DNA from: Clostridiales bacterium
GTDB taxonomy: Bacteria > Bacillota > Clostridia > Christensenellales > Aristaeellaceae
NCBI GenBank assembly: GCA_017569285.1
Contig: CP069419.1
Location: forward strand, 496,001-560,000
Length of the DNA stretch: 64,000 nucleotides
Direction of reading: 5' to 3'
Shown here piece after piece: positions 1-64,000 of this stretch. A program made the translations under genes and the position numbers. Every line of letters begins with the position of its first letter. The stretch's first letter is position 1. The notes below the pieces were generated by a model that did no database searches, had not been told where the DNA came from, and saw only the letters and a program-made list of their open reading frames with translations.

Positions 1-1890
1 CAGCTGGGTCACCACCCGCGCGCGGTTTCCGAATCCGGCGCTGATCCCGCTGTACTGATGCTGGGTACCGTCCGGTTCCACTTCAAACAGTCCGTTGTTG
101 TAGGTGCAAATCCACAGGTGGTCATCCGAATCCGTGATCATGCAGCGGATCCGGGATTCTTTCATCTGTTCCGTCAGTTCGTTTGTGACCCGGTTCCGGC
201 AAGCGGCATCCACCGCGTCCAGTCCCTTGTCCGTTCCGAAATAATAGGTGCCCTGCCAAAGGGCCGTTGTATTCACCACCCGGTTGTCCATGCCAACTGT
301 GGTATATATATCCCGAAAATCGGACGGAGCCAGCCGCAGCAGGCCCAGCCGGGAGGACGTAAACCACAGGTTGCCCTGGTAATCCTCCATCACTTTGTCA
401 ATGGAATTGTTGAATTTGTTGGTATTGACCCGGTCAAACGTACCGTCCTGCCGGATCACTCCGACGCCGTTGTCCGCGGTGATCAGCAGCTCCCCGGTGT
501 CCATCCGGTCGATATCCTTGATGCTTTCCAGCGTTCCGGTGGAAAGCACGCCGATTTCGTCAAACCAGCCCCGGCTGATGTCAAATTCATAAATCTCATG
601 TCCGGTTGTTGCGGCCATCAGGTGTCCGTTTGTGTCAAACTCGCAGCTCTTGAACACGGTCTTCCCATCCGTCATCTGGCGGGAGGAAAGCACCGTCCCG
701 CCCTGCAGCAGGTACAGCGTGCCGCCGGATGTCACCGTGGCGACATGGCCTTCCCGGTCCGCGTCCATGTCGTCAGCATAGTAGATCTCCGCCAGCGTGT
801 TCACCTGTCGCAGGCCGTAATTCATGGTCAGCACCTGCATGCTGCTCGTTGTACCGATATAGTAGTATCCGTCCGAACTGCAGACTATATCCCGCACGGA
901 ATTGCTCGGAAGCCCGCTGGCCTGGTCAATCACATTCACAATCTGCTCGTTGATCGCGATGGACAGCCCGTTGTCATTGGTCCCGATCCACAGCCGGCCT
1001 TCCTCATCCACATACAGGGTATTCACATTTCGAACCGACTCATAGTCCATCCAGCGGAATTCCCGCCCGTTGTAGCGGTACAGTCCGGCATAGGTACCGA
1101 TCCACAGGATGCCGTCATTGGTCTGCGCGATATCGTTCGCTTCTCCGCAGGGCAGTCCGTTTGTGCTGGAATAGATGGTCTGTACGTAATCGTTGAAATC
1201 GGTCTTTTCCGTCTCTGCCCGGACCGGCGCGGGAACCGCTGCCGCACAGATCCCGGCTGCCAGCAGCAGGGCAAGCGTTTTCGCGGCTTGGGTTGTATTA
1301 CCGTCCGTCTTCCGCCGGATCACCTTGATCTCCCGGAGCATCCGGCGGATTCTCGGGATTTTGGAAATGCACACCGCAATATACAGCAGCAGCATAATCA
1401 GCAGCTTGTCCAGCATTTCCACATACAGCTGCCCGGTAGACAGGCATAGTACATACGGCAGCGAGAGCTCCTGCATGTATCCGATCACTGCATCGCCCCA
1501 GATGTTGCCGGTACTGCCGTTATTCATAAAATAGTTCAGCGGGACGCAGGCAGCCGTACACGCAAGCGCCATGATACCGCCCACCGTCATGATGCCGAAC
1601 AGGTCGTCCATCTTTTTCCGGTGGGCTGCAATGCCGACGATCACAGCGATCAGGATGCTGATGATTCCGTAAATCCAGTTGTGTCCGAATGTTACATAGT
1701 ATATTAGGTTGGATGTCAGGCCGAGCACCGCGCCGCACAGCGGGCCGGCAACATAGGCGTACAGCACGGTTCCGATGGCGTCCAGCCATACCGGAAGGGC
1801 CAGGTGGGTGGAAAGCATCCGCCCGCCGTAATTCATCAGCAGGCAGAGCACAACCCATACACAGAACAGGGGAAATTTATATTTTTTCAT
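1..1890 (-). CDS. Membrane sensor: ECF-S-like N-terminal domain plus two-component-regulator propeller repeats (3' end outside window)
   Basis: The frame is open from an ATG at 1890 to the window edge, so at least 630 residues are present and the C-terminus is missing. Residues 1 to about 190 are hydrophobic, with several membrane spans that resemble the substrate-binding (S) component of ECF vitamin transporters. A further membrane segment lies near residues 216-247. From about residue 255 the protein has repeated short blocks such as DGILWIGTYAGLYRY and EGRLWIGTNDNGLS, which are Reg_prop blades of an extracytoplasmic beta-propeller. Family knowledge says such sensors end in a GGDEF, kinase or DNA-binding domain; which one is not visible. 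A GGAGGG Shine-Dalgarno precedes the ATG, 15 nt after the stop of the solute-binding protein gene, so the two are probably co-transcribed and may act together in ligand sensing (inference). Confidence 0.75.
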   Translation of the reverse strand, partial: MKKYKFPLFCVWVVLCLLMNYGGRMLSTHLALPVWLDAIGTVLYAYVAGPLCGAVLGLTSNLIYYVTFGHNWIYGIISILIAVIVGIAAHRKKMDDLFGIMTVGGIMALACTAACVPLNYFMNNGSTGNIWGDAVIGYMQELSLPYVLCLSTGQLYVEMLDKLLIMLLLYIAVCISKIPRIRRMLREIKVIRRKTDGNTTQAAKTLALLLAAGICAAAVPAPVRAETEKTDFNDYVQTIYSSTNGLPCGEANDIAQTNDGILWIGTYAGLYRYNGREFRWMDYESVRNVNTLYVDEEGRLWIGTNDNGLSIAINEQIVNVIDQASGLPSNSVRDIVCSSDGYYYIGTTSSMQVLTMNYGLRQVNTLAEIYYADDMDADREGHVATVTSGGTLYLLQGGTVLSSRQMTDGKTVFKSCEFDTNGHLMAATTGHEIYEFDISRGWFDEIGVLSTGTLESIKDIDRMDTGELLITADNGVGVIRQDGTFDRVNTNKFNNSIDKVMEDYQGNLWFTSSRLGLLRLAPSDFRDIYTTVGMDNRVVNTTALWQGTYYFGTDKGLDAVDAACRNRVTNELTEQMKESRIRCMITDSDDHLWICTYNNGLFEVEPDGTQHQYSGISAGFGNRARVVTQL

Positions 1891-1905
1891 GCCTGTTCCC
1901 TCCGC

Positions 1906-2832
1906 TTACATTCCAAGTTCGCGTACACGTTCCCGGGCTTCCGCGATCCACTCATCATACAGCTGGTTTTTCAGCACTTCGTCAATCACGCCGTTTACGA
2001 AGGCGATCAGCTCATATTCCCCGTTCCGGGCCGCAATCCGGTCACCCAGGTATTCCCGCTGGAGATAGAACTCAACCCCGGGGAGAATCATCAGTCCCTC
2101 CTGCGGATTGTTCGCCAGGTATTCAATCGCGGTTTCCGCATCCGCGGCGCCTGCGTCCGCGGTTCCCCGCGCAACGGCGCTGTATACTTCCTGAACCTGG
2201 GACAGGCGGCGGAATTCTTTGTAAACATATACATTCGCGGCCATCATTGCTTCCTGCAGCGATCCCTGCTGGGCGGCCAGCGTTTTGCCGGCCAGGTCCG
2301 CCACCGATGTGATTTCCGCAGCGTCCTCCGCCCGGATGATAATCACGGTCTTGGGAATATCGGAAAAATAGTACCCTTTGGACATTGTATGGCTGGAGGC
2401 CCGCCCCGGGGTAAAGGAAAGCGCGGAAACGGCAAGGTCACACTGATCGTTGGCAACCGCCGGCAGGACCTCGGTAAATTCCATTTCTTCAATATGAAGT
2501 TCAACGCCCATCCGTTCGGCAATCAGGCGGGCCAGTTCCATGTCCGCGCCCCGGTATTTGTCCTGTCCGTCGAAGCCCGGGTCAATAAACTCCTGGGGCG
2601 GATAATACGGTTCCGTCGCCACCCGCAGGACGCCCCGCTCGCGGATCCGGGCCAGTACACCAGAAGCATCCTCCGGAATCCCGCCGCTCACATCCATGGA
2701 GCTGTCCACAAAGTTCCATTCATTCACGGTATAGATATTTTCACATGTTCCGGAAACAATACCGCCGCAAAAGCACAAAACAGCTGCCGCGAGCAGGATT
2801 GCGGATACTTGTTTTATTCTCGTCTTCTTCAT
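1906..2832 (-). CDS. Extracellular solute-binding protein, family 3 (SBP_bac_3)
   Basis: A 308-residue protein with an N-terminal signal-like helix containing Cys residues near position 20 but no clear lipobox. The mature part is a type-3 periplasmic binding fold: RERGVLRVATEPYYPPQEF opens lobe 1, and a YRGADMELARLIAERMGVE segment follows, which is typical of polar amino-acid binding proteins. The family delivers ligands to ABC importers or to sensor kinases. No ABC permease or ATPase lies next to it. Instead the next gene downstream in the operon is a propeller sensor, so a sensory role is possible (inference). The start is preceded by GGGGTGA. A plausible promoter lies at 2893-2921. Confidence 0.85.
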   Translation of the reverse strand: MKKTRIKQVSAILLAAAVLCFCGGIVSGTCENIYTVNEWNFVDSSMDVSGGIPEDASGVLARIRERGVLRVATEPYYPPQEFIDPGFDGQDKYRGADMELARLIAERMGVELHIEEMEFTEVLPAVANDQCDLAVSALSFTPGRASSHTMSKGYYFSDIPKTVIIIRAEDAAEITSVADLAGKTLAAQQGSLQEAMMAANVYVYKEFRRLSQVQEVYSAVARGTADAGAADAETAIEYLANNPQEGLMILPGVEFYLQREYLGDRIAARNGEYELIAFVNGVIDEVLKNQLYDEWIAEARERVRELGM

Positions 2833-2892
2833 GGATGAATCACCCCAAAGAATTCAATTGTTACATGGCGAAAGTGAAATGGTGACATGAGC

Positions 2893-2921
2893 ATGATATC
2901 ATATTCAATATAGACTGTCTA
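2893..2921 (-). promoter_or_regulatory. Putative sigma-A promoter of the solute-binding protein operon
   Basis: On the minus strand TAGACA (2916-2921) and TATCAT (2893-2898) are separated by 17 bp, about 60 bp upstream of the ATG at 2832. The -35 is a one-mismatch TTGACA. The region 2833-3154 has no gene and holds this promoter and the one at 3081-3109. Confidence 0.4.
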
Positions 2922-3080
2922 TGGATGCAAACGTTTCCGCTTTGAAAAATTATTAATATTTAGCTTTTATCTGCAGCATCTGCGGCGGATTCGCCCTCTG
3001 CTTTCCGGACCGAAGTCTGTTTTATTGTCCGGTTTGCCCGGTGCATTCTGATCTCTGTATAGGCAGGTAAATAGTTTTTA

Positions 3081-3109
3081 TTGATTCCGGAATGATTTTC
3101 GGTTATGAT
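3081..3109 (+). promoter_or_regulatory. Putative sigma-A promoter of the small secreted protein
   Basis: TTGATT (3081-3086) and TATGAT (3104-3109) are separated by 17 bp, 45 bp upstream of the ATG at 3155. Confidence 0.6.
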
Positions 3110-3154
3110 ACGTTATATGGTTGAACGCAACACCCCCCAAGGGAGGCTTTCCGG

Positions 3155-3601
3155 ATGAAGAAATGGTTTGCTCTGCTGCTCACGGTCCTGCTGGCCGCGG
3201 TGACTGTTCTTGCCAGTGCCGATACAGTATCCTGTTCGGCCGGCGGTTTCTCGCTGACCCTGCCGGACAGTTTTTCAAAGGTATCCAGGTCATCCGCGGA
3301 TGATCCGGACCTTGAGCTTCATTATTCCGACGGTTCGGTCGATATGGCAGTCTATGTCTCCTATGCCGGGTCCGACAATTCGTTCCAGGTGCTTACCGGA
3401 TCTGAAGAAGAATCCGGCCGTGTCAAAATCAACGGAGTCCGCATGAACTATGCCCGCGGTTCGGACAGCCAGGGCCCCTGGATGGTATACTCCTGGGTTG
3501 CCTCCGGAAATGCGGTCAATATCTATTTCATCTGGTATGGGGATGACGCCGCTGCCCTGGAACTCATCGATTCCATTATGAATTCCATTTCCTTCAGCTG
3601 A
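3155..3601 (+). CDS. Small secreted protein of unknown function
   Basis: A 148-residue protein with a clear signal peptide (MKKWFALLLTVLLAAVTVLA then SAD, probable cleavage near residue 22). The mature part of about 125 residues has alternating beta-strand-like segments, with aromatic-rich stretches such as WMVYSWVASGNAVNIYFIWY near the C-terminus. It resembles in layout small exported proteins that test whether a short transcript-level variable exceeds a threshold, but I recognise no named family. GGAGG lies 9 nt before the start, a promoter is at 3081-3109 and a perfect terminator follows at 3611-3641, so this is a single-gene unit. Confidence 0.8.
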   Translation: MKKWFALLLTVLLAAVTVLASADTVSCSAGGFSLTLPDSFSKVSRSSADDPDLELHYSDGSVDMAVYVSYAGSDNSFQVLTGSEEESGRVKINGVRMNYARGSDSQGPWMVYSWVASGNAVNIYFIWYGDDAAALELIDSIMNSISFS

Positions 3602-3610
3602 TATACACAG

Positions 3611-3641
3611 AAAAGGGTGGAGGCGCTGCCTCCACCCTTTT
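3611..3641. terminator. Bidirectional intrinsic terminator
   Basis: A perfect 14-bp stem (3611-3624 with 3628-3641) has a 3-nt loop and is flanked by AAAA on the left and TTTT on the right. It can therefore end both the plus-strand small gene (stop 3601) and the minus-strand apt gene (stop 3653). Confidence 0.9.
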
Positions 3642-3652
3642 GTTATGCCTGT

Positions 3653-4180
3653 TTATTTGCCCGGATATACAATCAGGGACTGCACGTCGTATCCGGCCAG
3701 CTTTTTCCGGCCTTCCAGCCCGGCCAGTTCCATCACGAAAACCATGCGCACAATCTGTCCGCCCAGCTTTTCCACCAGCTTGGCCGCCGCTTCCGCGGAT
3801 CCGCCGGTGGCGATCAGGTCATCCACAATAACCACCTTCTGGCCCGGCTGGATGGCATCCTTGTGCATTTCCACTTCGGCCTGTCCGTATTCCAGGTCAT
3901 ATTTCTGGCTCACGGTTTCGCGGGGCAGCTTTCCCTTTTTGCGGACCGGCACAAAGCCCTTTCCGCGCAGGTACGCAACCGGTACGCCGAAGATGAATCC
4001 GCGGGATTCCGGCCCGATCACCAGGTCAAAATCCACGTCCTCCAGCAGGCCGGCCAGCCCGTCCACCGCCAGCTTCAGTCCATCCGGATCCTGAATCACC
4101 GAAGTAATATCCCGGAACATAATTCCCGGTTCCGGGAAATCCGGTATTGTCACCACATAATCTTCCAGTTTTTTGCTCAT
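3653..4180 (-). CDS. apt: Adenine phosphoribosyltransferase
   Basis: A 175-residue cytoplasmic enzyme that converts adenine and PRPP to AMP (purine salvage). The N-terminal segment YVVTIPDFPEPGIMFRDIT is characteristic of bacterial Apt. The PRPP-binding loop is KVVIVDDLIATGGSA near residues 115-129, with the two adjacent Asp residues of type I phosphoribosyltransferases. Length matches the family. It is a monocistronic unit with its own promoter (4237-4266) and terminator (3611-3641), divergent from the thymidine kinase gene. Confidence 0.97.
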   Translation of the reverse strand: MSKKLEDYVVTIPDFPEPGIMFRDITSVIQDPDGLKLAVDGLAGLLEDVDFDLVIGPESRGFIFGVPVAYLRGKGFVPVRKKGKLPRETVSQKYDLEYGQAEVEMHKDAIQPGQKVVIVDDLIATGGSAEAAAKLVEKLGGQIVRMVFVMELAGLEGRKKLAGYDVQSLIVYPGK

Positions 4181-4236
4181 GGTATGTCCCTCCGTCCTTG
4201 TGGGAAAGCGCCTTCCGGCCGCCTTGTTCTGTGCAG

Positions 4237-4266
4237 ATCATACCATTGAAATCCCTTTTCCGTCAA
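4237..4266 (-). promoter_or_regulatory. Putative sigma-A promoter of apt
   Basis: On the minus strand TTGACG (4261-4266) and TATGAT (4237-4242) are separated by 18 bp, about 55 bp upstream of the apt ATG. Confidence 0.65.
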
Positions 4267-4300
4267 GCTGTTCCGTCCGGTTTTCGAAAGGCATGTCCCC

Positions 4301-4329
4301 TTGAAAACAGGTCCCGCTTCATATATAAT
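4301..4329 (+). promoter_or_regulatory. Putative sigma-A promoter of tdk
   Basis: TTGAAA (4301-4306) and a consensus TATAAT (4324-4329) are separated by 17 bp, 36 bp upstream of the tdk ATG. Confidence 0.75.
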
Positions 4330-4365
4330 TTCAGCAGGAAAATATCCGGATAAAGGGGCAGGAAT

Positions 4366-4926
4366 ATGGCTAAGCTTTTCTTTCGTTATGGCGCAATGGG
4401 GTCATCCAAAACCGCCAACGCCATCATGGTCCAGTATAATTACCAGGAGCGCGGCCAGAAGGCGCTCATGGTCAAGCCGAAAATCGATACGCGGGACGGG
4501 GCGCGCGTGGTAGCCTCCCGTTCCGGCCTGACCACGCCGTGCATCTTCATGGAAGAGCTCACGGATGAAGTGGCGAAGGAATACGACTGCATCCTCGTGG
4601 ACGAAGCCCAGTTCCTCACCAAAGCCCAGGTGGAGCTCCTGGTGTATATTGTCGATGTACTGCACATTCCCGTCATCGCCTACGGTCTCCGGGCGGACTT
4701 CCGCGGCAACCTGTTTGAAGGTTCCCAGTGGCTGCTGGCCTGGGCGGACAGTATTGAGGAAATCAAAACCGTCTGCTGGTGCGGGAAAAAGGCCACCTTC
4801 AACGCCCGGGTGCAAAACGGAAAAGTCATCAAGGCCGGCGATCAGATCATGCTCGGCGGCAACGAAAGCTATACCGCCCTGTGCCGGAAGCACTGGGCGG
4901 AAGGAAAGCTCGGGCCGGATGCCTGA
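4366..4926 (+). CDS. tdk: Thymidine kinase (type II)
   Basis: A 186-residue cytoplasmic kinase that phosphorylates thymidine to dTMP with ATP (pyrimidine salvage). The P-loop is the variant GAMGSSKTANA near residues 9-19. Walker B is YDCILVDEAQFL near residue 70. The C-terminal lasso and zinc site are indicated by CWCGKK and the later CRKHW. Length matches the type II family. It starts after GGGGCAGGA, has its own promoter and a strong terminator (4953-4987), and is therefore a single-gene unit. Confidence 0.95.
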   Translation: MAKLFFRYGAMGSSKTANAIMVQYNYQERGQKALMVKPKIDTRDGARVVASRSGLTTPCIFMEELTDEVAKEYDCILVDEAQFLTKAQVELLVYIVDVLHIPVIAYGLRADFRGNLFEGSQWLLAWADSIEEIKTVCWCGKKATFNARVQNGKVIKAGDQIMLGGNESYTALCRKHWAEGKLGPDA

Positions 4927-4952
4927 TCTCATGCAACCGGACCGCAAAACGA

Positions 4953-4987
4953 AAGCAGGCGCCTGAACAGCGCCTGCTTCCTTTTTT
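4953..4987 (+). terminator. Intrinsic terminator of tdk
   Basis: A perfect 10-bp GC-rich stem (4953-4962 with 4970-4979) with a 7-nt loop is followed by CC and six T residues. Confidence 0.92.
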
Positions 4988-5005
4988 ATTCGAAACTCCT
5001 GCGGC

Positions 5006-7006
5006 TTATTTCTTTCTGAAAACCGGAATCTCATCGATCGGCGCGTTCACGTGGATTGTGCATCCGCCCTGCACCGTCTCCCCGGTATTGACGTTCTCCC
5101 ATGTGCCCTCCGGCAGGTAAACGTCCCGTTCAAACGCGTTCAGATACAGGATGGGCGCCACCAGGTAATCCGGTCCGAACATATACTGGTCCTGGATCTC
5201 CCAGCACTTCGCATCCTCCGGGAATTCGTAGAACATCGTGCGGATCAGGGGAGATCCGTTTTCATGCGCTTCCCGGTACAGCGCCTTGATGTAGTCATGC
5301 ATCGCGATGCGGATATCGTAGTACTTCCGCATGATCCGGTAGTTTTCTTCCCCGTAGCTCCACAGCTCGTTGGGCTGGCCGGTATGCAGGTATCCGCCGC
5401 CCCAGTCGCGGTCATCCAGCGGCGGAATGTCGTACGGGCCGCGGTCGCCGTGCATCCGCAGCACCGCGGAGTATACGGCAAACTGGTACCAGCGGATCAG
5501 CAGCTGGCGGAAATCCGGATCATTCACGTCATCCGTCATGAATCCGCCGATATCCGTTGTCCACCACGGAATGCCCGCCAGGCCCATGTTCAGTCCGGCC
5601 TGCAGCTGTTCGCGGAAGCTTTCGAAGGTGCTCGGTACGTCGCCGCTCCAGATCACATTGCCGTATTTCTGGCTGCCGGCCCAGCCGCAGCGCAGCAGGT
5701 TCACCGGCGTTCCGGCTTTTTCTTCCTTCATCGACTCAAAGAACGCCCGGGAGAACATCTGCGGATACATGTTGCTGCAGCTCAGCGCAGGTCCGGCGCA
5801 GTAGCGGTAGTTCTCAAAGTCATATACCCCGTAGTCCGGTTCGGAGTTGTCCAGCCAGAACCCGTCGATTCCGAAGTCGTAATAGTTCTTTCTGCATACT
5901 TCCCAGATATACTTCCGGGTTTCCGGGTTGAACGGGTCAATCTCCACGCAGTCGCCCTGGTAATCGTATGTCTGGGCTGCGCCGCGCTCCGTGCGGATCA
6001 GCAGTCCCTGCTCCATCATCGGGCCGAAATTCTCGCTCTTCCGGTCCACACTGGGCCATACGGAAACGATCACCCGGATTCCCATGCTGTGCAGCTCATC
6101 CACCATGGCTTTGGGATCCGGCCAGTAGGTCTTGTCAAACTTCCAGTCACCCTGCAGCGTCCAGTGGAAGAAGTCGATCACAATCTGGTCGATATGGATG
6201 CCTTCCTTCTGGTACTGCCGTGCTACCGTCAGCACTTCCTCCTGGGTGCGGTAACGCAGTTTGCACTGCCACAGGCCCATCAGGTTTTCCGGGAATTCAG
6301 GCGCCCGTCCGGTCACGCCGGTATAGTTCCGGAGGATCTCCTTCGGACTGTCCGCGCAGGTAATCCAGTAATCCATCTGGCGGGTGCTCCGGGCAATCCA
6401 TTCCGTGCGGTTGTTGGCAAATGTCACGCTGCCAACGGCTGGATTGTTCCACAGCAGGCCGTAGCCCAGGCTGCTGACCATGAACGGTACGGAAATCTGG
6501 CTGTTCCGCTGGGCCAGCTCAATCAGGCTGCCCTTCAGGTTCATCTCCGGCTGCTGGTACTGGCCCATGCCGAAGATCTTCTCCCCGTCATTGGCGTCAA
6601 ACCGGACGGTCAGCTGGTATTCGCTGCCGCCGATGCATCCCTTCCATTCTCGGTTCACGATTTTCAGGCACCGGCTCCCGCGGGAAATCGTTCCACCGTA
6701 GGAGCGGTAGTATTCACGCAGGATCAGCGCGCCGTCCCGGAAAAAGCTGATCACTCCCGCAAAATTCACGGTGGCTGTCAGCCGTCCGTTCCGGATCTGC
6801 GCGCACGGGGTGCCGTCAGTATCCTTGCCGGTCTGCACCTCGCAGGTCGTTTCTTCCAGTGTTTCCGTCAGGGCCCAGTCATTCCCGGTCCATCCGTCGT
6901 ACATCACCGCGCGCACCCGCAGGCTGTCACGGCCCCATCCTTCAATCCGCAGGGTTTCACCCGCCCGCCGCGCAATCAGCGCGTTCTTTTCCGTAATAAA
7001 CTGCAT
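5006..7006 (-). CDS. Glycoside hydrolase family 31 (alpha-glucosidase/alpha-xylosidase type)
   Basis: A 666-residue enzyme without a signal peptide, so probably cytoplasmic. The N-terminal 240 residues form the GH31 beta-sandwich (galactose-mutarotase-like). The catalytic barrel follows from about residue 240. The nucleophile is D386 in GFWLDNSEP and the probable acid/base is D456 in VIWSGDVPSTF. The MHGDRGP motif near 518-524 is also a GH31 hallmark. The family hydrolyses alpha-glucosidic or alpha-xylosidic linkages with retention; the exact substrate cannot be read from the sequence. The gene lies 3 nt downstream of the branching enzyme gene, so both are co-transcribed, which suggests an alpha-glucan or oligosaccharide role. 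Confidence 0.92.
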   Translation of the reverse strand: MQFITEKNALIARRAGETLRIEGWGRDSLRVRAVMYDGWTGNDWALTETLEETTCEVQTGKDTDGTPCAQIRNGRLTATVNFAGVISFFRDGALILREYYRSYGGTISRGSRCLKIVNREWKGCIGGSEYQLTVRFDANDGEKIFGMGQYQQPEMNLKGSLIELAQRNSQISVPFMVSSLGYGLLWNNPAVGSVTFANNRTEWIARSTRQMDYWITCADSPKEILRNYTGVTGRAPEFPENLMGLWQCKLRYRTQEEVLTVARQYQKEGIHIDQIVIDFFHWTLQGDWKFDKTYWPDPKAMVDELHSMGIRVIVSVWPSVDRKSENFGPMMEQGLLIRTERGAAQTYDYQGDCVEIDPFNPETRKYIWEVCRKNYYDFGIDGFWLDNSEPDYGVYDFENYRYCAGPALSCSNMYPQMFSRAFFESMKEEKAGTPVNLLRCGWAGSQKYGNVIWSGDVPSTFESFREQLQAGLNMGLAGIPWWTTDIGGFMTDDVNDPDFRQLLIRWYQFAVYSAVLRMHGDRGPYDIPPLDDRDWGGGYLHTGQPNELWSYGEENYRIMRKYYDIRIAMHDYIKALYREAHENGSPLIRTMFYEFPEDAKCWEIQDQYMFGPDYLVAPILYLNAFERDVYLPEGTWENVNTGETVQGGCTIHVNAPIDEIPVFRKK

Positions 7007-7009
7007 CCC

Positions 7010-9037
7010 TTAATCCTCCGTCTTTTCAAGCACCATGGCCGTCCGGCAGGGGCTGTAAACGTCAAAGCCCAGTCCGCGCCCTTCCGTATACCCGGTGTGG
7101 TAGATATAATCGTGGTCAATGATTCCGGGACCGCCGAAGCGTTTCTCATCGCTGCTCAGGATCACCCGGTAGCTTCCTTCACCCACGGTATGCGCGTGCA
7201 GGAAGAAATGCGTTTCGGAATAGGAATTGTGGAAGTTGAATACAAACAGCAGTTTTCCGCGGCTGAAGGTGATGATCTTCCGTTCCGGGTCAATCCAAAG
7301 GCTCACGGCGTTCGGATCATCCAGCAGGTTGTGTTCCCGGGCCATGTGGATCATGGCGGCATCAAATTCATTCAGCCACTCGTATTTCAGGTTCGGGTTG
7401 TCCACCAGTGACCACTGCCGCCGGCAGTACTTGTAGCTCCATCCGTTCCCTTCCCGCGGGAAATCGATCCATTCCGGATGGCCGAACTCATTGCCCATAA
7501 AGTTCAGGTATCCGTTTCCGCCCAGGCTCATCGTATACAGCCGGATGATCTTGTGCAGCTCGATGGCCCGGTCCATGGTCAGGGTATGGTAATCCTTGTT
7601 CATGCCGGTATACATCTCGGCATCCGCCATCCGGAAGATGATCGTCTTGTCCCCGACCAGTGCCTGGTCATGGCTTTCGCAGTAGCCGATCACCTTTTCC
7701 TGGGGCCGCCGCGTGGTCATCTCATGCCACAGGGCGTTCATGTTCCAGTCTTCATCCCGGGTATCCTTCAGCAGCTTGATCCAGTAGTCCGGCTCTCCCA
7801 TCGCCAGGCGGTAATCAAACCCGATTCCGCCCTCCGCAATCGGCAGGCACATGCCGGGCATTCCGCTCATGTCCTCCGCCACCGTCAGGGCGTTCGGGTT
7901 CACCTCATGAATCAGTTCATTGGCCAGCTGCAGGTAGTTCAGCGCCTGGATATCCGTGTTCATGTTGAAATACATGTCGTAATTCGTAAACGCGGATCCC
8001 AGCCCGTGATCCCGGTAAATCATGCTGGTTACGCCGTCAAACCGGAAACCGTCAAAGTGGTATTCCGTCTGCCAGAATTTCAGGTTGCTCAGCAGGAAAT
8101 GGAGCACCTCAGGGCGGCCGTAATTGAACAGCCTCGTTCCCCATGCGGGATGCCAGCCCTCGCCGCCGCTCAGGAAATACTGTTCGTCCGTACCGTCCTG
8201 CAGCTGCAGCCCTTCCCCGACGTTCGGGCAGGCGTGGCTGTGCACCACGTCCAGCAGCACCCGGATTCCGGCCGCATGCGCCTTGTTGATCAGGTATTTC
8301 AGGTCGTCCGGTTCTCCGTACCAGTGGGACGCAGCAAAGAAGTTCGTCACCTGGTATCCGAAGGAACCGTAGTACGGATGCTCCTGTACTGCCATCAGCT
8401 GGATGGTGTTGTAGCCCAGGTGCAGGATGCGCGGTATCACATTGTCTGCGAATTCCCGGTAGGTACCGATCCCCTCCCGGTCCTGCGCCATGCCGATATG
8501 CGCCTCGTAGATCAGCGGGGCGTCCGGTTTCCGGCGCATAAAGTCCGCGTCCGTCCACGGGTATTCCTCTCCGGGATCCCATACCCGGGTGCACAGCGTA
8601 TGGCTCTTTTCGTCCATGCTCACCCGGGTGCTGTATGCCGGCAGGCGTTCAAATCCGTCCTGTCCTTTCCGGATCCACAGCTTGACGTACTGGCCGTTTT
8701 CCAGGCCGTCCTTCCCGTCCAGCGTGATTTCCCACACGCCGTTCTCCCCGCGCGTCAGCGGATGGCTTTCCCGGTTCCATTCGTTGAAATCGCCGGTTAA
8801 GTACACCTCATCTGCGCCGGGCAGCCATTCGCGGAATACCCAGCCGTCCCCGGTCCGATGAAATCCAAAAAACAGGTGGCCGTTTGCAAATCCGGCGAGC
8901 GTTTCCGCGTCCGGCGCGATCTGCTGCCGTTTTTCCTTAAAACGGTCCATCCGGAGCCCAATATCCCCCGCGTAGGGTTCCAGCCAGGGGTCAATCCGGA
9001 TAATCTCATAGGGAGCGTTCAGTTTCCGGATATCCAT
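7010..9037 (-). CDS. 1,4-alpha-glucan branching enzyme-like GH13 protein
   Basis: A 675-residue protein with a CBM48 (residues about 55-155, GWVFREWLPGADEVYLTGDFN) and a GH13 barrel. Conserved regions are LLDVVHSHA (261-269), GFRFDGVTSM with nucleophile D334, TVAEDMSGMP with acid/base E388, and YCESHDQA with D457. These motifs, including the D(M)SGMP context, match the eukaryote-like branching enzyme group (GH13 subfamily 8) better than E. coli GlgB. The likely reaction is transfer of alpha-1,4 chain ends to 6-OH of glucans in glycogen metabolism. No glgC, glgA or glgP is nearby. It is followed 3 nt later by the GH31 gene. Confidence 0.9.
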   Translation of the reverse strand: MDIRKLNAPYEIIRIDPWLEPYAGDIGLRMDRFKEKRQQIAPDAETLAGFANGHLFFGFHRTGDGWVFREWLPGADEVYLTGDFNEWNRESHPLTRGENGVWEITLDGKDGLENGQYVKLWIRKGQDGFERLPAYSTRVSMDEKSHTLCTRVWDPGEEYPWTDADFMRRKPDAPLIYEAHIGMAQDREGIGTYREFADNVIPRILHLGYNTIQLMAVQEHPYYGSFGYQVTNFFAASHWYGEPDDLKYLINKAHAAGIRVLLDVVHSHACPNVGEGLQLQDGTDEQYFLSGGEGWHPAWGTRLFNYGRPEVLHFLLSNLKFWQTEYHFDGFRFDGVTSMIYRDHGLGSAFTNYDMYFNMNTDIQALNYLQLANELIHEVNPNALTVAEDMSGMPGMCLPIAEGGIGFDYRLAMGEPDYWIKLLKDTRDEDWNMNALWHEMTTRRPQEKVIGYCESHDQALVGDKTIIFRMADAEMYTGMNKDYHTLTMDRAIELHKIIRLYTMSLGGNGYLNFMGNEFGHPEWIDFPREGNGWSYKYCRRQWSLVDNPNLKYEWLNEFDAAMIHMAREHNLLDDPNAVSLWIDPERKIITFSRGKLLFVFNFHNSYSETHFFLHAHTVGEGSYRVILSSDEKRFGGPGIIDHDYIYHTGYTEGRGLGFDVYSPCRTAMVLEKTED

Positions 9038-9054
9038 CTTCCGCCTCCTCGCTC

Positions 9055-10266
9055 TTACGGTACAACGTTTCCGTTCAGGTCGTATCTCCGCGTTCCGGTC
9101 AGTTCCTTTATTGAATTGTAATTATATCGTTCCTCGGCATAGCCGCCGGGGATTTCCATTGCTTTTCCGTCCGTTCCCAGGTATACACGGCCGGATACTG
9201 CACCGTCTGCGTCCCGCGTCTCGCGGTATCCTGCGTATCCCAGGCTGCACAGCACATTCACTCCGGCTGCGTTCAGATACCGCACCGTCTCAATCCGGCC
9301 GTCCGGATCATATTCATATGCAACAGTGCAGACGCCCAGCGGGCCGTCGGTCAGTCCGCCATCGGCGCTCAGGTAGCTTTCCGCAACAATCCGGTCATTC
9401 TTTTCCCGGTACCGGATGGTCACCGCGTCTCCGGCAATCGGTACCGCCTGGCCGTCCATTCCGTACCGGGTCACCAGCTCGTCGTTTCCGTCATACCGGA
9501 TTTCCTCCCAGGCATATCCGGCGCCGCGGTCGGTCAGCTTTCCGCCTTCGTCATAGTATTTCACTGCGGTCACGCGGCCCTTCTTGTCCCGTTCCCGCTC
9601 GCATACGCTCCATCCGTCGGGGCCGGTAGCCGGTTTTCCGTCCGCATGTTCATACCAGGTGCGCACCGGCTGGTAGTTCTTGTTCAGCTTCTGCTTCATG
9701 GAAGCATAGCCCCGAATCTCCACAGGCTGGCTGTTCTCATCGTTCCACGTCCGGGAGGTCACTGCTTTTCCGGTATATACCGTCGCAATCTCCGCGTATC
9801 CCAGGGAAGGGACCGTCACCTTCTTCTTTCCCGTTCCGAAGTACCGCAGGAAGGTCATTCCCCCGAAGGAGGTGTACAGCATGGTCACCCGGGCATACCC
9901 ATCGCTGTTCAGCATCAGTTCGCCGTTTGCATCCTGGTAGGCAATTTCGGTCACACGGTTTTTGCCGTCCCGGGTAATCATTTTCCGGTAATAACCGCCG
10001 CGGGCAGTGACCGGTGCCCCGTTTTCATCAAAATACTGCTCCGTCACGGTGCCCCGGCCGTATTTGTAGCGGATTTCCGCATAGCCGTCCGGACCGGTCA
10101 CGGTATTCCCGGCACCGTCCTGCCATATGGCTTTCACCACGCGGCCGTTTTCAGTTGTCTCAACGCGCGTTGTCTCCGCACCGGCTGCGGGAATCAAAAA
10201 AGCCGTGCAGAAAATAACTGCCGCCAGTACCGTCACAGTCAGTCGTTTCAGCATGTTCAAATTCAT
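9055..10266 (-). CDS. Secreted protein with YD/MORN-like tandem repeats
   Basis: A 403-residue protein with a signal peptide (cleavage near residue 30, after AAGA). The rest is a run of imperfect repeats of about 45-50 residues. A typical unit has a YYDENGAPV-like element (a new attribute of the node), a GPDGYAEIRYKY-like element and a basic strand. The layout resembles RHS/YD or MORN-type beta-repeat proteins, and the second such protein in the window (44472-46112) has the same repeat type. Function is unknown; cell-surface location is inferred from the signal peptide. A TATAAT promoter lies at 10293-10321. The gene ends 17 nt before the branching enzyme start and may be co-transcribed with it. 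Confidence 0.75.
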   Translation of the reverse strand: MNLNMLKRLTVTVLAAVIFCTAFLIPAAGAETTRVETTENGRVVKAIWQDGAGNTVTGPDGYAEIRYKYGRGTVTEQYFDENGAPVTARGGYYRKMITRDGKNRVTEIAYQDANGELMLNSDGYARVTMLYTSFGGMTFLRYFGTGKKKVTVPSLGYAEIATVYTGKAVTSRTWNDENSQPVEIRGYASMKQKLNKNYQPVRTWYEHADGKPATGPDGWSVCERERDKKGRVTAVKYYDEGGKLTDRGAGYAWEEIRYDGNDELVTRYGMDGQAVPIAGDAVTIRYREKNDRIVAESYLSADGGLTDGPLGVCTVAYEYDPDGRIETVRYLNAAGVNVLCSLGYAGYRETRDADGAVSGRVYLGTDGKAMEIPGGYAEERYNYNSIKELTGTRRYDLNGNVVP

Positions 10267-10292
10267 TCACCAGTCCTGTGTCATTTTGATAT

Positions 10293-10321
10293 ATTATACC
10301 AAATCAATCCGTCAAATACAA
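10293..10321 (-). promoter_or_regulatory. Putative sigma-A promoter of the secreted repeat protein
   Basis: A consensus TATAAT (10293-10298, minus strand) is preceded with a 17-bp spacer by TTGTAT (10316-10321). It sits just upstream of the ATG at 10266. Confidence 0.55.
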
Positions 10322-10334
10322 CATGCCCGGCGGC

Positions 10335-12725
10335 TCAGCGGGATGCTTTCCGGTACCTCTGCAGCAGGATTCCGGATATCACCACGATGGCGCATCCGGC
10401 CGCCGCCAGCAGCAGGAATACCGTCATGGCCTTCCCGTCCAGCGGCACCAGCTTGAATATGGATCCGGCAATCATCACCGCCAGCGTAAACGCCCCGGCC
10501 ACAGCCGCCAGCAGCGCGGTCCGGCGTCCGTTCAGCGGCAGGCAGGTGCGCAGCAGCACCACAAAGCCCACCACCCCGGCGCTCAGCGTGGCCAGCGTGG
10601 ATCCAACCTCCCGGCTCCATCCGTATCTGCCGGTCAGCAGGATCGCCAGCGTGGCGCACAGGGCCACGGCGATCCCGCCCGGCAGTGCCCGGAACAGCAC
10701 CGTCCGCAGGAAACTGCCCTTTACGCGTTCCGTACTGGGTTCCAGCGCCAGGAAGAATCCGGGAAGCCCCACCGTCAGCGAGGAAATCAGCGTCAGCTGG
10801 ATCGGTTCAAAGGGATACAGTCCCGGAAGGAACATCATCAGGATGCTCAGGAAAAAGCTGAACAGCGTCTTGGTCAGGAAAAGGCTTGCCGCCCGGGTGA
10901 TGTTGTTGATCACCCGCCGTCCTTCCAGCACGATTTCCGGCATCACGCTGAAATCCGATTCCATCAGCGTCAGCTGGGCGGCATGGCGGGCGGCTTCCGC
11001 CCCGCCGGCCATGGCGATGGAGCAGTCTGCGCTCTTCAGGGCCGGAATATCGTTTACACCGTCCCCGGTCATCGCCACGCTGTGTCCCTTTTCCTTCAGG
11101 GCATTCACCAGCTGTTTTTTCTGTTCCGGACTCACCCGTCCAAATACGGTATACTGCTCGCAGGCCGCTGCAATGGCCTCCGGGGTGTCCAGTTCCCGGG
11201 CATCCACCTGTCGGTCCCATCCGGTCAGGCCGGCCTGACGGGCAATCCGGGATACGGTCTGCGGATTATCGCCCGAGATCACCTTGATTTCCACGCCCTG
11301 TTCCCGGAAATAACGCAGCGTTTCCTCCGCCCCGGGCCGGATCTGGTCGGTCAGTGCAATGATTGCGCAGATGGACTGCACCTCCGGCATTTCCTCTGCC
11401 GTCACAATTCCCCGGCCTTCCGCGAGGACAATTACCCGTTTTCCTTCCGCCGTCAGGCCGCTGATCCGCTCCTGCAGTCCATCGGGAATCCGGTCCAGTA
11501 CATATTCCGGCGCACCGAGGATCAGCGCGGTTCCGTCGCGGAATGAAGCCGCGGATTTCTTTCTTTCGGATGAAAAAGGCACAACTGCCTTCGGAACCTC
11601 TTTACCCGGCTCCACCGCTTTCCGCAGGGCATCCAGCGTCGGGCTCTTTTCATCAAACGCGCCCAGCAACCGTGCCAGGGCATGCTCCGCTTCCGTGCCG
11701 GAAACGTCCACGCCCTCAATCAGGCTCACTTCCATCTCGCCGGTGGTGATGGTCCCCGTCTTGTCCAGGCAGAGCACGTCCGCCCGGGCCAGGGTCTCGA
11801 TACCGGCCAGTTCCTGCACCAGCGTCTGCCGCCTGGCCAGTTTGATCACCCCAACGGCCATCGCGATGCTGGTCAGCAGGATCAGTCCTTCCGGAATCAT
11901 CCCGATCATCGCCGCCACCGACGCGGGCACCGCTTCCCGGGCCACCTCGGCAAACGGAAGCGGATTTCCGCCCGTTCCGTTCAATATCAGCTGTTTCACA
12001 AACAGCAGGATGCCCAGCGGAACCAGGATATAGCTGTCAATCCGGATCAGCCGGTTCAGTTCCTCCATCAGCCGGGATCCTGCCCGGGTATTCTTCCGGG
12101 CCTCCCCGGTCAGCCGGCCCACATAGCTTTCATCCGCCACATAAACCAGCTGGGCGGTCAGTTTCCCCTCCGTGATATAGCTGCCGGAATACAGCCAGTT
12201 GTTCACCTTTTTCGGCACCGCGTCGCTCTCCCCGGTCAGCAGGGATTCCATCGCCAGTCCGCTGCCGGATACGACGATTGCGTCGGCGATCACCTGGTCG
12301 CCCGCGCGGAATACCGCCAGGTCGCCCTTCACTGCTTCACCCGGCTGAACCGCCTTCTCCTTGCCTTCCCGGATCACGTTCACCCGCGGGGCGTTCAGCA
12401 GCCGCATCCGCCGGATGGTCTGCTGCGCCCGGTACTCCTGGATTGTCCCGATCAGGATATTCGCCGCCACAATCAGGATAAACAGCATATTCCGGTAACT
12501 GCCTACCAGCAGCAGGCAGATAGCCAGCGCAAAGTTCAGCATATTGAATAGGGTGAACAGATTATCTCGCAGGATCTTCCGGAATGGCTTCACGTCCGCT
12601 TCCGGCAGGGCGCTTCCGAGTCCCTGGGCAGCCAGCTCCGCAGCCCGCCCGTCTGTCAGTCCCTGTTCGTCCGTATATTCAAAATCCTCCGGCCATTTGT
12701 CCGGCAGGGAAAGTCTCGTTTCCAT
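10335..12725 (-). CDS. Cation-translocating P-type ATPase (CtpE/Exp7-like)
   Basis: A 796-residue membrane pump when started at the ATG at 12725, which has GGAGG 8 nt upstream. A longer in-frame ORF to 12974 exists but runs antisense through tRNA-Thr and the promoter, so I reject it. Order of parts: two membrane helices (about 56-98), actuator domain with TGES (164-167), helices 3-4 with GMIPEGL (275-281), the phosphorylation site DKTGTITTGE with D321, a nucleotide-binding domain, GDGVNDIPAL hinge, and a C-terminal set of membrane helices. The PEGL motif in helix 4 and the absence of N-terminal metal-binding CxxC argue for the Ca/Mg-type rather than heavy-metal pumps. Substrate is not certain. 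It has its own promoter (12760-12788). Confidence 0.9.
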   Translation of the reverse strand: METRLSLPDKWPEDFEYTDEQGLTDGRAAELAAQGLGSALPEADVKPFRKILRDNLFTLFNMLNFALAICLLLVGSYRNMLFILIVAANILIGTIQEYRAQQTIRRMRLLNAPRVNVIREGKEKAVQPGEAVKGDLAVFRAGDQVIADAIVVSGSGLAMESLLTGESDAVPKKVNNWLYSGSYITEGKLTAQLVYVADESYVGRLTGEARKNTRAGSRLMEELNRLIRIDSYILVPLGILLFVKQLILNGTGGNPLPFAEVAREAVPASVAAMIGMIPEGLILLTSIAMAVGVIKLARRQTLVQELAGIETLARADVLCLDKTGTITTGEMEVSLIEGVDVSGTEAEHALARLLGAFDEKSPTLDALRKAVEPGKEVPKAVVPFSSERKKSAASFRDGTALILGAPEYVLDRIPDGLQERISGLTAEGKRVIVLAEGRGIVTAEEMPEVQSICAIIALTDQIRPGAEETLRYFREQGVEIKVISGDNPQTVSRIARQAGLTGWDRQVDARELDTPEAIAAACEQYTVFGRVSPEQKKQLVNALKEKGHSVAMTGDGVNDIPALKSADCSIAMAGGAEAARHAAQLTLMESDFSVMPEIVLEGRRVINNITRAASLFLTKTLFSFFLSILMMFLPGLYPFEPIQLTLISSLTVGLPGFFLALEPSTERVKGSFLRTVLFRALPGGIAVALCATLAILLTGRYGWSREVGSTLATLSAGVVGFVVLLRTCLPLNGRRTALLAAVAGAFTLAVMIAGSIFKLVPLDGKAMTVFLLLAAAGCAIVVISGILLQRYRKASR

Positions 12726-12759
12726 CAGGCATCCTCCATGGTAAAGGTAATACACGTCC

Positions 12760-12788
12760 ATACTATCTTTTCGTTCTGCCGATGTCAA
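12760..12788 (-). promoter_or_regulatory. Putative sigma-A promoter of the P-type ATPase
   Basis: On the minus strand a consensus TTGACA (12783-12788) and TAGTAT (12760-12765) are separated by 17 bp, 35 bp upstream of the chosen start. Its position supports the start at 12725 over the longer ORF. Confidence 0.75.
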
Positions 12789-12822
12789 CGCCGGAAAAAG
12801 AAAGATTCTTTGAAAAAAACCC

Positions 12823-12851
12823 TTGCAAAACCGGCGCCGTTGTGGTATTAT
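12823..12851 (+). promoter_or_regulatory. Putative promoter of tRNA-Thr
   Basis: TTGCAA (12823-12828) and TATTAT (12846-12851) are separated by 17 bp, 24 bp upstream of the mature tRNA 5' end. Confidence 0.7.
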
Positions 12852-12875
12852 TCGTTCGTTGTCGCAAGACAGCAC

Positions 12876-12951
<76 letters not shown>

Positions 12952-13043
12952 TCGCCTGGAGCACGTTGTATCAATGGGTTCCGGGTTTTTTTGTGCCCAA
13001 AATGACAAACTTGCTCAAACGGGAAAAAAGTATCAGATACCGC

Positions 13044-13074
13044 AAAAAGCGGGGCTTGCCGGTTGGCAAGCCCC
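13044..13074 (-). terminator. Intrinsic terminator of the large surface protein gene
   Basis: A perfect 10-bp stem (13051-13060 with 13065-13074) with a 4-nt loop. On the minus strand it is followed by GC and five T residues (13044-13048). It lies 19 bp after the stop of the 13093-18168 gene. Confidence 0.85.
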
Positions 13075-13092
13075 TTGTTCGTTTATCCTGTC

Positions 13093-16000
13093 TTACTTGA
13101 TTTTCGCCGTGTCAAACACCCTGTCCCTGTACAGGTTCATCAGTTCTTCCTGCGCCGCCGTATTATTATCCGGATACAGCATCTCCATCAGCGTCGTCTC
13201 CGCTGTGTACAGTGTGTCCAGTGCCGTGCGCCAGGTAATGATGAGCCTGCGGGTCTCTTTGTCCGCCGCCTTGTACACTGAGTTCACGGTATTGTCCAGG
13301 GCGATCTGCCAGTTCCGCTGTCCGCGGGCAAATACTTCATCGAAGTTGTAGTTCTTCGCCGCGTCCAGCATATTCCGGATATCGGTCAGTATCCGCGCCG
13401 CTGCCCCGGCATACTGCTCGCTCACTTCGCTGTCGCTGCCGTTCAGGGCGCCGATCTCGCGCAGCGTCGCTTCATATGCTTTTCCGTCATGGAATTCGAT
13501 CGCTCCGATGATGCTGTTTGGCAGTTCCTCCGGCAGCGTATGGATGATGCAGCACATCTGTGCCGTCTTCAGCCGCAGCAGCTCCGCCGCGGCTTCATCG
13601 CCGGCCAGTGCCTGCCAGGCGTCCGCGTAGGCAAGGAATGCCGCGCGTTCCTGCACCAGGGCAGCCTTGCCTTCGTCATCCGCCGCCTCCAGGAAGAGCT
13701 CATACATCTTTTCCGTCTCTTCGCGCCATATCGCTGCCGCGCCGGCCCAGTCGCCGGCCTGTCCGGCCGATTCCGCGTTCACCGCCGCTCCGGTATGCTC
13801 ACTGCAGGCATGCAGGGTGTACCGCGCTTCATTCTCGCCCAGGCATTCCAGCTTCAGTTCACAGTTGAAGGGTCCGATACTCCAGCCCAGGAAGATGACA
13901 AATCCGTTTTCATCCAGGATCGGATTGCCATTTGCATCCGTAAGGATCGCCCTGCCGTCCGAGCAGATGACGCAGTATGTACCGTCCGGCAGTTTCAGTA
14001 CGGGTGTGCCGGCCGGGATGGATACGGGCGCACCGTCGGGCCCTGTGAACATGCCGCCCGGCGCGGTCACGGGTTTGCCGTCGGGACCGATCACCGGCAC
14101 GGTGCCGGGAGGCGCGATGATGGGCGTTCCGTCCGGCGTCGTCAGGGGCGTGCCGTCCGGCAGTGTCACGGGCTCCAGGGGATCTCCGGCAGGTGTGGTC
14201 GGCGGGATGGGCGTAAAGTGTCCTCCTCCGCCGCCCGTAATAAGCCCATTGCCCTCCCCGGCCTTAACCTTTGCGAGGTTGCTCTGGACCGGTGAACCAG
14301 GCTTGCCGCCGTCAAATGTATAAGTGACCGTCGCGCTGTTGGTCACCCATCCGGCGTCAATATCCGGCTGGGTCACCTGATGGGTGAACGTGAAGGAAGC
14401 TTCCGCTCCGGGAGCGATGCTCGCCGCGGTGCCGATAGGCGCGAAGCCGTTCAGGCTGTCTGTCACCAGCACATTCTCCAGCGGCACTTCACCGGTGTTC
14501 TTCACCGTAATGGTGAAACGGATTTCCTCGTCCAGCTCATAATAGCTGCCGTTCAGCGGACCGCCGTCTTCTTCCTTGTGCACGGTCGCGCCCACCTTCA
14601 GACCGTAGATCAGCCCCATGGGATCACCCGGGTCTTCTTTGGGCTCGGTTTCCTTTCCGTTTTCCGGAGGAAGCGGACTGCCGAAATCATTGGTGGGAGC
14701 CGTTGCCGTGTTGCTGTTCCAGGTATGTACCGTACCACGCAGGTCTTCGCCCGTGGCGGTGGCATAATTGCCCACGTTGCCGACATAGGCATCGTATTCC
14801 GTAACGACATACGGCGGAACATTGCAGGTCACCGTTTCGCCTGCGGCGATCTCCGGGAAGGTTCCCACCGTGACGCCCTGGTCAGTTACAGTAACGTTCC
14901 GCACAGGCTCCCTGCTGTTGTTTGTGACGGTCAGTGTCCATGGGATCGTTTCACCTTCCCGGTAGTACGAACCGTTCTCCGGTCCGTTGCCTATGTCTTT
15001 CCTGAGCAGCAGGCCGGTCCTGTTGTTCACATTCAACGTCAGGGAATTGGTATAGACCGTCCTGGGATTGCCGCTGTCCGGATCAGTCCAGGTAAGTTGG
15101 ACAGGCGGGTAATAAATATATCCGTTCTTTACGTCCTCTTCGGTGATCACGTGAATCCAGGCAAAGGCGATGCCAGATTCGCCCGGCTTGAAATCAGAAG
15201 AAAACACGCTGAATGTCTGCCCGTTATTCGGATCGTTGAAAGTAATTCCATCAGCAGGAATCGTCACCTTGCCCGTATTTTGAATTTTGAGCCCGACGAC
15301 ACTTATTTCTCCCAGCCCATAGCCGGCGAAAGAAGAGGATGCGCCGTTGGTTAATTCCCCGTAAATCTCGCTTTCCTCGGGGATCGGCCAGGGGGTAACC
15401 CCAGGTTTGCCCACCTTCCAGGTGCGGGTGACAGTTTCGGAGCGGCAGAGCTCTTCCCCGGTATCCGGGTCATAGCCCGTGACGTAAGTATGAATGGTCA
15501 CGGTGCCCAGCAAGTCTTCGGTTTCCGTACCGGGGGTAATGCCGTATTTCAATTTCCATGGACCACGACCGTCGATGGTGGATTTACCAGGATCAAAGAT
15601 CCAATCGCGTACTGTGTCATATTCCCATACACCGTCAGTGTAATGTATAACCGGTTTCAGCGGAACGTTGCCAGTGTTTACCAGCAAAGAAGCTGCATAC
15701 ACTATATCTTCCGGGTCGTACACGTCCTTGACCTTATTGTCATATAGGTAGGTCAGCGTCAGTCCGGCCTTCTTATCCTCCGGCCCTTCCCCGTCGGGAT
15801 AAGTCAGGTCGACTTCCAGATTGTTGCTGTTATACCAAACTTTATCGATATTTCCGTCTTCATTGTAATAATATCCATAGCCAGCGGAAGCAGTCCTGAT
15901 ATAACCCTTGTCTGCCTCGGACTCTGTTACATCCCAGTCATATATTCTGGAATAGGTTTCTCCGGGGTTCAGCAGCGTCACACCGTCACCGGAATAGCCC

Positions 16001-18168
16001 ATGCCGGCCACCTCGGTTCGGCCATTGGGAGAGGAATCATCATGATAATGTGGATTTAAATCCGACCACCAGGGCATGTACACCGGGCAATTGCCGGTGT
16101 TGGTGATCGAGCTGTACATGCGCACAATCGCGCCTTTATACCGCTTGCCTGCACCTGCGTCTGGGTCGACCCGTTCATATGCGCTGAGGCTTGGGGAGAG
16201 ATGGATACCGTCCGTCTCGTCCACCACCGTCATGGAGACAGGATCTGTACCTTCAACTCTGAATGTAATACTGTCAGCTGTTTTGTAACCTTCCGGGGCT
16301 TCAACTTCGAACAGTGTGTAAACCTCATTCATTACCAGGTTTTCGACCGTGTGCGGTTCCGTGGTGGAGATCCATTCGTCCACAGTGTCCGGGCCATCAA
16401 GCCTGAAATGCGCGCCGGCCAGGGGTTGATTCGTATCCCCTGCAGTCTTGGTAACGATCAGCGTACCGGTGGCTTCCGGTTCACCCGTGGCCGGGATTTC
16501 CCGTTCCTCCCGGTGGCTAGCATCAATCTTGCAGATTCGCTCCTCCGTACCGGATTCGGTGGCGGCAGGCTCCTTGGATACATGCCATTCTCCCCAGTCA
16601 TGTTCACCGTAACTGCCATACCGGTATTCCGATTCACCGCAGCCGCTGCAGGTGCGGTACTGCATTTCCCGCTGGATACAGCTGGGATGTACGCTCTTGT
16701 CGGTCATCCATTCGCTCCAGCTGTGCTCATGGGCTGCCGGCTGTTCGGGCGACGGCGCCAGTTTCGGGATGGCTTCCGTTTTGGTATGGCCGGAGTTGCG
16801 CTTGCAGGTGAAGGTTCTCACACCTTCCTCCGTTGTCGTGGCGGCCTTCGTCACCACACCGTCATCCCAGTCATGGCCCAGTGCAGCGGTGCTCTGCTGA
16901 GCGGTCAGCACCGTTCCGCACACGGAACATTTGCTGCCCTCCGTGAGTCCTCCTTCCGTGCACGTAGCTGCCGTCCCCGGGATCACCTGGGGGATGTGGC
17001 CCGTGGCGGGAAGAGTTTCCGTCCGGGTAGTCCCGCAGCGGGTGCATGTGTAGGTTTTCACACCGGTTGCTGTGCAGGTGGCCGCCTGGGTCACCGTTCC
17101 GCCGTCCCAGGCATGGCCCAGGGCAGCAACGCTCTGTTGGGCTGTAAGCACCGTTCCGCAAACGGAGCATTTGCTGCCCTCTGTGAGTCCCGCTTCCGTA
17201 CAGGTGGCCACCTTCCCCGGAATCGCCTGGGGGCTGTGGCCCGTGGCGGGAAGAGTTTCCGTCCGGGTAGTCCCGCAGCGGGTGCATGTGTAGGTTTTCA
17301 CACCAGTCGCTGTGCAGGTGGCCGCCTGGGTCACCGTGCCGCCGTCCCAGGCATGGCCCAGGGCAGCAACGCTCTGCTGGGCTGTAAGCACCGTTCCGCA
17401 CACGGAGCATTTGCTGCCTTCCGTGAGCCCTGCTTCCGTACAGGTAGCCGCCTTCCCCGGAATTGTCTGGGGGCTGTGGCCCGTGGCGGGGATCGTTTCC
17501 TGCGCTTTCAGTGTCGTGCCGCAGCGGTCACACACGCTGCCTTCCGTCAGTCCGTTCTCCGTACAGGTCGCTGCCTTTCCGGCATCAGCCTTCGGGCTGT
17601 GTCCCAGCGCCGCAACCGTTTTCTCATTGCGGACATCACCGCACCGGCTGCACTTTTCCCGGGTATACCCTGCTTCGGTACAGGTCGCTGCTTTATTGTC
17701 GGACACGAAATCATGGCCCTTCATGGGATCGGTACCGTAGTCAATCGCGCCGCAGCGGGAGCAGACGTTTTCGACTACACCGTCATGATCACAGGTGCCG
17801 GGTTCAGTGACCGTTCCCACCCAGTCATGGCCCGGCGGGGGAATCTGTTCATTTTCGGATATGCCGCAGCGGCTGCAGGTGCGTTGTCTTTGACCGCCCC
17901 CCAGGCAGGTGACTGGTTCCACTACAACCCATTCTCCCCAGTTATGGCCCAGTGCGGGAACATAATCGTCGTATTTGGGTTCCGGATAAAAGATGTTCGT
18001 ATATACAGAATACCCCTGTTCTGTACAGGTGGGTTCTACGACTCTGTCCAGAAACCATGATTCATCCATGTTTGCCAGTGCGCCGGCTGGTATCAGCAGT
18101 GCGGCCAGCAGAAAGATGCACAGTATCCGGATGCTGTTTCTTCTCCGCGATTCCTTTGTCCGTTCCAT
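13093..18168 (-). CDS. Large secreted multi-domain surface protein with CxxC zinc-ribbon-like repeats
   Basis: A 1,691-residue protein when started at the ATG at 18168 (GGAGGG upstream), which leads straight into a signal peptide ending ALA near residue 33. An in-frame ATG at 18216 overlaps the response-regulator stop but has no clear Shine-Dalgarno. Residues about 50-450 are about ten CxxCG modules (KCSVCGT, TCTRCGT) with GH and TCT signatures; two adjacent pairs form near-identical 80-residue units. Then come a prealbumin-like (SpaA/Cna-B) domain with TLIVTKTAGD and EAPEGYKTAD, two DUF11-like domains (GLLLRKDIGNGPENGSYY; VHKEEDGGPLNGSYYELD), a Pro/Gly-rich linker and a C-terminal helical region of about 350 residues. 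No LPxTG or membrane anchor is visible at the C-terminus. Probable surface or secreted adhesin-like protein. Confidence 0.85.
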   Translation of the reverse strand: MERTKESRRRNSIRILCIFLLAALLIPAGALANMDESWFLDRVVEPTCTEQGYSVYTNIFYPEPKYDDYVPALGHNWGEWVVVEPVTCLGGGQRQRTCSRCGISENEQIPPPGHDWVGTVTEPGTCDHDGVVENVCSRCGAIDYGTDPMKGHDFVSDNKAATCTEAGYTREKCSRCGDVRNEKTVAALGHSPKADAGKAATCTENGLTEGSVCDRCGTTLKAQETIPATGHSPQTIPGKAATCTEAGLTEGSKCSVCGTVLTAQQSVAALGHAWDGGTVTQAATCTATGVKTYTCTRCGTTRTETLPATGHSPQAIPGKVATCTEAGLTEGSKCSVCGTVLTAQQSVAALGHAWDGGTVTQAATCTATGVKTYTCTRCGTTRTETLPATGHIPQVIPGTAATCTEGGLTEGSKCSVCGTVLTAQQSTAALGHDWDDGVVTKAATTTEEGVRTFTCKRNSGHTKTEAIPKLAPSPEQPAAHEHSWSEWMTDKSVHPSCIQREMQYRTCSGCGESEYRYGSYGEHDWGEWHVSKEPAATESGTEERICKIDASHREEREIPATGEPEATGTLIVTKTAGDTNQPLAGAHFRLDGPDTVDEWISTTEPHTVENLVMNEVYTLFEVEAPEGYKTADSITFRVEGTDPVSMTVVDETDGIHLSPSLSAYERVDPDAGAGKRYKGAIVRMYSSITNTGNCPVYMPWWSDLNPHYHDDSSPNGRTEVAGMGYSGDGVTLLNPGETYSRIYDWDVTESEADKGYIRTASAGYGYYYNEDGNIDKVWYNSNNLEVDLTYPDGEGPEDKKAGLTLTYLYDNKVKDVYDPEDIVYAASLLVNTGNVPLKPVIHYTDGVWEYDTVRDWIFDPGKSTIDGRGPWKLKYGITPGTETEDLLGTVTIHTYVTGYDPDTGEELCRSETVTRTWKVGKPGVTPWPIPEESEIYGELTNGASSSFAGYGLGEISVVGLKIQNTGKVTIPADGITFNDPNNGQTFSVFSSDFKPGESGIAFAWIHVITEEDVKNGYIYYPPVQLTWTDPDSGNPRTVYTNSLTLNVNNRTGLLLRKDIGNGPENGSYYREGETIPWTLTVTNNSREPVRNVTVTDQGVTVGTFPEIAAGETVTCNVPPYVVTEYDAYVGNVGNYATATGEDLRGTVHTWNSNTATAPTNDFGSPLPPENGKETEPKEDPGDPMGLIYGLKVGATVHKEEDGGPLNGSYYELDEEIRFTITVKNTGEVPLENVLVTDSLNGFAPIGTAASIAPGAEASFTFTHQVTQPDIDAGWVTNSATVTYTFDGGKPGSPVQSNLAKVKAGEGNGLITGGGGGHFTPIPPTTPAGDPLEPVTLPDGTPLTTPDGTPIIAPPGTVPVIGPDGKPVTAPGGMFTGPDGAPVSIPAGTPVLKLPDGTYCVICSDGRAILTDANGNPILDENGFVIFLGWSIGPFNCELKLECLGENEARYTLHACSEHTGAAVNAESAGQAGDWAGAAAIWREETEKMYELFLEAADDEGKAALVQERAAFLAYADAWQALAGDEAAAELLRLKTAQMCCIIHTLPEELPNSIIGAIEFHDGKAYEATLREIGALNGSDSEVSEQYAGAAARILTDIRNMLDAAKNYNFDEVFARGQRNWQIALDNTVNSVYKAADKETRRLIITWRTALDTLYTAETTLMEMLYPDNNTAAQEELMNLYRDRVFDTAKIK
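16840..17470 (-). repeat. 240-bp tandem repeat inside the surface protein gene
   Basis: Two nearly identical 240-bp units (80 residues) lie in tandem: the block starting at 17072 recurs at 17312 with only a few base changes. A third, more diverged copy precedes them near 16832-16850. Each unit codes for two CxxC modules, one of the KCSVCGT type and one of the TCTRCGT type. The DNA identity is high enough to allow unequal recombination and copy-number change. Confidence 0.9.
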
Positions 18169-18212
18169 CTCCGTTTTCTCCCTCCGATTATTTATCCTTT
18201 TATCCCGCGCTG

Positions 18213-18890
18213 TCATTCAGCGGGCATTTTTCGGTTCTTCCCTGTCCGCTCTTCTTCATGGACCACCAGCCCCAGGGCTTTTGCGTTCATCGCCAGATCC
18301 AGCCGGCTTTCAAAACCGGTCTTCTCCATGATGTTCTGGATATGCCGTTTCACGGTGTTCGGGGAAATATTCAGCCGGTCGGCAATCTCCTCGTTTGTCA
18401 GGCTTCCGGTCAGTTCCCGCAGGATATCCAGTTCCCGGTCCGTCAGGTCCGCCCGGGTCGCTGTACCGAAGGGTACTTTCGGGACATCATCCGGATACAC
18501 GGATTCCCCCGCCATGGTCCGGTCCATAATGTCGATCAGGCTGTGTTCGTCATACTCCTTGTACCAGAAACTTTCGATACCTGCCTTCCTGGCCTTCTCC
18601 TCCCAGCTGGTTTCCGATGCCGAGGTGGTCAGGATGATCTTTACTTCAGGATGTTTCTTTTTGATTTCTGCTGCCGCCGTCAGCCCGTCGACCCCTTCCT
18701 GCATCATCACGTCCAGGATCAGCAGATCCGTTTTGTTTTCATCAATATAAACAACGGCATCCCTTGCCGTCCGCAGCCCGGCCAGCAGTTCATATCGAAT
18801 TGCCGCACGGACATACATTTCAAAAAAACCGCGGGATATATTCTGGTCATCTGCCACAACTACCCTGATTCTGTCGTTCAAATTCTTCAC
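18213..18890 (-). CDS. Response regulator, NarL/LuxR family
   Basis: A 225-residue transcription factor. The receiver domain (residues about 8-128) has the acidic pair DD (15-16), the phosphoacceptor D in LLILDVMM near residue 60 and a Thr in IILTTSA. The C-terminal LuxR-type helix-turn-helix is LTDRELDILRELTGSLTNEE followed by IADRLNISPNTVKRHIQNIM. It is cytoplasmic and presumably receives phosphate from the kinase encoded at 19055-20338, upstream in the same direction. The large surface protein gene begins 45 nt downstream, so that protein is a likely co-transcribed output or target (inference). A terminator at 19002-19035 lies between the kinase and this gene. Confidence 0.93.
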   Translation of the reverse strand: MKNLNDRIRVVVADDQNISRGFFEMYVRAAIRYELLAGLRTARDAVVYIDENKTDLLILDVMMQEGVDGLTAAAEIKKKHPEVKIILTTSASETSWEEKARKAGIESFWYKEYDEHSLIDIMDRTMAGESVYPDDVPKVPFGTATRADLTDRELDILRELTGSLTNEEIADRLNISPNTVKRHIQNIMEKTGFESRLDLAMNAKALGLVVHEEERTGKNRKMPAE

Positions 18891-19001
18891 CGCCCTTCGC
18901 AGCGTTGTATCATTCGATTGTCATATGATTGTCAGATCCATCCGTCTATATTGTATCGGAATCATCCGGATGTGTATATCACCCATTTGTACCATTTTGA
19001 T

Positions 19002-19035
19002 AAAAAAAGCCTGCGTCGGATACTTCCGCGCAGGC
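19002..19035 (-). terminator. Intrinsic terminator after the histidine kinase gene
   Basis: Stem GCCTGCG/CGCAGGC (19009-19015 with 19029-19035) is extended inward by CGGA/TCCG with one unpaired base. On the minus strand it is followed by seven T residues (19002-19008). It separates the kinase gene from the response regulator gene. Confidence 0.85.
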
Positions 19036-19054
19036 GTCTGAATACCATATGCTC

Positions 19055-20338
19055 TTATACAGTCGGGATCCGAAAAACCAGTTCAAAGACAGGCGTGCTC
19101 CGGACTGTCATGCTGCCTCCCGCCGATTCCACATTTCTGCGCAGGGACAGCAGTCCTCCGCTTTCCGCGATGGGTCCCTTTGGCGGACAGCCGCTGTTTG
19201 TAATCCGCACTGTCCATTCTTTTCCTGTCTCTTCCGGGAAAAGATCAATCCGGTCTCCCTCCGCGTGCTTGACTGTGTTGGCCGCACATTCCTGAACTGC
19301 CTGGGCCAGCAAGGCACGGTATGCCGGATGTTCCGGAACCATGCCGTGAATCTCTGCCTGTACCCCGATACTTTGGGCAAGGGCAACAGCCTGCCGCAGC
19401 CGATCTGTTCGGCCGCTGAAAGGTGCCTCTGCATCTCCCAGCAGGAAACGGTTCATTTCCCTTGTCGCCATGCCGACCATGTCCGCATCAGTGCTCTCCG
19501 GATGTTCCAGATAATGGCGGTCCATCAGCAGCACCTGCCCCAGCTGGTTGTGCAGGGCCGACCGGGCATTGGCTTCTTCCTGTCCGATAAACATATCCCC
19601 GGAAAGGTCGCTGACCGCCTTCATGCGCTTCTGGAGATCCTGCAGGTGCTCGTTATTGTTCCGCAGTTCCTCCGTCACCCGGTACTGTTCCGTAATATCT
19701 GCTGCGGTGAGTCGGTCATACACTTTCCCGCTCTCTGTGATCCGGTTCCGGTTTACCCGCCATACCTTTCCGTCCGGTGCATGAATCAGGACTTCGCCAT
19801 TCTGCTCCTCACCCGTTTCCTCCAGGTATTTCCGGAACCGTACACCGTCAGACAGACTCCCGCCCGTCAGCATCCGGCACAGATTGTTCATCTGGAGGTT
19901 GGAAAGCAGCACTGTTCCGTTCTGGGCGCTGATGCAGATGCCTTCCGGCAGCAGGTTCACCGTCTCCCGGATTGTGTCCGGCGTCAGGTGATTCCGGCGG
20001 TATCGGATATCATCCCTTACCAGCAGTCCGAGAGCGATGCTCAGGATCATCTCCAATCCCATGTACAGGATCCAGGGCAGGCCGAACAGGGTCAGCTGGA
20101 ACGGCTGGTACCGCAGATCAGGTTCCGAAAGGTAGGCAAAACGGGCGCAGTCCATGAGAATCAGGAAAAGAATGAATGCGGCGGACAGATGGATTCCCGC
20201 GCACAGCAGGATCCGCCGGCTGCGGCGCGCCAGGATACAGCGGATCAGTATCGCCAGCCAGCCGATCACCAGGATGAGCGCCGGAAGCATGATCACATAC
20301 CACAAGGGGGAATACCGGGTTATCCAGATTGCGTTCAT
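19055..20338 (-). CDS. Sensor histidine kinase (NarX/LiaS-like, HisKA_3 type)
   Basis: A 427-residue protein. The N-terminal 110 residues hold about four membrane helices. A PAS-like region follows (LPEGICISAQNGTVLLSN to VWRVNRNRITESGKVYDRLT), then a coiled-coil and a dimerisation segment with the probable phosphoacceptor His in ARSALHNQLGQVLLMDRHYL near residue 268. The ATPase domain shows the N box in QECAANTVKHAEGD and a GLLSLRRNVESAGG G box. Pairing with a NarL-type regulator fits this kinase class. The start overlaps the stop of the upstream 7TM protein gene by ATGA (20335-20338), so their translation is coupled. Confidence 0.88.
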   Translation of the reverse strand: MNAIWITRYSPLWYVIMLPALILVIGWLAILIRCILARRSRRILLCAGIHLSAAFILFLILMDCARFAYLSEPDLRYQPFQLTLFGLPWILYMGLEMILSIALGLLVRDDIRYRRNHLTPDTIRETVNLLPEGICISAQNGTVLLSNLQMNNLCRMLTGGSLSDGVRFRKYLEETGEEQNGEVLIHAPDGKVWRVNRNRITESGKVYDRLTAADITEQYRVTEELRNNNEHLQDLQKRMKAVSDLSGDMFIGQEEANARSALHNQLGQVLLMDRHYLEHPESTDADMVGMATREMNRFLLGDAEAPFSGRTDRLRQAVALAQSIGVQAEIHGMVPEHPAYRALLAQAVQECAANTVKHAEGDRIDLFPEETGKEWTVRITNSGCPPKGPIAESGGLLSLRRNVESAGGSMTVRSTPVFELVFRIPTV

Positions 20339-22011
20339 GCAGCCGTACCTCCCTTCCGGCAGCGGACAGTCAGGAAAACGGTGTCCTCGCTGCTGCGCTG
20401 TTCCACCGGCAGGACCGTATCCGAAAGTTCCGGCACATGGTCCGTTTCCATGGCAATACGGATACCGTCCTCCGCCAGGGAAACAGTCATCCGGCGCATA
20501 TCCGGCAGGCAGGCTTCAATGATTGCTTCGAATGTGTCATACAGGTCATGAATGCACGAAAGAGGAAAGTCTGCTGTTTCTTCCCCGACAGCGGCAGCTT
20601 CGATACCGCAGCATCGCAGGAACCGTGCAGATTCCTGCAGGGCCAGGAACAATTCCCGGTTTTCCTTTGTCAGTGTCTTCTCATCCAGCAGGAGCAGGTT
20701 GCTCTTCCGTTTGCACCAGGCATTCAGCACACAACACTCACCCAGTGTCCTGCGGAATGCCTCCGTTCCGGGTTCCGTTTTTTCCAGCAGTGCTTCAATC
20801 TGTTTCTGCCGGGGATATAATGCGGCGGCAATCCGGTCGTATACCCGGTTCCGGGCATCAAGGTGTGCCTTTTTCTCCTTCAGTTCATTTTCCACCTCAA
20901 TCAGATGGTTTTCCTCACTGAGGATCTCGTTGGCTTCTTCCAGGCGGCGGTTCTCCCTGTGCAGTTCTGTTTCATCTTCTGTCCAGAAAGCGTACCCGGC
21001 GTGGATCGGCATGCCGGACAGGCGGGTATCCTCCTGCGGATAAACAGGTCTCTTCAGGGATTCCCGCAGCTCTGCTTCCGAGGCAGTAATCTCCCGGTCA
21101 GTCCGGTAAACCGGCGTTAAGCCCGGGTCGGTAATCATCATGGGCAGGCCAAGCTGTGCAAAAAAGCCGGTATGGTTTTCATTGCTGGGAATCAGCCGGT
21201 TGCGGATGCAGACCTCAAGGACACCCAGCATACCGAAAATGTTGATCTCCTGTGTGCTGTATGGCTGGTGAACGTGCAGCCAGTCCCATACCAGCATGTT
21301 CATCATCAGCATGAAAAACCAGGCAAAGGTTGCTCCGGCGAGCAGTGCGATCCCCATTGCGGAGCGGCGGCCCGTTTCCCGGAACAAAAGAACCAGCCCG
21401 GCTGCAATGGTCAGTATTATCCACGCATACAGCAGGTAGAAACACGCACCCTGGGAGTATCTTCCGGTAATGATCATGAGTTCCGGGTAATCTGCTTTGG
21501 GACGGTACACCAGATGATGAAGGTCGTTCGTCATCACCATAGCGGACAGGAATATCGCAGGAATCATCACCGGCCATTCGTCCCATTTTTGTTTTTTCTG
21601 TCCACCCCGGCAGATCCTTATGCATGCCATGAGGAAAAGGGCCGGATTGACCGTCTGTGGAATCCAGTATACATATTTACTGTAGCGATTCAGTTTCAGG
21701 GCGATGGCAGCATCCCCCACGATCCTGTTATTGAATACCTGCACAGCCAGCAGGCAGATCATCATAATTCCTGCGGCAATCATATAGGTTCTTACACGCG
21801 TGGGCAGCAAACGGGAGCGCACGGATTGGATCCAGAAAAGGATCAGGCCGGTAAAGATGGTAAATCTGCCGCTGAACAGAAAAGAGTTCAGGAAAAGGTT
21901 CTCTGTCGGGTCAAAATAATGCATGATCCCGCCCAGCAGCAGAAAACCAATAAACAACCATATATTATTATGTTTCCGGGCCTGTTGCTCCATTCTGTCC
22001 GTCCCTTTCAT
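20335..22011 (-). CDS. 7TM sensor protein with degenerate histidine-kinase-like C-terminus
   Basis: A 558-residue protein. Residues about 10-260 hold seven to eight membrane helices of the histidine-kinase N-terminal 7TM type. A long coiled-coil (EDETELHRENRRLEEANEIL and on) follows. The C-terminal 180 residues have a kinase-like layout (NRVYDRIAAALYPRQKQIEA; ECCVLNAWCKRKSNLLLL; DTFEAIIEACLPDMRRM), but no phosphoacceptor His context and no intact N or G box is seen. It therefore probably senses and regulates its translationally coupled partner kinase (19055-20338) rather than acting as a kinase itself (inference). Two starts are possible, 22011 or 21993; neither has a strong Shine-Dalgarno. 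Confidence 0.75.
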   Translation of the reverse strand: MKGTDRMEQQARKHNNIWLFIGFLLLGGIMHYFDPTENLFLNSFLFSGRFTIFTGLILFWIQSVRSRLLPTRVRTYMIAAGIMMICLLAVQVFNNRIVGDAAIALKLNRYSKYVYWIPQTVNPALFLMACIRICRGGQKKQKWDEWPVMIPAIFLSAMVMTNDLHHLVYRPKADYPELMIITGRYSQGACFYLLYAWIILTIAAGLVLLFRETGRRSAMGIALLAGATFAWFFMLMMNMLVWDWLHVHQPYSTQEINIFGMLGVLEVCIRNRLIPSNENHTGFFAQLGLPMMITDPGLTPVYRTDREITASEAELRESLKRPVYPQEDTRLSGMPIHAGYAFWTEDETELHRENRRLEEANEILSEENHLIEVENELKEKKAHLDARNRVYDRIAAALYPRQKQIEALLEKTEPGTEAFRRTLGECCVLNAWCKRKSNLLLLDEKTLTKENRELFLALQESARFLRCCGIEAAAVGEETADFPLSCIHDLYDTFEAIIEACLPDMRRMTVSLAEDGIRIAMETDHVPELSDTVLPVEQRSSEDTVFLTVRCRKGGTAA

Positions 22012-22015
22012 TCGT

Positions 22016-22285
22016 TTATTCCGCCCCGAAACCGTATTCTCCGGTTTCTTCCGGGATCATCTCTTCCCGGATCTCTTCAATCCGGATAAATCTTCCCTCC
22101 CGGATAGCACTAAGCACCCGGTCAACATCCGGCTCCCTGCCCTGGATTTCCATCGTAACAGATCCGTCCCATTCATTCCGGACCCATCCGGTGCAGTCAT
22201 ACAGGGCAGCCGCCTGCCTCGCCCGCCAGCGAAACCCGACTCCCTGGACGCTGCCGGTAAAGGTATACCGCTTCCGCACAGCCAA
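22016..22285 (-). CDS. acyP: Acylphosphatase
   Basis: An 89-residue protein with the acylphosphatase signature: YTFTGSVQGVGFRWRARQ with the catalytic Arg of GVGFR near residue 18, and the conserved WVRNEWDGSVTMEIQG with the catalytic Asn near residue 37. It hydrolyses carboxyl-phosphate bonds such as acetyl phosphate. Start codon is TTG at 22285, with AGGAAGG 7 nt upstream. The 7TM sensor gene starts 4 nt after its stop. Because acetyl phosphate can feed response regulators, the placement in a signalling operon is suggestive but not proof of a link. Confidence 0.93.
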   Translation of the reverse strand: MAVRKRYTFTGSVQGVGFRWRARQAAALYDCTGWVRNEWDGSVTMEIQGREPDVDRVLSAIREGRFIRIEEIREEMIPEETGEYGFGAE

Positions 22286-22303
22286 CAGCCGCCCTTCCTG
22301 ACG

Positions 22304-22333
22304 AAAAGAGCCGCCGGCAAAAGCCGGCGGCTC
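22304..22333 (-). terminator. Intrinsic terminator after the Big2 protein gene
   Basis: A perfect 11-bp GC-rich stem (22308-22318 with 22323-22333) with a 4-nt loop is followed on the minus strand by four T residues. It separates the secreted protein genes from the acyP signalling operon. Confidence 0.88.
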
Positions 22334-22338
22334 CTATC

Positions 22339-24138
22339 TCATTCAATCACAATCTTTTCGGCATTCAGCCCAGGCACCATCGTTTCCGCCTGCAGCACTT
22401 CGCTGTACGCGTGGTCCAGGTGGAACAGGCCGTAAACCGTCACCGTGTCCCCGCTGGCCAGCTGTCCCGGCATCATCCCGGCTTCGCACTGCACCCGGAT
22501 TACCTGGTCGGTATACTTTTCCCCGGCGGTTCCCACCATAAAGGAGTTTGTTCCGTCGGATTCCCAGGTAATGTGCAGCACCTTGCCGTAAATGCTCACC
22601 TGCGCGCCTTCATACAGGTCCGGCACCCGCACCAGCTCCATGTATGGAATGGCCGGGTAGGATGTCTGGTTGAACACCGCGCTGTTTTCAATCGTGATCT
22701 GGATCTGTACGGTGTCTTCCGGCGCATCCGGGTTGCTCAGGGTGATGGTCCCCGTCCCGGCTGTAATCGGGTCGATCCGGATCGTTTCCCCGTCCAGGAT
22801 CGCCGCGAAGCACGGGCTGTCGTTCAGCACCTCAATCTCGCATCCCCGCAGGTTCCGCTTGATGGGGATCGTCAGCCCCTGCTTTTCCGTCACGGTATAC
22901 GCGGTTTCTTCGATGCTAAACACCGGCACGTGCACCTTCACGCTGGCGGAGATATTGCTTCCGTCCGTCGTGGTGCAGGTAATCACGCAGTCTCCCTGCC
23001 CCACCGCTTCCACTTTCCCGCCGGCCGCCCGGGCCACAAATACGTTCGTGGATGTCCAGATCAGGCCCTTGTCCGTGGCGTCTTCCGGCTCAATCAGCAC
23101 TTCCACATCGGCCGTTCCGCCGATCGGCAGTGTAATCTGCTTCTCCGGAATGGTCACTTTGGCAACCTGCTTTGTCACGCGGACATGAACGCTCGCGGAT
23201 GCGCCGTATCCGTCCGCCGCCTCGCACAGGATATCGCATTCTCCGCAGGCCAGGGCATGTACATTTCCGTTCTTTTCCACCGTGGCAATTTCCGGATCGC
23301 TGCTGGTATAAACAATCGTCCGGTCGCTGGCATTTTCCGGCAGCACGGTCACCGCCATCGCGGTTCTCTCTCCGGCGTTCAGGTTCATCACCTGGGGAGC
23401 CTCCAGCCCGGTAACGGCCTGGCGGATCGTCACGTCGTACGATGCCTGGGCAATTCTCCGGCCGGTGGTCTGCGGCTCGGTGGAAACGGCCGTCACGGTC
23501 ACTTTCCCGGGCGCAATTCCCGTCACCACGCCGTCTTCATCCACGGTAGCAATGCTTTCATTGGATACAGTCCAGGTCACCTGCTGGTAATAGGCATCCT
23601 CCGGTTCCACGCTGAAACCCATGCGGAATCCGGCATCCTCGTCCCGGGTTCCCAGCACCAGCGCCTCTTCCGGTCCCCATACCGTAATCTTCTCCACCGG
23701 CAGTGCCGCATGGACAATATAGGAGGCCGTCAGGTATTCATTGTCCGCCGCGGCAGCGGTGATCACCGCATCCCCGCGGCCGGTCGGTGTTACCGTTCCG
23801 TTTCTCGATACACTGGCGATTTCCGGTGCGGAAGAACTCCATATGAACTGAGTCTTGGCCGGTGCGCCGTCTTTCAGGATCGTCACCACCGGCATAACCG
23901 AAATTGTCCTCCCGGGAAACAGCACCTGTTCCGGCTGCTCAAACACAATCTCCCGGTCCGCGTTGGCCAGTGCGTATTCCCGTTCCAGTTCAGCCATCCG
24001 CGCTTCCACCTGCTGCCGGATCTCGGCCAGCTCGTCATAGCTGTACTGTCCCGCGTCAAACTCGGCGCAGGCGTTGCTTGTCATCATAACAGCCAGCAGC
24101 AAAACCACGGCCAGCCGGAAAAACTTTCTGCTCTTCAT
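22339..24138 (-). CDS. Secreted protein with bacterial Ig-like (Big2) domains and an OB-like C-terminus
   Basis: A 599-residue protein with a signal peptide (cleavage after ACA, near residue 25) and a short coiled-coil (ELAEIRQQVEARMAELEREY). Then come about four Big2 domains, recognisable by repeated blocks such as WSSSAPEIASVSRNGTVTPT, WTVSNESIATVDEDGVVTGI and YTSSDPEIATVEKNGNVHAL. The last 110 residues (LYEGAQVSIYGKVLHITWES to GDTVTVYGLFH) look like an OB-fold. It is a probable surface protein, function unknown. It follows the small secreted protein gene by 20 nt and ends at a strong terminator. Confidence 0.85.
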   Translation of the reverse strand: MKSRKFFRLAVVLLLAVMMTSNACAEFDAGQYSYDELAEIRQQVEARMAELEREYALANADREIVFEQPEQVLFPGRTISVMPVVTILKDGAPAKTQFIWSSSAPEIASVSRNGTVTPTGRGDAVITAAAADNEYLTASYIVHAALPVEKITVWGPEEALVLGTRDEDAGFRMGFSVEPEDAYYQQVTWTVSNESIATVDEDGVVTGIAPGKVTVTAVSTEPQTTGRRIAQASYDVTIRQAVTGLEAPQVMNLNAGERTAMAVTVLPENASDRTIVYTSSDPEIATVEKNGNVHALACGECDILCEAADGYGASASVHVRVTKQVAKVTIPEKQITLPIGGTADVEVLIEPEDATDKGLIWTSTNVFVARAAGGKVEAVGQGDCVITCTTTDGSNISASVKVHVPVFSIEETAYTVTEKQGLTIPIKRNLRGCEIEVLNDSPCFAAILDGETIRIDPITAGTGTITLSNPDAPEDTVQIQITIENSAVFNQTSYPAIPYMELVRVPDLYEGAQVSIYGKVLHITWESDGTNSFMVGTAGEKYTDQVIRVQCEAGMMPGQLASGDTVTVYGLFHLDHAYSEVLQAETMVPGLNAEKIVIE

Positions 24139-24158
24139 CTGCCTGCCGCCTTTCTGCT

Positions 24159-24674
24159 TTATTCTGCTGCCTTTTCAAAGTACTGGGCCAGCAGATTGGC
24201 ATTCAGGTTCGCCATCGCCATATTCAGGGTCGTTCCGCCGGCTTTTTCCGGAGCCTTCTCGTCATCGATCTCCCCGGAGAACGTGTCCGCCTTCTGGTCC
24301 ACATGCAGCAGCCCTTCGGGTGTGATGTATACGATCAGCGGCTCTTCCTTGTCGTTCACAAACGACAGCACACCGTCCGCAAAGGTGGTATCGTAGGTCT
24401 TCTGGACGCCCAGCACGTCCGTAATCTCAATCTTCCCCGGGGTTACCACCACCGTAGCCTTCAGCCCCAGCGTCACCGTCGGCACCTGGTATCCCTCCAT
24501 CACCATGCTCACCAGGTTCCATGTCCCGATGAAGTCCTCCTCGGTCACATCGGTCCGGTAGAGCGGGGCCTCTTCTGTCTCCGCTCCCTCAGCCATCACA
24601 GCGGGAACCAGCAGGCATACCATCAGTACAACCAGGATTCCCTTCAGGAAAAAGTTTCGGGCACTGCGTTTCAT
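24159..24674 (-). CDS. Secreted lipocalin-like small protein of unknown function
   Basis: A 171-residue protein when started at the ATG at 24674, which has GGAGGAG 6 nt upstream and leads into MKRSARNFFLKGILVVLMVC and a signal peptidase site near VMAEG. A 7-codon longer ORF would place the Shine-Dalgarno inside the gene. The mature part begins with DFIGTWNLVSMVMEGYQVP and continues with beta-strand-like segments, a pattern seen in lipocalin-like secreted proteins of Firmicutes. Function unknown. It is co-transcribed with the Big2 protein gene. Confidence 0.75.
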   Translation of the reverse strand: MKRSARNFFLKGILVVLMVCLLVPAVMAEGAETEEAPLYRTDVTEEDFIGTWNLVSMVMEGYQVPTVTLGLKATVVVTPGKIEITDVLGVQKTYDTTFADGVLSFVNDKEEPLIVYITPEGLLHVDQKADTFSGEIDDEKAPEKAGGTTLNMAMANLNANLLAQYFEKAAE

Positions 24675-24694
24675 GGTCTTCTCCTCCTTCTCCA

Positions 24695-25072
24695 TTAACC
24701 ATCAAATAACAAATAATTTTGGATCAATTCATCTGCAAGTAGTGCACCGACACTTCCCGCACCGATGATTGCGATCTTAATCCTGTTCCGCTCCGGTTTT
24801 TCATCTGCAAATGTTGTACCTGTTAAGCCTCGCAATAAAGCCAACGCCGTCTTCTCAGCCCAGTTATCGCTTGTCCTCTTCTGATAAACCAGCTGATAGA
24901 TAAGCCGAATAGCAATGCTGGCCATCAAGTTCATCATTATGAGAGAAACAGCACGTACAAATGTAATCCGGTGGGGGAAAAAGTTCCGAGCAACTATAAA
25001 AACGATACAGGTAATCGCATCAGACAACAGCAGTCGAATATACTCTATCCGTTGCTTTGCAGGTATCTTCAT
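24695..25072 (-). pseudogene. Truncated FlaA1/CapD-like sugar epimerase (N-terminal fragment)
   Basis: A 125-residue ORF that matches only the beginning and the first Rossmann motif of nucleoside-diphosphate sugar epimerases of the FlaA1/CapD type. It has membrane helices (ITCIVFIVARNFFPH; AVSLIMMNLMASIAIRLIYQ) and then KIAIIGAGSVGALLADELIQ, the CoA/NAD-binding loop. A stop follows eight residues later, where the full-length family has another 200 to 500 residues. The ORF ends directly before the Shine-Dalgarno of the next gene (24674). It is therefore a 3'-truncated remnant at the far end of the polysaccharide cluster and marks a recombination joint. Confidence 0.75.
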
Positions 25073-25179
25073 TCTTGATCATAATCATGTCTCTTTAAGC
25101 ACAAAAAGAAATATACATAAATTAATGCACATATGATATAGAATAAATCAGCTTTAGCATTTACTTTAAATAATCGATT

Positions 25180-26676
25180 TTACTTTATGATCTTTTGCGG
25201 TTTAACTATGGTCACTAAGAAAGCACAATAAACTAACATGAAGCATATAATCATTAATAAAAACCTTCCCCAGTCGGTTACACATAATATTTTTGTTTTA
25301 ATTATATATGTACAAATCATAGCTGGTAACAAACAAAGTAATGTTTTCCACATGATACTTCCATAAATGCGTATCGGATTGAATCTATACTGTTTGTAAT
25401 AATAGATATTCATTAAGACAAGGCTGCCAATGGTAACGCTCATAGCTGTTCCAAAACAAGCAGCAAAATAGCCATATATTCTAACACCCAAAACAGTAAT
25501 CAGAAGATTTATAAATGCTCCAATACCTAGTGCCTTTAGTCTTACAGATATTTTATTTTCAGCCCTTAATATTGATAATGAAACATTCTGCGATAGTTCA
25601 AAGATAGTCGGAGTCATCAAAACAAGAGTTATACCATATACATCTTCAAAGCCACTACCTAGCCAAAGGTTGATAAACTCTTTACCTAATACCATAAATC
25701 CAGTTAATGCTGCGCCTATAATAATGAATTGTATTTTCCCAACTCGAATAACTAAGCTTTCAAGCTCTGAATATGAGGCTTTGTTCTCTATTCTTTTTGC
25801 GACAGTTGGAAGCATAACCCCTGAGATGGCAACAGACAATTGAGTAAACATAGCATATATGGACAAACCAAAGGAGTAGACAGTAACGTATTTTGCTCCC
25901 ATTTCAGCGCCAATTACAACATTGTCAAGATTATTATCGATTTGTGCAATAAGCGATTGTAAAAAAACAATTATGGTGTATATTAGACTCTCCTTAAATA
26001 GTAATCCTTCCCACTTATGTAATTTTGGGCGAATACCATATTTTCTTTTTAGATACATGCTCTCTATAGTAATAAGTATTACCTCTATTGCGCACATTAT
26101 TATTGCTATAACAAGAGCATTTGCAAAAATAGGAAGTAAAATCAATATTGCAACAATTCTAACAATCAGTGAAATTATACGCGATGAATGTACAAACACA
26201 AAATCGTTATGTCCTGAAATTGCTCCTTGAAATACATTTTCAAAGGTATGCAGGATAAGATTAAGAACAAGCGCAAAAAGCAACCATTTTGCTTGAAGAA
26301 TTTGAGATTCAGAAAAAGTCACGTATAAAGATGGTAGAATACAGATTACGATTCCACCGACCAATAATATTATAACAGCAATAATTGATGATTGTATTGC
26401 TGCCATTCCAACATAATTTTCTATTTTATCTGTTCTCTCTTTTTTGGCGACAAATACTGCAACATACCTTTGAACAGTACTACTAACACCGACATCCAAA
26501 ACAGCGATAGTTGCAGATAATGAAGCAATGCTTTGATATACTCCATAGTTATCTTCGCCAAGCACTCTAAGAATAAACGGTGCAATTGCCAATCCATAAA
26601 CTGCATTCAAGACGATGGATATATACGAAAGTGTTGCTCCAAATCCAATTTGTTTTCTTGCATTATCGACGTGCAT
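25180..26676 (-). CDS. Wzx-type flippase (MOP superfamily polysaccharide transporter)
   Basis: A 498-residue integral membrane protein with about 12-14 hydrophobic helices. The start QIGFGATLSYISIVLNAVYG and the GEDNYGVYQSIASLSATIAV segment near residue 40 are typical of the polysaccharide transporter (PST) family. It is expected to flip undecaprenyl-linked repeat units across the cytoplasmic membrane. It is the last complete gene of the cluster and follows the glycosyltransferase gene by 4 nt. Base composition is AT-rich and unlike the flanking backbone. Confidence 0.93.
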   Translation of the reverse strand: MHVDNARKQIGFGATLSYISIVLNAVYGLAIAPFILRVLGEDNYGVYQSIASLSATIAVLDVGVSSTVQRYVAVFVAKKERTDKIENYVGMAAIQSSIIAVIILLVGGIVICILPSLYVTFSESQILQAKWLLFALVLNLILHTFENVFQGAISGHNDFVFVHSSRIISLIVRIVAILILLPIFANALVIAIIMCAIEVILITIESMYLKRKYGIRPKLHKWEGLLFKESLIYTIIVFLQSLIAQIDNNLDNVVIGAEMGAKYVTVYSFGLSIYAMFTQLSVAISGVMLPTVAKRIENKASYSELESLVIRVGKIQFIIIGAALTGFMVLGKEFINLWLGSGFEDVYGITLVLMTPTIFELSQNVSLSILRAENKISVRLKALGIGAFINLLITVLGVRIYGYFAACFGTAMSVTIGSLVLMNIYYYKQYRFNPIRIYGSIMWKTLLCLLPAMICTYIIKTKILCVTDWGRFLLMIICFMLVYCAFLVTIVKPQKIIK

Positions 26677-26680
26677 AAAA

Positions 26681-27979
26681 TCACCTCTTTAATACTGCAA
26701 TTACTTTTCTTGCGCCTTTCCGGATTAAGTAATCGCACTTAAGTAAAGACGGAAATCCAGAAAATGCATGAACTCCCTTTATTCCTTTATTAATAATCCT
26801 GCATATCTTAAATTGATTTAGCAGATAATTAAATTTTTTATATTCATCCGTTTTATAGTGCTCTGCATCTAATAACAAATCATGCCATTCTTTCAAAGCT
26901 ACTTCGAAACCAAACTTTTTTCGACTATATATAGCAGCGTAATTTCCTAATTCACGATTGTACTCATCGTCGTTTAGCAATTTAATTATAGCTCTTACCA
27001 AGCCCATATCCGTATTAGCCAAAAGTCCTGTTCTCTTGTTTTCTACTGTATCAAGTAGTCCACCATATTTAGCAGATACTACCGGGACTCCTAAAGCCTC
27101 AAATTCTACTGCTACGATACAGAAAGTTTCGCCAATACCTGTCGGATTAGCAATTCCTACCTTTGACTTAGACATCAAATCATTTTTTTCTTTGCCACCT
27201 TTATTACCATAAAAATGTATACTTGGTAATATTTCTCCTTTTTCATCACAAATGTATTTTGCGATTCTTTTCTCATATTTTAAATCTGCTAGTCCCAATG
27301 GGCCAAGTGTATTTTTACTTCCTAATGAACCAGATCCAATAACATGTAATTCAGCTTTCTTATCAATTTTAGCTATCCATTTCCAGATTCTTGCTAATCT
27401 ATGGAAACCTTTTGAACTATCTAACATTCCTACATAAGTAACGTTGTGAGCTCTTGCTGATACATCATACGAAGAAGAGTACTCATCAAATTGTAGTGCA
27501 TTATAGATATATAGAGATTTTTCGAACACTTTATGATCGCAAAGTCTTTCTAGCTGCTGTCGTCCGACACATACATTTCTTATTATCTGTGGTGTTTTTG
27601 AAATCATTTCTGCCAGATAATAATCTTCAAAGTTATGGCTCCAAGTAATGCATTGTATATCTAAATCCACAATCGTTTTAAATACTCTTTCGGGGGTAGA
27701 TATTGATACTCGCAATACAATTATATCAACTCCTATAGCTTTTCCCTTCTTTAAAGCATCTTCTTCTCCACTTGCACTTATGCAATAGATATCTGCTGGC
27801 ATACTGTCAATAATATCAGCAAATAGTACAATATTAAGATCATTATAAGTCCTTGCCAAATTGCACGCGACAGCCCATATCATGTATTGCGTCCCTCTTA
27901 CACCCGGGTTTCCTTTTTCGGGACTAGAAAAATCTATGTTTTCATAATTCGAATTGTTTAAGTAAAAACCAACTCTCAT
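26681..27979 (-). CDS. Glycosyltransferase family 4-like
   Basis: A 432-residue cytoplasmic, GT-B fold protein. The N-terminal lobe starts MRVGFYLNNSNYENIDFS and has the GNPGVRGTQYMIWAVACNLA loop. The C-terminal lobe has VTYVGMLDSSKGFHRLARIW and the donor-binding E-x7-E-like segment PTGIGETFCIVAVEFEALGV. Acceptor and donor sugars cannot be inferred. It lies 4 nt upstream of wzx and 21 nt downstream of the acyltransferase gene, in the AT-rich cassette. Confidence 0.85.
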   Translation of the reverse strand: MRVGFYLNNSNYENIDFSSPEKGNPGVRGTQYMIWAVACNLARTYNDLNIVLFADIIDSMPADIYCISASGEEDALKKGKAIGVDIIVLRVSISTPERVFKTIVDLDIQCITWSHNFEDYYLAEMISKTPQIIRNVCVGRQQLERLCDHKVFEKSLYIYNALQFDEYSSSYDVSARAHNVTYVGMLDSSKGFHRLARIWKWIAKIDKKAELHVIGSGSLGSKNTLGPLGLADLKYEKRIAKYICDEKGEILPSIHFYGNKGGKEKNDLMSKSKVGIANPTGIGETFCIVAVEFEALGVPVVSAKYGGLLDTVENKRTGLLANTDMGLVRAIIKLLNDDEYNRELGNYAAIYSRKKFGFEVALKEWHDLLLDAEHYKTDEYKKFNYLLNQFKICRIINKGIKGVHAFSGFPSLLKCDYLIRKGARKVIAVLKR

Positions 27980-28000
27980 TATTATTTCCTCATTCTATTT

Positions 28001-28993
28001 TTATAATTTCGTAACTTTATGAATAACTTTTTCAATGCTATACAAAAAACTGCTCATTGAAAGAGTAAAAGCAATTAAAATAACAATTGCAAAGGTGGAG
28101 TTTGTAATTTCAAATACATTGCAGATTAATACTCCTAAAAACCAGGTGTGCGTTAGATATACATATATAGAAATCTTATCCAGCCAGGTTACTAACGGAA
28201 ACATACCTATTAATTCTATTGTTTTGCTATAATGTATACCTAAATATTGAAAGAACAAAAAAATAGATGCTGCAAGCATTGTGTGTGTAAAAGAACTCAA
28301 AACATTATCATAAAACACCGTATCGTCAAAGAGCATTTTCCCAACTAGTCGTAAGGCAATTGATACAGTTCCAAATATAATTATGATCCAGATTTTATTC
28401 GCTATTTTCGATACTTCTTCTTTATTATTGTAAATGAAACAGCCTAGGTAAAATGTAAAGATACCTCCAAAGTTTATGCCACAAAACTGAAGCACTACTA
28501 CGATGCCAAATAAACTGAGCAAGGTGCGAAAAGAATACTTATCTTTATGGTTTACTATTTTGCTTGTATCAAGTACTAGATAGAAAATATAGCAAAGTTC
28601 AATAACTGTAAAGAACCAAGGCCCTACACCCAGCGGAATTCTATTGCATATATGATTCAATCCCTGCATGTTCAGCAATAGCATTATTACTTGCCAAAGA
28701 GAAATATCGTAATTGCCTTTTAGCAATTTCACAATTGTATAGACCACAAGCCATAGAAGTAATGGGATGTAAAGGCGGACCATCTTTTTTTGTGCCCAAC
28801 TTCTTTTGTCAGCTATCTTCTTTGACGCTGTTAAGTATCCTGAAATTACAAAAAATATAGGAACTCCAACGTCAAAAAAACTTGCCAAAGCCACATGCCC
28901 TAGTAAAGACGAGCAGTGACAAATAACAATAAATATCATGGCCGTAATTCTGGTTAATGAAACAGCGTAATTATATTTTTGCAAAATCCACAC
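28001..28993 (-). CDS. Acyltransferase 3 family membrane protein
   Basis: A 330-residue protein with about ten membrane helices. The N-terminus has RITAMIFIVICHCSSLLG with the conserved His of the family (usually R-x10-H), followed by VGVPIFFVISGYLTA, the signature F-F-x-x-S-G. The family adds acetyl or other acyl groups to polysaccharides at the membrane. It probably decorates the repeat unit made by this cluster. Confidence 0.9.
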   Translation of the reverse strand: MWILQKYNYAVSLTRITAMIFIVICHCSSLLGHVALASFFDVGVPIFFVISGYLTASKKIADKRSWAQKKMVRLYIPLLLWLVVYTIVKLLKGNYDISLWQVIMLLLNMQGLNHICNRIPLGVGPWFFTVIELCYIFYLVLDTSKIVNHKDKYSFRTLLSLFGIVVVLQFCGINFGGIFTFYLGCFIYNNKEEVSKIANKIWIIIIFGTVSIALRLVGKMLFDDTVFYDNVLSSFTHTMLAASIFLFFQYLGIHYSKTIELIGMFPLVTWLDKISIYVYLTHTWFLGVLICNVFEITNSTFAIVILIAFTLSMSSFLYSIEKVIHKVTKL

Positions 28994-29007
28994 CTCAAGT
29001 AGGTTAA

Positions 29008-30192
29008 TTATTGCCTATTAGTAGCTATATTGGATAAGTAATACCCGATCATAAGCCATAATTGCCTATTCAACCACAATTCACTTGACAGCATAAGCAT
29101 TGGCACGCTCGATGCGTATAAAACCATTAATAGAGATAAATCTTTTTTCGCATTATTATTAAATACCATCGTTTTCAAAGGAGAAATTATATAAAATATA
29201 ATAGGAAGTCCAAATACTAGTCCGAGTTCATATAGTATTTGTAGAATCATATTATGTATATACGCGTATCCATAAACACTATAATTATCCGAAAAGGCAC
29301 CTACTCCATTCCCTACAATAGGAGACCTTATAAACCCATTCCAAGCTAATTCATACAATTTTGTTCTTCCGTTTGATAAATCACCGTTTGTAATTAACAA
29401 TAGCGATTTATCTAAGAATCGTACATCAACGCCAAGAGTACTGAGAAAATTAGATATGGCTACAAGAACATACTCATAGTTGATCAATACTAACGATATT
29501 ACAATAATAAGTAAAAAGCTAAATAATACTTTGCTTGTTGATGCGCTGTTACCATAATTTGTTTTATTTAGATAGATAAAATAAAGCAAGACTACTAAGC
29601 ACACCCAAATACCCCTGGTACCCTTATATAATAGAAGTGCAAGCAGAACCAATGCAATTATATAGGAAATATTATTTAATAACGTTGCTTTTTTGCGATA
29701 GAAAGAAAAATGTGTGATTACAGCAAATACAAGCGGCATCATTCCATAAGTCAGGCCCATATTAATATCATTGGAATACTTATTTGTTGCTCCGGTTTGG
29801 ATAAGAATAAAACACGGTATAGATAAAACCAGAAGTATATGGATACATTTATCCAATGTATCTTTTGAATTAACTTGAACTGCCCCTGCTAATAAGCCAA
29901 GTAAACCATACTCAACAAACTGTAAGAATAGTTCATCGCCATGCCCATCAAACATTAATGATGAGACAAACAGTACCAATAACAAATAACCGATAAACAG
30001 TGCTACATTTTTCCGAATATATAGCTTATATTTTTTAATATGTCGAAGCAAAAGAACATATATGCACGCTATTACAGCAATCCCCGAAAAGTTTATATTA
30101 AAGATGCTTGATAAAAAAGAAGCAACGATTGGAGATGATATTATAAAGCTTGCAATTAAAGAAGCACTTTGCTCTTGCCGTGAAAGTTCCAT
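29008..30192 (-). CDS. O-antigen/EPS polymerase (Wzy-type)
   Basis: A 394-residue membrane protein with 11-12 hydrophobic helices and one long extracytoplasmic loop (about residues 235-300). That loop holds SNGRTKLYELAWNGFIRSPI and GNGVGAFSDNYSVYGYAYIH NMI, the pattern of the Wzy_C/O-antigen ligase family. It is expected to join flipped repeat units. No sequence conservation is high in this family, so the call rests on topology, the GNGxG loop and the cluster. It lies 4 nt downstream of the GT2 gene. Confidence 0.85.
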   Translation of the reverse strand: MELSRQEQSASLIASFIISSPIVASFLSSIFNINFSGIAVIACIYVLLLRHIKKYKLYIRKNVALFIGYLLLVLFVSSLMFDGHGDELFLQFVEYGLLGLLAGAVQVNSKDTLDKCIHILLVLSIPCFILIQTGATNKYSNDINMGLTYGMMPLVFAVITHFSFYRKKATLLNNISYIIALVLLALLLYKGTRGIWVCLVVLLYFIYLNKTNYGNSASTSKVLFSFLLIIVISLVLINYEYVLVAISNFLSTLGVDVRFLDKSLLLITNGDLSNGRTKLYELAWNGFIRSPIVGNGVGAFSDNYSVYGYAYIHNMILQILYELGLVFGLPIIFYIISPLKTMVFNNNAKKDLSLLMVLYASSVPMLMLSSELWLNRQLWLMIGYYLSNIATNRQ

Positions 30193-30196
30193 ATTA

Positions 30197-31087
30197 TCAC
30201 CTTGATTTCATGAAATATACATATGCTGCTTTAATGTATATATAAACCGCCTTAATAAAGGATCCACTCTTAAGCGCTAATTTTAAGGCTTTTATAATCT
30301 TCTTGTGTTTTAAATAGTTTTTTCCTACATCTGTATAGTGAGCAAAATATACTTGCTTGATTTGCTTCTTATCTAATGACATGATAATCGGCTTCATTTT
30401 GGCAAGAAAGAACTCTCTTTGTTCTTCAAATAATTCTGGTTTCTTTGCATTATTTCTCCATGTTACTATCCGATCTACTGTAATATCAGAGATTGAACAC
30501 GCTTTGTATTTCGACAAAATTCTTGTAACGTACTCCCAGTCCTGATGTCGTCTAAACTCTTCATCCCATAGCCCTATATCGTTAATTACGCTTCTTCGTA
30601 CCATTAAGACGCTTGATGGACTATGAATTTTTTCCGAAAGATAATCGAATAAAATATTCCCATCAAATGAGTAAATGCACTCAAAGTCCTTTTTCCCATC
30701 AATATATTGAGCAAATGATGAAAAAACCACTCCATACTCAGCATTATGTCTATTTAAGCATTCATATCTTGCTCGGATACTATTACTGTGCAGAATATCA
30801 TCGTCATCTAAGAAAGCTATAAACGATCCTGACGCTTCTCGAATCCCAGTATTTCTTGCAGCTGATCCGTTTATATTCTTTTTGTGGGTAATATACTTAA
30901 AATTTGAATAATGGAAAAATGGCTCAAGAATTTTACTCGTTTTAACTTGTGACTCAGTTCCTTCACCATTATCATCAACTACTATAACTTCATACTGAGG
31001 ATAATCTTGTGCCATTGCAGAAGCAACACAATCATATATCCCATCCTCGCCTTTGAAAGTCGAAATAACAATCGATAATAAATCCAT
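30197..31087 (-). CDS. Glycosyltransferase family 2
   Basis: A 296-residue GT-A enzyme. MDLLSIVISTFKGEDGIYDC and YEVIVVDDNGEG give the nucleotide-binding start, AARNTGIREASGSFIAFLDD gives the DxD region (LDDDD near residues 93-97), and WDEEFRRHQDWEYVTRI gives the ED-like acceptor base. It adds one sugar to the lipid-linked repeat unit; specificity is unknown. C-terminal residues 255-296 are basic and amphipathic, which suggests membrane association. Confidence 0.92.
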   Translation of the reverse strand: MDLLSIVISTFKGEDGIYDCVASAMAQDYPQYEVIVVDDNGEGTESQVKTSKILEPFFHYSNFKYITHKKNINGSAARNTGIREASGSFIAFLDDDDILHSNSIRARYECLNRHNAEYGVVFSSFAQYIDGKKDFECIYSFDGNILFDYLSEKIHSPSSVLMVRRSVINDIGLWDEEFRRHQDWEYVTRILSKYKACSISDITVDRIVTWRNNAKKPELFEEQREFFLAKMKPIIMSLDKKQIKQVYFAHYTDVGKNYLKHKKIIKALKLALKSGSFIKAVYIYIKAAYVYFMKSR

Positions 31088-31092
31088 AAATA

Positions 31093-31677
31093 TTACTCCA
31101 CTATATTACAAATATACTTTTCGGTAGCAAATGCATTAGTTTTGATGACCGCAGGATTTCCTATAACAACACTGTTATCCGGGATGTCAAAATTTACATA
31201 TGTATTTGGAGCTATCAGAACATTGCTTCCTATTTTAATATTTCCAACAATCACCGATCCTGCTCCTACCCAAACTCTGTCTCCTAGTTTAGGACTACCT
31301 TCCCTTACTCCCCTATTTTCTCTTCCAATTATTACATTTGGATTAAGATTAACATTATTACCTAATTCGACTTCATTTCCTACGATAATTGTTCCAAAAT
31401 GACCAAGATATAATCCGTGACCAATTTTGGCCTGCGGAGATATTTGGAAACCGTATTTTAACGATTTTCTATATAGAAAATACCCATACAATAAATATAG
31501 AAAACGGTTCTTCTTATAATAATGATTAGCTTTTCTTAGGATTTTCAGATACTGCCATCCGTAAAGCCTTAACCTTGATATGTATCCCACCGAGGTATTG
31601 CCTATATATCTAAATAGATCTTCTTTTATCCTTAAAACAAAATCATTACTCTGTTTCATTTCATTCTTCGCTTTCAT
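31093..31677 (-). CDS. Hexapeptide-repeat acetyltransferase (CysE/WcaF-like)
   Basis: A 194-residue protein. The first 75 residues are basic and helical. The rest is a left-handed beta-helix with hexapeptide repeats: IGHGLYLGHFGTIIVGNEV, LGNNVNLNPNVIIGRE, LGDRVWVGAGSVIVGNIKIG and SNVLIAPNTYVNFDIPDNSV. It resembles serine O-acetyltransferases but lies in a glycan cluster, so it most likely acetylates a sugar. The annotated start overlaps the upstream gene by 17 nt; an ATG at 31659 is an alternative. Neither has a strong Shine-Dalgarno. Confidence 0.88.
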   Translation of the reverse strand: MKAKNEMKQSNDFVLRIKEDLFRYIGNTSVGYISRLRLYGWQYLKILRKANHYYKKNRFLYLLYGYFLYRKSLKYGFQISPQAKIGHGLYLGHFGTIIVGNEVELGNNVNLNPNVIIGRENRGVREGSPKLGDRVWVGAGSVIVGNIKIGSNVLIAPNTYVNFDIPDNSVVIGNPAVIKTNAFATEKYICNIVE

Positions 31678-32782
31678 ACTTTGAAAGATAATAGTTCTCT
31701 AGGAATTTCGCATTTTTTGTGATATCATAACCAGCTTCTATTATGGCAGATTGGTACTGATTTCTATCGACTATACAACTTTTCATAATCTCATCTGCCC
31801 ATCGTTCAATCGATAGTTTTAAAGAAAGTTGTGTAACTAGATTAGTAAGCACACAATCATAAGGTACTTTATCCGAAATGAAGCATCTCAACCCAGTCGA
31901 TTGGGCTTCGACTATTGACATCGGCATTCCTTCATATTTTGATGGTAACAAGAAGATATCCATGGCCTGCATTAATTCAGGAACATCACTTCTCAGTCCT
32001 AAAAAAATAATATCTTCATTCACTTTCAAGCCTAATTGTTCAGCTTTATTAATGGTCTCGCGCATTAATATACCATCACCAACAAACACCATTTTGTAAT
32101 TCTCATTATTTCCATGTATCAGTTTAAAAAGATCAATCATGAAGGAATGGTTTTTAACTTTACTAAATCTGCCAACATGACCAATTACTATATCACTCTT
32201 ATTAAAGCCAAGATTTGTTCTTACGGAATTTCTAATACCTTCCGAATAGACAAATAATCCTGTATCTATAGCATTTGGCAAAATGGTAAACTTACTACTT
32301 TTGCCGAACATCCATTCACCTGATTTTTTTCCACATGACATTAAATCCGTCGCATAAGTAGCAATAAACCGTTTATAATATAATTTGATAGGGTATTTTA
32401 TGTTTATATCCTGATTGCTACTATGGCAATGTGCAATTCTTGTTTTTACTCCACATTCTTTTGCTACTTTTAAAATAACACTACTCAGACAGTCTTGATG
32501 AACGTGTATCACTCTATACTCTGGATGCTCCTCAAAAAAGGTCTTTAGGCTTGCTCTGTAACGAAGTGAAAATGGATTCAATTCCTGAATATGATATATT
32601 TTCCCTCCAAGGGATTTTATCTCTTCATCATAATCCTTTTTTTCTGATTCTGGCCTATGAGTAAGAAAATCAAACTGCACTCTTGATCTATCTATTTTTC
32701 TATAATAATTCATTACCATTGTTTCTAGGCCACCACGATTCATATGTGTAACTACTTGTAATATACGTATAGGCTCATCCAT
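31661..32782 (-). CDS. Glycosyltransferase family 4 (EpsF-like)
   Basis: A 373-residue GT-B enzyme. The N-terminus RILQVVTHMNRGGLETMVMN is the EpsF/CapM-type signature, followed by IHVHQDCLSSVILKVAKE and TRIAHCHSSNQD. The C-terminal lobe has VIGHVGRFSKVKNHSFMIDL and the E-x7-E motif in SKYEGMPMSIVEAQSTGL. Cytoplasmic; adds a hexose to the lipid-linked intermediate. Donor not known. A stretch of 370 nt with a transposase remnant separates it from the upstream glycosyltransferase gene. Confidence 0.92.
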   Translation of the reverse strand: MDEPIRILQVVTHMNRGGLETMVMNYYRKIDRSRVQFDFLTHRPESEKKDYDEEIKSLGGKIYHIQELNPFSLRYRASLKTFFEEHPEYRVIHVHQDCLSSVILKVAKECGVKTRIAHCHSSNQDINIKYPIKLYYKRFIATYATDLMSCGKKSGEWMFGKSSKFTILPNAIDTGLFVYSEGIRNSVRTNLGFNKSDIVIGHVGRFSKVKNHSFMIDLFKLIHGNNENYKMVFVGDGILMRETINKAEQLGLKVNEDIIFLGLRSDVPELMQAMDIFLLPSKYEGMPMSIVEAQSTGLRCFISDKVPYDCVLTNLVTQLSLKLSIERWADEIMKSCIVDRNQYQSAIIEAGYDITKNAKFLENYYLSKYESEE

Positions 32783-32849
32783 AATGAATTATTCCTCCGA
32801 TTGTATGTGTAGTCTATTTAGTTTCACCTGTCAAAATGCAATTTTTCAG

Positions 32850-33130
32850 GCAAGTGCGAATCCTTAGCTTCCAGCCAGATTTGAATCGTCATTCGGAGCC
32901 AACTGAAAAAAAGCACAAAAGAAGCCGGAGCCTTTTCCGTAGGTTCATGTAGATCACAATGGAATGGATCTTGCTTCGCTGGTTTCCTTCAGCTTGGAAA
33001 CGATACAATCCAGTGAGTAGCGGTGTTTTCTTACCCCAAAGTGCCTCTTGATTTCTCCCCGTTCTCCAGATTCCAGCCATTTCAGTTTCATGTGTTTCTT
33101 GACTTCTGCCGTATCTGTAAAGGACTAAAT
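32850..33130 (-). pseudogene. Decayed transposase 3' remnant
   Basis: The 370-nt gap between two glycosyltransferase genes carries a transposase-like C-terminus broken by frameshifts. One minus-strand frame reads HFGVRKHRYSLDCIVSKLKE near 33000-33060. The adjacent frame continues with VIYMNLRKRLRLLLCFF near 32895-32945. Clostridial transposases commonly end with a YSLD block followed by a MNL-x-K/R-RLRLLL block, so I read this as the degraded 3' end of such a gene. No terminal inverted repeats are visible. The exact IS family is not certain. Confidence 0.55.
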
Positions 33131-33149
33131 CTTCCGAATACGTTTTGAC

Positions 33150-34235
33150 TTATGGAAATAAATGATCAATCGTCATTCTTACTACTTTTTTCTTGTCAAA
33201 CACATCCTCCATGTGCTTGCGGCCTTTTAATCCCATTTGTTTTCTTTCTTCGAAGCTCAAACTATACATTGCTTTCATAGCTGCGTATAAGCTATCAACG
33301 TTCTTCGGCTCACATAGTAGACCACTTCCCTCTACTACAGCCTCTCTGCACCCAGGGATATTTGATGTAATGATCGGACGGCCAGAAGAGGCACATTCCA
33401 AATTTGTGTTCGCCATCCCTTCATGATAGGAAGGAAGGACAAAGCAATGCGCCTTTGCTATGAATGGCCTAACATCTGATTGAAAACCATAGTACTCAAG
33501 CCATCCATCGTCAACATATTGCTTTATCTGCTGTTCATATCCCTCTTCATATCTTCCCAACACCATCAATTTACAGTTGCATCCATCATCCCGCATTTTT
33601 TTCATCGCTGAAAAAAGTTCGTTGACGCCTTTTTCTCTCATGATTCTACCGACGAACAGAAACTTAAAACTTGCTTCATCACAAGGATATTCCGATAACG
33701 TAAAATGGTCTATGTTCACTCCCGCGCCATTAAGAACCTTTGATTTAGAACTATCAATGATTTTTTCCCGTACAAAAGTATCTCTATTATCAGAATTCTC
33801 AAAGAATATAACTTTAGCTTTCTTAAGAGCAGCTTTGTACATTGCAATAACAATTTTCTTCAAGAATCCATCTTTTTCAAATGCGGTGCCTAATCCAGTA
33901 ATATTTACAGCATATGGAGCCTTAAGAAGTCTGCAAGCAAATCCTCCATATATATTGGGTTTTATAGTGTAAGTAATTATATAGTCAGGCTTTTCCCTTT
34001 TTACCAGTCTTCTGTACTTAGCAAAAAGCAAGAAGTCCTTTATTGGGTTTATTCCTCTTCTATCAAAGTTGGTTTCAATTATTTCACAGCCAATTTCTTT
34101 AAGTTCGGGTTCTCTCCCAGCACTAGGAGAAGATACTATAATATTGTTTCCGCGTTCAATTAGCTCCCGAATCAGCTCTTTTCGAAATTCGTAAACTCCG
34201 CTGCTGCTGTTTGCTAAGATCAATATTTTACTCAT
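33150..34235 (-). CDS. Glycosyltransferase family 4
   Basis: A 361-residue GT-B enzyme. It starts MSKILILANSSSGVYEFRKE and has TYTIKPNIYGGFACRLLKAP and NITGLGTAFEKDGFL in the acceptor lobe, as in EpsD and WbnH-type enzymes. In the donor lobe are FKFLFVGRIMREKGVNELFS and PSYHEGMANTNLECASSGRP, where the E-x7-E motif is located. Cytoplasmic; probably adds the second sugar of the repeat unit, as is usual for genes just after the initiating transferase. The GNAT gene lies 18 nt upstream. Confidence 0.92.
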   Translation of the reverse strand: MSKILILANSSSGVYEFRKELIRELIERGNNIIVSSPSAGREPELKEIGCEIIETNFDRRGINPIKDFLLFAKYRRLVKREKPDYIITYTIKPNIYGGFACRLLKAPYAVNITGLGTAFEKDGFLKKIVIAMYKAALKKAKVIFFENSDNRDTFVREKIIDSSKSKVLNGAGVNIDHFTLSEYPCDEASFKFLFVGRIMREKGVNELFSAMKKMRDDGCNCKLMVLGRYEEGYEQQIKQYVDDGWLEYYGFQSDVRPFIAKAHCFVLPSYHEGMANTNLECASSGRPIITSNIPGCREAVVEGSGLLCEPKNVDSLYAAMKAMYSLSFEERKQMGLKGRKHMEDVFDKKKVVRMTIDHLFP

Positions 34236-34253
34236 GTTAGTATCTCCCGCAGC

Positions 34254-34802
34254 TTATAGTTTATTTTTGTCATATCTATAAGCATTCCACATACCATCAC
34301 TGACAAGTTTATATTTTTTTAGCAATCCAACTTCATTCGCATGTCCAATCAAGTGGAAACCGGTATTCATAAAACTCTTTTTTGATGGCTCGTTTGTAGG
34401 TAAAACAAAGCTATAAGCGCTTTTGAAGCTACATTTCTCCAGAACATATTTCAACAGATTGGTGGCACAATGCTTGCCTCTTGAATCCGGCGCAGTCCAA
34501 ATTGGCCCAATTATAATATCGTTCTTATCGCCGCTTTCAATAATACGTTTGCCTGAATGTGTGACCACGACATGGCCTCGAACAGATTCATCCTCAACTG
34601 CATAATAGACCGTGTAATCATATAATAATCTAGTGATAAGCATCCTGCATTTGTGGACTATTCCATTCCAGTAATCTGGTCTATTCTCTTTGGTATACCC
34701 TTCCCAATAATGATAGATAAGGGTTGGAGAAAACTCATATATATCAATTGACCCGAGAGCATGAACCTTCTTCAATCTTTTATCGGCTTTCATTATTGTC
34801 AT
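34254..34802 (-). CDS. GNAT-like N-acetyltransferase
   Basis: A 182-residue protein. The core GNAT elements are YYAVEDESVRGHVVVTHS (strand pair), IIGPIWTAPDSRGKHCATNL (strand 4 and the acetyl-CoA loop R/Q-x-x-G-x-G/A, here SRGKHCA), and SAYSFVLPTNEPSKKSFMNT GF at the C-terminus. The start overlaps the stop of the ATP-grasp gene by ATGA (34799-34802), so translation is coupled. It probably acylates an amino group on a sugar or on the product of the ATP-grasp ligase. Substrate unknown. Confidence 0.82.
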   Translation of the reverse strand: MTIMKADKRLKKVHALGSIDIYEFSPTLIYHYWEGYTKENRPDYWNGIVHKCRMLITRLLYDYTVYYAVEDESVRGHVVVTHSGKRIIESGDKNDIIIGPIWTAPDSRGKHCATNLLKYVLEKCSFKSAYSFVLPTNEPSKKSFMNTGFHLIGHANEVGLLKKYKLVSDGMWNAYRYDKNKL

Positions 34803-35764
34803 CCCATCTTCACGATTTTTAACTCGTTATACTTCATCATATAGATGTCTTCATCGTAGGCACCGATATTTTTCTTGTTTACAATACCCTGCAGATTATT
34901 CAGAATCAGTTTCATATGATCAACGCCGGACTCATATGCATGGGGATACCCACCGCCGAAACGAGGATTCACTTCACTGATATAATAGGTTCCATTGATC
35001 TCAAAGATATCGATGTCAATCTGCCCACGATAGCCAGCTTCATTCACGAACTTCTCAATCAGCGCAAAGAGCTCTGGATCCTTAAAGCTGACAGCCTTAT
35101 CTGTCTCACCAGCACGCATCTTGATCTTCTTCTTTGTGAAGATAGAAACCACTTCACCACTGATTAAGTCGATGTAAACATCCGCGCCTATTTCCTGACC
35201 ATCCAGGAATTCCTGAATCATGAGATCGTCTTCATGAGCAAAGAGAAGGTCAACCGTTTCTTTGTCGTAGACCTTTGAGATACTGATGGAGGCCGATCCT
35301 CTATAGGGCTTCACAAAGACAGGATAAGAAACCTCGCCGGCATCCACAGCCTTATAGAACTCTTCCTTATCCATCCAGGAACGAGCGCAGTTATAACCGT
35401 GAGCCTTTAACCACTCATACATCTGCATCTTGTCTAAAGCCATCTCACAGAGGTCGTAGGATGAGCCGACAAATATTACCCCAAGAGCTTTAAACTTCTC
35501 TTCATTAGCTGCAAGTAAACTCAGTTCTGGATCGATGAGACTAATGACTCCATTGATCTTTTCTTTTTTGCAGATGTCAAAGATGATATCAATATAGCCC
35601 GGCTCCGTAATCGGCGGCACAATATAATACTTATCGGCATCGTAAATGGCAGGACCAAGAGCATTTGCATCTGTGGCCACAACGGTACCAACCCCATCAA
35701 ATGTTTTCTTGAAATACTGCACGATTTTATTCCGCGTGCCAGCGGCAAGAATCAGAAAGTTCAT
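34799..35764 (-). CDS. ATP-grasp enzyme (carbamoyl-phosphate-synthase-like ligase)
   Basis: A 321-residue enzyme with an N-terminal Rossmann part (MNFLILAAGTRNKIVQYFKK) and the ATP-grasp fold: YPVFVKPYRGSASISISKVY is the glycine-rich ATP loop, LMIQEFLDGQEIGADVYIDL the central strand, and YYISEVNPRFGGGYPHAYES the metal-binding E-x-N-x-R. This type ligates a carboxylate to an amine and in polysaccharide clusters is thought to attach amino acids to sugars. Start ATGA-overlaps the sugar transferase stop (35761-35764). Confidence 0.88.
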   Translation of the reverse strand: MNFLILAAGTRNKIVQYFKKTFDGVGTVVATDANALGPAIYDADKYYIVPPITEPGYIDIIFDICKKEKINGVISLIDPELSLLAANEEKFKALGVIFVGSSYDLCEMALDKMQMYEWLKAHGYNCARSWMDKEEFYKAVDAGEVSYPVFVKPYRGSASISISKVYDKETVDLLFAHEDDLMIQEFLDGQEIGADVYIDLISGEVVSIFTKKKIKMRAGETDKAVSFKDPELFALIEKFVNEAGYRGQIDIDIFEINGTYYISEVNPRFGGGYPHAYESGVDHMKLILNNLQGIVNKKNIGAYDEDIYMMKYNELKIVKMG

Positions 35765-36501
35765 TTGTTACCTCTTTGAGCTTGCTCAGCTTGTTCTCTT
35801 CTTTGTTCAGCAAAATTTGGTTCCACAGCTCTTGTGTTTTCTACTACGTCTTCGTGAACTAATACTTTTTTAATCGTTAGGAAGAATATTTTAAGATCAA
35901 ATAAGAATGAAATATGATCAACGTAAAATACGTCTGTTTCAAATCGATGATCCCAATCGAGATTATTTCTGCCGTTCACCTGTGCCCAACCTGTAAGCCC
36001 AGGCCTTACGTCATGACGTCTGTGTTCCTTATCTGTATACCAAGGTAAATACTCAATAAGCAGGGGTCTTGGCCCAATTATACTCATGTGTCCGACAAGG
36101 ATATTGAAAAGCTCAGGAAGCTCATCTAACGATGTTGAACGGAGGAACCTGCCGTACTTATTTAATCGTACCTCATCAGGCAACAAGTTCCCTTCTTTAT
36201 CCTTCTCATTGCTCATTGTTCTAAACTTAATGAGTTTAAATATCTTCTCATGCCAGCCTGGACGCGCCTGTGTGAAGAAGGGATTACCTTTCATCTTATA
36301 AGCACCAACAGCCGTCAAGATAAGAAAAAGGGGAGAAAGAATAATTATCGCCCCTGTTGACAGGAAGGAATCTAGAAAACGCTTGATACAACGCGCATAA
36401 ATGCCATTCAATTTATTCTTAGCAATATCTAGCACTGCGGCTATCGCACCGACTACCGCTGCAATAGCCACAATCCAGAATATAATCTTTAGTATTATCA
36501 T
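35761..36501 (-). CDS. Undecaprenyl-phosphate sugar phosphotransferase (initiating bacterial sugar transferase)
   Basis: A 246-residue monotopic protein. An N-terminal helix (IILKIIFWIVAIAAVVGAIA) and a second hydrophobic hairpin (GAIIILSPLFLILTAVGAYK) precede the catalytic domain, with KLIKFRTM (K-x-R-x-M), LRSTSLDELPELFNILVGHM and SIIGPRPLL. The family moves sugar-1-phosphate from a UDP-sugar to undecaprenyl phosphate and so starts the repeat unit. The sugar is not predictable. Translationally coupled to VanZ upstream and the ATP-grasp gene downstream by ATGA overlaps. Confidence 0.95.
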   Translation of the reverse strand: MIILKIIFWIVAIAAVVGAIAAVLDIAKNKLNGIYARCIKRFLDSFLSTGAIIILSPLFLILTAVGAYKMKGNPFFTQARPGWHEKIFKLIKFRTMSNEKDKEGNLLPDEVRLNKYGRFLRSTSLDELPELFNILVGHMSIIGPRPLLIEYLPWYTDKEHRRHDVRPGLTGWAQVNGRNNLDWDHRFETDVFYVDHISFLFDLKIFFLTIKKVLVHEDVVENTRAVEPNFAEQRREQAEQAQRGNK

Positions 36502-36884
36502 TTGATTTCCTCAACTCTTGAAATCTTCTTGTCCAGCATCACAATTCCAATACCAATCAGAGCGCCAATACAGTTATGAATCCCATCATCAATCTCACAT
36601 AGGCCCCGCGCTGTCAAAAGTTGCAAGAATTCAATAATGATGCTCAATCCAACTGCAACCCACAGCCCTCGCCATTTCCATATCCATCCAGCCAAAACAC
36701 CAACCGGCACAAACATGATCACATTTGTGAGGATCTGGTTTTGCTGGACGCTCCATACCCTCCACGACCAGAAGAGTTCGAGCTTTATGTGTTCACCTTC
36801 AAACGGTTTCCGAATCAAGACTGTCTCAGAAAGGATGAGAAATGCATATCCTATCAACAACCCCAGGCTCAGCTTCTTCCACAC
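36498..36884 (-). CDS. VanZ-like family membrane protein
   Basis: A 128-residue protein read from a GTG at 36884, with four hydrophobic helices and the VanZ signature NVIMFVPVGVLAGWIWKWRG plus EFLQLLTARGLCEIDDGIHN. The open frame continues upstream to 36984 and codes for another hydrophobic segment (YVFGLLDIPWWYYAIAAFLG). GGAGG (36974-36978) is 8 nt before an in-frame ATC at 36963-36965, where an ATG would be expected. The true gene may therefore begin at that ATC, or at a mutated ATG. The end overlaps the sugar transferase start by ATGA. Confidence 0.8.
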   Translation of the reverse strand: MWKKLSLGLLIGYAFLILSETVLIRKPFEGEHIKLELFWSWRVWSVQQNQILTNVIMFVPVGVLAGWIWKWRGLWVAVGLSIIIEFLQLLTARGLCEIDDGIHNCIGALIGIGIVMLDKKISRVEEIK

Positions 36885-36965
36885 TCGCCAGCCAGCTACG
36901 CCGAGGAAAGCCGCTATCGCGTAATACCACCAGGGGATGTCCAGTAATCCAAATACATAATCGAT

Positions 36966-37289
36966 AGCTTTTTCCTCCGCCCTTCAATCTATGTGATCGG
37001 TTTCTTACGGTGAATATCTCTTGCGATCAAAACTGCACCCAATGTGGCTACCTCATGCATGCGGAGTAGATGCATCTATGACTACCTAAAGCATATGCAG
37101 CAGACGGAGTTTTTCGTGTCTGCGCACCTGATTGAAGCCCAGCAAACGCATGTCTACGAAACTAATTCAGGTCCAATCGACATGACTTTTTCCTATTTAT
37201 ATACCTAATTGCGGTCCAACCAATATGGCTTCAAGCCGGTATCTTTCTATCTACGCCCCTCAGCCATGTCCAGCCTACACGGCCTGACA
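36966..37289. other. Gene-free gap with a short direct repeat
   Basis: About 320 bases between the VanZ reading frame and the aminotransferase stop hold no supportable gene. A short imperfect direct repeat is present: CTAATTCAGGTCCAAT at 37162-37177 and CTAATTGCGGTCCAAC at 37205-37220, with similarity continuing about 10 nt. I see no intrinsic terminator. The VanZ Shine-Dalgarno (36974-36978) is in the left end. Confidence 0.5.
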
Positions 37290-38585
37290 TCACCGAAAAC
37301 ACCGATAAATGATCTCAATAATCCGATCCTGCTGCTCTTCCGTCATCTTGTTATCGCTGGGAAGACACAACCCTCTACGGAAAATATCGGCTCCTACGTC
37401 CACTCCAGAGCCCTTTATGTAGGCATTTGTGCGTCCTCTGCCGTTCCCCTCGACTGTGACGAAGGGGTTCGTCCGGTATATCGGCTGCATATGCATGGGC
37501 TTCCAGATAGGGCGTCCTTCAGCATTGAAAGCCGCAATGGCTGCCAGGATCTCCCCGGGGCTGCTTTTACTTGGTTCGCTCTTCCAGAGTTCATCCTGCT
37601 CCCCGCGAATATGGGGTGCCATGGCCTCCTCATCAATCAGCATGCAGGAAAGCCAGTAGTTTGGGACGGAGTTCTGCTCATCGAATGGATTCATGGTAAC
37701 CGGAAGGTCTTTCAGACCCTCCTTATAGCGGTAATAGATATTTCGTTTCTGTTCAATGTGTTCATCCAGATATGGGATCTGACCCCTGACGATACCGGCA
37801 ATGATGTTGCTCATCCGGTAGTTGTAGCCCAGTTCTTCGTGCTGGTACCAGGCGGCAGCCTCCCGGCTCTGGGTGCTCCATTTCCGGGCTTTGTCAGCGT
37901 CTTCCTTGCTTTTTGTGAGCAGCATGCCGCCACTGGAGCCGGTGATTATCTTGTTGCCGTTGAAACTGATAACTCCGATATCACCGAAAGTGCCGGTCTG
38001 GATGCCCTTGTAGGTGGCACCCAGGCTTTCCGCAGCGTCTTCCACGATCAGGGCGCCGTGGGCGTCTGCGATATGGCGGATCTCGTCCACCTTTCCGGGC
38101 GTTCCGTACAGGTGGGCAACTACAATCAGGCGGACTTCCGGATAGAGTTTGAATGCTTTCTCCAGCGCTTCCGGATCCATGTTCCAGGTGTCGCGTTCGG
38201 TATCGATGAAGACGGCTTCACCGCCTTCATAGGCAACCGGATTGACGGTCGCGTCGAATGTCATATCCGAGCAGAAAACTTTTTTTCCTTCCAGGGTGCC
38301 GTGGCCGACCTTCGGCTGGCCGTAGAGTTTTTCGCCAGTTAGTTTGATTGCCAAGTGCAGTGCAGCTGTGCCGGCAGATAGTGCAACAGCATGAGGGATG
38401 CCAATATAGGAAGCGATTTCCTTCTCCACTTCGTTGATATTTGCACCGACCGTGGAAACCCAGTTGGTCTGGATGGCTTCATCTACCCAGCGCTGTTCAT
38501 CCCCATGCATGGTAGGGCTGGAAAGCCATACTTTCCGGTCAAACTTTTCGATACCGGCAAATCTCGGATCTGATAAAAAGTCCAT
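37290..38585 (-). CDS. DegT/DnrJ/EryC1-family aminotransferase
   Basis: A 431-residue PLP enzyme. Fold type I signatures are present: HAVALSAGTAALHLAIKL, IVVAHLYGTPGKVDEI, the PLP-binding Asp in ALIVEDAAESLGATYKG and the Schiff-base Lys in VISFNGNKIITGSSGG near residue 222. The family puts an amino group on keto-sugar nucleotides such as those made by the CapD/FlaA1 dehydratase encoded in the same operon. It is longer than typical PglE enzymes because of two inserts (QPKVGHGTLEGKKVF; RGEQDELWKSEPSKSSPGEI). Likely product: UDP-4-amino-4,6-dideoxy sugar (inference). Confidence 0.92.
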   Translation of the reverse strand: MDFLSDPRFAGIEKFDRKVWLSSPTMHGDEQRWVDEAIQTNWVSTVGANINEVEKEIASYIGIPHAVALSAGTAALHLAIKLTGEKLYGQPKVGHGTLEGKKVFCSDMTFDATVNPVAYEGGEAVFIDTERDTWNMDPEALEKAFKLYPEVRLIVVAHLYGTPGKVDEIRHIADAHGALIVEDAAESLGATYKGIQTGTFGDIGVISFNGNKIITGSSGGMLLTKSKEDADKARKWSTQSREAAAWYQHEELGYNYRMSNIIAGIVRGQIPYLDEHIEQKRNIYYRYKEGLKDLPVTMNPFDEQNSVPNYWLSCMLIDEEAMAPHIRGEQDELWKSEPSKSSPGEILAAIAAFNAEGRPIWKPMHMQPIYRTNPFVTVEGNGRGRTNAYIKGSGVDVGADIFRRGLCLPSDNKMTEEQQDRIIEIIYRCFR

Positions 38586-38685
38586 ATCAGCACCTCGGTT
38601 GTATTATTCCTGGTGTTTGGTTGTTGGATGAATATTTGATGATTGCTTTTTGTTGGCTGTTTGCCTTTGTGTTCTGCTTTTTGCT

Positions 38686-39411
38686 TTACTTTGTGGGGCC
38701 GGTATAGCTGTCCTTGACATTCTGGTAGGATGCCATGTCACCGATATCAAAGCGTCTTCCCGGCATGACCATGGAGTGCATCGGGCTGTGCTGGCACATC
38801 CAGGCAACCAGGCTTCCGGGTGCATCCGTTGCACACCCGTCTTCGATAGCATCCTGAATCTTCTGTACATCTTTGGAAGAATAGAAATAGAAAGGTGGTG
38901 TACACCAGTGGCTCTTGGGTTCCTTCGGCTTTTCCTCAAAGCTGATGAGTTTCTCGCCGTCTATTTCCGAAACGCCAGCCCGGTGAAGTTTGTTTTCGTC
39001 TTCTTCCCAATAGCGCATAACACAGGAAGTTCCAGCTTGCTTTGCATACTCAACAAAGCTTTTCAGGCTGAACTCCAGAACGTTGTCCCCGGCAATGACG
39101 AGGAGATCGTCCTTCAGATTCAGCTGATCAATAGCAAACTGGATGTCCTTCACGGCTCCCAGGCGGGTTTCATTGGTTTCGGTGCCGTCATCCAGAATGG
39201 TGACGGTGGGTTTGTCCTTAGCCCAGTTCCTGAAATGTTCTGCATACTTATGGTTGGTGATCACAATGAATTGCTCGATAGCCGGGGAAAGATCATCCAC
39301 AAGCCAGTCCAGGATTGGCTTCCCGCCAACCTCAAGGAGTGGCTTAGGGAAGTTCTCGGTAAGCGGATACATCCGGGTCGCATAGCCTGCGGCAAGAATT
39401 ACACACTTCAT
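38686..39411 (-). CDS. Sugar nucleotidyltransferase
   Basis: A 241-residue nucleotidylyltransferase. MKCVILAAGYATRMYPLTEN continuing into FPKPLLEVGGKPILDWL is the NTP-binding signature (G-x-G/A-x-R-x8-P-K). LVIAGDNVLEFSLKSFVEYA holds the metal-binding Asp and WCTPPFYFYSSKDVQKI the sugar-binding part. The enzyme makes an NDP-sugar from NTP and a sugar-1-phosphate. Its ATG overlaps the stop of the GHMP kinase gene (39408-39411), so kinase and transferase are made together and likely form a two-step sugar activation route. Confidence 0.93.
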   Translation of the reverse strand: MKCVILAAGYATRMYPLTENFPKPLLEVGGKPILDWLVDDLSPAIEQFIVITNHKYAEHFRNWAKDKPTVTILDDGTETNETRLGAVKDIQFAIDQLNLKDDLLVIAGDNVLEFSLKSFVEYAKQAGTSCVMRYWEEDENKLHRAGVSEIDGEKLISFEEKPKEPKSHWCTPPFYFYSSKDVQKIQDAIEDGCATDAPGSLVAWMCQHSPMHSMVMPGRRFDIGDMASYQNVKDSYTGPTK

Positions 39412-40583
39412 AGATTTGCTCCGATTCCGTCAGCGGATTTGCATAGGTGGAAACTATATTTCCCTTCCATTTCCGGATAAGATGTCAGGTATTTCCGTTC
39501 CACTTCTTCCCGGATACTGTCTGTTTTCCGGGGATCAATCAATGCCATACAACAACCCTTGAATCCGGCACCGGAGAAGCGGCCTCCATAGATCCCATCT
39601 GTCTCCCGCATGATTTCGTACAGCCGGATCTGTTCAGGAGCCCCGGATTCCCAGTTGTGAATGCTGCTCCAGCCAGATTCAAAGGAAAGACGGCCATATT
39701 CTTCAATGTCTCCCTTTCTCCATGCTTCCGCACCGGTTTCGACTCGCTGAAATTCGGTATACCAGTGTTCACAGCGCTTTGCCCAAGGTTCCGGAAGTTT
39801 GTTTTTGTAAGCCTGGTAAACGGAAAAAGCAACGTCCCGTGCGTTGGCTTGATTGAATTTACCGTAATCATACCCGCTGAAAGCCTGCAGTGCATATACG
39901 CCAGCCCGCAGCTCATCCACCCGCATATTGTACTTGGAACCTGCAAGGGAGTGCTCCAGTCCGCTGAAGAAAACTGCAATAGCATAGGGTTTCATGTTGG
40001 GAGATTCCGGAATCAATTCGTAATGATTATCCTTGCAATCCAAGTAGAGCAGGTGGTTTTTCCGGGAAAGGACTTCGCAGGATTGGTCCAGGGTGCCGAC
40101 ATTGACGCCTACATAGTTTTTCTCCGCATCGAAAGCGATGTTGATCAGTTCCTGGTCTCCCAGCCGAATGTGGTTCACTTTGGCTAAAGCATCCAGGAAA
40201 GCAAGAATGACCGCAGCACTGCTGCTCAGTCCGCCGATCGGCAGGGATCCTTCGATTACCCCGCACAACCCGACTGAAAGACTGTGGTCTTTGGCCAGAG
40301 CCCAGGTCGCACCCCGAAGGTAATCCGCCCAGTCCCCAGTTTTGTCGCCGATCTCCCGGATATGCCATTGGGCACGCTTGGGGAACTGCAGGGAAGACAT
40401 TTCGACAACCCCGTTATGCTTAGGACTGAAGGCGATATGAATTCCCTGGTCAATTGCCAAGCCGGTGATCTTTCCCAGGTTGTGGTCGCTGTGCGCACCG
40501 ATCGGGCAGATCCGGTATGGGGAGAAAGAAACCCCATCGGCTTCCCGACCATATATCTGCTCAAATTTCTCTTCGCATTTCAT
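39408..40583 (-). CDS. GHMP-family sugar kinase (galactokinase/galacturonokinase-like)
   Basis: A 391-residue kinase. Motif 1 is SPYRICPIGAHSDHNLGK near residue 21, motif 2 (ATP loop) is LPIGGLSSSAAVILAF near residue 115 and motif 3 is FSGAGFKGCCMALIDP near residue 348. Galactokinases usually have R-V-N-L-I-G-E-H-T-D in motif 1; the P-Y-R-I-x-P-x-G-A-H-x-D-H form here is nearer to plant galacturonokinase (GalAK). The product would be a sugar-1-phosphate, used by the overlapping nucleotidyltransferase gene. The true sugar is not known. Confidence 0.87.
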   Translation of the reverse strand: MKCEEKFEQIYGREADGVSFSPYRICPIGAHSDHNLGKITGLAIDQGIHIAFSPKHNGVVEMSSLQFPKRAQWHIREIGDKTGDWADYLRGATWALAKDHSLSVGLCGVIEGSLPIGGLSSSAAVILAFLDALAKVNHIRLGDQELINIAFDAEKNYVGVNVGTLDQSCEVLSRKNHLLYLDCKDNHYELIPESPNMKPYAIAVFFSGLEHSLAGSKYNMRVDELRAGVYALQAFSGYDYGKFNQANARDVAFSVYQAYKNKLPEPWAKRCEHWYTEFQRVETGAEAWRKGDIEEYGRLSFESGWSSIHNWESGAPEQIRLYEIMRETDGIYGGRFSGAGFKGCCMALIDPRKTDSIREEVERKYLTSYPEMEGKYSFHLCKSADGIGANL

Positions 40584-40651
40584 GGATACTGCTCCCTGTA
40601 GTGCTTTGCTGCTATTCCCGTCTTGTCTCTCTTTTACCTGAGTGATTTGAA

Positions 40652-41680
40652 TCAGAAGAAACTGATATCCTCACCGGTTTCTTCCTTGTACTGTTGTGCC
40701 CATGCTTCATAGCCGATATATGCAGAAGTATTGGGGCGGGTTAAGATGATTTTGGTTGCTTCAATGCTCTTGACCTCAAAACGGTCTTTCAGGTGCTCCA
40801 GGGCTTCATGACCGGAAGCGTATTGAAGGGATTTACCATCAATCTCCAGCTCTACAGGACCGGGTATCACTTCCAGCAGGCTGGTGACCGGAACCTTTCC
40901 TCCCAGATTGCTGAGATAGCCGGTATAATCTTGTAATTCCAGTCCGCGTTCTTCACAAGCTGCCTTAATGGATTTCCTTTTCTCGCTGTCCAGGCTTGGT
41001 TCAGCGATGAACACAGCGCGAACTTTGGAAAAGCCCTGTTCCGCATCTGATATAATCGGAATGCCGTCCAGCGACTTTCCGGCACTCTTTTCATCAACAG
41101 CCAATATTGCACGGAATGGGGTATCCTCCAGGTGGTGAATCGCCTTGCGGGCAGTTTCCCCAGCACCGATAATCATGGTGGGGACAGTGGGTGCTTTCCG
41201 GGCAGTTACCTTTTTCTTTTCCACCAACAGGATTCGATATCCGAAACGGATCAAGGAGATGAAAAGGAACTGGATTACCGCACCCATGATGTAGTAGGTA
41301 ATTGGCATACGGCGGATAAAGATGGCAGTACCGATGATATGAATCACTGCCGTAACCGCAGAAGCACCGATGATCCGGTTCATATCATTGATGCCTGCAT
41401 ACCGCCACATTCCGCCGTAGAGCCGGAATAACGCGAACACCAGAATGCAGAGAATTGTATAGAACGGTGCGAATTTCAGAAAATCTGTCTGGTAATAGCT
41501 CACCGTTGGCCGGAATTCCCCGTTTACAAAGAAACGGAGCATAAGCGCCAGGAAATATGCCAGATTGACAGCAAGAATATCCAGGATAACAATCCATAAG
41601 TCCTTTGCCAGGGCTTTAATAATTTTCTGAAGGATATTCCTTGTTGTTTCTTTGTTTTCAGGTGTTTGCTTGTTTTGCAT
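40652..41680 (-). CDS. FlaA1/CapD-like protein lacking the epimerase domain
   Basis: A 342-residue protein when started at the ATG at 41680 (GGAAGGAA 7 nt upstream). It has four or five membrane helices (residues about 20-165; LDILAVNLAYFLALMLRFFV, MPITYYIMGAVIQFLFISLI) and then a Rossmann-type CoA-binding domain (TVPTMIIGAGETARKAIHHL to DYTGYLSNLGGKV). It ends there, where the full-length neighbour (42318-44453) continues with a catalytic SDR domain of over 350 residues. The C-terminal 90 residues are different (LEVIPGPVELEIDGKSLQYA). The gene is intact, so it may be a non-catalytic partner or sensor rather than debris. Confidence 0.85.
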   Translation of the reverse strand: MQNKQTPENKETTRNILQKIIKALAKDLWIVILDILAVNLAYFLALMLRFFVNGEFRPTVSYYQTDFLKFAPFYTILCILVFALFRLYGGMWRYAGINDMNRIIGASAVTAVIHIIGTAIFIRRMPITYYIMGAVIQFLFISLIRFGYRILLVEKKKVTARKAPTVPTMIIGAGETARKAIHHLEDTPFRAILAVDEKSAGKSLDGIPIISDAEQGFSKVRAVFIAEPSLDSEKRKSIKAACEERGLELQDYTGYLSNLGGKVPVTSLLEVIPGPVELEIDGKSLQYASGHEALEHLKDRFEVKSIEATKIILTRPNTSAYIGYEAWAQQYKEETGEDISFF

Positions 41681-41733
41681 TTTCAGGTTCCTTCCCATTC
41701 ATTTTCAGAAGTGTCTGGAAGAAATTGCTTTGA

Positions 41734-42318
41734 TTATTCGGATTTTATGGCTTTTCGATGTCTGTAGATCCGGTTCGTTGTCCATGTGCCAATCTGGAAC
41801 AGGAAAACACCCAGCAGGCAACCCAGAGTATTATCCAGAATATCATCCAGTTCGCAAAGGCCAAGATGGGTGAAGTACTGCAGAGTCTCGGTCAGGATAG
41901 AAAGTACAAAGCCTGTAAGTATGGTTAGCAGATATGGATGTCTACAGCGGTGGTATACCATGGGCAGCAGGAGCCCAATGGGAATCATCACCAGAATGTT
42001 CAGGAGGATCTGACGGGCCAGGCTGAGTCGTCGAATTTTGAAAAAACTTTCATCGAATCGGAATGCCTCCCGATAGCTCCAGAGCAGATTCAGGTTTATC
42101 TGTGGCCGATTAGATGGTCTTCTGTATAGCAGTATCAAGTAAGAATACAGGATCAGGTAAATGGCAAGCATCCCACCGAGGATTACCTTATCAGCAATAG
42201 AAAAACCAGCAGGTCGAGATTGCCGTCGCCGGAGAATCATCGCCGTAATGAAGATAATCAGTAAGACAGGCAGAACAATGTACAGCGAGGAAACCTGAGA
42301 CAGCGTTCTATAGCTCAT
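41734..42318 (-). CDS. VanZ-like family membrane protein
   Basis: A 194-residue protein with about five hydrophobic helices (SSLYIVLPVLLIIFITAMIL; VILGGMLAIYLILYSYLILL; ILLNILVMIPIGLLLPMVYH; LLTILTGFVLSILTETLQYF) and the VanZ signature FTHLGLCELDDILDNTLGC. The family is linked with envelope stress and glycopeptide tolerance but has no proven enzymatic role. Its start overlaps the stop of the CapD gene as TAATG. It is the second VanZ-like gene of this cluster. Confidence 0.85.
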   Translation of the reverse strand: MSYRTLSQVSSLYIVLPVLLIIFITAMILRRRQSRPAGFSIADKVILGGMLAIYLILYSYLILLYRRPSNRPQINLNLLWSYREAFRFDESFFKIRRLSLARQILLNILVMIPIGLLLPMVYHRCRHPYLLTILTGFVLSILTETLQYFTHLGLCELDDILDNTLGCLLGVFLFQIGTWTTNRIYRHRKAIKSE

Positions 42319-44453
42319 TACTGATCCGCCTCATGAACCAGCCGTTGGTAGGTGCCGTCCATTGTCTGCCGGGGGGTAATGTCCTCCGGACGATAGGTGG
42401 AAACAATGCCGGCAATTTGCTCCCGGATGGTGCTTTCTTTGTTGCTGTAGGCTGCATCCATCAGGAGAGCAAGCTGGTTCAGGAATTTCTCCTCATCAAA
42501 GGGAATCGGACATCCGATATGGATGAGTTCATTGTCCGTCTTCTTCAAGCCTTCTTCGGCCATCAGCTTCTCCTCATAAAGCTTCTCGCCGGGACGCAGG
42601 CCGGTATATTCGATTTTGATGTCCACATCCGGACGGTATCCGGAAAGCTTGATCATATTCCGGGCCAGGGAGTCGATTTTAACCGGAGAGCCCATGTCCA
42701 GGACGAAGATTTCCCCGCCGTGGGCATAGGTCCCAGCCAGCATAACCAGGCTGACAGCTTCGGGTATTGTCATGAAGTACCGGATAATATCCGGATGGGT
42801 CACAGTGATCGGGCCGCCGCGCTCAATCTGTTCGCGGAACAGCGGGATCACGGAGCCATTCGAACCAAGGACGTTACCAAAGCGGACAGCCACAAATTCG
42901 GTTTTGATATCCTGGAAAACGTGGCCATTCCCTTCCCGGTCCGCGTTCTCGTAGCCGGCGTGCGTGAAAAGCTGGGGGATTTCCGCGGCTTTTCCTTGCT
43001 TGATCATATGGTCAAAGCTCTGGATGATCATCTCGCAAATCCGCTTCGATGCGCCCATCACGTTGGTGGGGTTCACTGCCTTGTCGGTGGAGATCAGTAC
43101 AAAACGTTCGCAGTGATTAACCATGGCAGCATAGGCGGTTTTGTAGGTGCCCAGTGCGTTGTTTTTGATTGCCTCACATGGACTGTCCTCCATAAGGGGA
43201 ACATGCTTATGAGCGGCTGCATGGTAGACGATCTGGGGTTGATACTTCCGGAACACCTGGAAAATCCGCCGGCTGTCACGTACGCTGCCGATCAGGGTAA
43301 CCAGGTTCAGTTCAGGGTACTTCCGCTGAAGTTCCAGCTGGATGCTGTAGGCATTGTTCTCATAGACATCGAAGATAATCAGCTGTTTCGGGGTATGCGC
43401 CGCAATCTGGCGGCACAGTTCAGAACCAATACTTCCGCCACCTCCGGTGACTAGAACCACTTTGCCAGAAACGAAGGCATATACTTCCGCCATATCCGTT
43501 CGAATTGGCTCGCGGCCCAGCAGGTCCTCCACGCTGACCTTCTTCATCTGGGTGATGCTGACCCGATCCAGCATAAACTGGTAGATACCGGGAAGTTGTT
43601 TCAGCTCGCAACCAGTTTCATTGCAGATCATGAGGATATCTCGCTTCTGCTGGGCAGTTGCGCTGGGAATCGCAAAGTATATTTTTTCTACGCTATATTT
43701 TTTGACAGCATAAAGGATATCGTCCCGGCCGCCGACGACCGGAATGCCTTCCATAAACCGGTTCCACTTATTGGGATTGTCGTCAATGATGCATACTACA
43801 CGCTCGGTAATTTCCCTGGCCTGTAGAAGTTCTCGCAGAATCATCTGTCCAGCGGAACCCGCGCCAATCAGCATCACCCGTTTTGTGCCATCTGAATTTC
43901 TACTGGAAACCCGTTTCAGGATTGCATTCATAAACCGGTATGCAAAGCGCGGAAGCAACAGGAAGATAAACTGGAGGATTGCACCAACAATATAGTAGGA
44001 AATCGGCATCCGCATCACAAATACTGTAATCCCGACAGTGTGCAGAATCACCGTAGTCATGGATGCAAAAACAATCCGTGCTGATTCAGCGAGGCTGGCA
44101 TACCGCCACATACTCCGATACATGCGGAACAGATAGAAGATCACGATACATACGGCTGCGAACGGAAAGCACCAGGTGGAATAAGCATCCAAATACCGTT
44201 TCGGAATGGCGCTGAATACCCCATCGAACCGGGACCAAAGTGCAATAAAATAGGATCCTGTAATCGCGACATAATCATAGATTGCCAACAGAATGGAGAT
44301 AATCTGCCAGTGTTCAAACCGGAATGGGCCGATCTTAACCTGCTTTCCTTTGGGGCGGCGGCCAGTGTCGGTACTATGTGTTATCTTTTCAGTTTCCAAT
44401 GAGACAACATCCTTTCGCAAATAGAATTTGCTGGGGGATTTCTGCTCCATCAT
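42318..44453 (-). CDS. CapD/FlaA1-type nucleoside-diphosphate-sugar 4,6-dehydratase
   Basis: A 711-residue membrane enzyme. Four membrane helices (about residues 53-165) are followed by a first Rossmann domain (KRVMLIGAGSAGQMILRELL near residue 190) and the catalytic extended SDR domain with VVLVTGGGGSIGSELCRQIA near 330, YHAAAHKHVPLMEDSPCEAI near 408 and VLISTDKAVNPTNVMGASKR with the SxxK/MxxxK catalytic pair near 445. It probably converts UDP-GlcNAc to UDP-4-keto-6-deoxy sugar, the substrate for the aminotransferase encoded downstream. It is the full-length version of the two shortened homologues in this cluster. Confidence 0.93.
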   Translation of the reverse strand: MMEQKSPSKFYLRKDVVSLETEKITHSTDTGRRPKGKQVKIGPFRFEHWQIISILLAIYDYVAITGSYFIALWSRFDGVFSAIPKRYLDAYSTWCFPFAAVCIVIFYLFRMYRSMWRYASLAESARIVFASMTTVILHTVGITVFVMRMPISYYIVGAILQFIFLLLPRFAYRFMNAILKRVSSRNSDGTKRVMLIGAGSAGQMILRELLQAREITERVVCIIDDNPNKWNRFMEGIPVVGGRDDILYAVKKYSVEKIYFAIPSATAQQKRDILMICNETGCELKQLPGIYQFMLDRVSITQMKKVSVEDLLGREPIRTDMAEVYAFVSGKVVLVTGGGGSIGSELCRQIAAHTPKQLIIFDVYENNAYSIQLELQRKYPELNLVTLIGSVRDSRRIFQVFRKYQPQIVYHAAAHKHVPLMEDSPCEAIKNNALGTYKTAYAAMVNHCERFVLISTDKAVNPTNVMGASKRICEMIIQSFDHMIKQGKAAEIPQLFTHAGYENADREGNGHVFQDIKTEFVAVRFGNVLGSNGSVIPLFREQIERGGPITVTHPDIIRYFMTIPEAVSLVMLAGTYAHGGEIFVLDMGSPVKIDSLARNMIKLSGYRPDVDIKIEYTGLRPGEKLYEEKLMAEEGLKKTDNELIHIGCPIPFDEEKFLNQLALLMDAAYSNKESTIREQIAGIVSTYRPEDITPRQTMDGTYQRLVHEADQ

Positions 44454-44471
44454 GGAGATAATACTTATTTG

Positions 44472-46112
44472 TTAAGGAGTCTGGATTTCATGGTCGAAAT
44501 AATCGTAGGCGGTACGCTGGATCATATTGCCATCATCATCATAGGCGTACCGGTAGGATACGACACCTTCGATCGTCATAATGGCGAAGCCGTCGGTGTC
44601 ATAGAACTTTTCATAAACCACCCGGTTGTAGGCGTCAAATTCACGGTAGACGATCGCATAGCCAGCCAGGCAGCGAATGGAGTTGCCTTCCGCATCGTAG
44701 TATTTTTCGCGGTTGATATTCCCGGCCTTGTCATATGTATAGTCCACCCGGCAGTAGGTTTCCCCGCCGGGGGACATGGGATTTCCAAGTTCATCATACC
44801 AGCTCTCGGAGATCACCTTGTCCTTGCTCATCTGCCGAATTCGCGTGACAAATCCGTCCTCACCCATCACCGGGTTTCCGAGGTAATCAAACCAGGTTTC
44901 GGTGATCAGGTTTCGTGACTCTCCTTCCCCGCTTTCGGGTTCCACTTTCCGCAGTACAGGCGCCGGAGTTGGAGTTGGCGTAGGTGTGGGAGTGGGGATC
45001 GGTGTAGGAGTTGGAGTTGGAGTCGGTGTAGGCGTAGGCGTGGGGGTCGGTGTTGGCGATGGCGAGGGTGTGGGTGTTGGTGTAGGGGTAGGGGTAGGGG
45101 TAGGGGTAGGTGTAGGTGTAGGCGTGGGGGTCGGTGTTGGCGATGGCGAGGGTGTGGGTGTTGGTGTAGGGGTAGGTGTTGGTGTTGGGGTTGCAGTTGG
45201 TGTGGGAGTTGGCGAAGGAGTTGCAGTCGGAGTCGCAGTGGGTTCCGGCGTATGAGTCGGCTCCGCAGTGGGTTCGATTGTCGGTTCAGCTGCAGGAGTC
45301 GGTGCAGCTGTCGGCTCTGTTGTGGGTTCGGCAGTAGGCTCAGCCGTCGGCTCTGCAGTCGGTTCCGTGGTCGGGGTAGCGGTCGGCACTGGTGTTACGG
45401 TAGGCGTCGGAATCGGGGTTGGAGTAGGTGTGGGTGTCGGAATGGGGGTTGGTGTCGGAGTGGGTTCAGGTGTTGGAGTGGGGACCGGGGTAGGTGTTGG
45501 GGTGGCGGTGGGTGTGGGAGTAGGTTCCGGGGTTTCTGTGGGGGCCGGCGTCGGGTTCCAGTCCATCAGCAGCAGGGGCTCGTCAAACGGCAGGCGGGGG
45601 CTTCCGTCCTCATCCAGCCAGGAGGAAATGCTCCCGAGCATGGTGCCGTCCGGGTCCTTCAGCTTCTCATTCTTCTTGTTGTAGAACAGGGCATTGGAGA
45701 TTTCGCCGTCATCGTAACGGATGTATACATGAGCATATCCATGCGCAGTGTTGGTGATTTTTCCGTCGGTTCCGTAGAAAGTCGCTTCCGTCAGGTGCCA
45801 CTTTGCGTCATAGTTCAGTTTGACAACGGCATACTGAGCCGGGTTATTCACCCGTTTATCCTTAGCGTCCAGGTAACGGATCTTGAAGGGATACTTCCGG
45901 TTTCCCTCATACTGGCATTCAATAACAGCATACCCGTTTGGTCCCGGGCAGGGAGTTCCCTCTGCATCGGTATACACATAACGGACGGTATGCTTCTGCC
46001 GGTCGGCCTGGGCTGAAAGAGTCAGGCCGGTGTCTTCTGCTGCGCAGAAGACGGGCAGCAGCATGGAAAGAACCGTCAGGAAACAGATGAGGACAGCCGG
46101 CAGTCTCTTCAT
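44472..46112 (-). CDS. Secreted YD/MORN-like repeat protein with long Thr-Pro linker
   Basis: A 546-residue protein. A signal peptide (cleavage near FCAA, residue 24) is followed by about 130 residues of the same repeat type as the protein at 9055-10266 ([55 protein letters not shown]). A Thr-Pro-rich segment of about 200 residues, with [12 protein letters not shown] and TPSPSP units, spans the middle. The last 150 residues are repeats again ([40 protein letters not shown]). The linker suggests an extended, glycosylatable wall-spanning stalk (inference). It lies inside the polysaccharide operon. Confidence 0.8.
44960..45545 (-). repeat. Low-complexity Thr-Pro coding repeat
   Basis: About 585 bp of GGNGTNGG-type sequence on the plus strand, which codes on the minus strand for Thr-Pro and Ser-Pro dipeptides. 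Within it an 84-bp unit starting GGCGTGGGGGTCGGTGTTGG is duplicated exactly in its first part (45037 and 45121). Such DNA is prone to slippage, so length variation among strains is expected. Confidence 0.9.
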
Positions 46113-46176
46113 GGGAATACGAACCCTCCCGGGATTGTTCTGGGAAAACCGGAGAAAAACTATTTTCCAGACAAAC

Positions 46177-46208
46177 GTTTCCCCCGGATCACTGGATCCG
46201 GGGGAAAC
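46177..46208 (-). terminator. Strong hairpin, probable terminator after the 173-residue secreted protein gene
   Basis: A perfect 14-bp stem (46177-46190 with 46195-46208) with a 4-nt loop lies 40 bp after the stop codon at 46248. The downstream tract is only weakly T-rich (GTTTGT on the minus strand). As it is inside the polysaccharide operon, read-through would have to occur. Confidence 0.65.
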
Positions 46209-46247
46209 GGGTTTTGTATTTCTACAGGGGTATTTTGCTTTCTTGGA

Positions 46248-46769
46248 TTATTCGCTGATCACGCCGATCAGGAAGGGGTTGGTCTGAACCTTTTCGAAGA
46301 CAGCCTTCGGAACGGTCACATCGACGCTACCATCGGCCTTGCCGACGCCGTCAAAGGCCTGCCATTCGATTTCTTCTTCCGCGTTCTCAGGCAGGATACC
46401 GATCAGGACGATCACCTTCTGGCCGTCGCTATAGGGGGTTTCGAACATGACGTTCATGACCACTTCGTCCGGCAGATTGTCGATCTCGCCATCGAGCTTG
46501 GCGGTCACCATTTCACTGATGGTGGCGAAACCTTCGGGAATCTTGGCCTTCACATCGTCCGGCAGGGGGGCCAGGACGTCGCCGGCTTCCTTCGCGTCCG
46601 CGAAAGCCTTGATGGCAGCGGCGCTCTCTTCGGTGTCAGCAATAAACTCCATGGGGACTCCAGAAACATCTCCGCCGATGGTGGGTTCTTCTTTGGAACC
46701 TTCAGCAATCGCGAAGGCTGCAGTCAGCAGCATTGCAAGGGCAAGTACCAGGGAAAACAGTTTCTTCAT
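46248..46769 (-). CDS. Small secreted protein of unknown function
   Basis: A 173-residue protein from the ATG at 46769, which has AGGAGG 9 nt upstream; a 19-codon longer ORF crosses the promoter region and is rejected. MKKLFSLVLALAMLLTAAFA is a signal peptide with cleavage near residue 22. The mature part is acidic (pI clearly low: GSKEEPTIGGDVSGVPMEFI; EEEIEWQAFDGVGKADG). It has no Cys and no membrane anchor. No family recognised. It has its own strong promoter (46822-46851) and a hairpin after it, so it can be expressed independently of the surrounding polysaccharide genes. Confidence 0.8.
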   Translation of the reverse strand: MKKLFSLVLALAMLLTAAFAIAEGSKEEPTIGGDVSGVPMEFIADTEESAAAIKAFADAKEAGDVLAPLPDDVKAKIPEGFATISEMVTAKLDGEIDNLPDEVVMNVMFETPYSDGQKVIVLIGILPENAEEEIEWQAFDGVGKADGSVDVTVPKAVFEKVQTNPFLIGVISE

Positions 46770-46821
46770 AATCTCATACCTCCTGCTATTTACAATGATA
46801 CACTTTCCAGTATCACTGCAT

Positions 46822-46851
46822 ATCATACCATTCCGGGGTAACCCTTGTCAA
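46822..46851 (-). promoter_or_regulatory. Strong internal sigma-A promoter
   Basis: On the minus strand a consensus TTGACA (46846-46851) and TATGAT (46822-46827) are separated by 18 bp. It lies just after the cpsB stop and 53 bp upstream of the ATG at 46769. Confidence 0.78.
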
Positions 46852-46891
46852 CAATTCTTGCAAATCTTTCTGCTGCCTGCTGCCGGGGATG

Positions 46892-47599
46892 TCAGTTGAA
46901 GAAAAATTTGTCCGGGTTGTTCCGGATTTTTCGTTCCGCGTCCGCGCCGTATTTTTTCGCCAGGGCTTCCATTCCCGGCGTCATGCAGGTTTCCCGCCCG
47001 GCAAAGGCGTGGGTATCGGTGGCGATGAAATCGACCAGGCCTTCTTTGAAAAGGCTGTCGAAGAATCCGCGCCGCAGCAGGGGCTGCTTGCGGATGAGGC
47101 TCCGGGCGTTGATCTGGACCAGGGCGTGGAATCGGCTTTTCATTTCTTCTACCTGGCGGATTTTGCCGATGGCCGGGTAGCGCTCCATGTGGGCAATCAC
47201 CGGGATGAATCCGGCGCCCGCCACCTTCTGCAGGGCATCCGTGATACGGTCCAAGGTGTCGGTGGGGCTGAACTCGATCATCGCGCAGTTCGTGTCCGCC
47301 AGGGTCGGCACCCGCTTTTCCCGCAGGAGGCGCGGGGTGTTGTCCGTATAGAGGATCTCCGCGCCGCGGTACAGCTGGATCGGCAGGTTCTCCTGCGCGA
47401 TGTACTCCTCCGCGGCGGCAAAGTGCCGGTCGAAGGTTTCCTCCGGGAATTCGTATACGCCCGGGGTGACGTGCGGGGTGCAGATGATTCGGGTGATGCG
47501 GTCCGCGGCGGCTTCCCGCAGCATGCGGAACGTCTCTTCCCGCTCCTCCGCGCCGTCGTCCACGCCCCAGATGACGTGGCTGTGTATATCCGTGTACAA
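46892..47599 (-). CDS. cpsB: CpsB/YwqE-type protein tyrosine phosphatase (PHP family)
   Basis: A 235-residue metal-dependent phosphatase. YTDIHSHVIWGVDDGAEERE has the first metal-binding His pair and Asp; ICTPHVTPGVY, NCAMIEFSPTDT, PVIAHMERYPAI and FIATDTHAF give the remaining metal ligands of the PHP fold. It removes phosphate from the Tyr-rich tail of the CpsD kinase. Start is a TTG at 47599 with AAGGAA upstream; an internal ATG would cut off the metal-binding DIHSH motif. Lies between the LCP gene and the secreted protein gene. Confidence 0.93.
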   Translation of the reverse strand: MYTDIHSHVIWGVDDGAEEREETFRMLREAAADRITRIICTPHVTPGVYEFPEETFDRHFAAAEEYIAQENLPIQLYRGAEILYTDNTPRLLREKRVPTLADTNCAMIEFSPTDTLDRITDALQKVAGAGFIPVIAHMERYPAIGKIRQVEEMKSRFHALVQINARSLIRKQPLLRRGFFDSLFKEGLVDFIATDTHAFAGRETCMTPGMEALAKKYGADAERKIRNNPDKFFFN

Positions 47600-47628
47600 G
47601 GCTGGCCGTTTCCTTCTTTCCCGCGGGG

Positions 47629-48630
47629 TTATTCCGGGAGCGAATACAGGTGCTCCAGGATCCAGTCGATGCCCGCGTCTTTCTGCATGTGGAATTCCAC
47701 ATACCCGTCATCGCCGATGGTGTACTCCCCCGCCGGATGGTCGATCGGGAGGATTTCGTAGTTGTAGGCCTGGTTCAGTTCCTCCGCCAGCCGCTTGGTG
47801 GTCATGTTGGTGGTGGCAATCGTTTCCAGGGATTTCAGCAGCGATTCGCCGAAGGCTGGATCGCTGCTGATCCTTTTGTTCATCTGTTTGATGGCTTTTT
47901 GCATGTATTCGCCCTGGCGGACCATACGTTCCTGGTTGGTGCCGGAGCCGACGGTCATACGGGCGCGGACGAACTGTTCCGCTTCCTGCCCGTGCAGGGT
48001 CACCGTGCTGCCTTTTGTCCAGGCGGGGTTGACCGGGGTCATGTCAAAGTCCATATGGACCTGGACGCCGCCCAGGGCATCGTTCAGGGTGGGGATTGCG
48101 CCATAGTCAACCATGTACCAGCCGTCGATTTCCAGTCCGTCCAGCAGGGTCTGCAAGGAACGGATGGTGGATTTTGCGTTGGCTTCAGGCGTGTCGCCGT
48201 AGTAATGGGATAGGCAGATCTGCATCACCCGGGAGCCTACCTCGTTGCCGAAAACGCCCAGGACGAACACGTCCGCCATGGTGTCACGGTCAATCTGCAG
48301 CTGGTGGATCTGTTTGCCGGTGTGGTCGATGGCCAGCAGCAGCAGGAAGTCCGCCGGGGAGCCGCGCCGGTAGGTTTGGGAGCCGGTGGCTTCCGGGTCG
48401 CCGTGCTGGTCGATACCGGCGATCAGGAGAGTGGTAACTGCCGGCTTTTCCCGGTAGGTGCGGCCGTTCCATTCGATGGTCTTCAGCTGGCCGAATCCCT
48501 CGGTCATGCTGCCGCGGGATTCCGTATACTGGCTGTCATCCGTATTGCGGAGGAACAGGAGAATACCGGCCAGCACGATAGCCGCAAGGATGATCAGTAC
48601 CGCGGCTTTGATGATAATTCGTTTGTTCAC
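47629..48630 (-). CDS. LytR-CpsA-Psr (LCP) family wall-polymer ligase
   Basis: A 333-residue protein with one N-terminal membrane helix (IKAAVLIILAAIVLAGILLF) and an extracellular LCP domain: TLLIAGIDQHGDPE, ADFLLLLAIDHTGKQIHQLQ, IDRDTMADVFVLG with the pyrophosphate-binding Arg/Asp, and EQFVRARMTVGSGTNQERM. LCP enzymes transfer undecaprenyl-linked polymers to peptidoglycan, so the polysaccharide is likely wall-attached. The start is GTG at 48630, with AAGGAG upstream. The gene order CpsC-CpsD-LCP-CpsB is typical of Gram-positive capsule loci. Confidence 0.94.
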   Translation of the reverse strand: MNKRIIIKAAVLIILAAIVLAGILLFLRNTDDSQYTESRGSMTEGFGQLKTIEWNGRTYREKPAVTTLLIAGIDQHGDPEATGSQTYRRGSPADFLLLLAIDHTGKQIHQLQIDRDTMADVFVLGVFGNEVGSRVMQICLSHYYGDTPEANAKSTIRSLQTLLDGLEIDGWYMVDYGAIPTLNDALGGVQVHMDFDMTPVNPAWTKGSTVTLHGQEAEQFVRARMTVGSGTNQERMVRQGEYMQKAIKQMNKRISSDPAFGESLLKSLETIATTNMTTKRLAEELNQAYNYEILPIDHPAGEYTIGDDGYVEFHMQKDAGIDWILEHLYSLPE

Positions 48631-48678
48631 TTTCGTCCCGCTCCTTTACGTCAGCGGTGGTTGATGGTGAATGGGCAG

Positions 48679-49440
48679 TTATTTCTTTTTCTTTCCGTCC
48701 TCGCCCTCCCGGCGGTAATAGGCGTTGCCGTACTTGCCGTAATGGCCGTACTTGCTGTATCCGTATTTGCCGCCGTAGCTGTAATACTTCTTGGTGCTCA
48801 GGCGGTCCATGGCAACCTTGTTCAGCACGCATCCCAGGATCGGGGTGCCGGTGCGTTCCATCTGCTGCTTGGCTTCCTGCAGGGCGCGGCGGTGGGTCTT
48901 GCTGTATTCAAGCACCAGGATGCTGCCGTCGCAGCTCTTGGCGATTTCCGCCGCGTCGATGACCAGGCCCACCGGCGGGGCGTCGATGACCACCAGGTCA
49001 AACGTCTCGCTCAGCGTTTCCACCAGGTGGTCAAAGTCCGGCGTGGCAATCAGGGAAAGAGGCGCCTGCACGTCCGTGCCGATTGGGATGAAGAAGACGT
49101 TCGGCAGGTCGGTTTCGTATACAACCTCATCGATGGAGCACTGGCCGCTGAGGAGGTGGGCCAGGCCCATCCCGCTCCCCTGCAGCTGGATGCCGTAGTG
49201 GGCGTTCATGACGGAGAGCCGGAGGTCCGCGTCCATCAGGACCACCTTCTGGCCGCGGCGGGCCATATTCTGCACGATCTGGAAGGCAACAAAGCTTTTG
49301 CCGTCATTCGGCTCACAGCTGGTAACGACAATCTTTTTGATGTTTCTGCCGGAGAAGGTCAGGTTGGAACAGATGGTGTTCATGGCTTCGGAACCGGCGT
49401 AGTCCAGCGCGGCGTTGGCGCTGATCACGGCTTTCAGCAT
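48679..49440 (-). CDS. cpsD: Bacterial tyrosine kinase CpsD/CapB type
   Basis: A 253-residue P-loop kinase. VVTSCEPNDGKSFVAFQIVQ is Walker A near residue 46 (usual form S-x-x-P-x-E-G-K-S, here with D), KVVLMDADLRLSVMN is Walker A', and FDLVVIDAPPVGLVIDAAEI is Walker B. The C-terminus ends with a Tyr-rich tail (KKYYSYGGKYGYSKYGHYGK) that is the autophosphorylation site. It needs CpsC (the next gene upstream, 3 nt away) as its membrane activator, and CpsB dephosphorylates it. The set controls polysaccharide length. Confidence 0.95.
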   Translation of the reverse strand: MLKAVISANAALDYAGSEAMNTICSNLTFSGRNIKKIVVTSCEPNDGKSFVAFQIVQNMARRGQKVVLMDADLRLSVMNAHYGIQLQGSGMGLAHLLSGQCSIDEVVYETDLPNVFFIPIGTDVQAPLSLIATPDFDHLVETLSETFDLVVIDAPPVGLVIDAAEIAKSCDGSILVLEYSKTHRRALQEAKQQMERTGTPILGCVLNKVAMDRLSTKKYYSYGGKYGYSKYGHYGKYGNAYYRREGEDGKKKK

Positions 49441-49443
49441 CTG

Positions 49444-50262
49444 TTATTCCCCCTTTCCGGTTTTCCGGCTGCTCCGCTGCCCGTAGGCCGACGGAGGCGG
49501 GCCGTTTTTCGCGTTGTGTTCAAAATCCTGCAGCGGGATCATGCCGAGCGTGGTCAGTCCGCCCACCTTGGCGATATCCTCCGTGGTGAGGATCCGATCA
49601 TCGCTGAAGTGCTTGATGGCGATGATCGCCATGGCTAGCAGGGCACCAAGCAGGAAACCGATGATCACGGTCCGGGGTTTCTGCGGGCTCACCGGCTTGT
49701 CGGGCAGGCGGGCTTCCTCAAACATGTTCGGCTCGCGCATGTCCATCTTGGCCGCGATGAATTCCCGGGCCACCTGGGCGTAGGTATCGGCAAGCAGCTT
49801 GGCTTCCCGCGGATCCGGGGATTTGATCTGCACATACAGCACGTGGGTATTGCTCGGGTTGGATACGCTCAGCATGCTGGACAGTTTTGAATATGAGTAA
49901 TTCAGGTTCAGGCGCTTGTCCACCAGTTCATGCACATGCCAGTTCTTGAACACTTCCTGGTAGTCGGCCGCCAGGTTTGTGCCGATCTGCAGGTCGCTCA
50001 GGGAGATGGCGGTATCGGAGCCAACGATATAGATCTTGGCCGTCGCCTGGTAGATTGGGGTCACCGCGTATTGCACGTAACCAAACGCGATAGCCGCACC
50101 CAGGATGGCGGTCAGGAGGATCCAGTGGATTTTTTCGAGGAAGTGCAGCGCCAGCTCCGCCAGGTCGATCTCAAATACATCATCATTTTCCTTGGCGGGA
50201 GCGGCCGCCTGGGCGGCCGGCGCCTGTACTTTTTTCACTTCGTTGGTCTCGTTTCTTGCCAT
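49444..50262 (-). CDS. cpsC: CpsC/Wzz-type chain length regulator and kinase activator
   Basis: A 272-residue membrane protein with two helices (HWILLTAILGAAIAFGYVQY near residue 50; RTVIIGFLLGALLAMAIIAI near residue 205). Between them is a 130-residue extracytoplasmic Wzz domain (YQATAKIYIVGSDTAISLSD and LLADTYAQVAREFIAAKMDM). PDKPVSPQKPRTVIIG is the conserved Pro-rich segment before the second helix. The N-terminus is cytoplasmic, with an Ala/Pro-rich part. It overlaps the loaP stop by 28 nt and is 3 nt from cpsD. Confidence 0.93.
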   Translation of the reverse strand: MARNETNEVKKVQAPAAQAAAPAKENDDVFEIDLAELALHFLEKIHWILLTAILGAAIAFGYVQYAVTPIYQATAKIYIVGSDTAISLSDLQIGTNLAADYQEVFKNWHVHELVDKRLNLNYSYSKLSSMLSVSNPSNTHVLYVQIKSPDPREAKLLADTYAQVAREFIAAKMDMREPNMFEEARLPDKPVSPQKPRTVIIGFLLGALLAMAIIAIKHFSDDRILTTEDIAKVGGLTTLGMIPLQDFEHNAKNGPPPSAYGQRSSRKTGKGE

Positions 50263-50798
50263 CCGGCATCTCCTTCCGTTCTTCGGGGGAAAACAGCCGC
50301 CGGTTCATCCGGCGACACAATTTCATATTCCACCCATGTTTTCACCAGCATTTTGGCAAAGGGAACCTCAATCTGCATTCGGCGTGCCCGGTGGTCCACC
50401 TTGCGGATGACAGCGTCCAGGCCGGAGAAGGCTCCTTCCGTCAGCCGGATCCGTTGGTCCTTCTCGTAGACCGGCGTTTTGCCGATCACGCCGTTCATCT
50501 GCAGGATCATCAGGGCAAATGTTTCGTCGCTTCCCGTGAGCATGTAGTCCTGTTCCGATGTCTTCAGGCACCGGAGCACGCCCGGGATGTAGCGGCACTG
50601 GGATATGTCCGTGGGTTCTTCGCAGTAAAGGAACAGGTACCCGGGAAGCAGGTCCCGGGGGCGGTCCACCATCTTTCCGTTCTGCCAGGTGTGCTGGATC
50701 TGCCGCGGCGAAATCACCAGGCATCCCAGCCGTTGTGTTACCTCGTGTGCCACATAGCGGCATTTGGCCGTTTCGCAGAAGAGGCAGTATGTGTACAT
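50235..50798 (-). CDS. loaP: LoaP/NusG-like transcription antiterminator
   Basis: A 187-residue NusG paralogue from the ATG at 50798, with AGGAGG 7 nt upstream; a longer ORF to 50894 is rejected. The NGN domain has MYTYCLFCETAKCRYVAHEV and RDLLPGYLFLYCEEPTDISQ, and the KOW domain is IRLTEGAFSGLDAVIRKVDH. LoaP proteins of Firmicutes sit at the front of long biosynthetic operons and load on RNA polymerase at a leader RNA hairpin so that it reads through internal terminators. Here it is first in a 26-kb polysaccharide operon, as expected. It is behind a 5' leader of about 210 nt. Confidence 0.9.
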   Translation of the reverse strand: MYTYCLFCETAKCRYVAHEVTQRLGCLVISPRQIQHTWQNGKMVDRPRDLLPGYLFLYCEEPTDISQCRYIPGVLRCLKTSEQDYMLTGSDETFALMILQMNGVIGKTPVYEKDQRIRLTEGAFSGLDAVIRKVDHRARRMQIEVPFAKMLVKTWVEYEIVSPDEPAAVFPRRTEGDAGWQETRPTK

Positions 50799-51010
50799 CT
50801 CCGTTCCTCCTGAAAAGCATAGCTCCGCTGCGGGCGGCGGATTTCCCCGTCGTCCTTCCTGAAAACACACGTAAACGGAACGGCTGTCCGGCAAGTGTCA
50901 TCGGTCCAGCTTCACCGTCCGTGGATACCCCGGCGCTGGCGGAAAGCTTCCCTGCCTTTCCTGTTTTCTGATCACTCGGATTTCCGTGCTTGTAACCCAA
51001 TCCATATCAA
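50799..51010 (-). promoter_or_regulatory. 5' leader of the polysaccharide operon, likely structured
   Basis: About 210 nt between the promoter and loaP contain no convincing coding frame but several GC-rich pairing segments, for example GGAAAG with CTTTCC (about 50941-50966) and GCCGGGG/CCGGAC blocks near 50880-50935. The layout suits a LoaP loading site or another RNA regulator. I could not match it to a named riboswitch by eye. Confidence 0.45.
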
Positions 51011-51016
51011 TATGTA

Positions 51017-51045
51017 ATTATATCCGAAACCTTTGTGGAAAGCAA
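51017..51045 (-). promoter_or_regulatory. Promoter of the polysaccharide operon
   Basis: On the minus strand TTGCTT (51040-51045) and a consensus TATAAT (51017-51022) are separated by 17 bp. It is about 220 bp upstream of loaP. No other comparable promoter was seen in the gap. Confidence 0.7.
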
Positions 51046-51191
51046 TTCATTTCTTATATTATGGTCAATCAAATTGGGCCATAAAATCCATACTTTTCAA
51101 CATGTACATAACTTGATTGATCCCGGTGCATGAAAAATACAATAATCCGGCCAGGTTTGCACCGTTTCAGCAGGAATCCGGTGAAAAAGAT

Positions 51192-51222
51192 TTGACTTGG
51201 AGTATACTCGAACGTGTACGAT
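51192..51222 (+). promoter_or_regulatory. MerR-type promoter of the Gfo/Idh/MocA oxidoreductase
   Basis: TTGACT (51192-51197) and TACGAT (51217-51222) are separated by 19 bp, the long spacer typical of MerR-activated promoters. Between them is the palindrome GAGTATACTC (51200-51209), extended to TTGGAGTATACTCGAA, which is the AdhR/YyaG-like MerR operator form. Confidence 0.65.
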
Positions 51223-51265
51223 ACAGGAAAGCGGATAAACGAATATGGGCAGGAGGAATACAGGA

Positions 51266-52234
51266 ATGGAAAAAGTCAGGTGGGGTGTCCTCGGTACGGC
51301 GGATATCGCCCGGGGGGCGACGATTCCCGGGATGCTGCAGGCGGAGAATTGTGAGCTTTGGGCGGTCGCCGGGCGGAGCCCGGAAAAGGCACAGGCTTTC
51401 CGGGATCAGTTTGGATTCCGGAAGGCTTACGGAAGCTATGAGGAACTGCTGGCTGATCCGGAAGTGGAGGCGGTCTATATTCCCCTGCCCAACGACCTGC
51501 ACTGTGAATGGTCCGTCCGGGCGCTGCAGGCCGGGAAGCACGTCCTGTGCGAGAAACCCCTGGCGGTTTCCGAAGAGCAGGTCAAATGGATGTTCGATGC
51601 GGCGGAAAAAAGCGGCGTATACCTGATGGAAGCCTTCGCGTACCTCCACAGCCCGTTTGTGCAGGCGGTGAAAGCGGAGCTGGATTCGGGAGTCATCGGG
51701 GATATCCGGTACATGGAATCTGCGTTTATCACCGGCCGCCGGCCGGATACCGATATCCGCCTGCGGAAGGAAACCTGCGGCGGGGCGATGTATGACCTGG
51801 GCTGCTACGCGGTCAGCATGGCCATGTGGATGATTGGGAAAGAGCCGGATGACGTCCGGGCATCTGCCCAGTTCTCCCCGAAGGGAATCGACCTGTTTAC
51901 CTCCGCCCTGCTGCTGTACAATGACGAATCCGTCGCGGCGCTGGACTGCGGCATGCTGCTGCCCCACGGGCGGCTGGACCGGTTCCGCATCTTTGGGGCG
52001 AAAGGAACGATTGTCTCCCCCGTGGAGTTCAACCAGAGCGGGGAAATCCCATATACCGTCATCCGGGACGGGGTTTCGGAAACGAAGACCGTTTCCGTGC
52101 GGGATAACTATACCCTGGAAGTAGAGCAGCTCGGCCGCTGCGTCCGTGGGCTGGAAAAGCCCCATGTATCCCGGGAGTTCTCCCTGCTGGTGGCCCGGGT
52201 CACCGACCGGATCCTGGCGGAAATCGGATACTGA
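51266..52234 (+). CDS. Gfo/Idh/MocA family NAD(P)-dependent oxidoreductase
   Basis: A 322-residue cytoplasmic dehydrogenase from the ATG at 51266 (AGGAGG 9 nt upstream; the ATG at 51245 lacks one). The Rossmann motif is VRWGVLGTADIARGATIPGM, the EKP motif is HVLCEKPLAVSEEQVKWMFD, and the substrate domain has YNDESVAALDCGMLL. The family acts on sugars and other alcohols; KETCGGAMYDLGCYAVSMAM holds the catalytic D-x3-H-like site (here D-x3-Y), as is seen in dihydrodiol- and glucose-fructose-type members. The MerR-type promoter implies induction by a small molecule or stress. Single gene with its own terminator. Confidence 0.92.
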   Translation: MEKVRWGVLGTADIARGATIPGMLQAENCELWAVAGRSPEKAQAFRDQFGFRKAYGSYEELLADPEVEAVYIPLPNDLHCEWSVRALQAGKHVLCEKPLAVSEEQVKWMFDAAEKSGVYLMEAFAYLHSPFVQAVKAELDSGVIGDIRYMESAFITGRRPDTDIRLRKETCGGAMYDLGCYAVSMAMWMIGKEPDDVRASAQFSPKGIDLFTSALLLYNDESVAALDCGMLLPHGRLDRFRIFGAKGTIVSPVEFNQSGEIPYTVIRDGVSETKTVSVRDNYTLEVEQLGRCVRGLEKPHVSREFSLLVARVTDRILAEIGY

Positions 52235-52249
52235 TCTTAGTAAAGCAAG

Positions 52250-52285
52250 TGCGGGTGCCCTTTCGGGCACCCGCATTGTTGTTTT
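52250..52285 (+). terminator. Intrinsic terminator of the oxidoreductase gene
   Basis: A perfect 11-bp stem (52250-52260 with 52265-52275) with a TTTC loop is followed by TTGTTGTTTT. It lies 22 bp upstream of the convergent stop at 52297 and may serve both strands. Confidence 0.88.
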
Positions 52286-52296
52286 GGGTCTGTTGT

Positions 52297-52965
52297 TCAG
52301 TTGAATACCGCGCCGCATTCCTCGGTCAGTTTCACCGGATCCAGGAAACTGAAGTTTTTGTGCAGCAGCTGCTCCCGGCGGTACACGGCGTCCATCACGG
52401 TTTCGCCTTTCCAGGAGGCAGTGACGCGGACCTCGCTCACTGGCAGGCAGGCCAGCAGGTCCCGGGCGATGCGGACGCCCATGGCGGAGAGGTACTGCTT
52501 CGCGTTCTTCTCCATGTGCTCGTCCTTGCCGGTAAACATCGCCTCCAGGCGGTCCGGATCCGGCGCGCGCATGCTGATGCCGTGGGCGTACTCCATCAGT
52601 TCACCCAACGGGTTTGCCTTCCGCAGGACTTCCGTATAGGCGGTCAGGTCGCCGTTCAGCACCGCTTCCGCATGCTGATGGTAAAACTCCCACAGGTGCT
52701 GGGGGGTCAGTCCGTCCGTCGGCCATTCATGGGCCAGGGCATCGGTCCATTCAATCGTTTCATCCGCGGTCATCCACAGATTTTCGATGCCGATCTTCGG
52801 CTTTTTGACAACCACCTTGGCCGGTTTCGCTTCCTGCTTCTTCGGTTCGGGAACCACATCCTCCGGCGGTTCCCGCCACAAGTCAGACGCGATGGCCTTC
52901 ATGCGCCGCAGCAGTTCGCTGGCGTCGGCGGGGGACATGTTGTTTCCCTTGTTTTCGTCTGCCAT
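52297..52965 (-). CDS. Protein of unknown function coupled to a ClpB-like ATPase
   Basis: A 222-residue soluble protein that I do not recognise. Residues 1-30 are helical, and 35-60 are a charged Lys/Pro/Glu-rich linker (EPKKQEAKPAKVVVKKPKIG). The rest is helical with many Trp, Asp and Glu residues (WMTADETIEWTDALAHEWPT; LWEFYHQHAEAVLNGDLTAY) and ends RREQLLHKNFSFLDPVKLTE. No signal peptide or membrane segment. Its start overlaps the ATPase stop as TAATG, so the two are made together and it may be an adaptor or substrate for the ATPase (inference). Last gene of the CotH-VTC operon. Confidence 0.75.
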   Translation of the reverse strand: MADENKGNNMSPADASELLRRMKAIASDLWREPPEDVVPEPKKQEAKPAKVVVKKPKIGIENLWMTADETIEWTDALAHEWPTDGLTPQHLWEFYHQHAEAVLNGDLTAYTEVLRKANPLGELMEYAHGISMRAPDPDRLEAMFTGKDEHMEKNAKQYLSAMGVRIARDLLACLPVSEVRVTASWKGETVMDAVYRREQLLHKNFSFLDPVKLTEECGAVFN

Positions 52966-54851
52966 TACGCGTCCTCTCCTTCCCTGCGGCAGCGTACACT
53001 CGGCGGATTGGCCGCCGTGTCGAATCCCTCGATGACAATCTTCGCGTCGCCGGTAATCTCATTGTCAAACAGCCAGCGGCTGAGGGGGTTGATCAGCAGG
53101 CTTTCCACCTGGTTACCGATACCCCGGCCGCCGTTGGACAGGTCGAAGGTGGCCGCTTCCTCCAGGCTCTTGTAAGCGAAGTCCTCGATGCGGATGGAGA
53201 TGTTCTTCTGTTCCCGCAGGTTCCGGGTAATCTTGTTCACCTGGGCCTGGAGGATCAGGTCGGCTGCTTCCTTGCGGATATAGTCGAACACCACGATGTT
53301 TTCGCCAATCCGGTTCAGGATCTCCGGCCGTCCCAGTTCCAGCTTGAAGTAGTCCTCAATCGCGCTGCGCACGCGGGCCTGCACTTCGGAATACGGCATA
53401 TCCATGGTCACATTGGGCTCACGGTTGCCGAAGGCATCCTTGACGTAGATGCCCAGGTTGCTGGTGAAGATGATGATCGTTTCGGAGAAATACACCGTAT
53501 TCCCCTGCCCGTCCGTCATGCGGCCGTCTTCCAGGATCTGCAGGAATTTATCCAGGATCGTGGAATGGGCTTTTTCAATTTCATCAAACAGCAGGATACA
53601 GAAGGGGTTCTTCTTCACCGCGTTGGTCAGCTGGCCGCCCGCTTCATACCCGACGTATCCGGGAGGTGCGCCCATCAGCTTCTGGTCGGAATGGCTCTGG
53701 CCGTATTCGCTCATGTCGAACCGGATACAGGTGCTCTCGTCACCGAACAGTTTCTCTGCCAGCGCTTTGGCCGTCTCGGTCTTTCCGGTACCGGTCGGGC
53801 CGGCAAAGAACAGCACGCCCTTCGGCTTTCCGGTGGAGGAGGAGTTCAGTCCGTTCATGCCGGTCACTGCGCGCTTGACCACGTCCAGCGTGCGTTCCAG
53901 CGCGGTGTCCTGCCCCTTGATCCGCTTTTCAAAGTCCGCCTTGGCGGTCTTCAGGCTCCTGACGCTCAGTGTGCTCCAGGGGTTTTCCTTGATGCCGTAT
54001 TTGTACAGGTCCACAATGGAACAGAGGTCGCGGATTGGCGTTTCTTCCTTTTTGCACAGCATCCGCATTTCGTCCAGTTCCGTGAAGGTCATGCCCTCGG
54101 TCAAGCCGACAAACCGTTCCTTGATCCGCTCCAGGTCCTCCGGATATTCCGTGTAGTACGGCATATCCCGCCGGTAGACGGTGCCGGAGAAGAAGGACGC
54201 GAAGTTCGTCCCGGTCATCATGCGCTTCCGTTCCTCGCGGTCCGGCGCTTCCAGCTGCAGGATCTTGCACACCGGGTTGTTCAGGTAGAACCACGCCGGC
54301 AGGTCGTTCAGCTTGTTCACCAGCAGGATCAGCAGGTTCTGCTTCTTCCCGTGGGCAGTGCGGACCCAGGAGGCGCTCAGCGCGCTCTGCATCAGGATGT
54401 TGAAGCTGTTCACGTCCGCCTGGTCCATCCGTTCCGGGGTGGTGATGTAGTGGCTGGCCATCTCCATGATGGTCACCGTGGCCGCCTTCTGCTGGGACAT
54501 GGCCCGGCGGATGACGTTCGGCGCGGTGTTGGCGCCGTTTCCCTTGAACTCCGCCTGGACCGCGCCGGACCTGACCTCCGTGTCCGTCAGGTTGGCAAAC
54601 CGTTCCAGCATGGAGGGGTCATAGGGGCTCATAAAGCCCAGCAGGTTGCTGTAGAACAGCACCTGGTCATATCCCTGGTCGGAAAAATAGGCATGCAGGT
54701 AGCGGCTCAGCGGGATGATCTCGTCCTGCCGGACGGATCCGTCCACCGGATACCGGTACTGGTCGGTGATGTTCCCTTCCAGGATCAGCAGGGGTTTGAT
54801 CGCGCTGAACAGTTCCAGCTCCCTGTGCCATTTCGGAATCAATGCTTCCAC
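52965..54851 (-). CDS. ClpB/ClpA-like AAA+ ATPase with degenerate N-terminal ATPase domain
   Basis: A 628-residue cytoplasmic protein with a GTG start at 54851 (AAGGAG upstream). The C-terminal part is a Clp/Hsp100 D2 module: Walker A GPTGTGKTE (351-359), pore loop GYVGYE near 400, Walker B CILLFDEIEKAH near 418-429, sensor 1 FTSN near 462, arginine finger context LGRPEILNRIGEN near 505, and sensor 2 GGRGIGNQVES. Residues 1-290 look like a decayed AAA domain: LLILEGNITDQY, NLLILLVNKLNDLP and LEAPDREERKRMM are placed as in the AAA core, but there is no Walker A. Lacks a ClpP-binding loop as far as I can see. Role here probably remodelling. Confidence 0.88.
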   Translation of the reverse strand: MEALIPKWHRELELFSAIKPLLILEGNITDQYRYPVDGSVRQDEIIPLSRYLHAYFSDQGYDQVLFYSNLLGFMSPYDPSMLERFANLTDTEVRSGAVQAEFKGNGANTAPNVIRRAMSQQKAATVTIMEMASHYITTPERMDQADVNSFNILMQSALSASWVRTAHGKKQNLLILLVNKLNDLPAWFYLNNPVCKILQLEAPDREERKRMMTGTNFASFFSGTVYRRDMPYYTEYPEDLERIKERFVGLTEGMTFTELDEMRMLCKKEETPIRDLCSIVDLYKYGIKENPWSTLSVRSLKTAKADFEKRIKGQDTALERTLDVVKRAVTGMNGLNSSSTGKPKGVLFFAGPTGTGKTETAKALAEKLFGDESTCIRFDMSEYGQSHSDQKLMGAPPGYVGYEAGGQLTNAVKKNPFCILLFDEIEKAHSTILDKFLQILEDGRMTDGQGNTVYFSETIIIFTSNLGIYVKDAFGNREPNVTMDMPYSEVQARVRSAIEDYFKLELGRPEILNRIGENIVVFDYIRKEAADLILQAQVNKITRNLREQKNISIRIEDFAYKSLEEAATFDLSNGGRGIGNQVESLLINPLSRWLFDNEITGDAKIVIEGFDTAANPPSVRCRREGEDA

Positions 54852-54867
54852 ACCTGGTCCTCTCCTT

Positions 54868-56049
54868 TTATCTGTTGTTTCTGTCCGGGTACGCCTTCGG
54901 CGCCTCCGGCGAACCGTCCGTGTTCCGTTTCACGGCTTTCCCCGTGCCGGAAGGAAGATACGGCATCACCAGCCGGGCATATCCGGTTTCATCGTCACCG
55001 ACGACCGACATGATCGTATCCGGGGTGTCATACGCCATGGCGTCCAGGACGGCCTCCGCCTGTTCCGCCGGTATCCGCAGCGGCTGGTAGTTGTTCACCG
55101 GCGCTTCGGAGCTGGTATACCCGGGATACAGGATCATCTGCTGCCCGGTATAATTGCCGTCATCGTCAAAATAAAGCTTGGCCTGCACCACCAGGCAGTA
55201 CAGGGAGGTCGGTTCCCGGCCCCCGTCCCGCGGATAGAGCACGGATTTGATTTCCCGGTTCCCGCCAAAGACAAAGTTTCCCAGTGAGTAGAAAATCGAC
55301 CGGTTGTCCAGGATCCGCATGCCCTGCACCACATGGGAGTGGTGCATCACCACCACGTCCGCGCCGGCTTCCACAAACGCTTTTCCCCGGCTTTCCTGCA
55401 CGGAATTGTGTTTCGGGTCGTATTCGTTGCCGTTGTGGAACAGGACGACGGTTGCGTTCACCTCGCCCGCCGTTTCCATGTCCGCCATTTTCTTCCGCAT
55501 CCGGTCTCCGATGGTGTTCGACAGCGCATAGTCCATCGAGAAAACAGCGATCCGGATCCCGTCCTTTTCCAGGATATGGTAATCCATTCCCCGGGCCCAG
55601 CCGATCCCGGCATCTTCCAGGGCTTTTTGGGTGCTTTCCATTCCCCGGGCACCGAAGTCGGAGGTGTGGTTATTGGCCAGCCCGGCCACCTCCACCGACC
55701 CGGCCTTCAGGATGCCGGTGAAATCCACCGGCCCGCGGAAGCGGTACCGCTTGGAGGTCTTTTCCCCGTTCGCGCTGTCCGAAAAAACGCCCTCCAGGTT
55801 GATGATCGTGGCATCGTCCGCCTCAAACATTTCCCGGAAGTTGGCAAAAAAATAGTCATACCCGTATTTTTCGGCATACGCGTGCAGGGAGTCCTCCTGC
55901 GTCCGCCGCGCTTCCTCGCTGCCGATCGTGCAGTCCCCCGTGAATGTCAGGGTGATCACGCGGTCTGCATATGCGCTGCCGGATGCCAGGCACACCGCTG
56001 CGAAAACGGCGGCCGCCAGGCGCCGGATGGTCTTGCTTCCAGGTTTCAT
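54868..56049 (-). CDS. CapA-like metallophosphatase-fold secreted protein
   Basis: A 393-residue protein with a signal peptide (cleavage after SAYA near residue 28) and a CapA/PgsA-type calcineurin-like fold: LTFTGDCTIGSEE, TIINLEGVFSD, VAGLANNHTSDFGARG, VVLFHNGNEYDP and VVVMHHSHVVQGMRILDNRS are the metal-site blocks. In the poly-gamma-glutamate system CapA is a membrane-anchored part of export, but no capB or capC synthase is near. Here it is instead between a VTC polymerase gene and an AAA+ gene. Its position suggests a role in processing or exporting an anionic polymer made by the operon (inference). Confidence 0.9.
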   Translation of the reverse strand: MKPGSKTIRRLAAAVFAAVCLASGSAYADRVITLTFTGDCTIGSEEARRTQEDSLHAYAEKYGYDYFFANFREMFEADDATIINLEGVFSDSANGEKTSKRYRFRGPVDFTGILKAGSVEVAGLANNHTSDFGARGMESTQKALEDAGIGWARGMDYHILEKDGIRIAVFSMDYALSNTIGDRMRKKMADMETAGEVNATVVLFHNGNEYDPKHNSVQESRGKAFVEAGADVVVMHHSHVVQGMRILDNRSIFYSLGNFVFGGNREIKSVLYPRDGGREPTSLYCLVVQAKLYFDDDGNYTGQQMILYPGYTSSEAPVNNYQPLRIPAEQAEAVLDAMAYDTPDTIMSVVGDDETGYARLVMPYLPSGTGKAVKRNTDGSPEAPKAYPDRNNR

Positions 56050-56070
56050 CTGCGATCCTCTCTCCGGTCC

Positions 56071-56784
56071 TTATTCTTCCCCGAACCCTTCAAAGCGCCT
56101 GCACCAGGTATATTTGCTGATGGCGCTGGGGCATGCGCCCTGGCAGTAGGTTCCCAGGATATCCCGGATGTAGGACGGCAGGCTGTGGTTGTATTTCACT
56201 TCCAGGATGATCTCGTTGTTGTTGAACGGGGGGATCGTCGGCACATAGGGGTCGAACAGTTCCTTGCTGTACAGCCCGGTGCGCAGCTGTTTGTCAAATG
56301 TGATCCGGACCTCTTCCGCGGGATGCAGGTATGCTTCCCGCACATAGTCCACCAGCACCACCGGCCGCAGCAGGTTCACCGTCATTTCCCGGTACATGTC
56401 GTTCAGCAGTCCGCTCCGGGTCGTCTCCAGCCCGGTCGGATCGCCGGCCATCAGCTGCTCGCACAGCAGCCGCGGGATGCTGATGCTCCGCTTGGAAATC
56501 AGGGTTCCGACCTTGGTTTTGCACTCCAGCTTGATCACCTTGTCGCTGAAGTTGTAAATCCGGATCCGGTACTTGTCGCGGTTCTGCACGCCGTTCAGCT
56601 TGTCGAACAGCGCGTTGTTGAACGCCGTGTCAAAGTACAGGGAGCGGATATGGTATTCGTTGTATTCGTCGCCGTTTGGATCGCGGGAAAGAATCGAATC
56701 CAGTACGCCGGACAGCACGAAATACTGCCGTTCATTGATGAAATACTTCAGTTCATGCCGGAGCGGCAGTGAATTCATGGCCAT
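56071..56784 (-). CDS. VTC-domain polyphosphate polymerase
   Basis: A 237-residue protein covering the VTC catalytic domain alone. RHELKYFINERQYFVLSG is the first basic strand and YHIRSLYFDTAFNNALFDKL, DKYRIRIYNFSDKVIKLECK and TKVGTLISKRSISI line the tunnel with Lys and Arg residues that bind polyphosphate. Yeast Vtc4 makes polyphosphate from ATP with this fold, and bacterial homologues are often coupled to DUF4956 and CotH proteins. No SPX domain is present. It is likely active on the cytoplasmic side, with the DUF4956 protein as its membrane partner (inference). Confidence 0.9.
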   Translation of the reverse strand: MAMNSLPLRHELKYFINERQYFVLSGVLDSILSRDPNGDEYNEYHIRSLYFDTAFNNALFDKLNGVQNRDKYRIRIYNFSDKVIKLECKTKVGTLISKRSISIPRLLCEQLMAGDPTGLETTRSGLLNDMYREMTVNLLRPVVLVDYVREAYLHPAEEVRITFDKQLRTGLYSKELFDPYVPTIPPFNNNEIILEVKYNHSLPSYIRDILGTYCQGACPSAISKYTWCRRFEGFGEE

Positions 56785-56835
56785 GGTTCTTCCCCCTTTC
56801 CCTGGTTTTCTTCCTGGATTTCAGCTTCGGGATGG

Positions 56836-57543
56836 TCAGGCGCCGGCTTCGGTCTGGCAGGCGACCAGCGTCGCGTCATGGACGCCTTCAATGTTCAGCA
56901 CCGCGCTCACCAGGTCCTGCTTGCTGTCCAGCCGGACTTCGACGGTCATCTCCGCGCCCGCGCGGGTGACAGTCTTGCTGCGCAGGCGGCGCTGCTTCAC
57001 GGTCCGCCGCAGCAGCTGGGTGATCTCGGTTTCGGCGTAGTCGTCATAGTGGACCACCAGCAGGTAGCTGTTGGGGTTCCGGAAGCGTACGAAGGTCATC
57101 ACAAACAGGATGATGCTGATGCCCAGCACCACCACCAGCGCGTGGATGTACAGCTCCGCGCCCAGCAGGATGCCCATCGTCAGCGCCCAGAACATGTAGG
57201 CCGTATCCATCGGATCCTTCACGGCCGTCCGGAAACGAACAATACTCAGCGCGCCAACCATGCCCATGCTCAGCGCGATATCGCTCTTGATGCACATGAC
57301 CACCGGGGTGGTAATCAGCGTCAGCATCATCAGCGTCAGCGCGAAGGTCGGGCTGTAGAGCACGCCCCGGTAGCACCGCTTGTAGACAAAGGCGATCACC
57401 AGGCCGACAATGCATCCCATGATCAGGCCGATGATGATCTTCCACGGCGTCAGGTTTTCAAACTGGCTCAGGAAGTAATCGCTCAGGCTTGCGTCATTCT
57501 TGACGATGGAACTGGCACTCGCAAAGGCTGTGGAAATGAACAT
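56836..57543 (-). CDS. DUF4956 membrane protein
   Basis: A 235-residue protein with three or four helices (IIIGLIMGCIVGLVIAFVYK; GVLYSPTFALTLMMLTLITT; MAYMF-type segment ALTMGILLGAELYIHALVVV; VLGISIILFVMTFV) and a C-terminal cytoplasmic domain of about 85 residues (NSYLLVVHYDDYAETEITQL to AVLNIEGVHDATLVACQTEA). The sequence GALSIVRFRTAVKDPMDTAY is a conserved DUF4956 block. The family is usually beside VTC and CotH genes and is thought to make the channel or anchor for VTC. AGGAGGA lies 8 nt before the ATG. Confidence 0.9.
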   Translation of the reverse strand: MFISTAFASASSIVKNDASLSDYFLSQFENLTPWKIIIGLIMGCIVGLVIAFVYKRCYRGVLYSPTFALTLMMLTLITTPVVMCIKSDIALSMGMVGALSIVRFRTAVKDPMDTAYMFWALTMGILLGAELYIHALVVVLGISIILFVMTFVRFRNPNSYLLVVHYDDYAETEITQLLRRTVKQRRLRSKTVTRAGAEMTVEVRLDSKQDLVSAVLNIEGVHDATLVACQTEAGA

Positions 57544-57594
57544 GGCTTGTCTCCTCCTGTATGATGTTCCGGGTATCCGGTATGGTTCGGGAAA

Positions 57595-60500
57595 TCAGAT
57601 TGCGTCCGGCGGCATCTCCGGTCTCGGTCCGAAGTATTTTACCATTTCCGCGTCCGTCAGGTTGAAAGCGTCCTGGGCAAACCCCCACAGTTTGTTCGGC
57701 CGTTTCCGGCAGACATTCCGCAGGCGCTCCACGCGCTTCTCCCAGTACCGGTAGGCGCCGTCCGAGGTGACCGGCACGTCGCTGATGACCATCTTGTCGT
57801 TTTCCTCGCCCCAGCGGGCCCAGTGGTTCTTCATTTCCGGTTCGATGATCTTGACCGTGTCGTCCAGGATTTCCAGCATCTTCCGGGTGGTCAGTTTCTG
57901 GAAGATCTCCCCGAATTTGGTCAGGTAGCGTTCCTTGTATTCCGGTACGCTCAGCAGCTTCATGAAAATGGTGTTGTCGATATATTTCTGGCCCATGCCC
58001 TTGGCCTTGGTGTAGCTCCACGGGCTGTTGAAGTCCGAGGTGTACAGGCCGTAATCCACGTCGTACAGGATCCAGCGCCATTTGCTTCCCTCCGTTTTCA
58101 GCCGGTAGAAGCGGGTGTTGCCGATATCGCTGTTGCCGAAGAACATCTCGAACGCCATGTATTCGAACAGGTTGTCCACGTCCACATTGTCCAGGATGTA
58201 CTGCAGGTCTTCCGGGTTCTTGGCGGGATTCCCGGCCTTCATCTTCTTGATCATGGCCTTGAATTCCTTGTTGGACCCGTACTTCACGCTGCCGCTGCCC
58301 TGGAGCAGGTCCATCTGGTCCGCGTCTTCCAGGGAGAGGCCTTCAAACTGGGCAATCATGAACCGGTCGGTCCGTTCACGCAGGTTCATGTGCCCCCAGT
58401 AAATCCCGTTCAGGTAGACCGCGTACGGTTCCCAGGCCTGGTGGGCAATCGTGGCCCCGCAGAAGTCCATCAGCTTGCCCTGGAATCCGTCCTGCATGCG
58501 GGTGAACATGCTGTCGTTCCCGCTGTTCCGCAGGACGAAGCCCTTGTATTCCGTATAGAGCCGGTCTTCAAACAGCTTGGCCTGGAACGTCTTCGCGCCG
58601 TAAACGCTCCGGGCGCGGAATTTGAAGCTTTTCTGCGGCATATCCAGGGAATAGTCGCCCATCAGGCCGATCTCGGCCCCCTGGCTCAGCAGGGTGTTGC
58701 CGCTCCGGTCGAACAGTTCCACATGGCAGTCATATTTGATGCCCTTGTCCTTCACCTTCCGGTATACGGTGTTCGGGAAAGGCAGCTTGCCGGGTTCCTT
58801 AATGGCATCCTTCCCGATCGTCAGCATGCCCCATTCCTCATCCCAGAGGTTGTTCGGGTCGGTCACCACGGACGCCACCGGCAGGGCATGGTAGACGTTG
58901 ACAAACCAGGTGCCGGTCAGGATCTCGCTGGGCTGCGTAAGCCCCGTGGAAAAAGCCCGTGCGCGCAGGACGTTCGCATACTGGTTCAGCTCCAGCCGCG
59001 TTCCCGCCGTGTACGGGGTGGACGCCTGCGTCGGGACGGATCCGTCCGTCGTGTAGAACACCTGGGTGCCTTCCGGAACCAGGATCTCCACATACTGGGT
59101 GGTGTAATACAGCCCCGGTTCCACACTGAAGGAGGGGGTGGAGGCAAAGCCGCTGAAGCCGGTTCCGTTTGCCCGGAACGGAGTCGGCGTCTCATAATAA
59201 AAAAGCCCTGCGATCCCCAGGGTCCGGCCGTATGAAATATCCGTCTTCATCTCCGGCAGTACAATCTTGTCCAGTACATTCCCGGCCGGGTCCGCCAGGG
59301 TGATGATCTCGCCGGCATTCCGGCCGATCCGGAAAGAGGTATGCGGCTCGGCGGCCGACGCCTTCGCGGTATTCCCGTCGCAGAGGATCACCTTGTATTC
59401 CCCGGGGGCAATCAGGGTGCCGGCCGGAAACTGCCATTTCCGTCCGCGTCCCAGGTTGTCGCTCAGTCCCCACCCGGAGATATCCACCGCCGTGTCGGAG
59501 GAATTGTAGATTTCCACCCAGTCCTTGTTCTCCGTGCCCGCGTAGGTGGACACCTGGTTGTTGCTGGCCAGCACTTCGCTGATCCAGACCCCGGTCCGGT
59601 TCATCGCCCGCAGGTTCAGGTCCATCTGGTTGAAGCCGGCTTCGTTGTCCGGCAGGGTGGGCGTCGGCATCTGGAACACCTGCATCTGGTTCTGCTCATT
59701 CCGTCCCCAGCTGCAGTCCTGCGGCAGGTTGTCAATCATCACCCGGTCCACAACCCGGCCCTGGCTGTCCGCCAGGATGATCGTTTCCTTCTCCGCGCTG
59801 ATCCGGAAGTTCGAGTGCGGAACACGTTCCATTTTGGTATCCATCCGGTCCTTGCCGGTGCACAGCACCAGGTAGTATCCGTGTGCCTCGATCCTCGCGC
59901 CGTCCGGGAAGCGCCACTTCAGCGGTTTCCCTTCATTGTCGCTCAGTGCGAACTTGTCCAGGCTGATCGCGTTTCCGGTGGTATTGTACAGCTCAATCCA
60001 GTCGCACAGTTCACCGTCGTCATCGCGGATGCCGGTCAGCGGGTCCGCCATCACTTCGTTGATGAGCACGGAGCCGTCCGCCGCGGTAACGCTCTCGCGG
60101 TAAGCCAGGTGGCCGGCTTCGGTATTTTCAAAGCCGGGGCTGAACCAGGCGGTGGACGTATACTCCCCGCCGGTCAGGGCCCAGCTTTCGTCACTGCCGA
60201 TAATTTTATATGTGACGCTGTCAATCAGGTAGGCATTCGGGTCGAACAGGTAAACGGTCTCACCGACGCTGCTCAGCTGGAATTTCGCGTGGAAAGGCCG
60301 GTCCGGGCTCGCCTGGTTGGTATTGTCGCAGAATACCGTCACCCGGCCGTCCTGCTCCAGGCTGATGGCGGGGAACAGGAAACGGATCCGGTCTCCCTTG
60401 TCGCTCAGGCCGACGCCCTCCAGGTTAATCCGGTGGTCGGTGCTGTTCCATACTTCCAGCCAGTCCGGGAATTTTCCATTCTCGTCTGTAACGGCTGTCG

Positions 60501-60792
60501 CGTTCGCAGGCATCACTTCGCTGATGACCAGCCCGGCATATTCGCCGACGCGCTCGTCGCCCGTGCTTTCCACCAGGCCGGATTCCGTTCCGGCGGAATA
60601 GGTCGCCCGGCGGAGCGGCTCAAAGAGATAGCTGCCGGTCATCCATTTCGGGACTTCAAAAATCAGCAGCAGCAGGGCAGCCACCGCACCCGCGAGCAGG
60701 AGGAAATTCATGCGCTGTTTCCTCCGGCGGAGTTTGGTTGCCCGGGAAGCCGTACGGCGTCCCTGTTCCGGGTTTCCGGTCCTGTTTTCCAT
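57595..60792 (-). CDS. Extracytoplasmic CotH-kinase-fold protein with lamin-tail domains
   Basis: A 1,065-residue protein from the ATG at 60792 (AAGGAGGG 6 nt upstream; a 7-codon longer ORF crosses this site). A single N-terminal membrane helix (MNFLLLAGAVAALLLLIFEV) is preceded by Arg/Lys, so the rest is outside. Three lamin-tail domains follow (GLVISEVMPANATAVTDENG; VLINEVMADPLTGIRDDDGE; VWISEVLASNNQVSTYAGTE), then a chitobiase C-terminal-like module (VFYTTDGSVPTQASTPYTAG) and a CotH domain of about 400 residues (KSFKFRARSVYGAKTFQAKL; GFVLRNSGNDSMFTRMQDGF; WRWILYDVDYGLYTSDFN). CotH proteins are atypical kinases that phosphorylate spore-coat and other secreted proteins. Confidence 0.9.
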   Translation of the reverse strand: MENRTGNPEQGRRTASRATKLRRRKQRMNFLLLAGAVAALLLLIFEVPKWMTGSYLFEPLRRATYSAGTESGLVESTGDERVGEYAGLVISEVMPANATAVTDENGKFPDWLEVWNSTDHRINLEGVGLSDKGDRIRFLFPAISLEQDGRVTVFCDNTNQASPDRPFHAKFQLSSVGETVYLFDPNAYLIDSVTYKIIGSDESWALTGGEYTSTAWFSPGFENTEAGHLAYRESVTAADGSVLINEVMADPLTGIRDDDGELCDWIELYNTTGNAISLDKFALSDNEGKPLKWRFPDGARIEAHGYYLVLCTGKDRMDTKMERVPHSNFRISAEKETIILADSQGRVVDRVMIDNLPQDCSWGRNEQNQMQVFQMPTPTLPDNEAGFNQMDLNLRAMNRTGVWISEVLASNNQVSTYAGTENKDWVEIYNSSDTAVDISGWGLSDNLGRGRKWQFPAGTLIAPGEYKVILCDGNTAKASAAEPHTSFRIGRNAGEIITLADPAGNVLDKIVLPEMKTDISYGRTLGIAGLFYYETPTPFRANGTGFSGFASTPSFSVEPGLYYTTQYVEILVPEGTQVFYTTDGSVPTQASTPYTAGTRLELNQYANVLRARAFSTGLTQPSEILTGTWFVNVYHALPVASVVTDPNNLWDEEWGMLTIGKDAIKEPGKLPFPNTVYRKVKDKGIKYDCHVELFDRSGNTLLSQGAEIGLMGDYSLDMPQKSFKFRARSVYGAKTFQAKLFEDRLYTEYKGFVLRNSGNDSMFTRMQDGFQGKLMDFCGATIAHQAWEPYAVYLNGIYWGHMNLRERTDRFMIAQFEGLSLEDADQMDLLQGSGSVKYGSNKEFKAMIKKMKAGNPAKNPEDLQYILDNVDVDNLFEYMAFEMFFGNSDIGNTRFYRLKTEGSKWRWILYDVDYGLYTSDFNSPWSYTKAKGMGQKYIDNTIFMKLLSVPEYKERYLTKFGEIFQKLTTRKMLEILDDTVKIIEPEMKNHWARWGEENDKMVISDVPVTSDGAYRYWEKRVERLRNVCRKRPNKLWGFAQDAFNLTDAEMVKYFGPRPEMPPDAI

Positions 60793-60830
60793 CGGCTTCC
60801 CTCCTTCCTGCATTGTATGCTAACTTTGAA

Positions 60831-60859
60831 ATTATACCATACTTCTCCCGGATGTGCAA
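60831..60859 (-). promoter_or_regulatory. Promoter of the CotH-VTC operon
   Basis: On the minus strand TTGCAC (60854-60859) and a consensus TATAAT (60831-60836) are separated by 17 bp, 39 bp upstream of the ATG at 60792. Confidence 0.78.
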
Positions 60860-60880
60860 ACCCGGCCTGCTTTTTGCATT

Positions 60881-63800
60881 TTACTCAAACAACCGCCGGA
60901 TATCCTGTTCGCTCAGCGCGCCCAGGGCGGATTCTCCCGGGGTGATCAGCCGGTCAAACAGCGCTTTCTTGCGCGTCCCGAGCTCCACCACCTGCTCCTC
61001 AATGCTCTCGCCGGTCACCAGGCGGATCACCTGGACCTTGTGCTTCTGGCCGATGCGGTGGGCCCGGTCGGTAGCCTGGTCCTCGGTGGCCGGGTTCCAC
61101 CACGGGTCATAGTGGATCACCAGGTCCGCGCCGGTCAGGTTCAGGCCGGACCCGCCGGCCCGCAGGCTGATCAGGAACACCTGTCCCTCCCCGGCGTTGA
61201 ACCGTTCCGTCAGGCTCAGCCGGTCCCCGGCCGGGGTTTCCCCGTCCAGGTACATGGTGGAAAAGCCCTGCTCCTCCAGCCGGCGGCGCAGGATCTTCAG
61301 CATGCTCGTAAACTGGCTGAACAGCAGGATCCGCCGCCCGCTCCCGATCATGCCGGGAAGCACCTCCAGCAGCAGTTCCTCTTTGCCGCTTCCGCCCCGG
61401 TATTCATTCATGATCAGGGACGGATGGCAGCAGATCTGCCGCAGCTCCGTGATGGCGCTCAGCACCTCCATGCGGCCCTGCTGGATGCCCTTGGCTTCAA
61501 TAATATTGTTCACCTTCGGCCGCAGCCGCTCCAGGGCCGCCCGGTAAATCCGGTTCTGCTCCGGCGTCATCTGCGCGGTCAGGGTGATTTCCATCTTCTC
61601 CGGCAGTTCTTCCAACACGTCCTGCTTCAGCCGCCGGGTCAGGAACGGCCGGATCCGCCGCAGCAGGTCCTCCGCGTTCTCCCCGTCCTGGTATTTCCGC
61701 AGGAAGGTGTTGTAGCCGGGCAGGTAGCCGGGCAGCACAAAATCAAACAGGCTCCACAGCTCCCCGATTCCGTTCTCCATGGGAGTACCGGTGAGGGCAA
61801 ACCGGGTGTCGCCGCGCAGCTGTTTGGCTGCCTGGGCCGCCACGCTGCCCGCGTTCTTGATATTCTGGGCTTCATCCAGGATCAGGTACCGGAACGGGAT
61901 ATCCTTCAGCAGGTCGATATCCCGGCGGATCAGCGGATAGCTGGTGATGGCGATATCCACGTCCCCGTGCTCGGCAATGTGCCGGATCATCCCGGCGCGC
62001 TGCGCACCGGTGCCGTTCAGGATCACCGCGCTCATCTCCGGCGCGAAACGGCGGATCTCGCTCAGCCAGTTGTAGGTCAGCGACGTCGGGGCGACCACCA
62101 GGCTGGTGCGGCCGGTTTCCCGGGTAGCCTGCAGCAGGGCGATTACCTGGACTGTTTTTCCCAGTCCCATATCGTCCGCCAGGATCCCACCCATGTGCAT
62201 GCGGTCCAGGGCATACATCCACTCATACCCGCGCATCTGGTAATCCCGCAGCGTCAGCCCGGGCGCCAGGGCAGGCGCCTGGATTCCCTGTTCCCCGTTC
62301 ATCAGGGTCTCCGACATACGGCGGACGCTCTCGTCCGTTTCAATCGGGATTCCGCTGTTCTCCAGCATGCTGGCCAGGTAAGCCGCCCGATAGGCCCGCA
62401 GGGTGATCACGTCCCGCTCGGGTTCGCTCCCGTCGCGCACCGCCGCCTCATAGATCCCGGCGGCGGCTTCCTCCCAGTCCCCGAGGCTGCTCAGGTCCAG
62501 GAACTCCCCGCTCTTCAGCCGGAAATAGCGCCGCCTCCGGCTCAGCGCTTCGATGAGGTCCAGCAGTTCCTCCACCGGTTCGCCGTCCTTCAGCAGCATC
62601 AGCTCCAGCTTTTCCCCGTTCATTCGGATACTGCCGCTCAGCACCGGCCTCCGGGGCATAATGCGCCGGAAATCCCGGCTGAGGAATACCTCGCTGACCT
62701 CCTGCAGTTTTTTGACGCCCTCGCTGACAAAGCCAAACACTTCGTCGTTCCCGCTCAGGCGGATATTGTCCTTCCGGACGCGGAATCCCGCGTTCGCCAG
62801 GATCTCCAGCACCAGGTGCTCTCCCTCGGCATCCCGCAGCAGCAGCTTTTCGCCCTTGTCCAGGGCGATTTTCTTCTCCACCGGGGCAAACGGGTTCAGC
62901 ACCACGTCGCCGTAATGGAACTGGATGGAAGCCGTAACGCTCTTCCCGTCCCGGTCCAGGTAAACTTCCGTCCGCAGCGGCATCCGGATCAGCCGCTGCC
63001 GCAGGTCCCCGCTGATTTCCACGGCGCCACGCAGTTTGAGGTACGGCAGCACCTCCCCGATCACCCGGTCGGTTTCCTCCAGCGGATAATCGAACAGGCA
63101 CCTTCCTTCATACTGGTTTTTCCAGATCAGCAGGATCAGCTCCCGCTGGTTCTCCTCGGTCCGGATCAGGTTGCCGCCGGTCACCACCCAGGCGCAGTCT
63201 TCAGTTACCGGCAGCAGGTCTGCCGGCATCCGGGCCGCGGTCCGCAGCCCCCTCGGCCCGAGACTCATCTCAAACTGCAGGGCGATCGGTGCCCGCCGGA
63301 TCTGGCGGCAGCGGATCACCTTTCCGTTGCTGTCCATAATCCGCAGCGCCGTTTCCCCGATACGCTCCAGGATTTCCCGGGTAAACGGATCGGGCAGGTG
63401 CACCAGCCGGGCGCCCGAGCCGGTCCGCTCCCCTTCCCGGCCGGCAAACAGCTTCCGCAGCACGTCCAGCACTCGCATATCATCCCGGGAAAAGCGCATC
63501 CATTCCGGCTGCCAGGTAAATTCCTTGCCGAACGCCAGCGTTTCCCCGGCATCGACAGCATTCAGGAACGCCCGGATATCCCGCACGACGTAAAGCTTGT
63601 TTTCGCCGGCGCGGAGTCCGATCCGTACCTCCTGCCCCGGCTTCTGGGGCAGCACCAGCGTCACTTCCAGCCGGACGTTCGGCTCGGAAGGCATCTGGCG
63701 CAGGATCAGGTCGGTCAGCCCGGCCGCGTTCCGGGGCGCGTTCTTCTTCAGCATGGCTTCCGGAATCCCCGCCCGTTCGGCAGCCAGCCATGCCGCCACC

Positions 63801-64000
63801 GCGTGCCGGCAGCACCCCCGCTGGGTAAACAGTTCGCAGTCGCAGTGCAGTACGAGGCTCCGTCCCAGCGTCACGGTCCGGGGCGGTTTCCCGGCAACGG
63901 TATACCGCACCATGGCGCTGTCCTGATCGCTGACGCGGACGCTGCCTGCCTCCTCCAGTTCCTTTCCGGCGGCGAATTCCTCGGCGCCGGCCAGCCGTTC
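60881..64000 (-). CDS. SWIM-domain SNF2-family helicase (5' end outside window)
   Basis: The frame is open to the window edge, so the N-terminus is missing. At least 1,039 residues are present. A SWIM zinc finger comes first (LHCDCELFTQRGCCRHAVAA, C-x-C-x7-C-x-H-like near 63820-63850). A long bacterial SNF2 accessory region follows, then the helicase core: ILADDMGLGKTVQVIALLQA (motif I), LDEAQNIKNAGS (motif II), ALTGTPMENGIGELWSLFDF (motif III), and the C-terminal lobe with LLFSQFTSMLKILRRRLEEQ and ATDRAHRIGQKHKVQVIRLV (motif VI). It is a DNA-dependent ATPase that remodels protein-nucleic-acid complexes. The CotH operon promoter begins just past its stop. Confidence 0.93.
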   Translation of the reverse strand, partial: ERLAGAEEFAAGKELEEAGSVRVSDQDSAMVRYTVAGKPPRTVTLGRSLVLHCDCELFTQRGCCRHAVAAWLAAERAGIPEAMLKKNAPRNAAGLTDLILRQMPSEPNVRLEVTLVLPQKPGQEVRIGLRAGENKLYVVRDIRAFLNAVDAGETLAFGKEFTWQPEWMRFSRDDMRVLDVLRKLFAGREGERTGSGARLVHLPDPFTREILERIGETALRIMDSNGKVIRCRQIRRAPIALQFEMSLGPRGLRTAARMPADLLPVTEDCAWVVTGGNLIRTEENQRELILLIWKNQYEGRCLFDYPLEETDRVIGEVLPYLKLRGAVEISGDLRQRLIRMPLRTEVYLDRDGKSVTASIQFHYGDVVLNPFAPVEKKIALDKGEKLLLRDAEGEHLVLEILANAGFRVRKDNIRLSGNDEVFGFVSEGVKKLQEVSEVFLSRDFRRIMPRRPVLSGSIRMNGEKLELMLLKDGEPVEELLDLIEALSRRRRYFRLKSGEFLDLSSLGDWEEAAAGIYEAAVRDGSEPERDVITLRAYRAAYLASMLENSGIPIETDESVRRMSETLMNGEQGIQAPALAPGLTLRDYQMRGYEWMYALDRMHMGGILADDMGLGKTVQVIALLQATRETGRTSLVVAPTSLTYNWLSEIRRFAPEMSAVILNGTGAQRAGMIRHIAEHGDVDIAITSYPLIRRDIDLLKDIPFRYLILDEAQNIKNAGSVAAQAAKQLRGDTRFALTGTPMENGIGELWSLFDFVLPGYLPGYNTFLRKYQDGENAEDLLRRIRPFLTRRLKQDVLEELPEKMEITLTAQMTPEQNRIYRAALERLRPKVNNIIEAKGIQQGRMEVLSAITELRQICCHPSLIMNEYRGGSGKEELLLEVLPGMIGSGRRILLFSQFTSMLKILRRRLEEQGFSTMYLDGETPAGDRLSLTERFNAGEGQVFLISLRAGGSGLNLTGADLVIHYDPWWNPATEDQATDRAHRIGQKHKVQVIRLVTGESIEEQVVELGTRKKALFDRLITPGESALGALSEQDIRRLFE

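What the first reader, a model, noticed from the sequence alone, without database searches (positions are those of the whole stretch)
52297..60859. CotH, DUF4956, VTC, CapA, Clp-like ATPase and an unknown protein form one operon
Six minus-strand genes follow one strong promoter (60831-60859) with gaps of 16-51 nt and a TAATG overlap at the end. The set joins a polyphosphate polymerase (VTC), its likely membrane partner (DUF4956), an extracytoplasmic atypical kinase of the CotH type, a CapA-fold metallophosphatase, a Hsp100-type ATPase with a decayed N-terminal ATPase domain and an unrecognised 222-residue protein. The VTC-DUF4956-CotH link is known from other genomes. The addition of CapA, the AAA+ protein and the small protein is not one I know. 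It suggests a machine that makes, exports or attaches a phosphate polymer, or phosphorylates surface proteins with it.
Basis: partly seen in the sequence, partly recalled or inferred. Interest (0 to 1): 0.75.

Follow-up and report, generated by a model that had tools for sequence, protein, structure and literature searches.

The report
Phosphate-polymer operon carrying a borrowed unfoldase
A bacterium's genes for making and handling what looks like a phosphate polymer at its surface are joined, across its genus, by two genes for a protein-remodelling machine whose relatives belong to an apparently undescribed signalling cluster; what the combination does is not yet known.

Summary
The six-gene operon is real: ORFs, 16-51 nt gaps, TAATG overlap, promoter and closing hairpin are there, and an extended -10 signal precedes cotH in 25 of 27 genus loci. 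CotH-DUF4956-VTC is a known, family-wide trio. CapA is not fixed: in 38 genus loci the slot behind VTC holds CapA (17), a PIG-L-type protein (5), nothing (13), an opposite-strand gene (1) or could not be read (2). The AAA+ gene and the 222-residue gene (X) form a separate module: alone in 12 genomes of other genera; in the window's genus behind VTC on the same strand in 35 of 36 readable loci, without a promoter-like signal of its own in those 35. X is a relative of the C-terminal domain of DUF4236 proteins. The AAA+ family otherwise sits in a recurring, apparently undescribed cluster (radical-SAM activase, FHA, coiled coil, kinase, PP2C); one such cluster also encodes a DUF4236-X protein. Most likely the operon makes and handles an envelope phosphate polymer, with AAA-X recruited to remodel or control its cytosolic machinery; contact between the two modules is inferred only. 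A 'decayed ATPase' N-domain is unproven: a profile test of limited power found nothing.

The parts
60831..60860 (-). promoter of the operon: TTTGCA-18 nt-TATAAT with TG before the -10 (TGGTATAAT)
   Evidence: an extended -10 lies upstream of or at the start of cotH in 25 of 27 genus loci vs 0 of 540 control stretches inside cotH
57595..60813 (-). CotH-type atypical kinase: one N-terminal hydrophobic segment, three LTD stretches, CHB_HEX domain, C-terminal CotH domain; likely start 60792
   Evidence: CotH 1.4e-31; one hydrophobic segment 33-58; N195 and D197 of the aligned slice invariant in 9 of 9
56836..57543 (-). DUF4956 membrane protein with several hydrophobic segments and a soluble C-terminal part
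   Evidence: (PF16316 1.3e-12)
56071..56784 (-). VTC-type polyphosphate polymerase domain protein, no hydrophobic segment, charged tunnel positions kept
   Evidence: PF09359 7.5e-34; R73, R75, K89, R149, R160, E195, K197, S223, K224 invariant in 11 of 11; profile matches Vtc4 3g3q, 1.8e-12
54868..56049 (-). CapA/PgsA-type (PGA_cap) protein with a signal-peptide-like N-terminus (by eye); occupant of a variable slot
   Evidence: 4.8e-46; 8gq9 2.4e-6
52965..54851 (-). AAA+ protein: ~295-residue N-domain of unknown fold without Walker A, then one Hsp100 (ClpB/ClpC D2-type) ATPase domain; GTG start
52297..52965 (-). X: 222-aa protein, variable N-terminus plus a conserved domain (about residues 60-222) shared with the C-terminal part of DUF4236 proteins
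52250..52275 (-). terminator-like hairpin after X, shared with the convergent oxidoreductase gene; T run loose on this strand
   Evidence: 18 terminator-like sites in the region vs 9.5 expected

Best explanation
One transcription unit joins two modules of different origin. Module 1 (CotH-DUF4956-VTC, with an exchangeable, probably secreted enzyme such as CapA or a PIG-L-type deacetylase) is an envelope phosphate-polymer pathway. VTC in the cytosol polymerises phosphate from ATP. DUF4956 is its membrane partner and probable exit path, as the Vtc1 membrane part is for yeast Vtc4 (recalled). CotH, anchored in the membrane with its kinase domain outside, and the slot enzyme act on the surface polymer or on proteins carrying it. 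Module 2 (AAA-X) is a cytosolic Hsp100-type unfoldase with one recognisable ATPase domain, a special N-domain, and X as its client-recognition or adaptor protein. It is kin to a phospho-signalling cluster (kinase, PP2C, FHA, radical-SAM activase). In the ancestry of this genus it came to lie behind VTC, without a promoter of its own, under the cotH promoter, so that its level is tied to the pathway. There it most likely remodels, clears or gates the VTC-DUF4956 machinery or its polymer-bound proteins. Shown by computation: operon order, modularity, conservation, absence of a promoter-like signal before AAA, kinship, kept VTC charged positions. Inferred: direction of the move, polymer identity, export, topology, the adaptor role of X, and any AAA-VTC contact.
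For: Genes and signals. VTC and DUF4956 each in 117 of 120 family genomes, lacking in the same three. CotH-DUF4956-VTC in 13 of 20 VTC regions fetched. VTC charged positions invariant in 11 of 11 and the profile matches Vtc4. Exchangeable slot: 17 CapA, 5 PIG-L, 13 empty, 1 opposite-strand gene, 2 unreadable of 38. AAA with X adjacent in 17 of 18 X-bearing family genomes. Same-strand VTC..AAA in 35 of 36 readable genus loci. Extended -10 before cotH 25 of 27 vs 0 of 540. Extended -10 directly before AAA in 0 of 35 joined loci, in both genus loci with an opposite-strand gene in front of AAA, and in 7 of 12 stand-alone loci. The window's gene beyond X is kept in 2 of 34 loci, so the block is not just general synteny. 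Signalling-cluster kin; X domain in a full cluster at L266; tree. D2 matches Clp D2 (2.7e-65), with no counterpart of the template's mGFG stretch.
Against: AAA-X has no VTC neighbour in the 12 non-genus loci, so its basic job does not need VTC. In L246 and L247, the deepest of the six genus rows in the tree, an opposite-strand gene lies in front of AAA, which has its own promoter-like signal. The direction of the move is not proven: genus and stand-alone proteins are sister groups with moderate support (84/80 and 92/96). The own genome also has a PP_kinase (PPK1-type) gene, so VTC is not the sole candidate polyphosphate maker. In print the trio is linked to Pel polysaccharide (PMC7112168), so the product could be something else. 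The VTC part with ExK and SK aligns to Vtc4 only weakly (second stretch, not significant alone). Both structure models were poor. No solved-structure sequence match for the CotH domain. Nothing here is experimental.
Confidence: 0.5

Rival explanations
1. AAA-X is a functionally independent passenger. It was inserted behind VTC and kept there because the cotH promoter suits its expression; it remodels targets unrelated to the envelope polymer, as in the other genera.
For: Stand-alone pair in 12 genomes of other genera, grouping together (92/96). VTC is in 117 of 120 family genomes while X is in 18 of 120. Opposite-strand gene in front of AAA and own promoter-like signal in L246 and L247.
Against: Joined on the same strand in 35 of 36 readable genus loci without a promoter-like signal of its own, while the window's next gene downstream is kept in 2 of 34.
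Confidence: 0.3
2. The operon serves a surface polysaccharide rather than polyphosphate: the trio is an accessory set for glycan export or modification (as beside Pel loci), the CapA or PIG-L slot enzyme processes that glycan, and AAA-X controls the synthase.
For: CotH, poly-phosphate polymerase and DUF4956 lie contiguous with pelDEADAFG in streptococci and clostridia (PMC7112168, passages). The slot holds a PGA_cap or a GlcNAc-PI-de-N-acetylase-type protein. A Wzz/GNVR protein lies about 2 kb beyond X.
Against: No polysaccharide synthase lies inside the unit; its immediate neighbours are an SNF2 gene and an oxidoreductase. VTC keeps the charged positions expected of a polymerase. Pel genes were not searched for.
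Confidence: 0.3
3. Co-location by shared ancestry alone: synteny in a young genus, without any functional link.
For: All operon members of the 120-genome sample belong to one genus. SNF2, which seems to have its own place, is also kept upstream in 27 of 29 loci.
Against: Window's downstream neighbour kept in 2 of 34 loci, downstream picks in 16 groups, variable cotH upstream spacing and a changing slot show that order is not frozen.
Confidence: 0.1

Closest known systems
CotH / poly-phosphate polymerase / DUF4956 accessory genes of Gram-positive Pel loci (PMC7112168)
   Same: The same three protein types, contiguous
   Different: No pel genes among the immediate neighbours read (not searched genome-wide); CapA or PIG-L slot and AAA-X added; three LTD stretches on CotH
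Yeast VTC complex (Vtc4 polymerase with Vtc1 membrane part)
   Same: VTC domain with corresponding charged positions; VTC and DUF4956 absent or present together in 120 of 120 family genomes
   Different: No SPX hit; no relation of DUF4956 to Vtc1 was tested or is known to me; activity and export untested
Hsp100 unfoldases ClpB/ClpC
   Same: D2-type AAA+ domain with Walker A, Walker B and GYVGY pore loop; RPEhLNRI motif in most
   Different: Only one recognisable AAA domain, a ~295-aa N-domain of its own, no Clp N domain hit, no counterpart of the Clp template's mGFG stretch
MoxR-vWA and FtsH ternary conflict systems (PMC7159879)
   Same: AAA+ protein with clustered partner genes; radical-SAM or kinase/PP2C partners occur in some of that paper's systems (passages)
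   Different: No MoxR or vWA protein recognised here; partners are FHA, PP2C, kinase, radical-SAM activase and a coiled coil; Hsp100-type D2
DUF4236 proteins
   Same: C-terminal domain of 4 aligned DUF4236 proteins and of the L266 protein is homologous to X
   Different: X itself lacks the DUF4236 N-terminus

Membership tests
VTC-type polyphosphate polymerase | VTC domain above the curated cut-off | tested here: met
   PF09359 117.7 bits vs 23
VTC-type polyphosphate polymerase | Charged tunnel residues aligned to Vtc4 | tested here: met
   RxR, K, R and R positions invariant in 11 of 11 and aligned to 3g3q in the significant stretch; ExK and SK are invariant too but align to 3g3q only in a second, weak stretch; their catalytic role is recalled
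VTC-type polyphosphate polymerase | Makes polyphosphate from ATP | not testable with these tools
   needs enzymology
CotH kinase | CotH domain above cut-off, with conserved N/D positions | tested here: met
   110.6 bits vs 23.8; N195 and D197 of the slice invariant in 9 of 9; catalytic role recalled
CotH kinase | Kinase activity | not testable with these tools
   needs enzymology; no solved-structure sequence match
Pel accessory gene group | Contiguity with pelDEADAFG | not tested
   no polysaccharide synthase among the immediate neighbours read; pel genes were not searched for
ClpB (disaggregase) | Two active AAA domains, NCBIfam ClpB cut-off | tested here: not met
   259 bits vs cut-off 1232, D2 part only; exactly one Walker A in 18 of 19 cluster homologues, the nineteenth (L269) cut off by its contig end
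ClpA/ClpC (ClpP partner) | ClpP-binding tripeptide loop | tested here: not met
   profile alignment with 9 Clp proteins shows no counterpart of their mGFG stretch; that this stretch is the ClpP loop is recalled
   no Walker A; hhalign 0.8% to Clp D1 and 0.2% to Clp D2; D2 against D2 gave 100%, but the family's D2 against Clp D1, true AAA relatives, only 43%, so the test has limited power
CapA/PgsA | PGA_cap domain above cut-off | tested here: met
   157.7 bits vs 27
DUF4236 C-terminal domain family (X) | Significant similarity to the C-terminal part of DUF4236 proteins | tested here: met
   HMM 7e-45 and blastp 3e-26 to the L266 protein, whose N-terminus matches a DUF4236 HMM built here (1e-24); not seen for the L188 DUF4236 protein (hhalign 0.24%)
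MoxR-vWA ternary conflict system | MoxR AAA+ plus vWA protein | tested here: not met
   no vWA hit among the operon proteins or the 14 cluster proteins scanned with Pfam, and D2 matches Hsp100

The most novel reading that the evidence does not exclude
A polyphosphate-coupled Hsp100. VTC makes polyphosphate, a known holder of unfolded proteins (recalled), and AAA-X is a dedicated unfoldase that recognises polyphosphate-bound or phosphorylated clients through X and the new N-domain. Elsewhere the same AAA family would work as the effector of a kinase/PP2C/FHA/radical-SAM signalling system. The genus would have swapped a phospho-signal input for a polyphosphate input by placing two genes behind VTC.
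Probability: 0.15. Interest if true: 0.8.

Novelty: new variant of a known kind. Interest (0 to 1): 0.55.

Why it matters
Bacterial VTC and DUF4956 genes are little studied: DUF4956 is named in 3 papers of the open-access library searched. This operon gives a natural experiment: an unfoldase module that is free in other genera of the family is wired to the trio's promoter in one genus, so the trio's cytosolic side can be probed through it. It also exposes a recurring, apparently undescribed cluster (Hsp100-type AAA+, radical-SAM activase, FHA, coiled coil, kinase, PP2C, once with DUF4236-X) whose purpose is unknown, and it gives a context to the DUF4236 C-terminal domain.

Tried and rejected
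Viral relatives of the AAA N-domain and of X: none. Sequence matches to solved structures: none meaningful for X (37), the N-domain (38), VTC alone (39; profile works, 76), CotH (40, 82) or DUF4956 (42). An X-like C-terminus in the L188 DUF4236 protein looked plausible by eye but has no support. PADLOC: the operon AAA matched PDC-M37B (3.4e-30), DolB (1.9e-21) and weaker models, only over its AAA core, so no defence label was taken from it. CapA in L043: absent; a PIG-L protein sits there instead. Idea that VTC replaces PPK: rejected, PF02503 is in the own genome and in 80 of 120 family genomes. SNF2 as first operon gene: rejected as a fixed part; it is upstream in 27 of 29 loci with room, but cotH has its own promoter signal and the spacing varies from overlapping to over 3 kb.
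Full report
OBSERVATION. The six ORFs, their gaps (51, 51, 21, 16 nt, then a 1-nt overlap) and the promoter are as described. Pfam supports five of the six names; the sixth protein has no Pfam or NCBIfam hit at E <= 1. A hairpin at 52275-52250 (11 pairs, 9 G-C, loose T run on this strand) closes the unit, opposite a convergent oxidoreductase gene. Consensus scans alone are weak: 7 promoter-like sites against 3.1 expected, 18 terminator-like against 9.5. The likely CotH start is 60792, behind an AGGAGG (read). The window lies in a 3.27-Mb genome in two contigs. The nearest named record is a goat-omasum Clostridia MAG whose X is 97% identical.

THE TRIO. VTC and DUF4956 are each present in 117 of 120 genomes of the family, and the same three low-completeness genomes lack both. 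Of 20 regions fetched around VTC genes (19 from other genomes, 1 the own genome's second copy), 13 hold CotH-DUF4956-VTC on one strand, 4 a divergent VTC-DUF4956 pair in reverse order, 2 DUF4956-VTC without CotH in view, and 1 DUF4956-VTC followed by a CotH gene. In none of the 20 was AAA or X seen (blastp at 1e-4). In print, CotH, a poly-phosphate polymerase, DUF4956 and DUF4832 are contiguous with pelDEADAFG in streptococci and clostridia (PMC7112168, passages read); VTC and CotH genes also lie together in a C. perfringens locus (PMC2879425, passages). Charged positions R73, R75, K89, R149, R160, E195, K197, S223 and K224 are invariant in an alignment of 11 divergent VTC proteins that includes the window's. 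The profile matches yeast Vtc4 (1.8e-12); the first five of these align in the significant stretch, the last four only in a second stretch that is not significant alone (catalytic roles recalled). Hydropathy gives CotH one N-terminal hydrophobic segment, DUF4956 several, and VTC, CapA, AAA and X none at the cut-off used; the CapA N-terminus looks like a signal peptide by eye.

THE SLOT BEHIND VTC. AAA is found in 39 of 45 genomes of the genus at E <= 1e-70, and in 13 of 13 of good quality. I read 38 loci: the window plus 37 others; the 39th genome, G516, has only a fragment and was not fetched. Between VTC and AAA lie CapA in 17 (by blastp to the window's CapA; Pfam checked in three others), a PIG-L-type protein in 5 (one of them, L239, with two further small genes), nothing (gap -64 to 56 nt by mechanical ORF calls) in 13, and an opposite-strand gene of about 3.1 kb in 1 (L247). 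In two (L246, L248) VTC is not on the piece. So CapA is an exchangeable extra; by their N-termini both occupants look secreted.

AAA-X IS A MODULE OF ITS OWN. In the family sample X is found in 18 of 120 genomes. In 17 of them a full-length AAA of at least 70% identity lies directly upstream; the eighteenth hit (G397) is a DUF4236 protein with no AAA in the 15.5 kb fetched. Five of the 17 belong to the window's genus and lie behind VTC. The other 12 carry the pair with no VTC, DUF4956 or LTD-CotH seen in the 11.8-19.5 kb fetched; one (L045) has a distant CotH gene about 5 kb away on the other strand. In a tree of 36 AAA proteins (12 stand-alone, 6 from the genus, 18 of the 19 cluster proteins) the AAA-X proteins form one clade (100/100), with the genus rows (84/80) and the stand-alone rows (92/96) as its two parts; nearest kin are the cluster proteins L170, L187 and L266 (some cluster rows have long branches). 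Which arrangement came first is therefore inferred, not shown.

JOINING THE OPERON. VTC and AAA are on the same strand with nothing or only same-strand genes between them in 35 of 36 readable genus loci. The window's gene beyond X is not kept: the oxidoreductase is there in 2 of 34 loci, and 33 downstream picks fall into 16 groups (mechanical ORF picks, so the group count is rough). SNF2 stays upstream in 27 of 29. An extended -10 (TGNTATAAT, at least 5 of 6) lies between the SNF2 end and 110 nt past the mechanical cotH start in 25 of 27 loci, against 0 of 540 stretches inside cotH; the misses are L238 and L241. The control is coding DNA and not matched in composition, so the contrast is partly one of base make-up. 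In the 200 nt before AAA the same signal is found in 7 of 12 stand-alone loci and in 2 of 37 genus loci. Those two are L246 and L247, where an opposite-strand gene lies in front of AAA. None of the 35 joined loci has it (L248 could not be judged; there the upstream DNA is largely coding). The simplest reading is that AAA-X depends on the cotH promoter in the joined loci.

WHERE AAA-X BELONGS ELSEWHERE. Using the N-domain alignment, 5 of 390 other genomes of the class and 12 of 397 other genomes of the phylum carry the AAA. With two paralogues in the family (L170, L171) this gives 19 loci. Within 8 kb and on the same strand, a radical-SAM activase-like gene is present in 19 of 19, a zinc-ribbon/FHA gene in 15, a coiled-coil protein in 13, a Ser/Thr kinase in 13 and a PP2C in 10 (domain names from Pfam on L170, L171 and others). 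The component HMMs were built from L170, L171 and L187-L190. On the 13 loci not used for them, the counts are 13, 9, 8, 8 and 7; four of these 13 (L273-L276) are near copies from one genus, and several loci are cut by contig ends. In L266, from another class, the order is kinase - coiled coil - FHA - radical SAM - AAA - PP2C - a DUF4236 protein whose C-terminal domain matches X (HMM 7e-45; blastp 3e-26, 28%). It is the only one of the 19 with an X match. L188 also has a DUF4236 gene near AAA, but its C-terminus shows no significant likeness to X. A class-wide search for X gave partial hits in 11 other genomes; three of these were fetched, and with the G397 protein they make four DUF4236 proteins that share the X domain. 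So X is a DUF4236 C-terminal domain without DUF4236, linked to this AAA family in two contexts. The 12 stand-alone loci hold none of the other cluster components beside the pair; L049 has one weak FHA hit about 6 kb away on the other strand.

THE AAA PROTEIN. It has one Hsp100 D2-type domain (100% probability, 2.7e-65, to D2 of 9 Clp proteins), with Walker A, Walker B and the GYVGY pore loop. The profile alignment shows no counterpart of the Clp template's mGFG stretch, so ClpP is an unlikely partner (loop assignment recalled). Of the 19 cluster homologues, 18 show exactly one Walker A; the nineteenth (L269) is cut off before it. The first ~295 residues have no Walker A and no significant profile likeness to Clp D1 or D2 (0.8% and 0.2%). 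The power of that test is limited: the family's D2 against Clp D1, true AAA relatives, reached only 43%. A decayed ATPase domain is therefore unproven rather than refuted.

MECHANISM AND LIMITS. The best-supported picture is an envelope phosphate-polymer pathway (trio plus slot enzyme) with a cytosolic unfoldase-adaptor pair placed under its control. The joining is shown; its direction and the contact between the two modules are inferred. The main rivals are an independent passenger and a polysaccharide-modifying role of the whole unit. The own genome has a PPK1-type gene too (PF02503), so VTC is not the sole candidate polyphosphate maker. AlphaFold2 models were too poor to use.

LITERATURE. 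No paper found describes AAA-X with CotH/VTC, or the kinase/PP2C/FHA/radical-SAM/AAA cluster (searches; open-access PMC only). The eLife conflict-system paper (PMC7159879, passages) describes, in the passages seen, different sets centred on MoxR-vWA or GTPases. PMC11677781 and PMC7821199 were seen as search listings with the start of the abstract only.

Noticed in passing
L170, L171, L187-L191, L266-L277: Recurring gene cluster: Hsp100-type AAA with the same N-domain, radical-SAM activase (19 of 19), FHA/zinc ribbon, MSGPK-type coiled coil, Ser/Thr kinase, PP2C; not found in print in the searches made.
   Followed up: partly
L170 (G501, 44-kb contig): The signalling cluster lies beside a large helicase/endonuclease gene that matches PADLOC models PDC-S37 (2.5e-251) and Hhe (5.5e-111), which may hint at a defence island.
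   Followed up: no
L172:7912-9051: The AAA N-domain (residues 2-223) occurs in a 379-aa frame that continues into a different sequence without the ATPase part; remnant or chimera.
   Followed up: no
L239:3917-4881: Two small genes between the PIG-L gene and AAA; one has an HPFxxGNGR motif of the Fic type (recalled), the other may be its antitoxin.
   Followed up: no
L246:4135-7041 and L247:6435-9548: Large genes on the strand opposite to AAA, in front of it, in two genus members; the L246 product looks like a repeat surface protein by eye.
   Followed up: no
window 60881-63913: SNF2-type helicase gene is upstream of cotH in 27 of 29 genus loci with room, at variable distance, and in 2 of 3 loci of genus g247.
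   Followed up: partly
window 49444-50894: Wzz/GNVR protein and a NusG-like frame (recalled likeness) suggest an exopolysaccharide gene set beyond the convergent oxidoreductase.
   Followed up: no
L150 (own genome C1:996000-1010000): A second, divergent VTC-DUF4956 pair in reverse gene order; the own genome has 8 CotH matches in all.
   Followed up: partly
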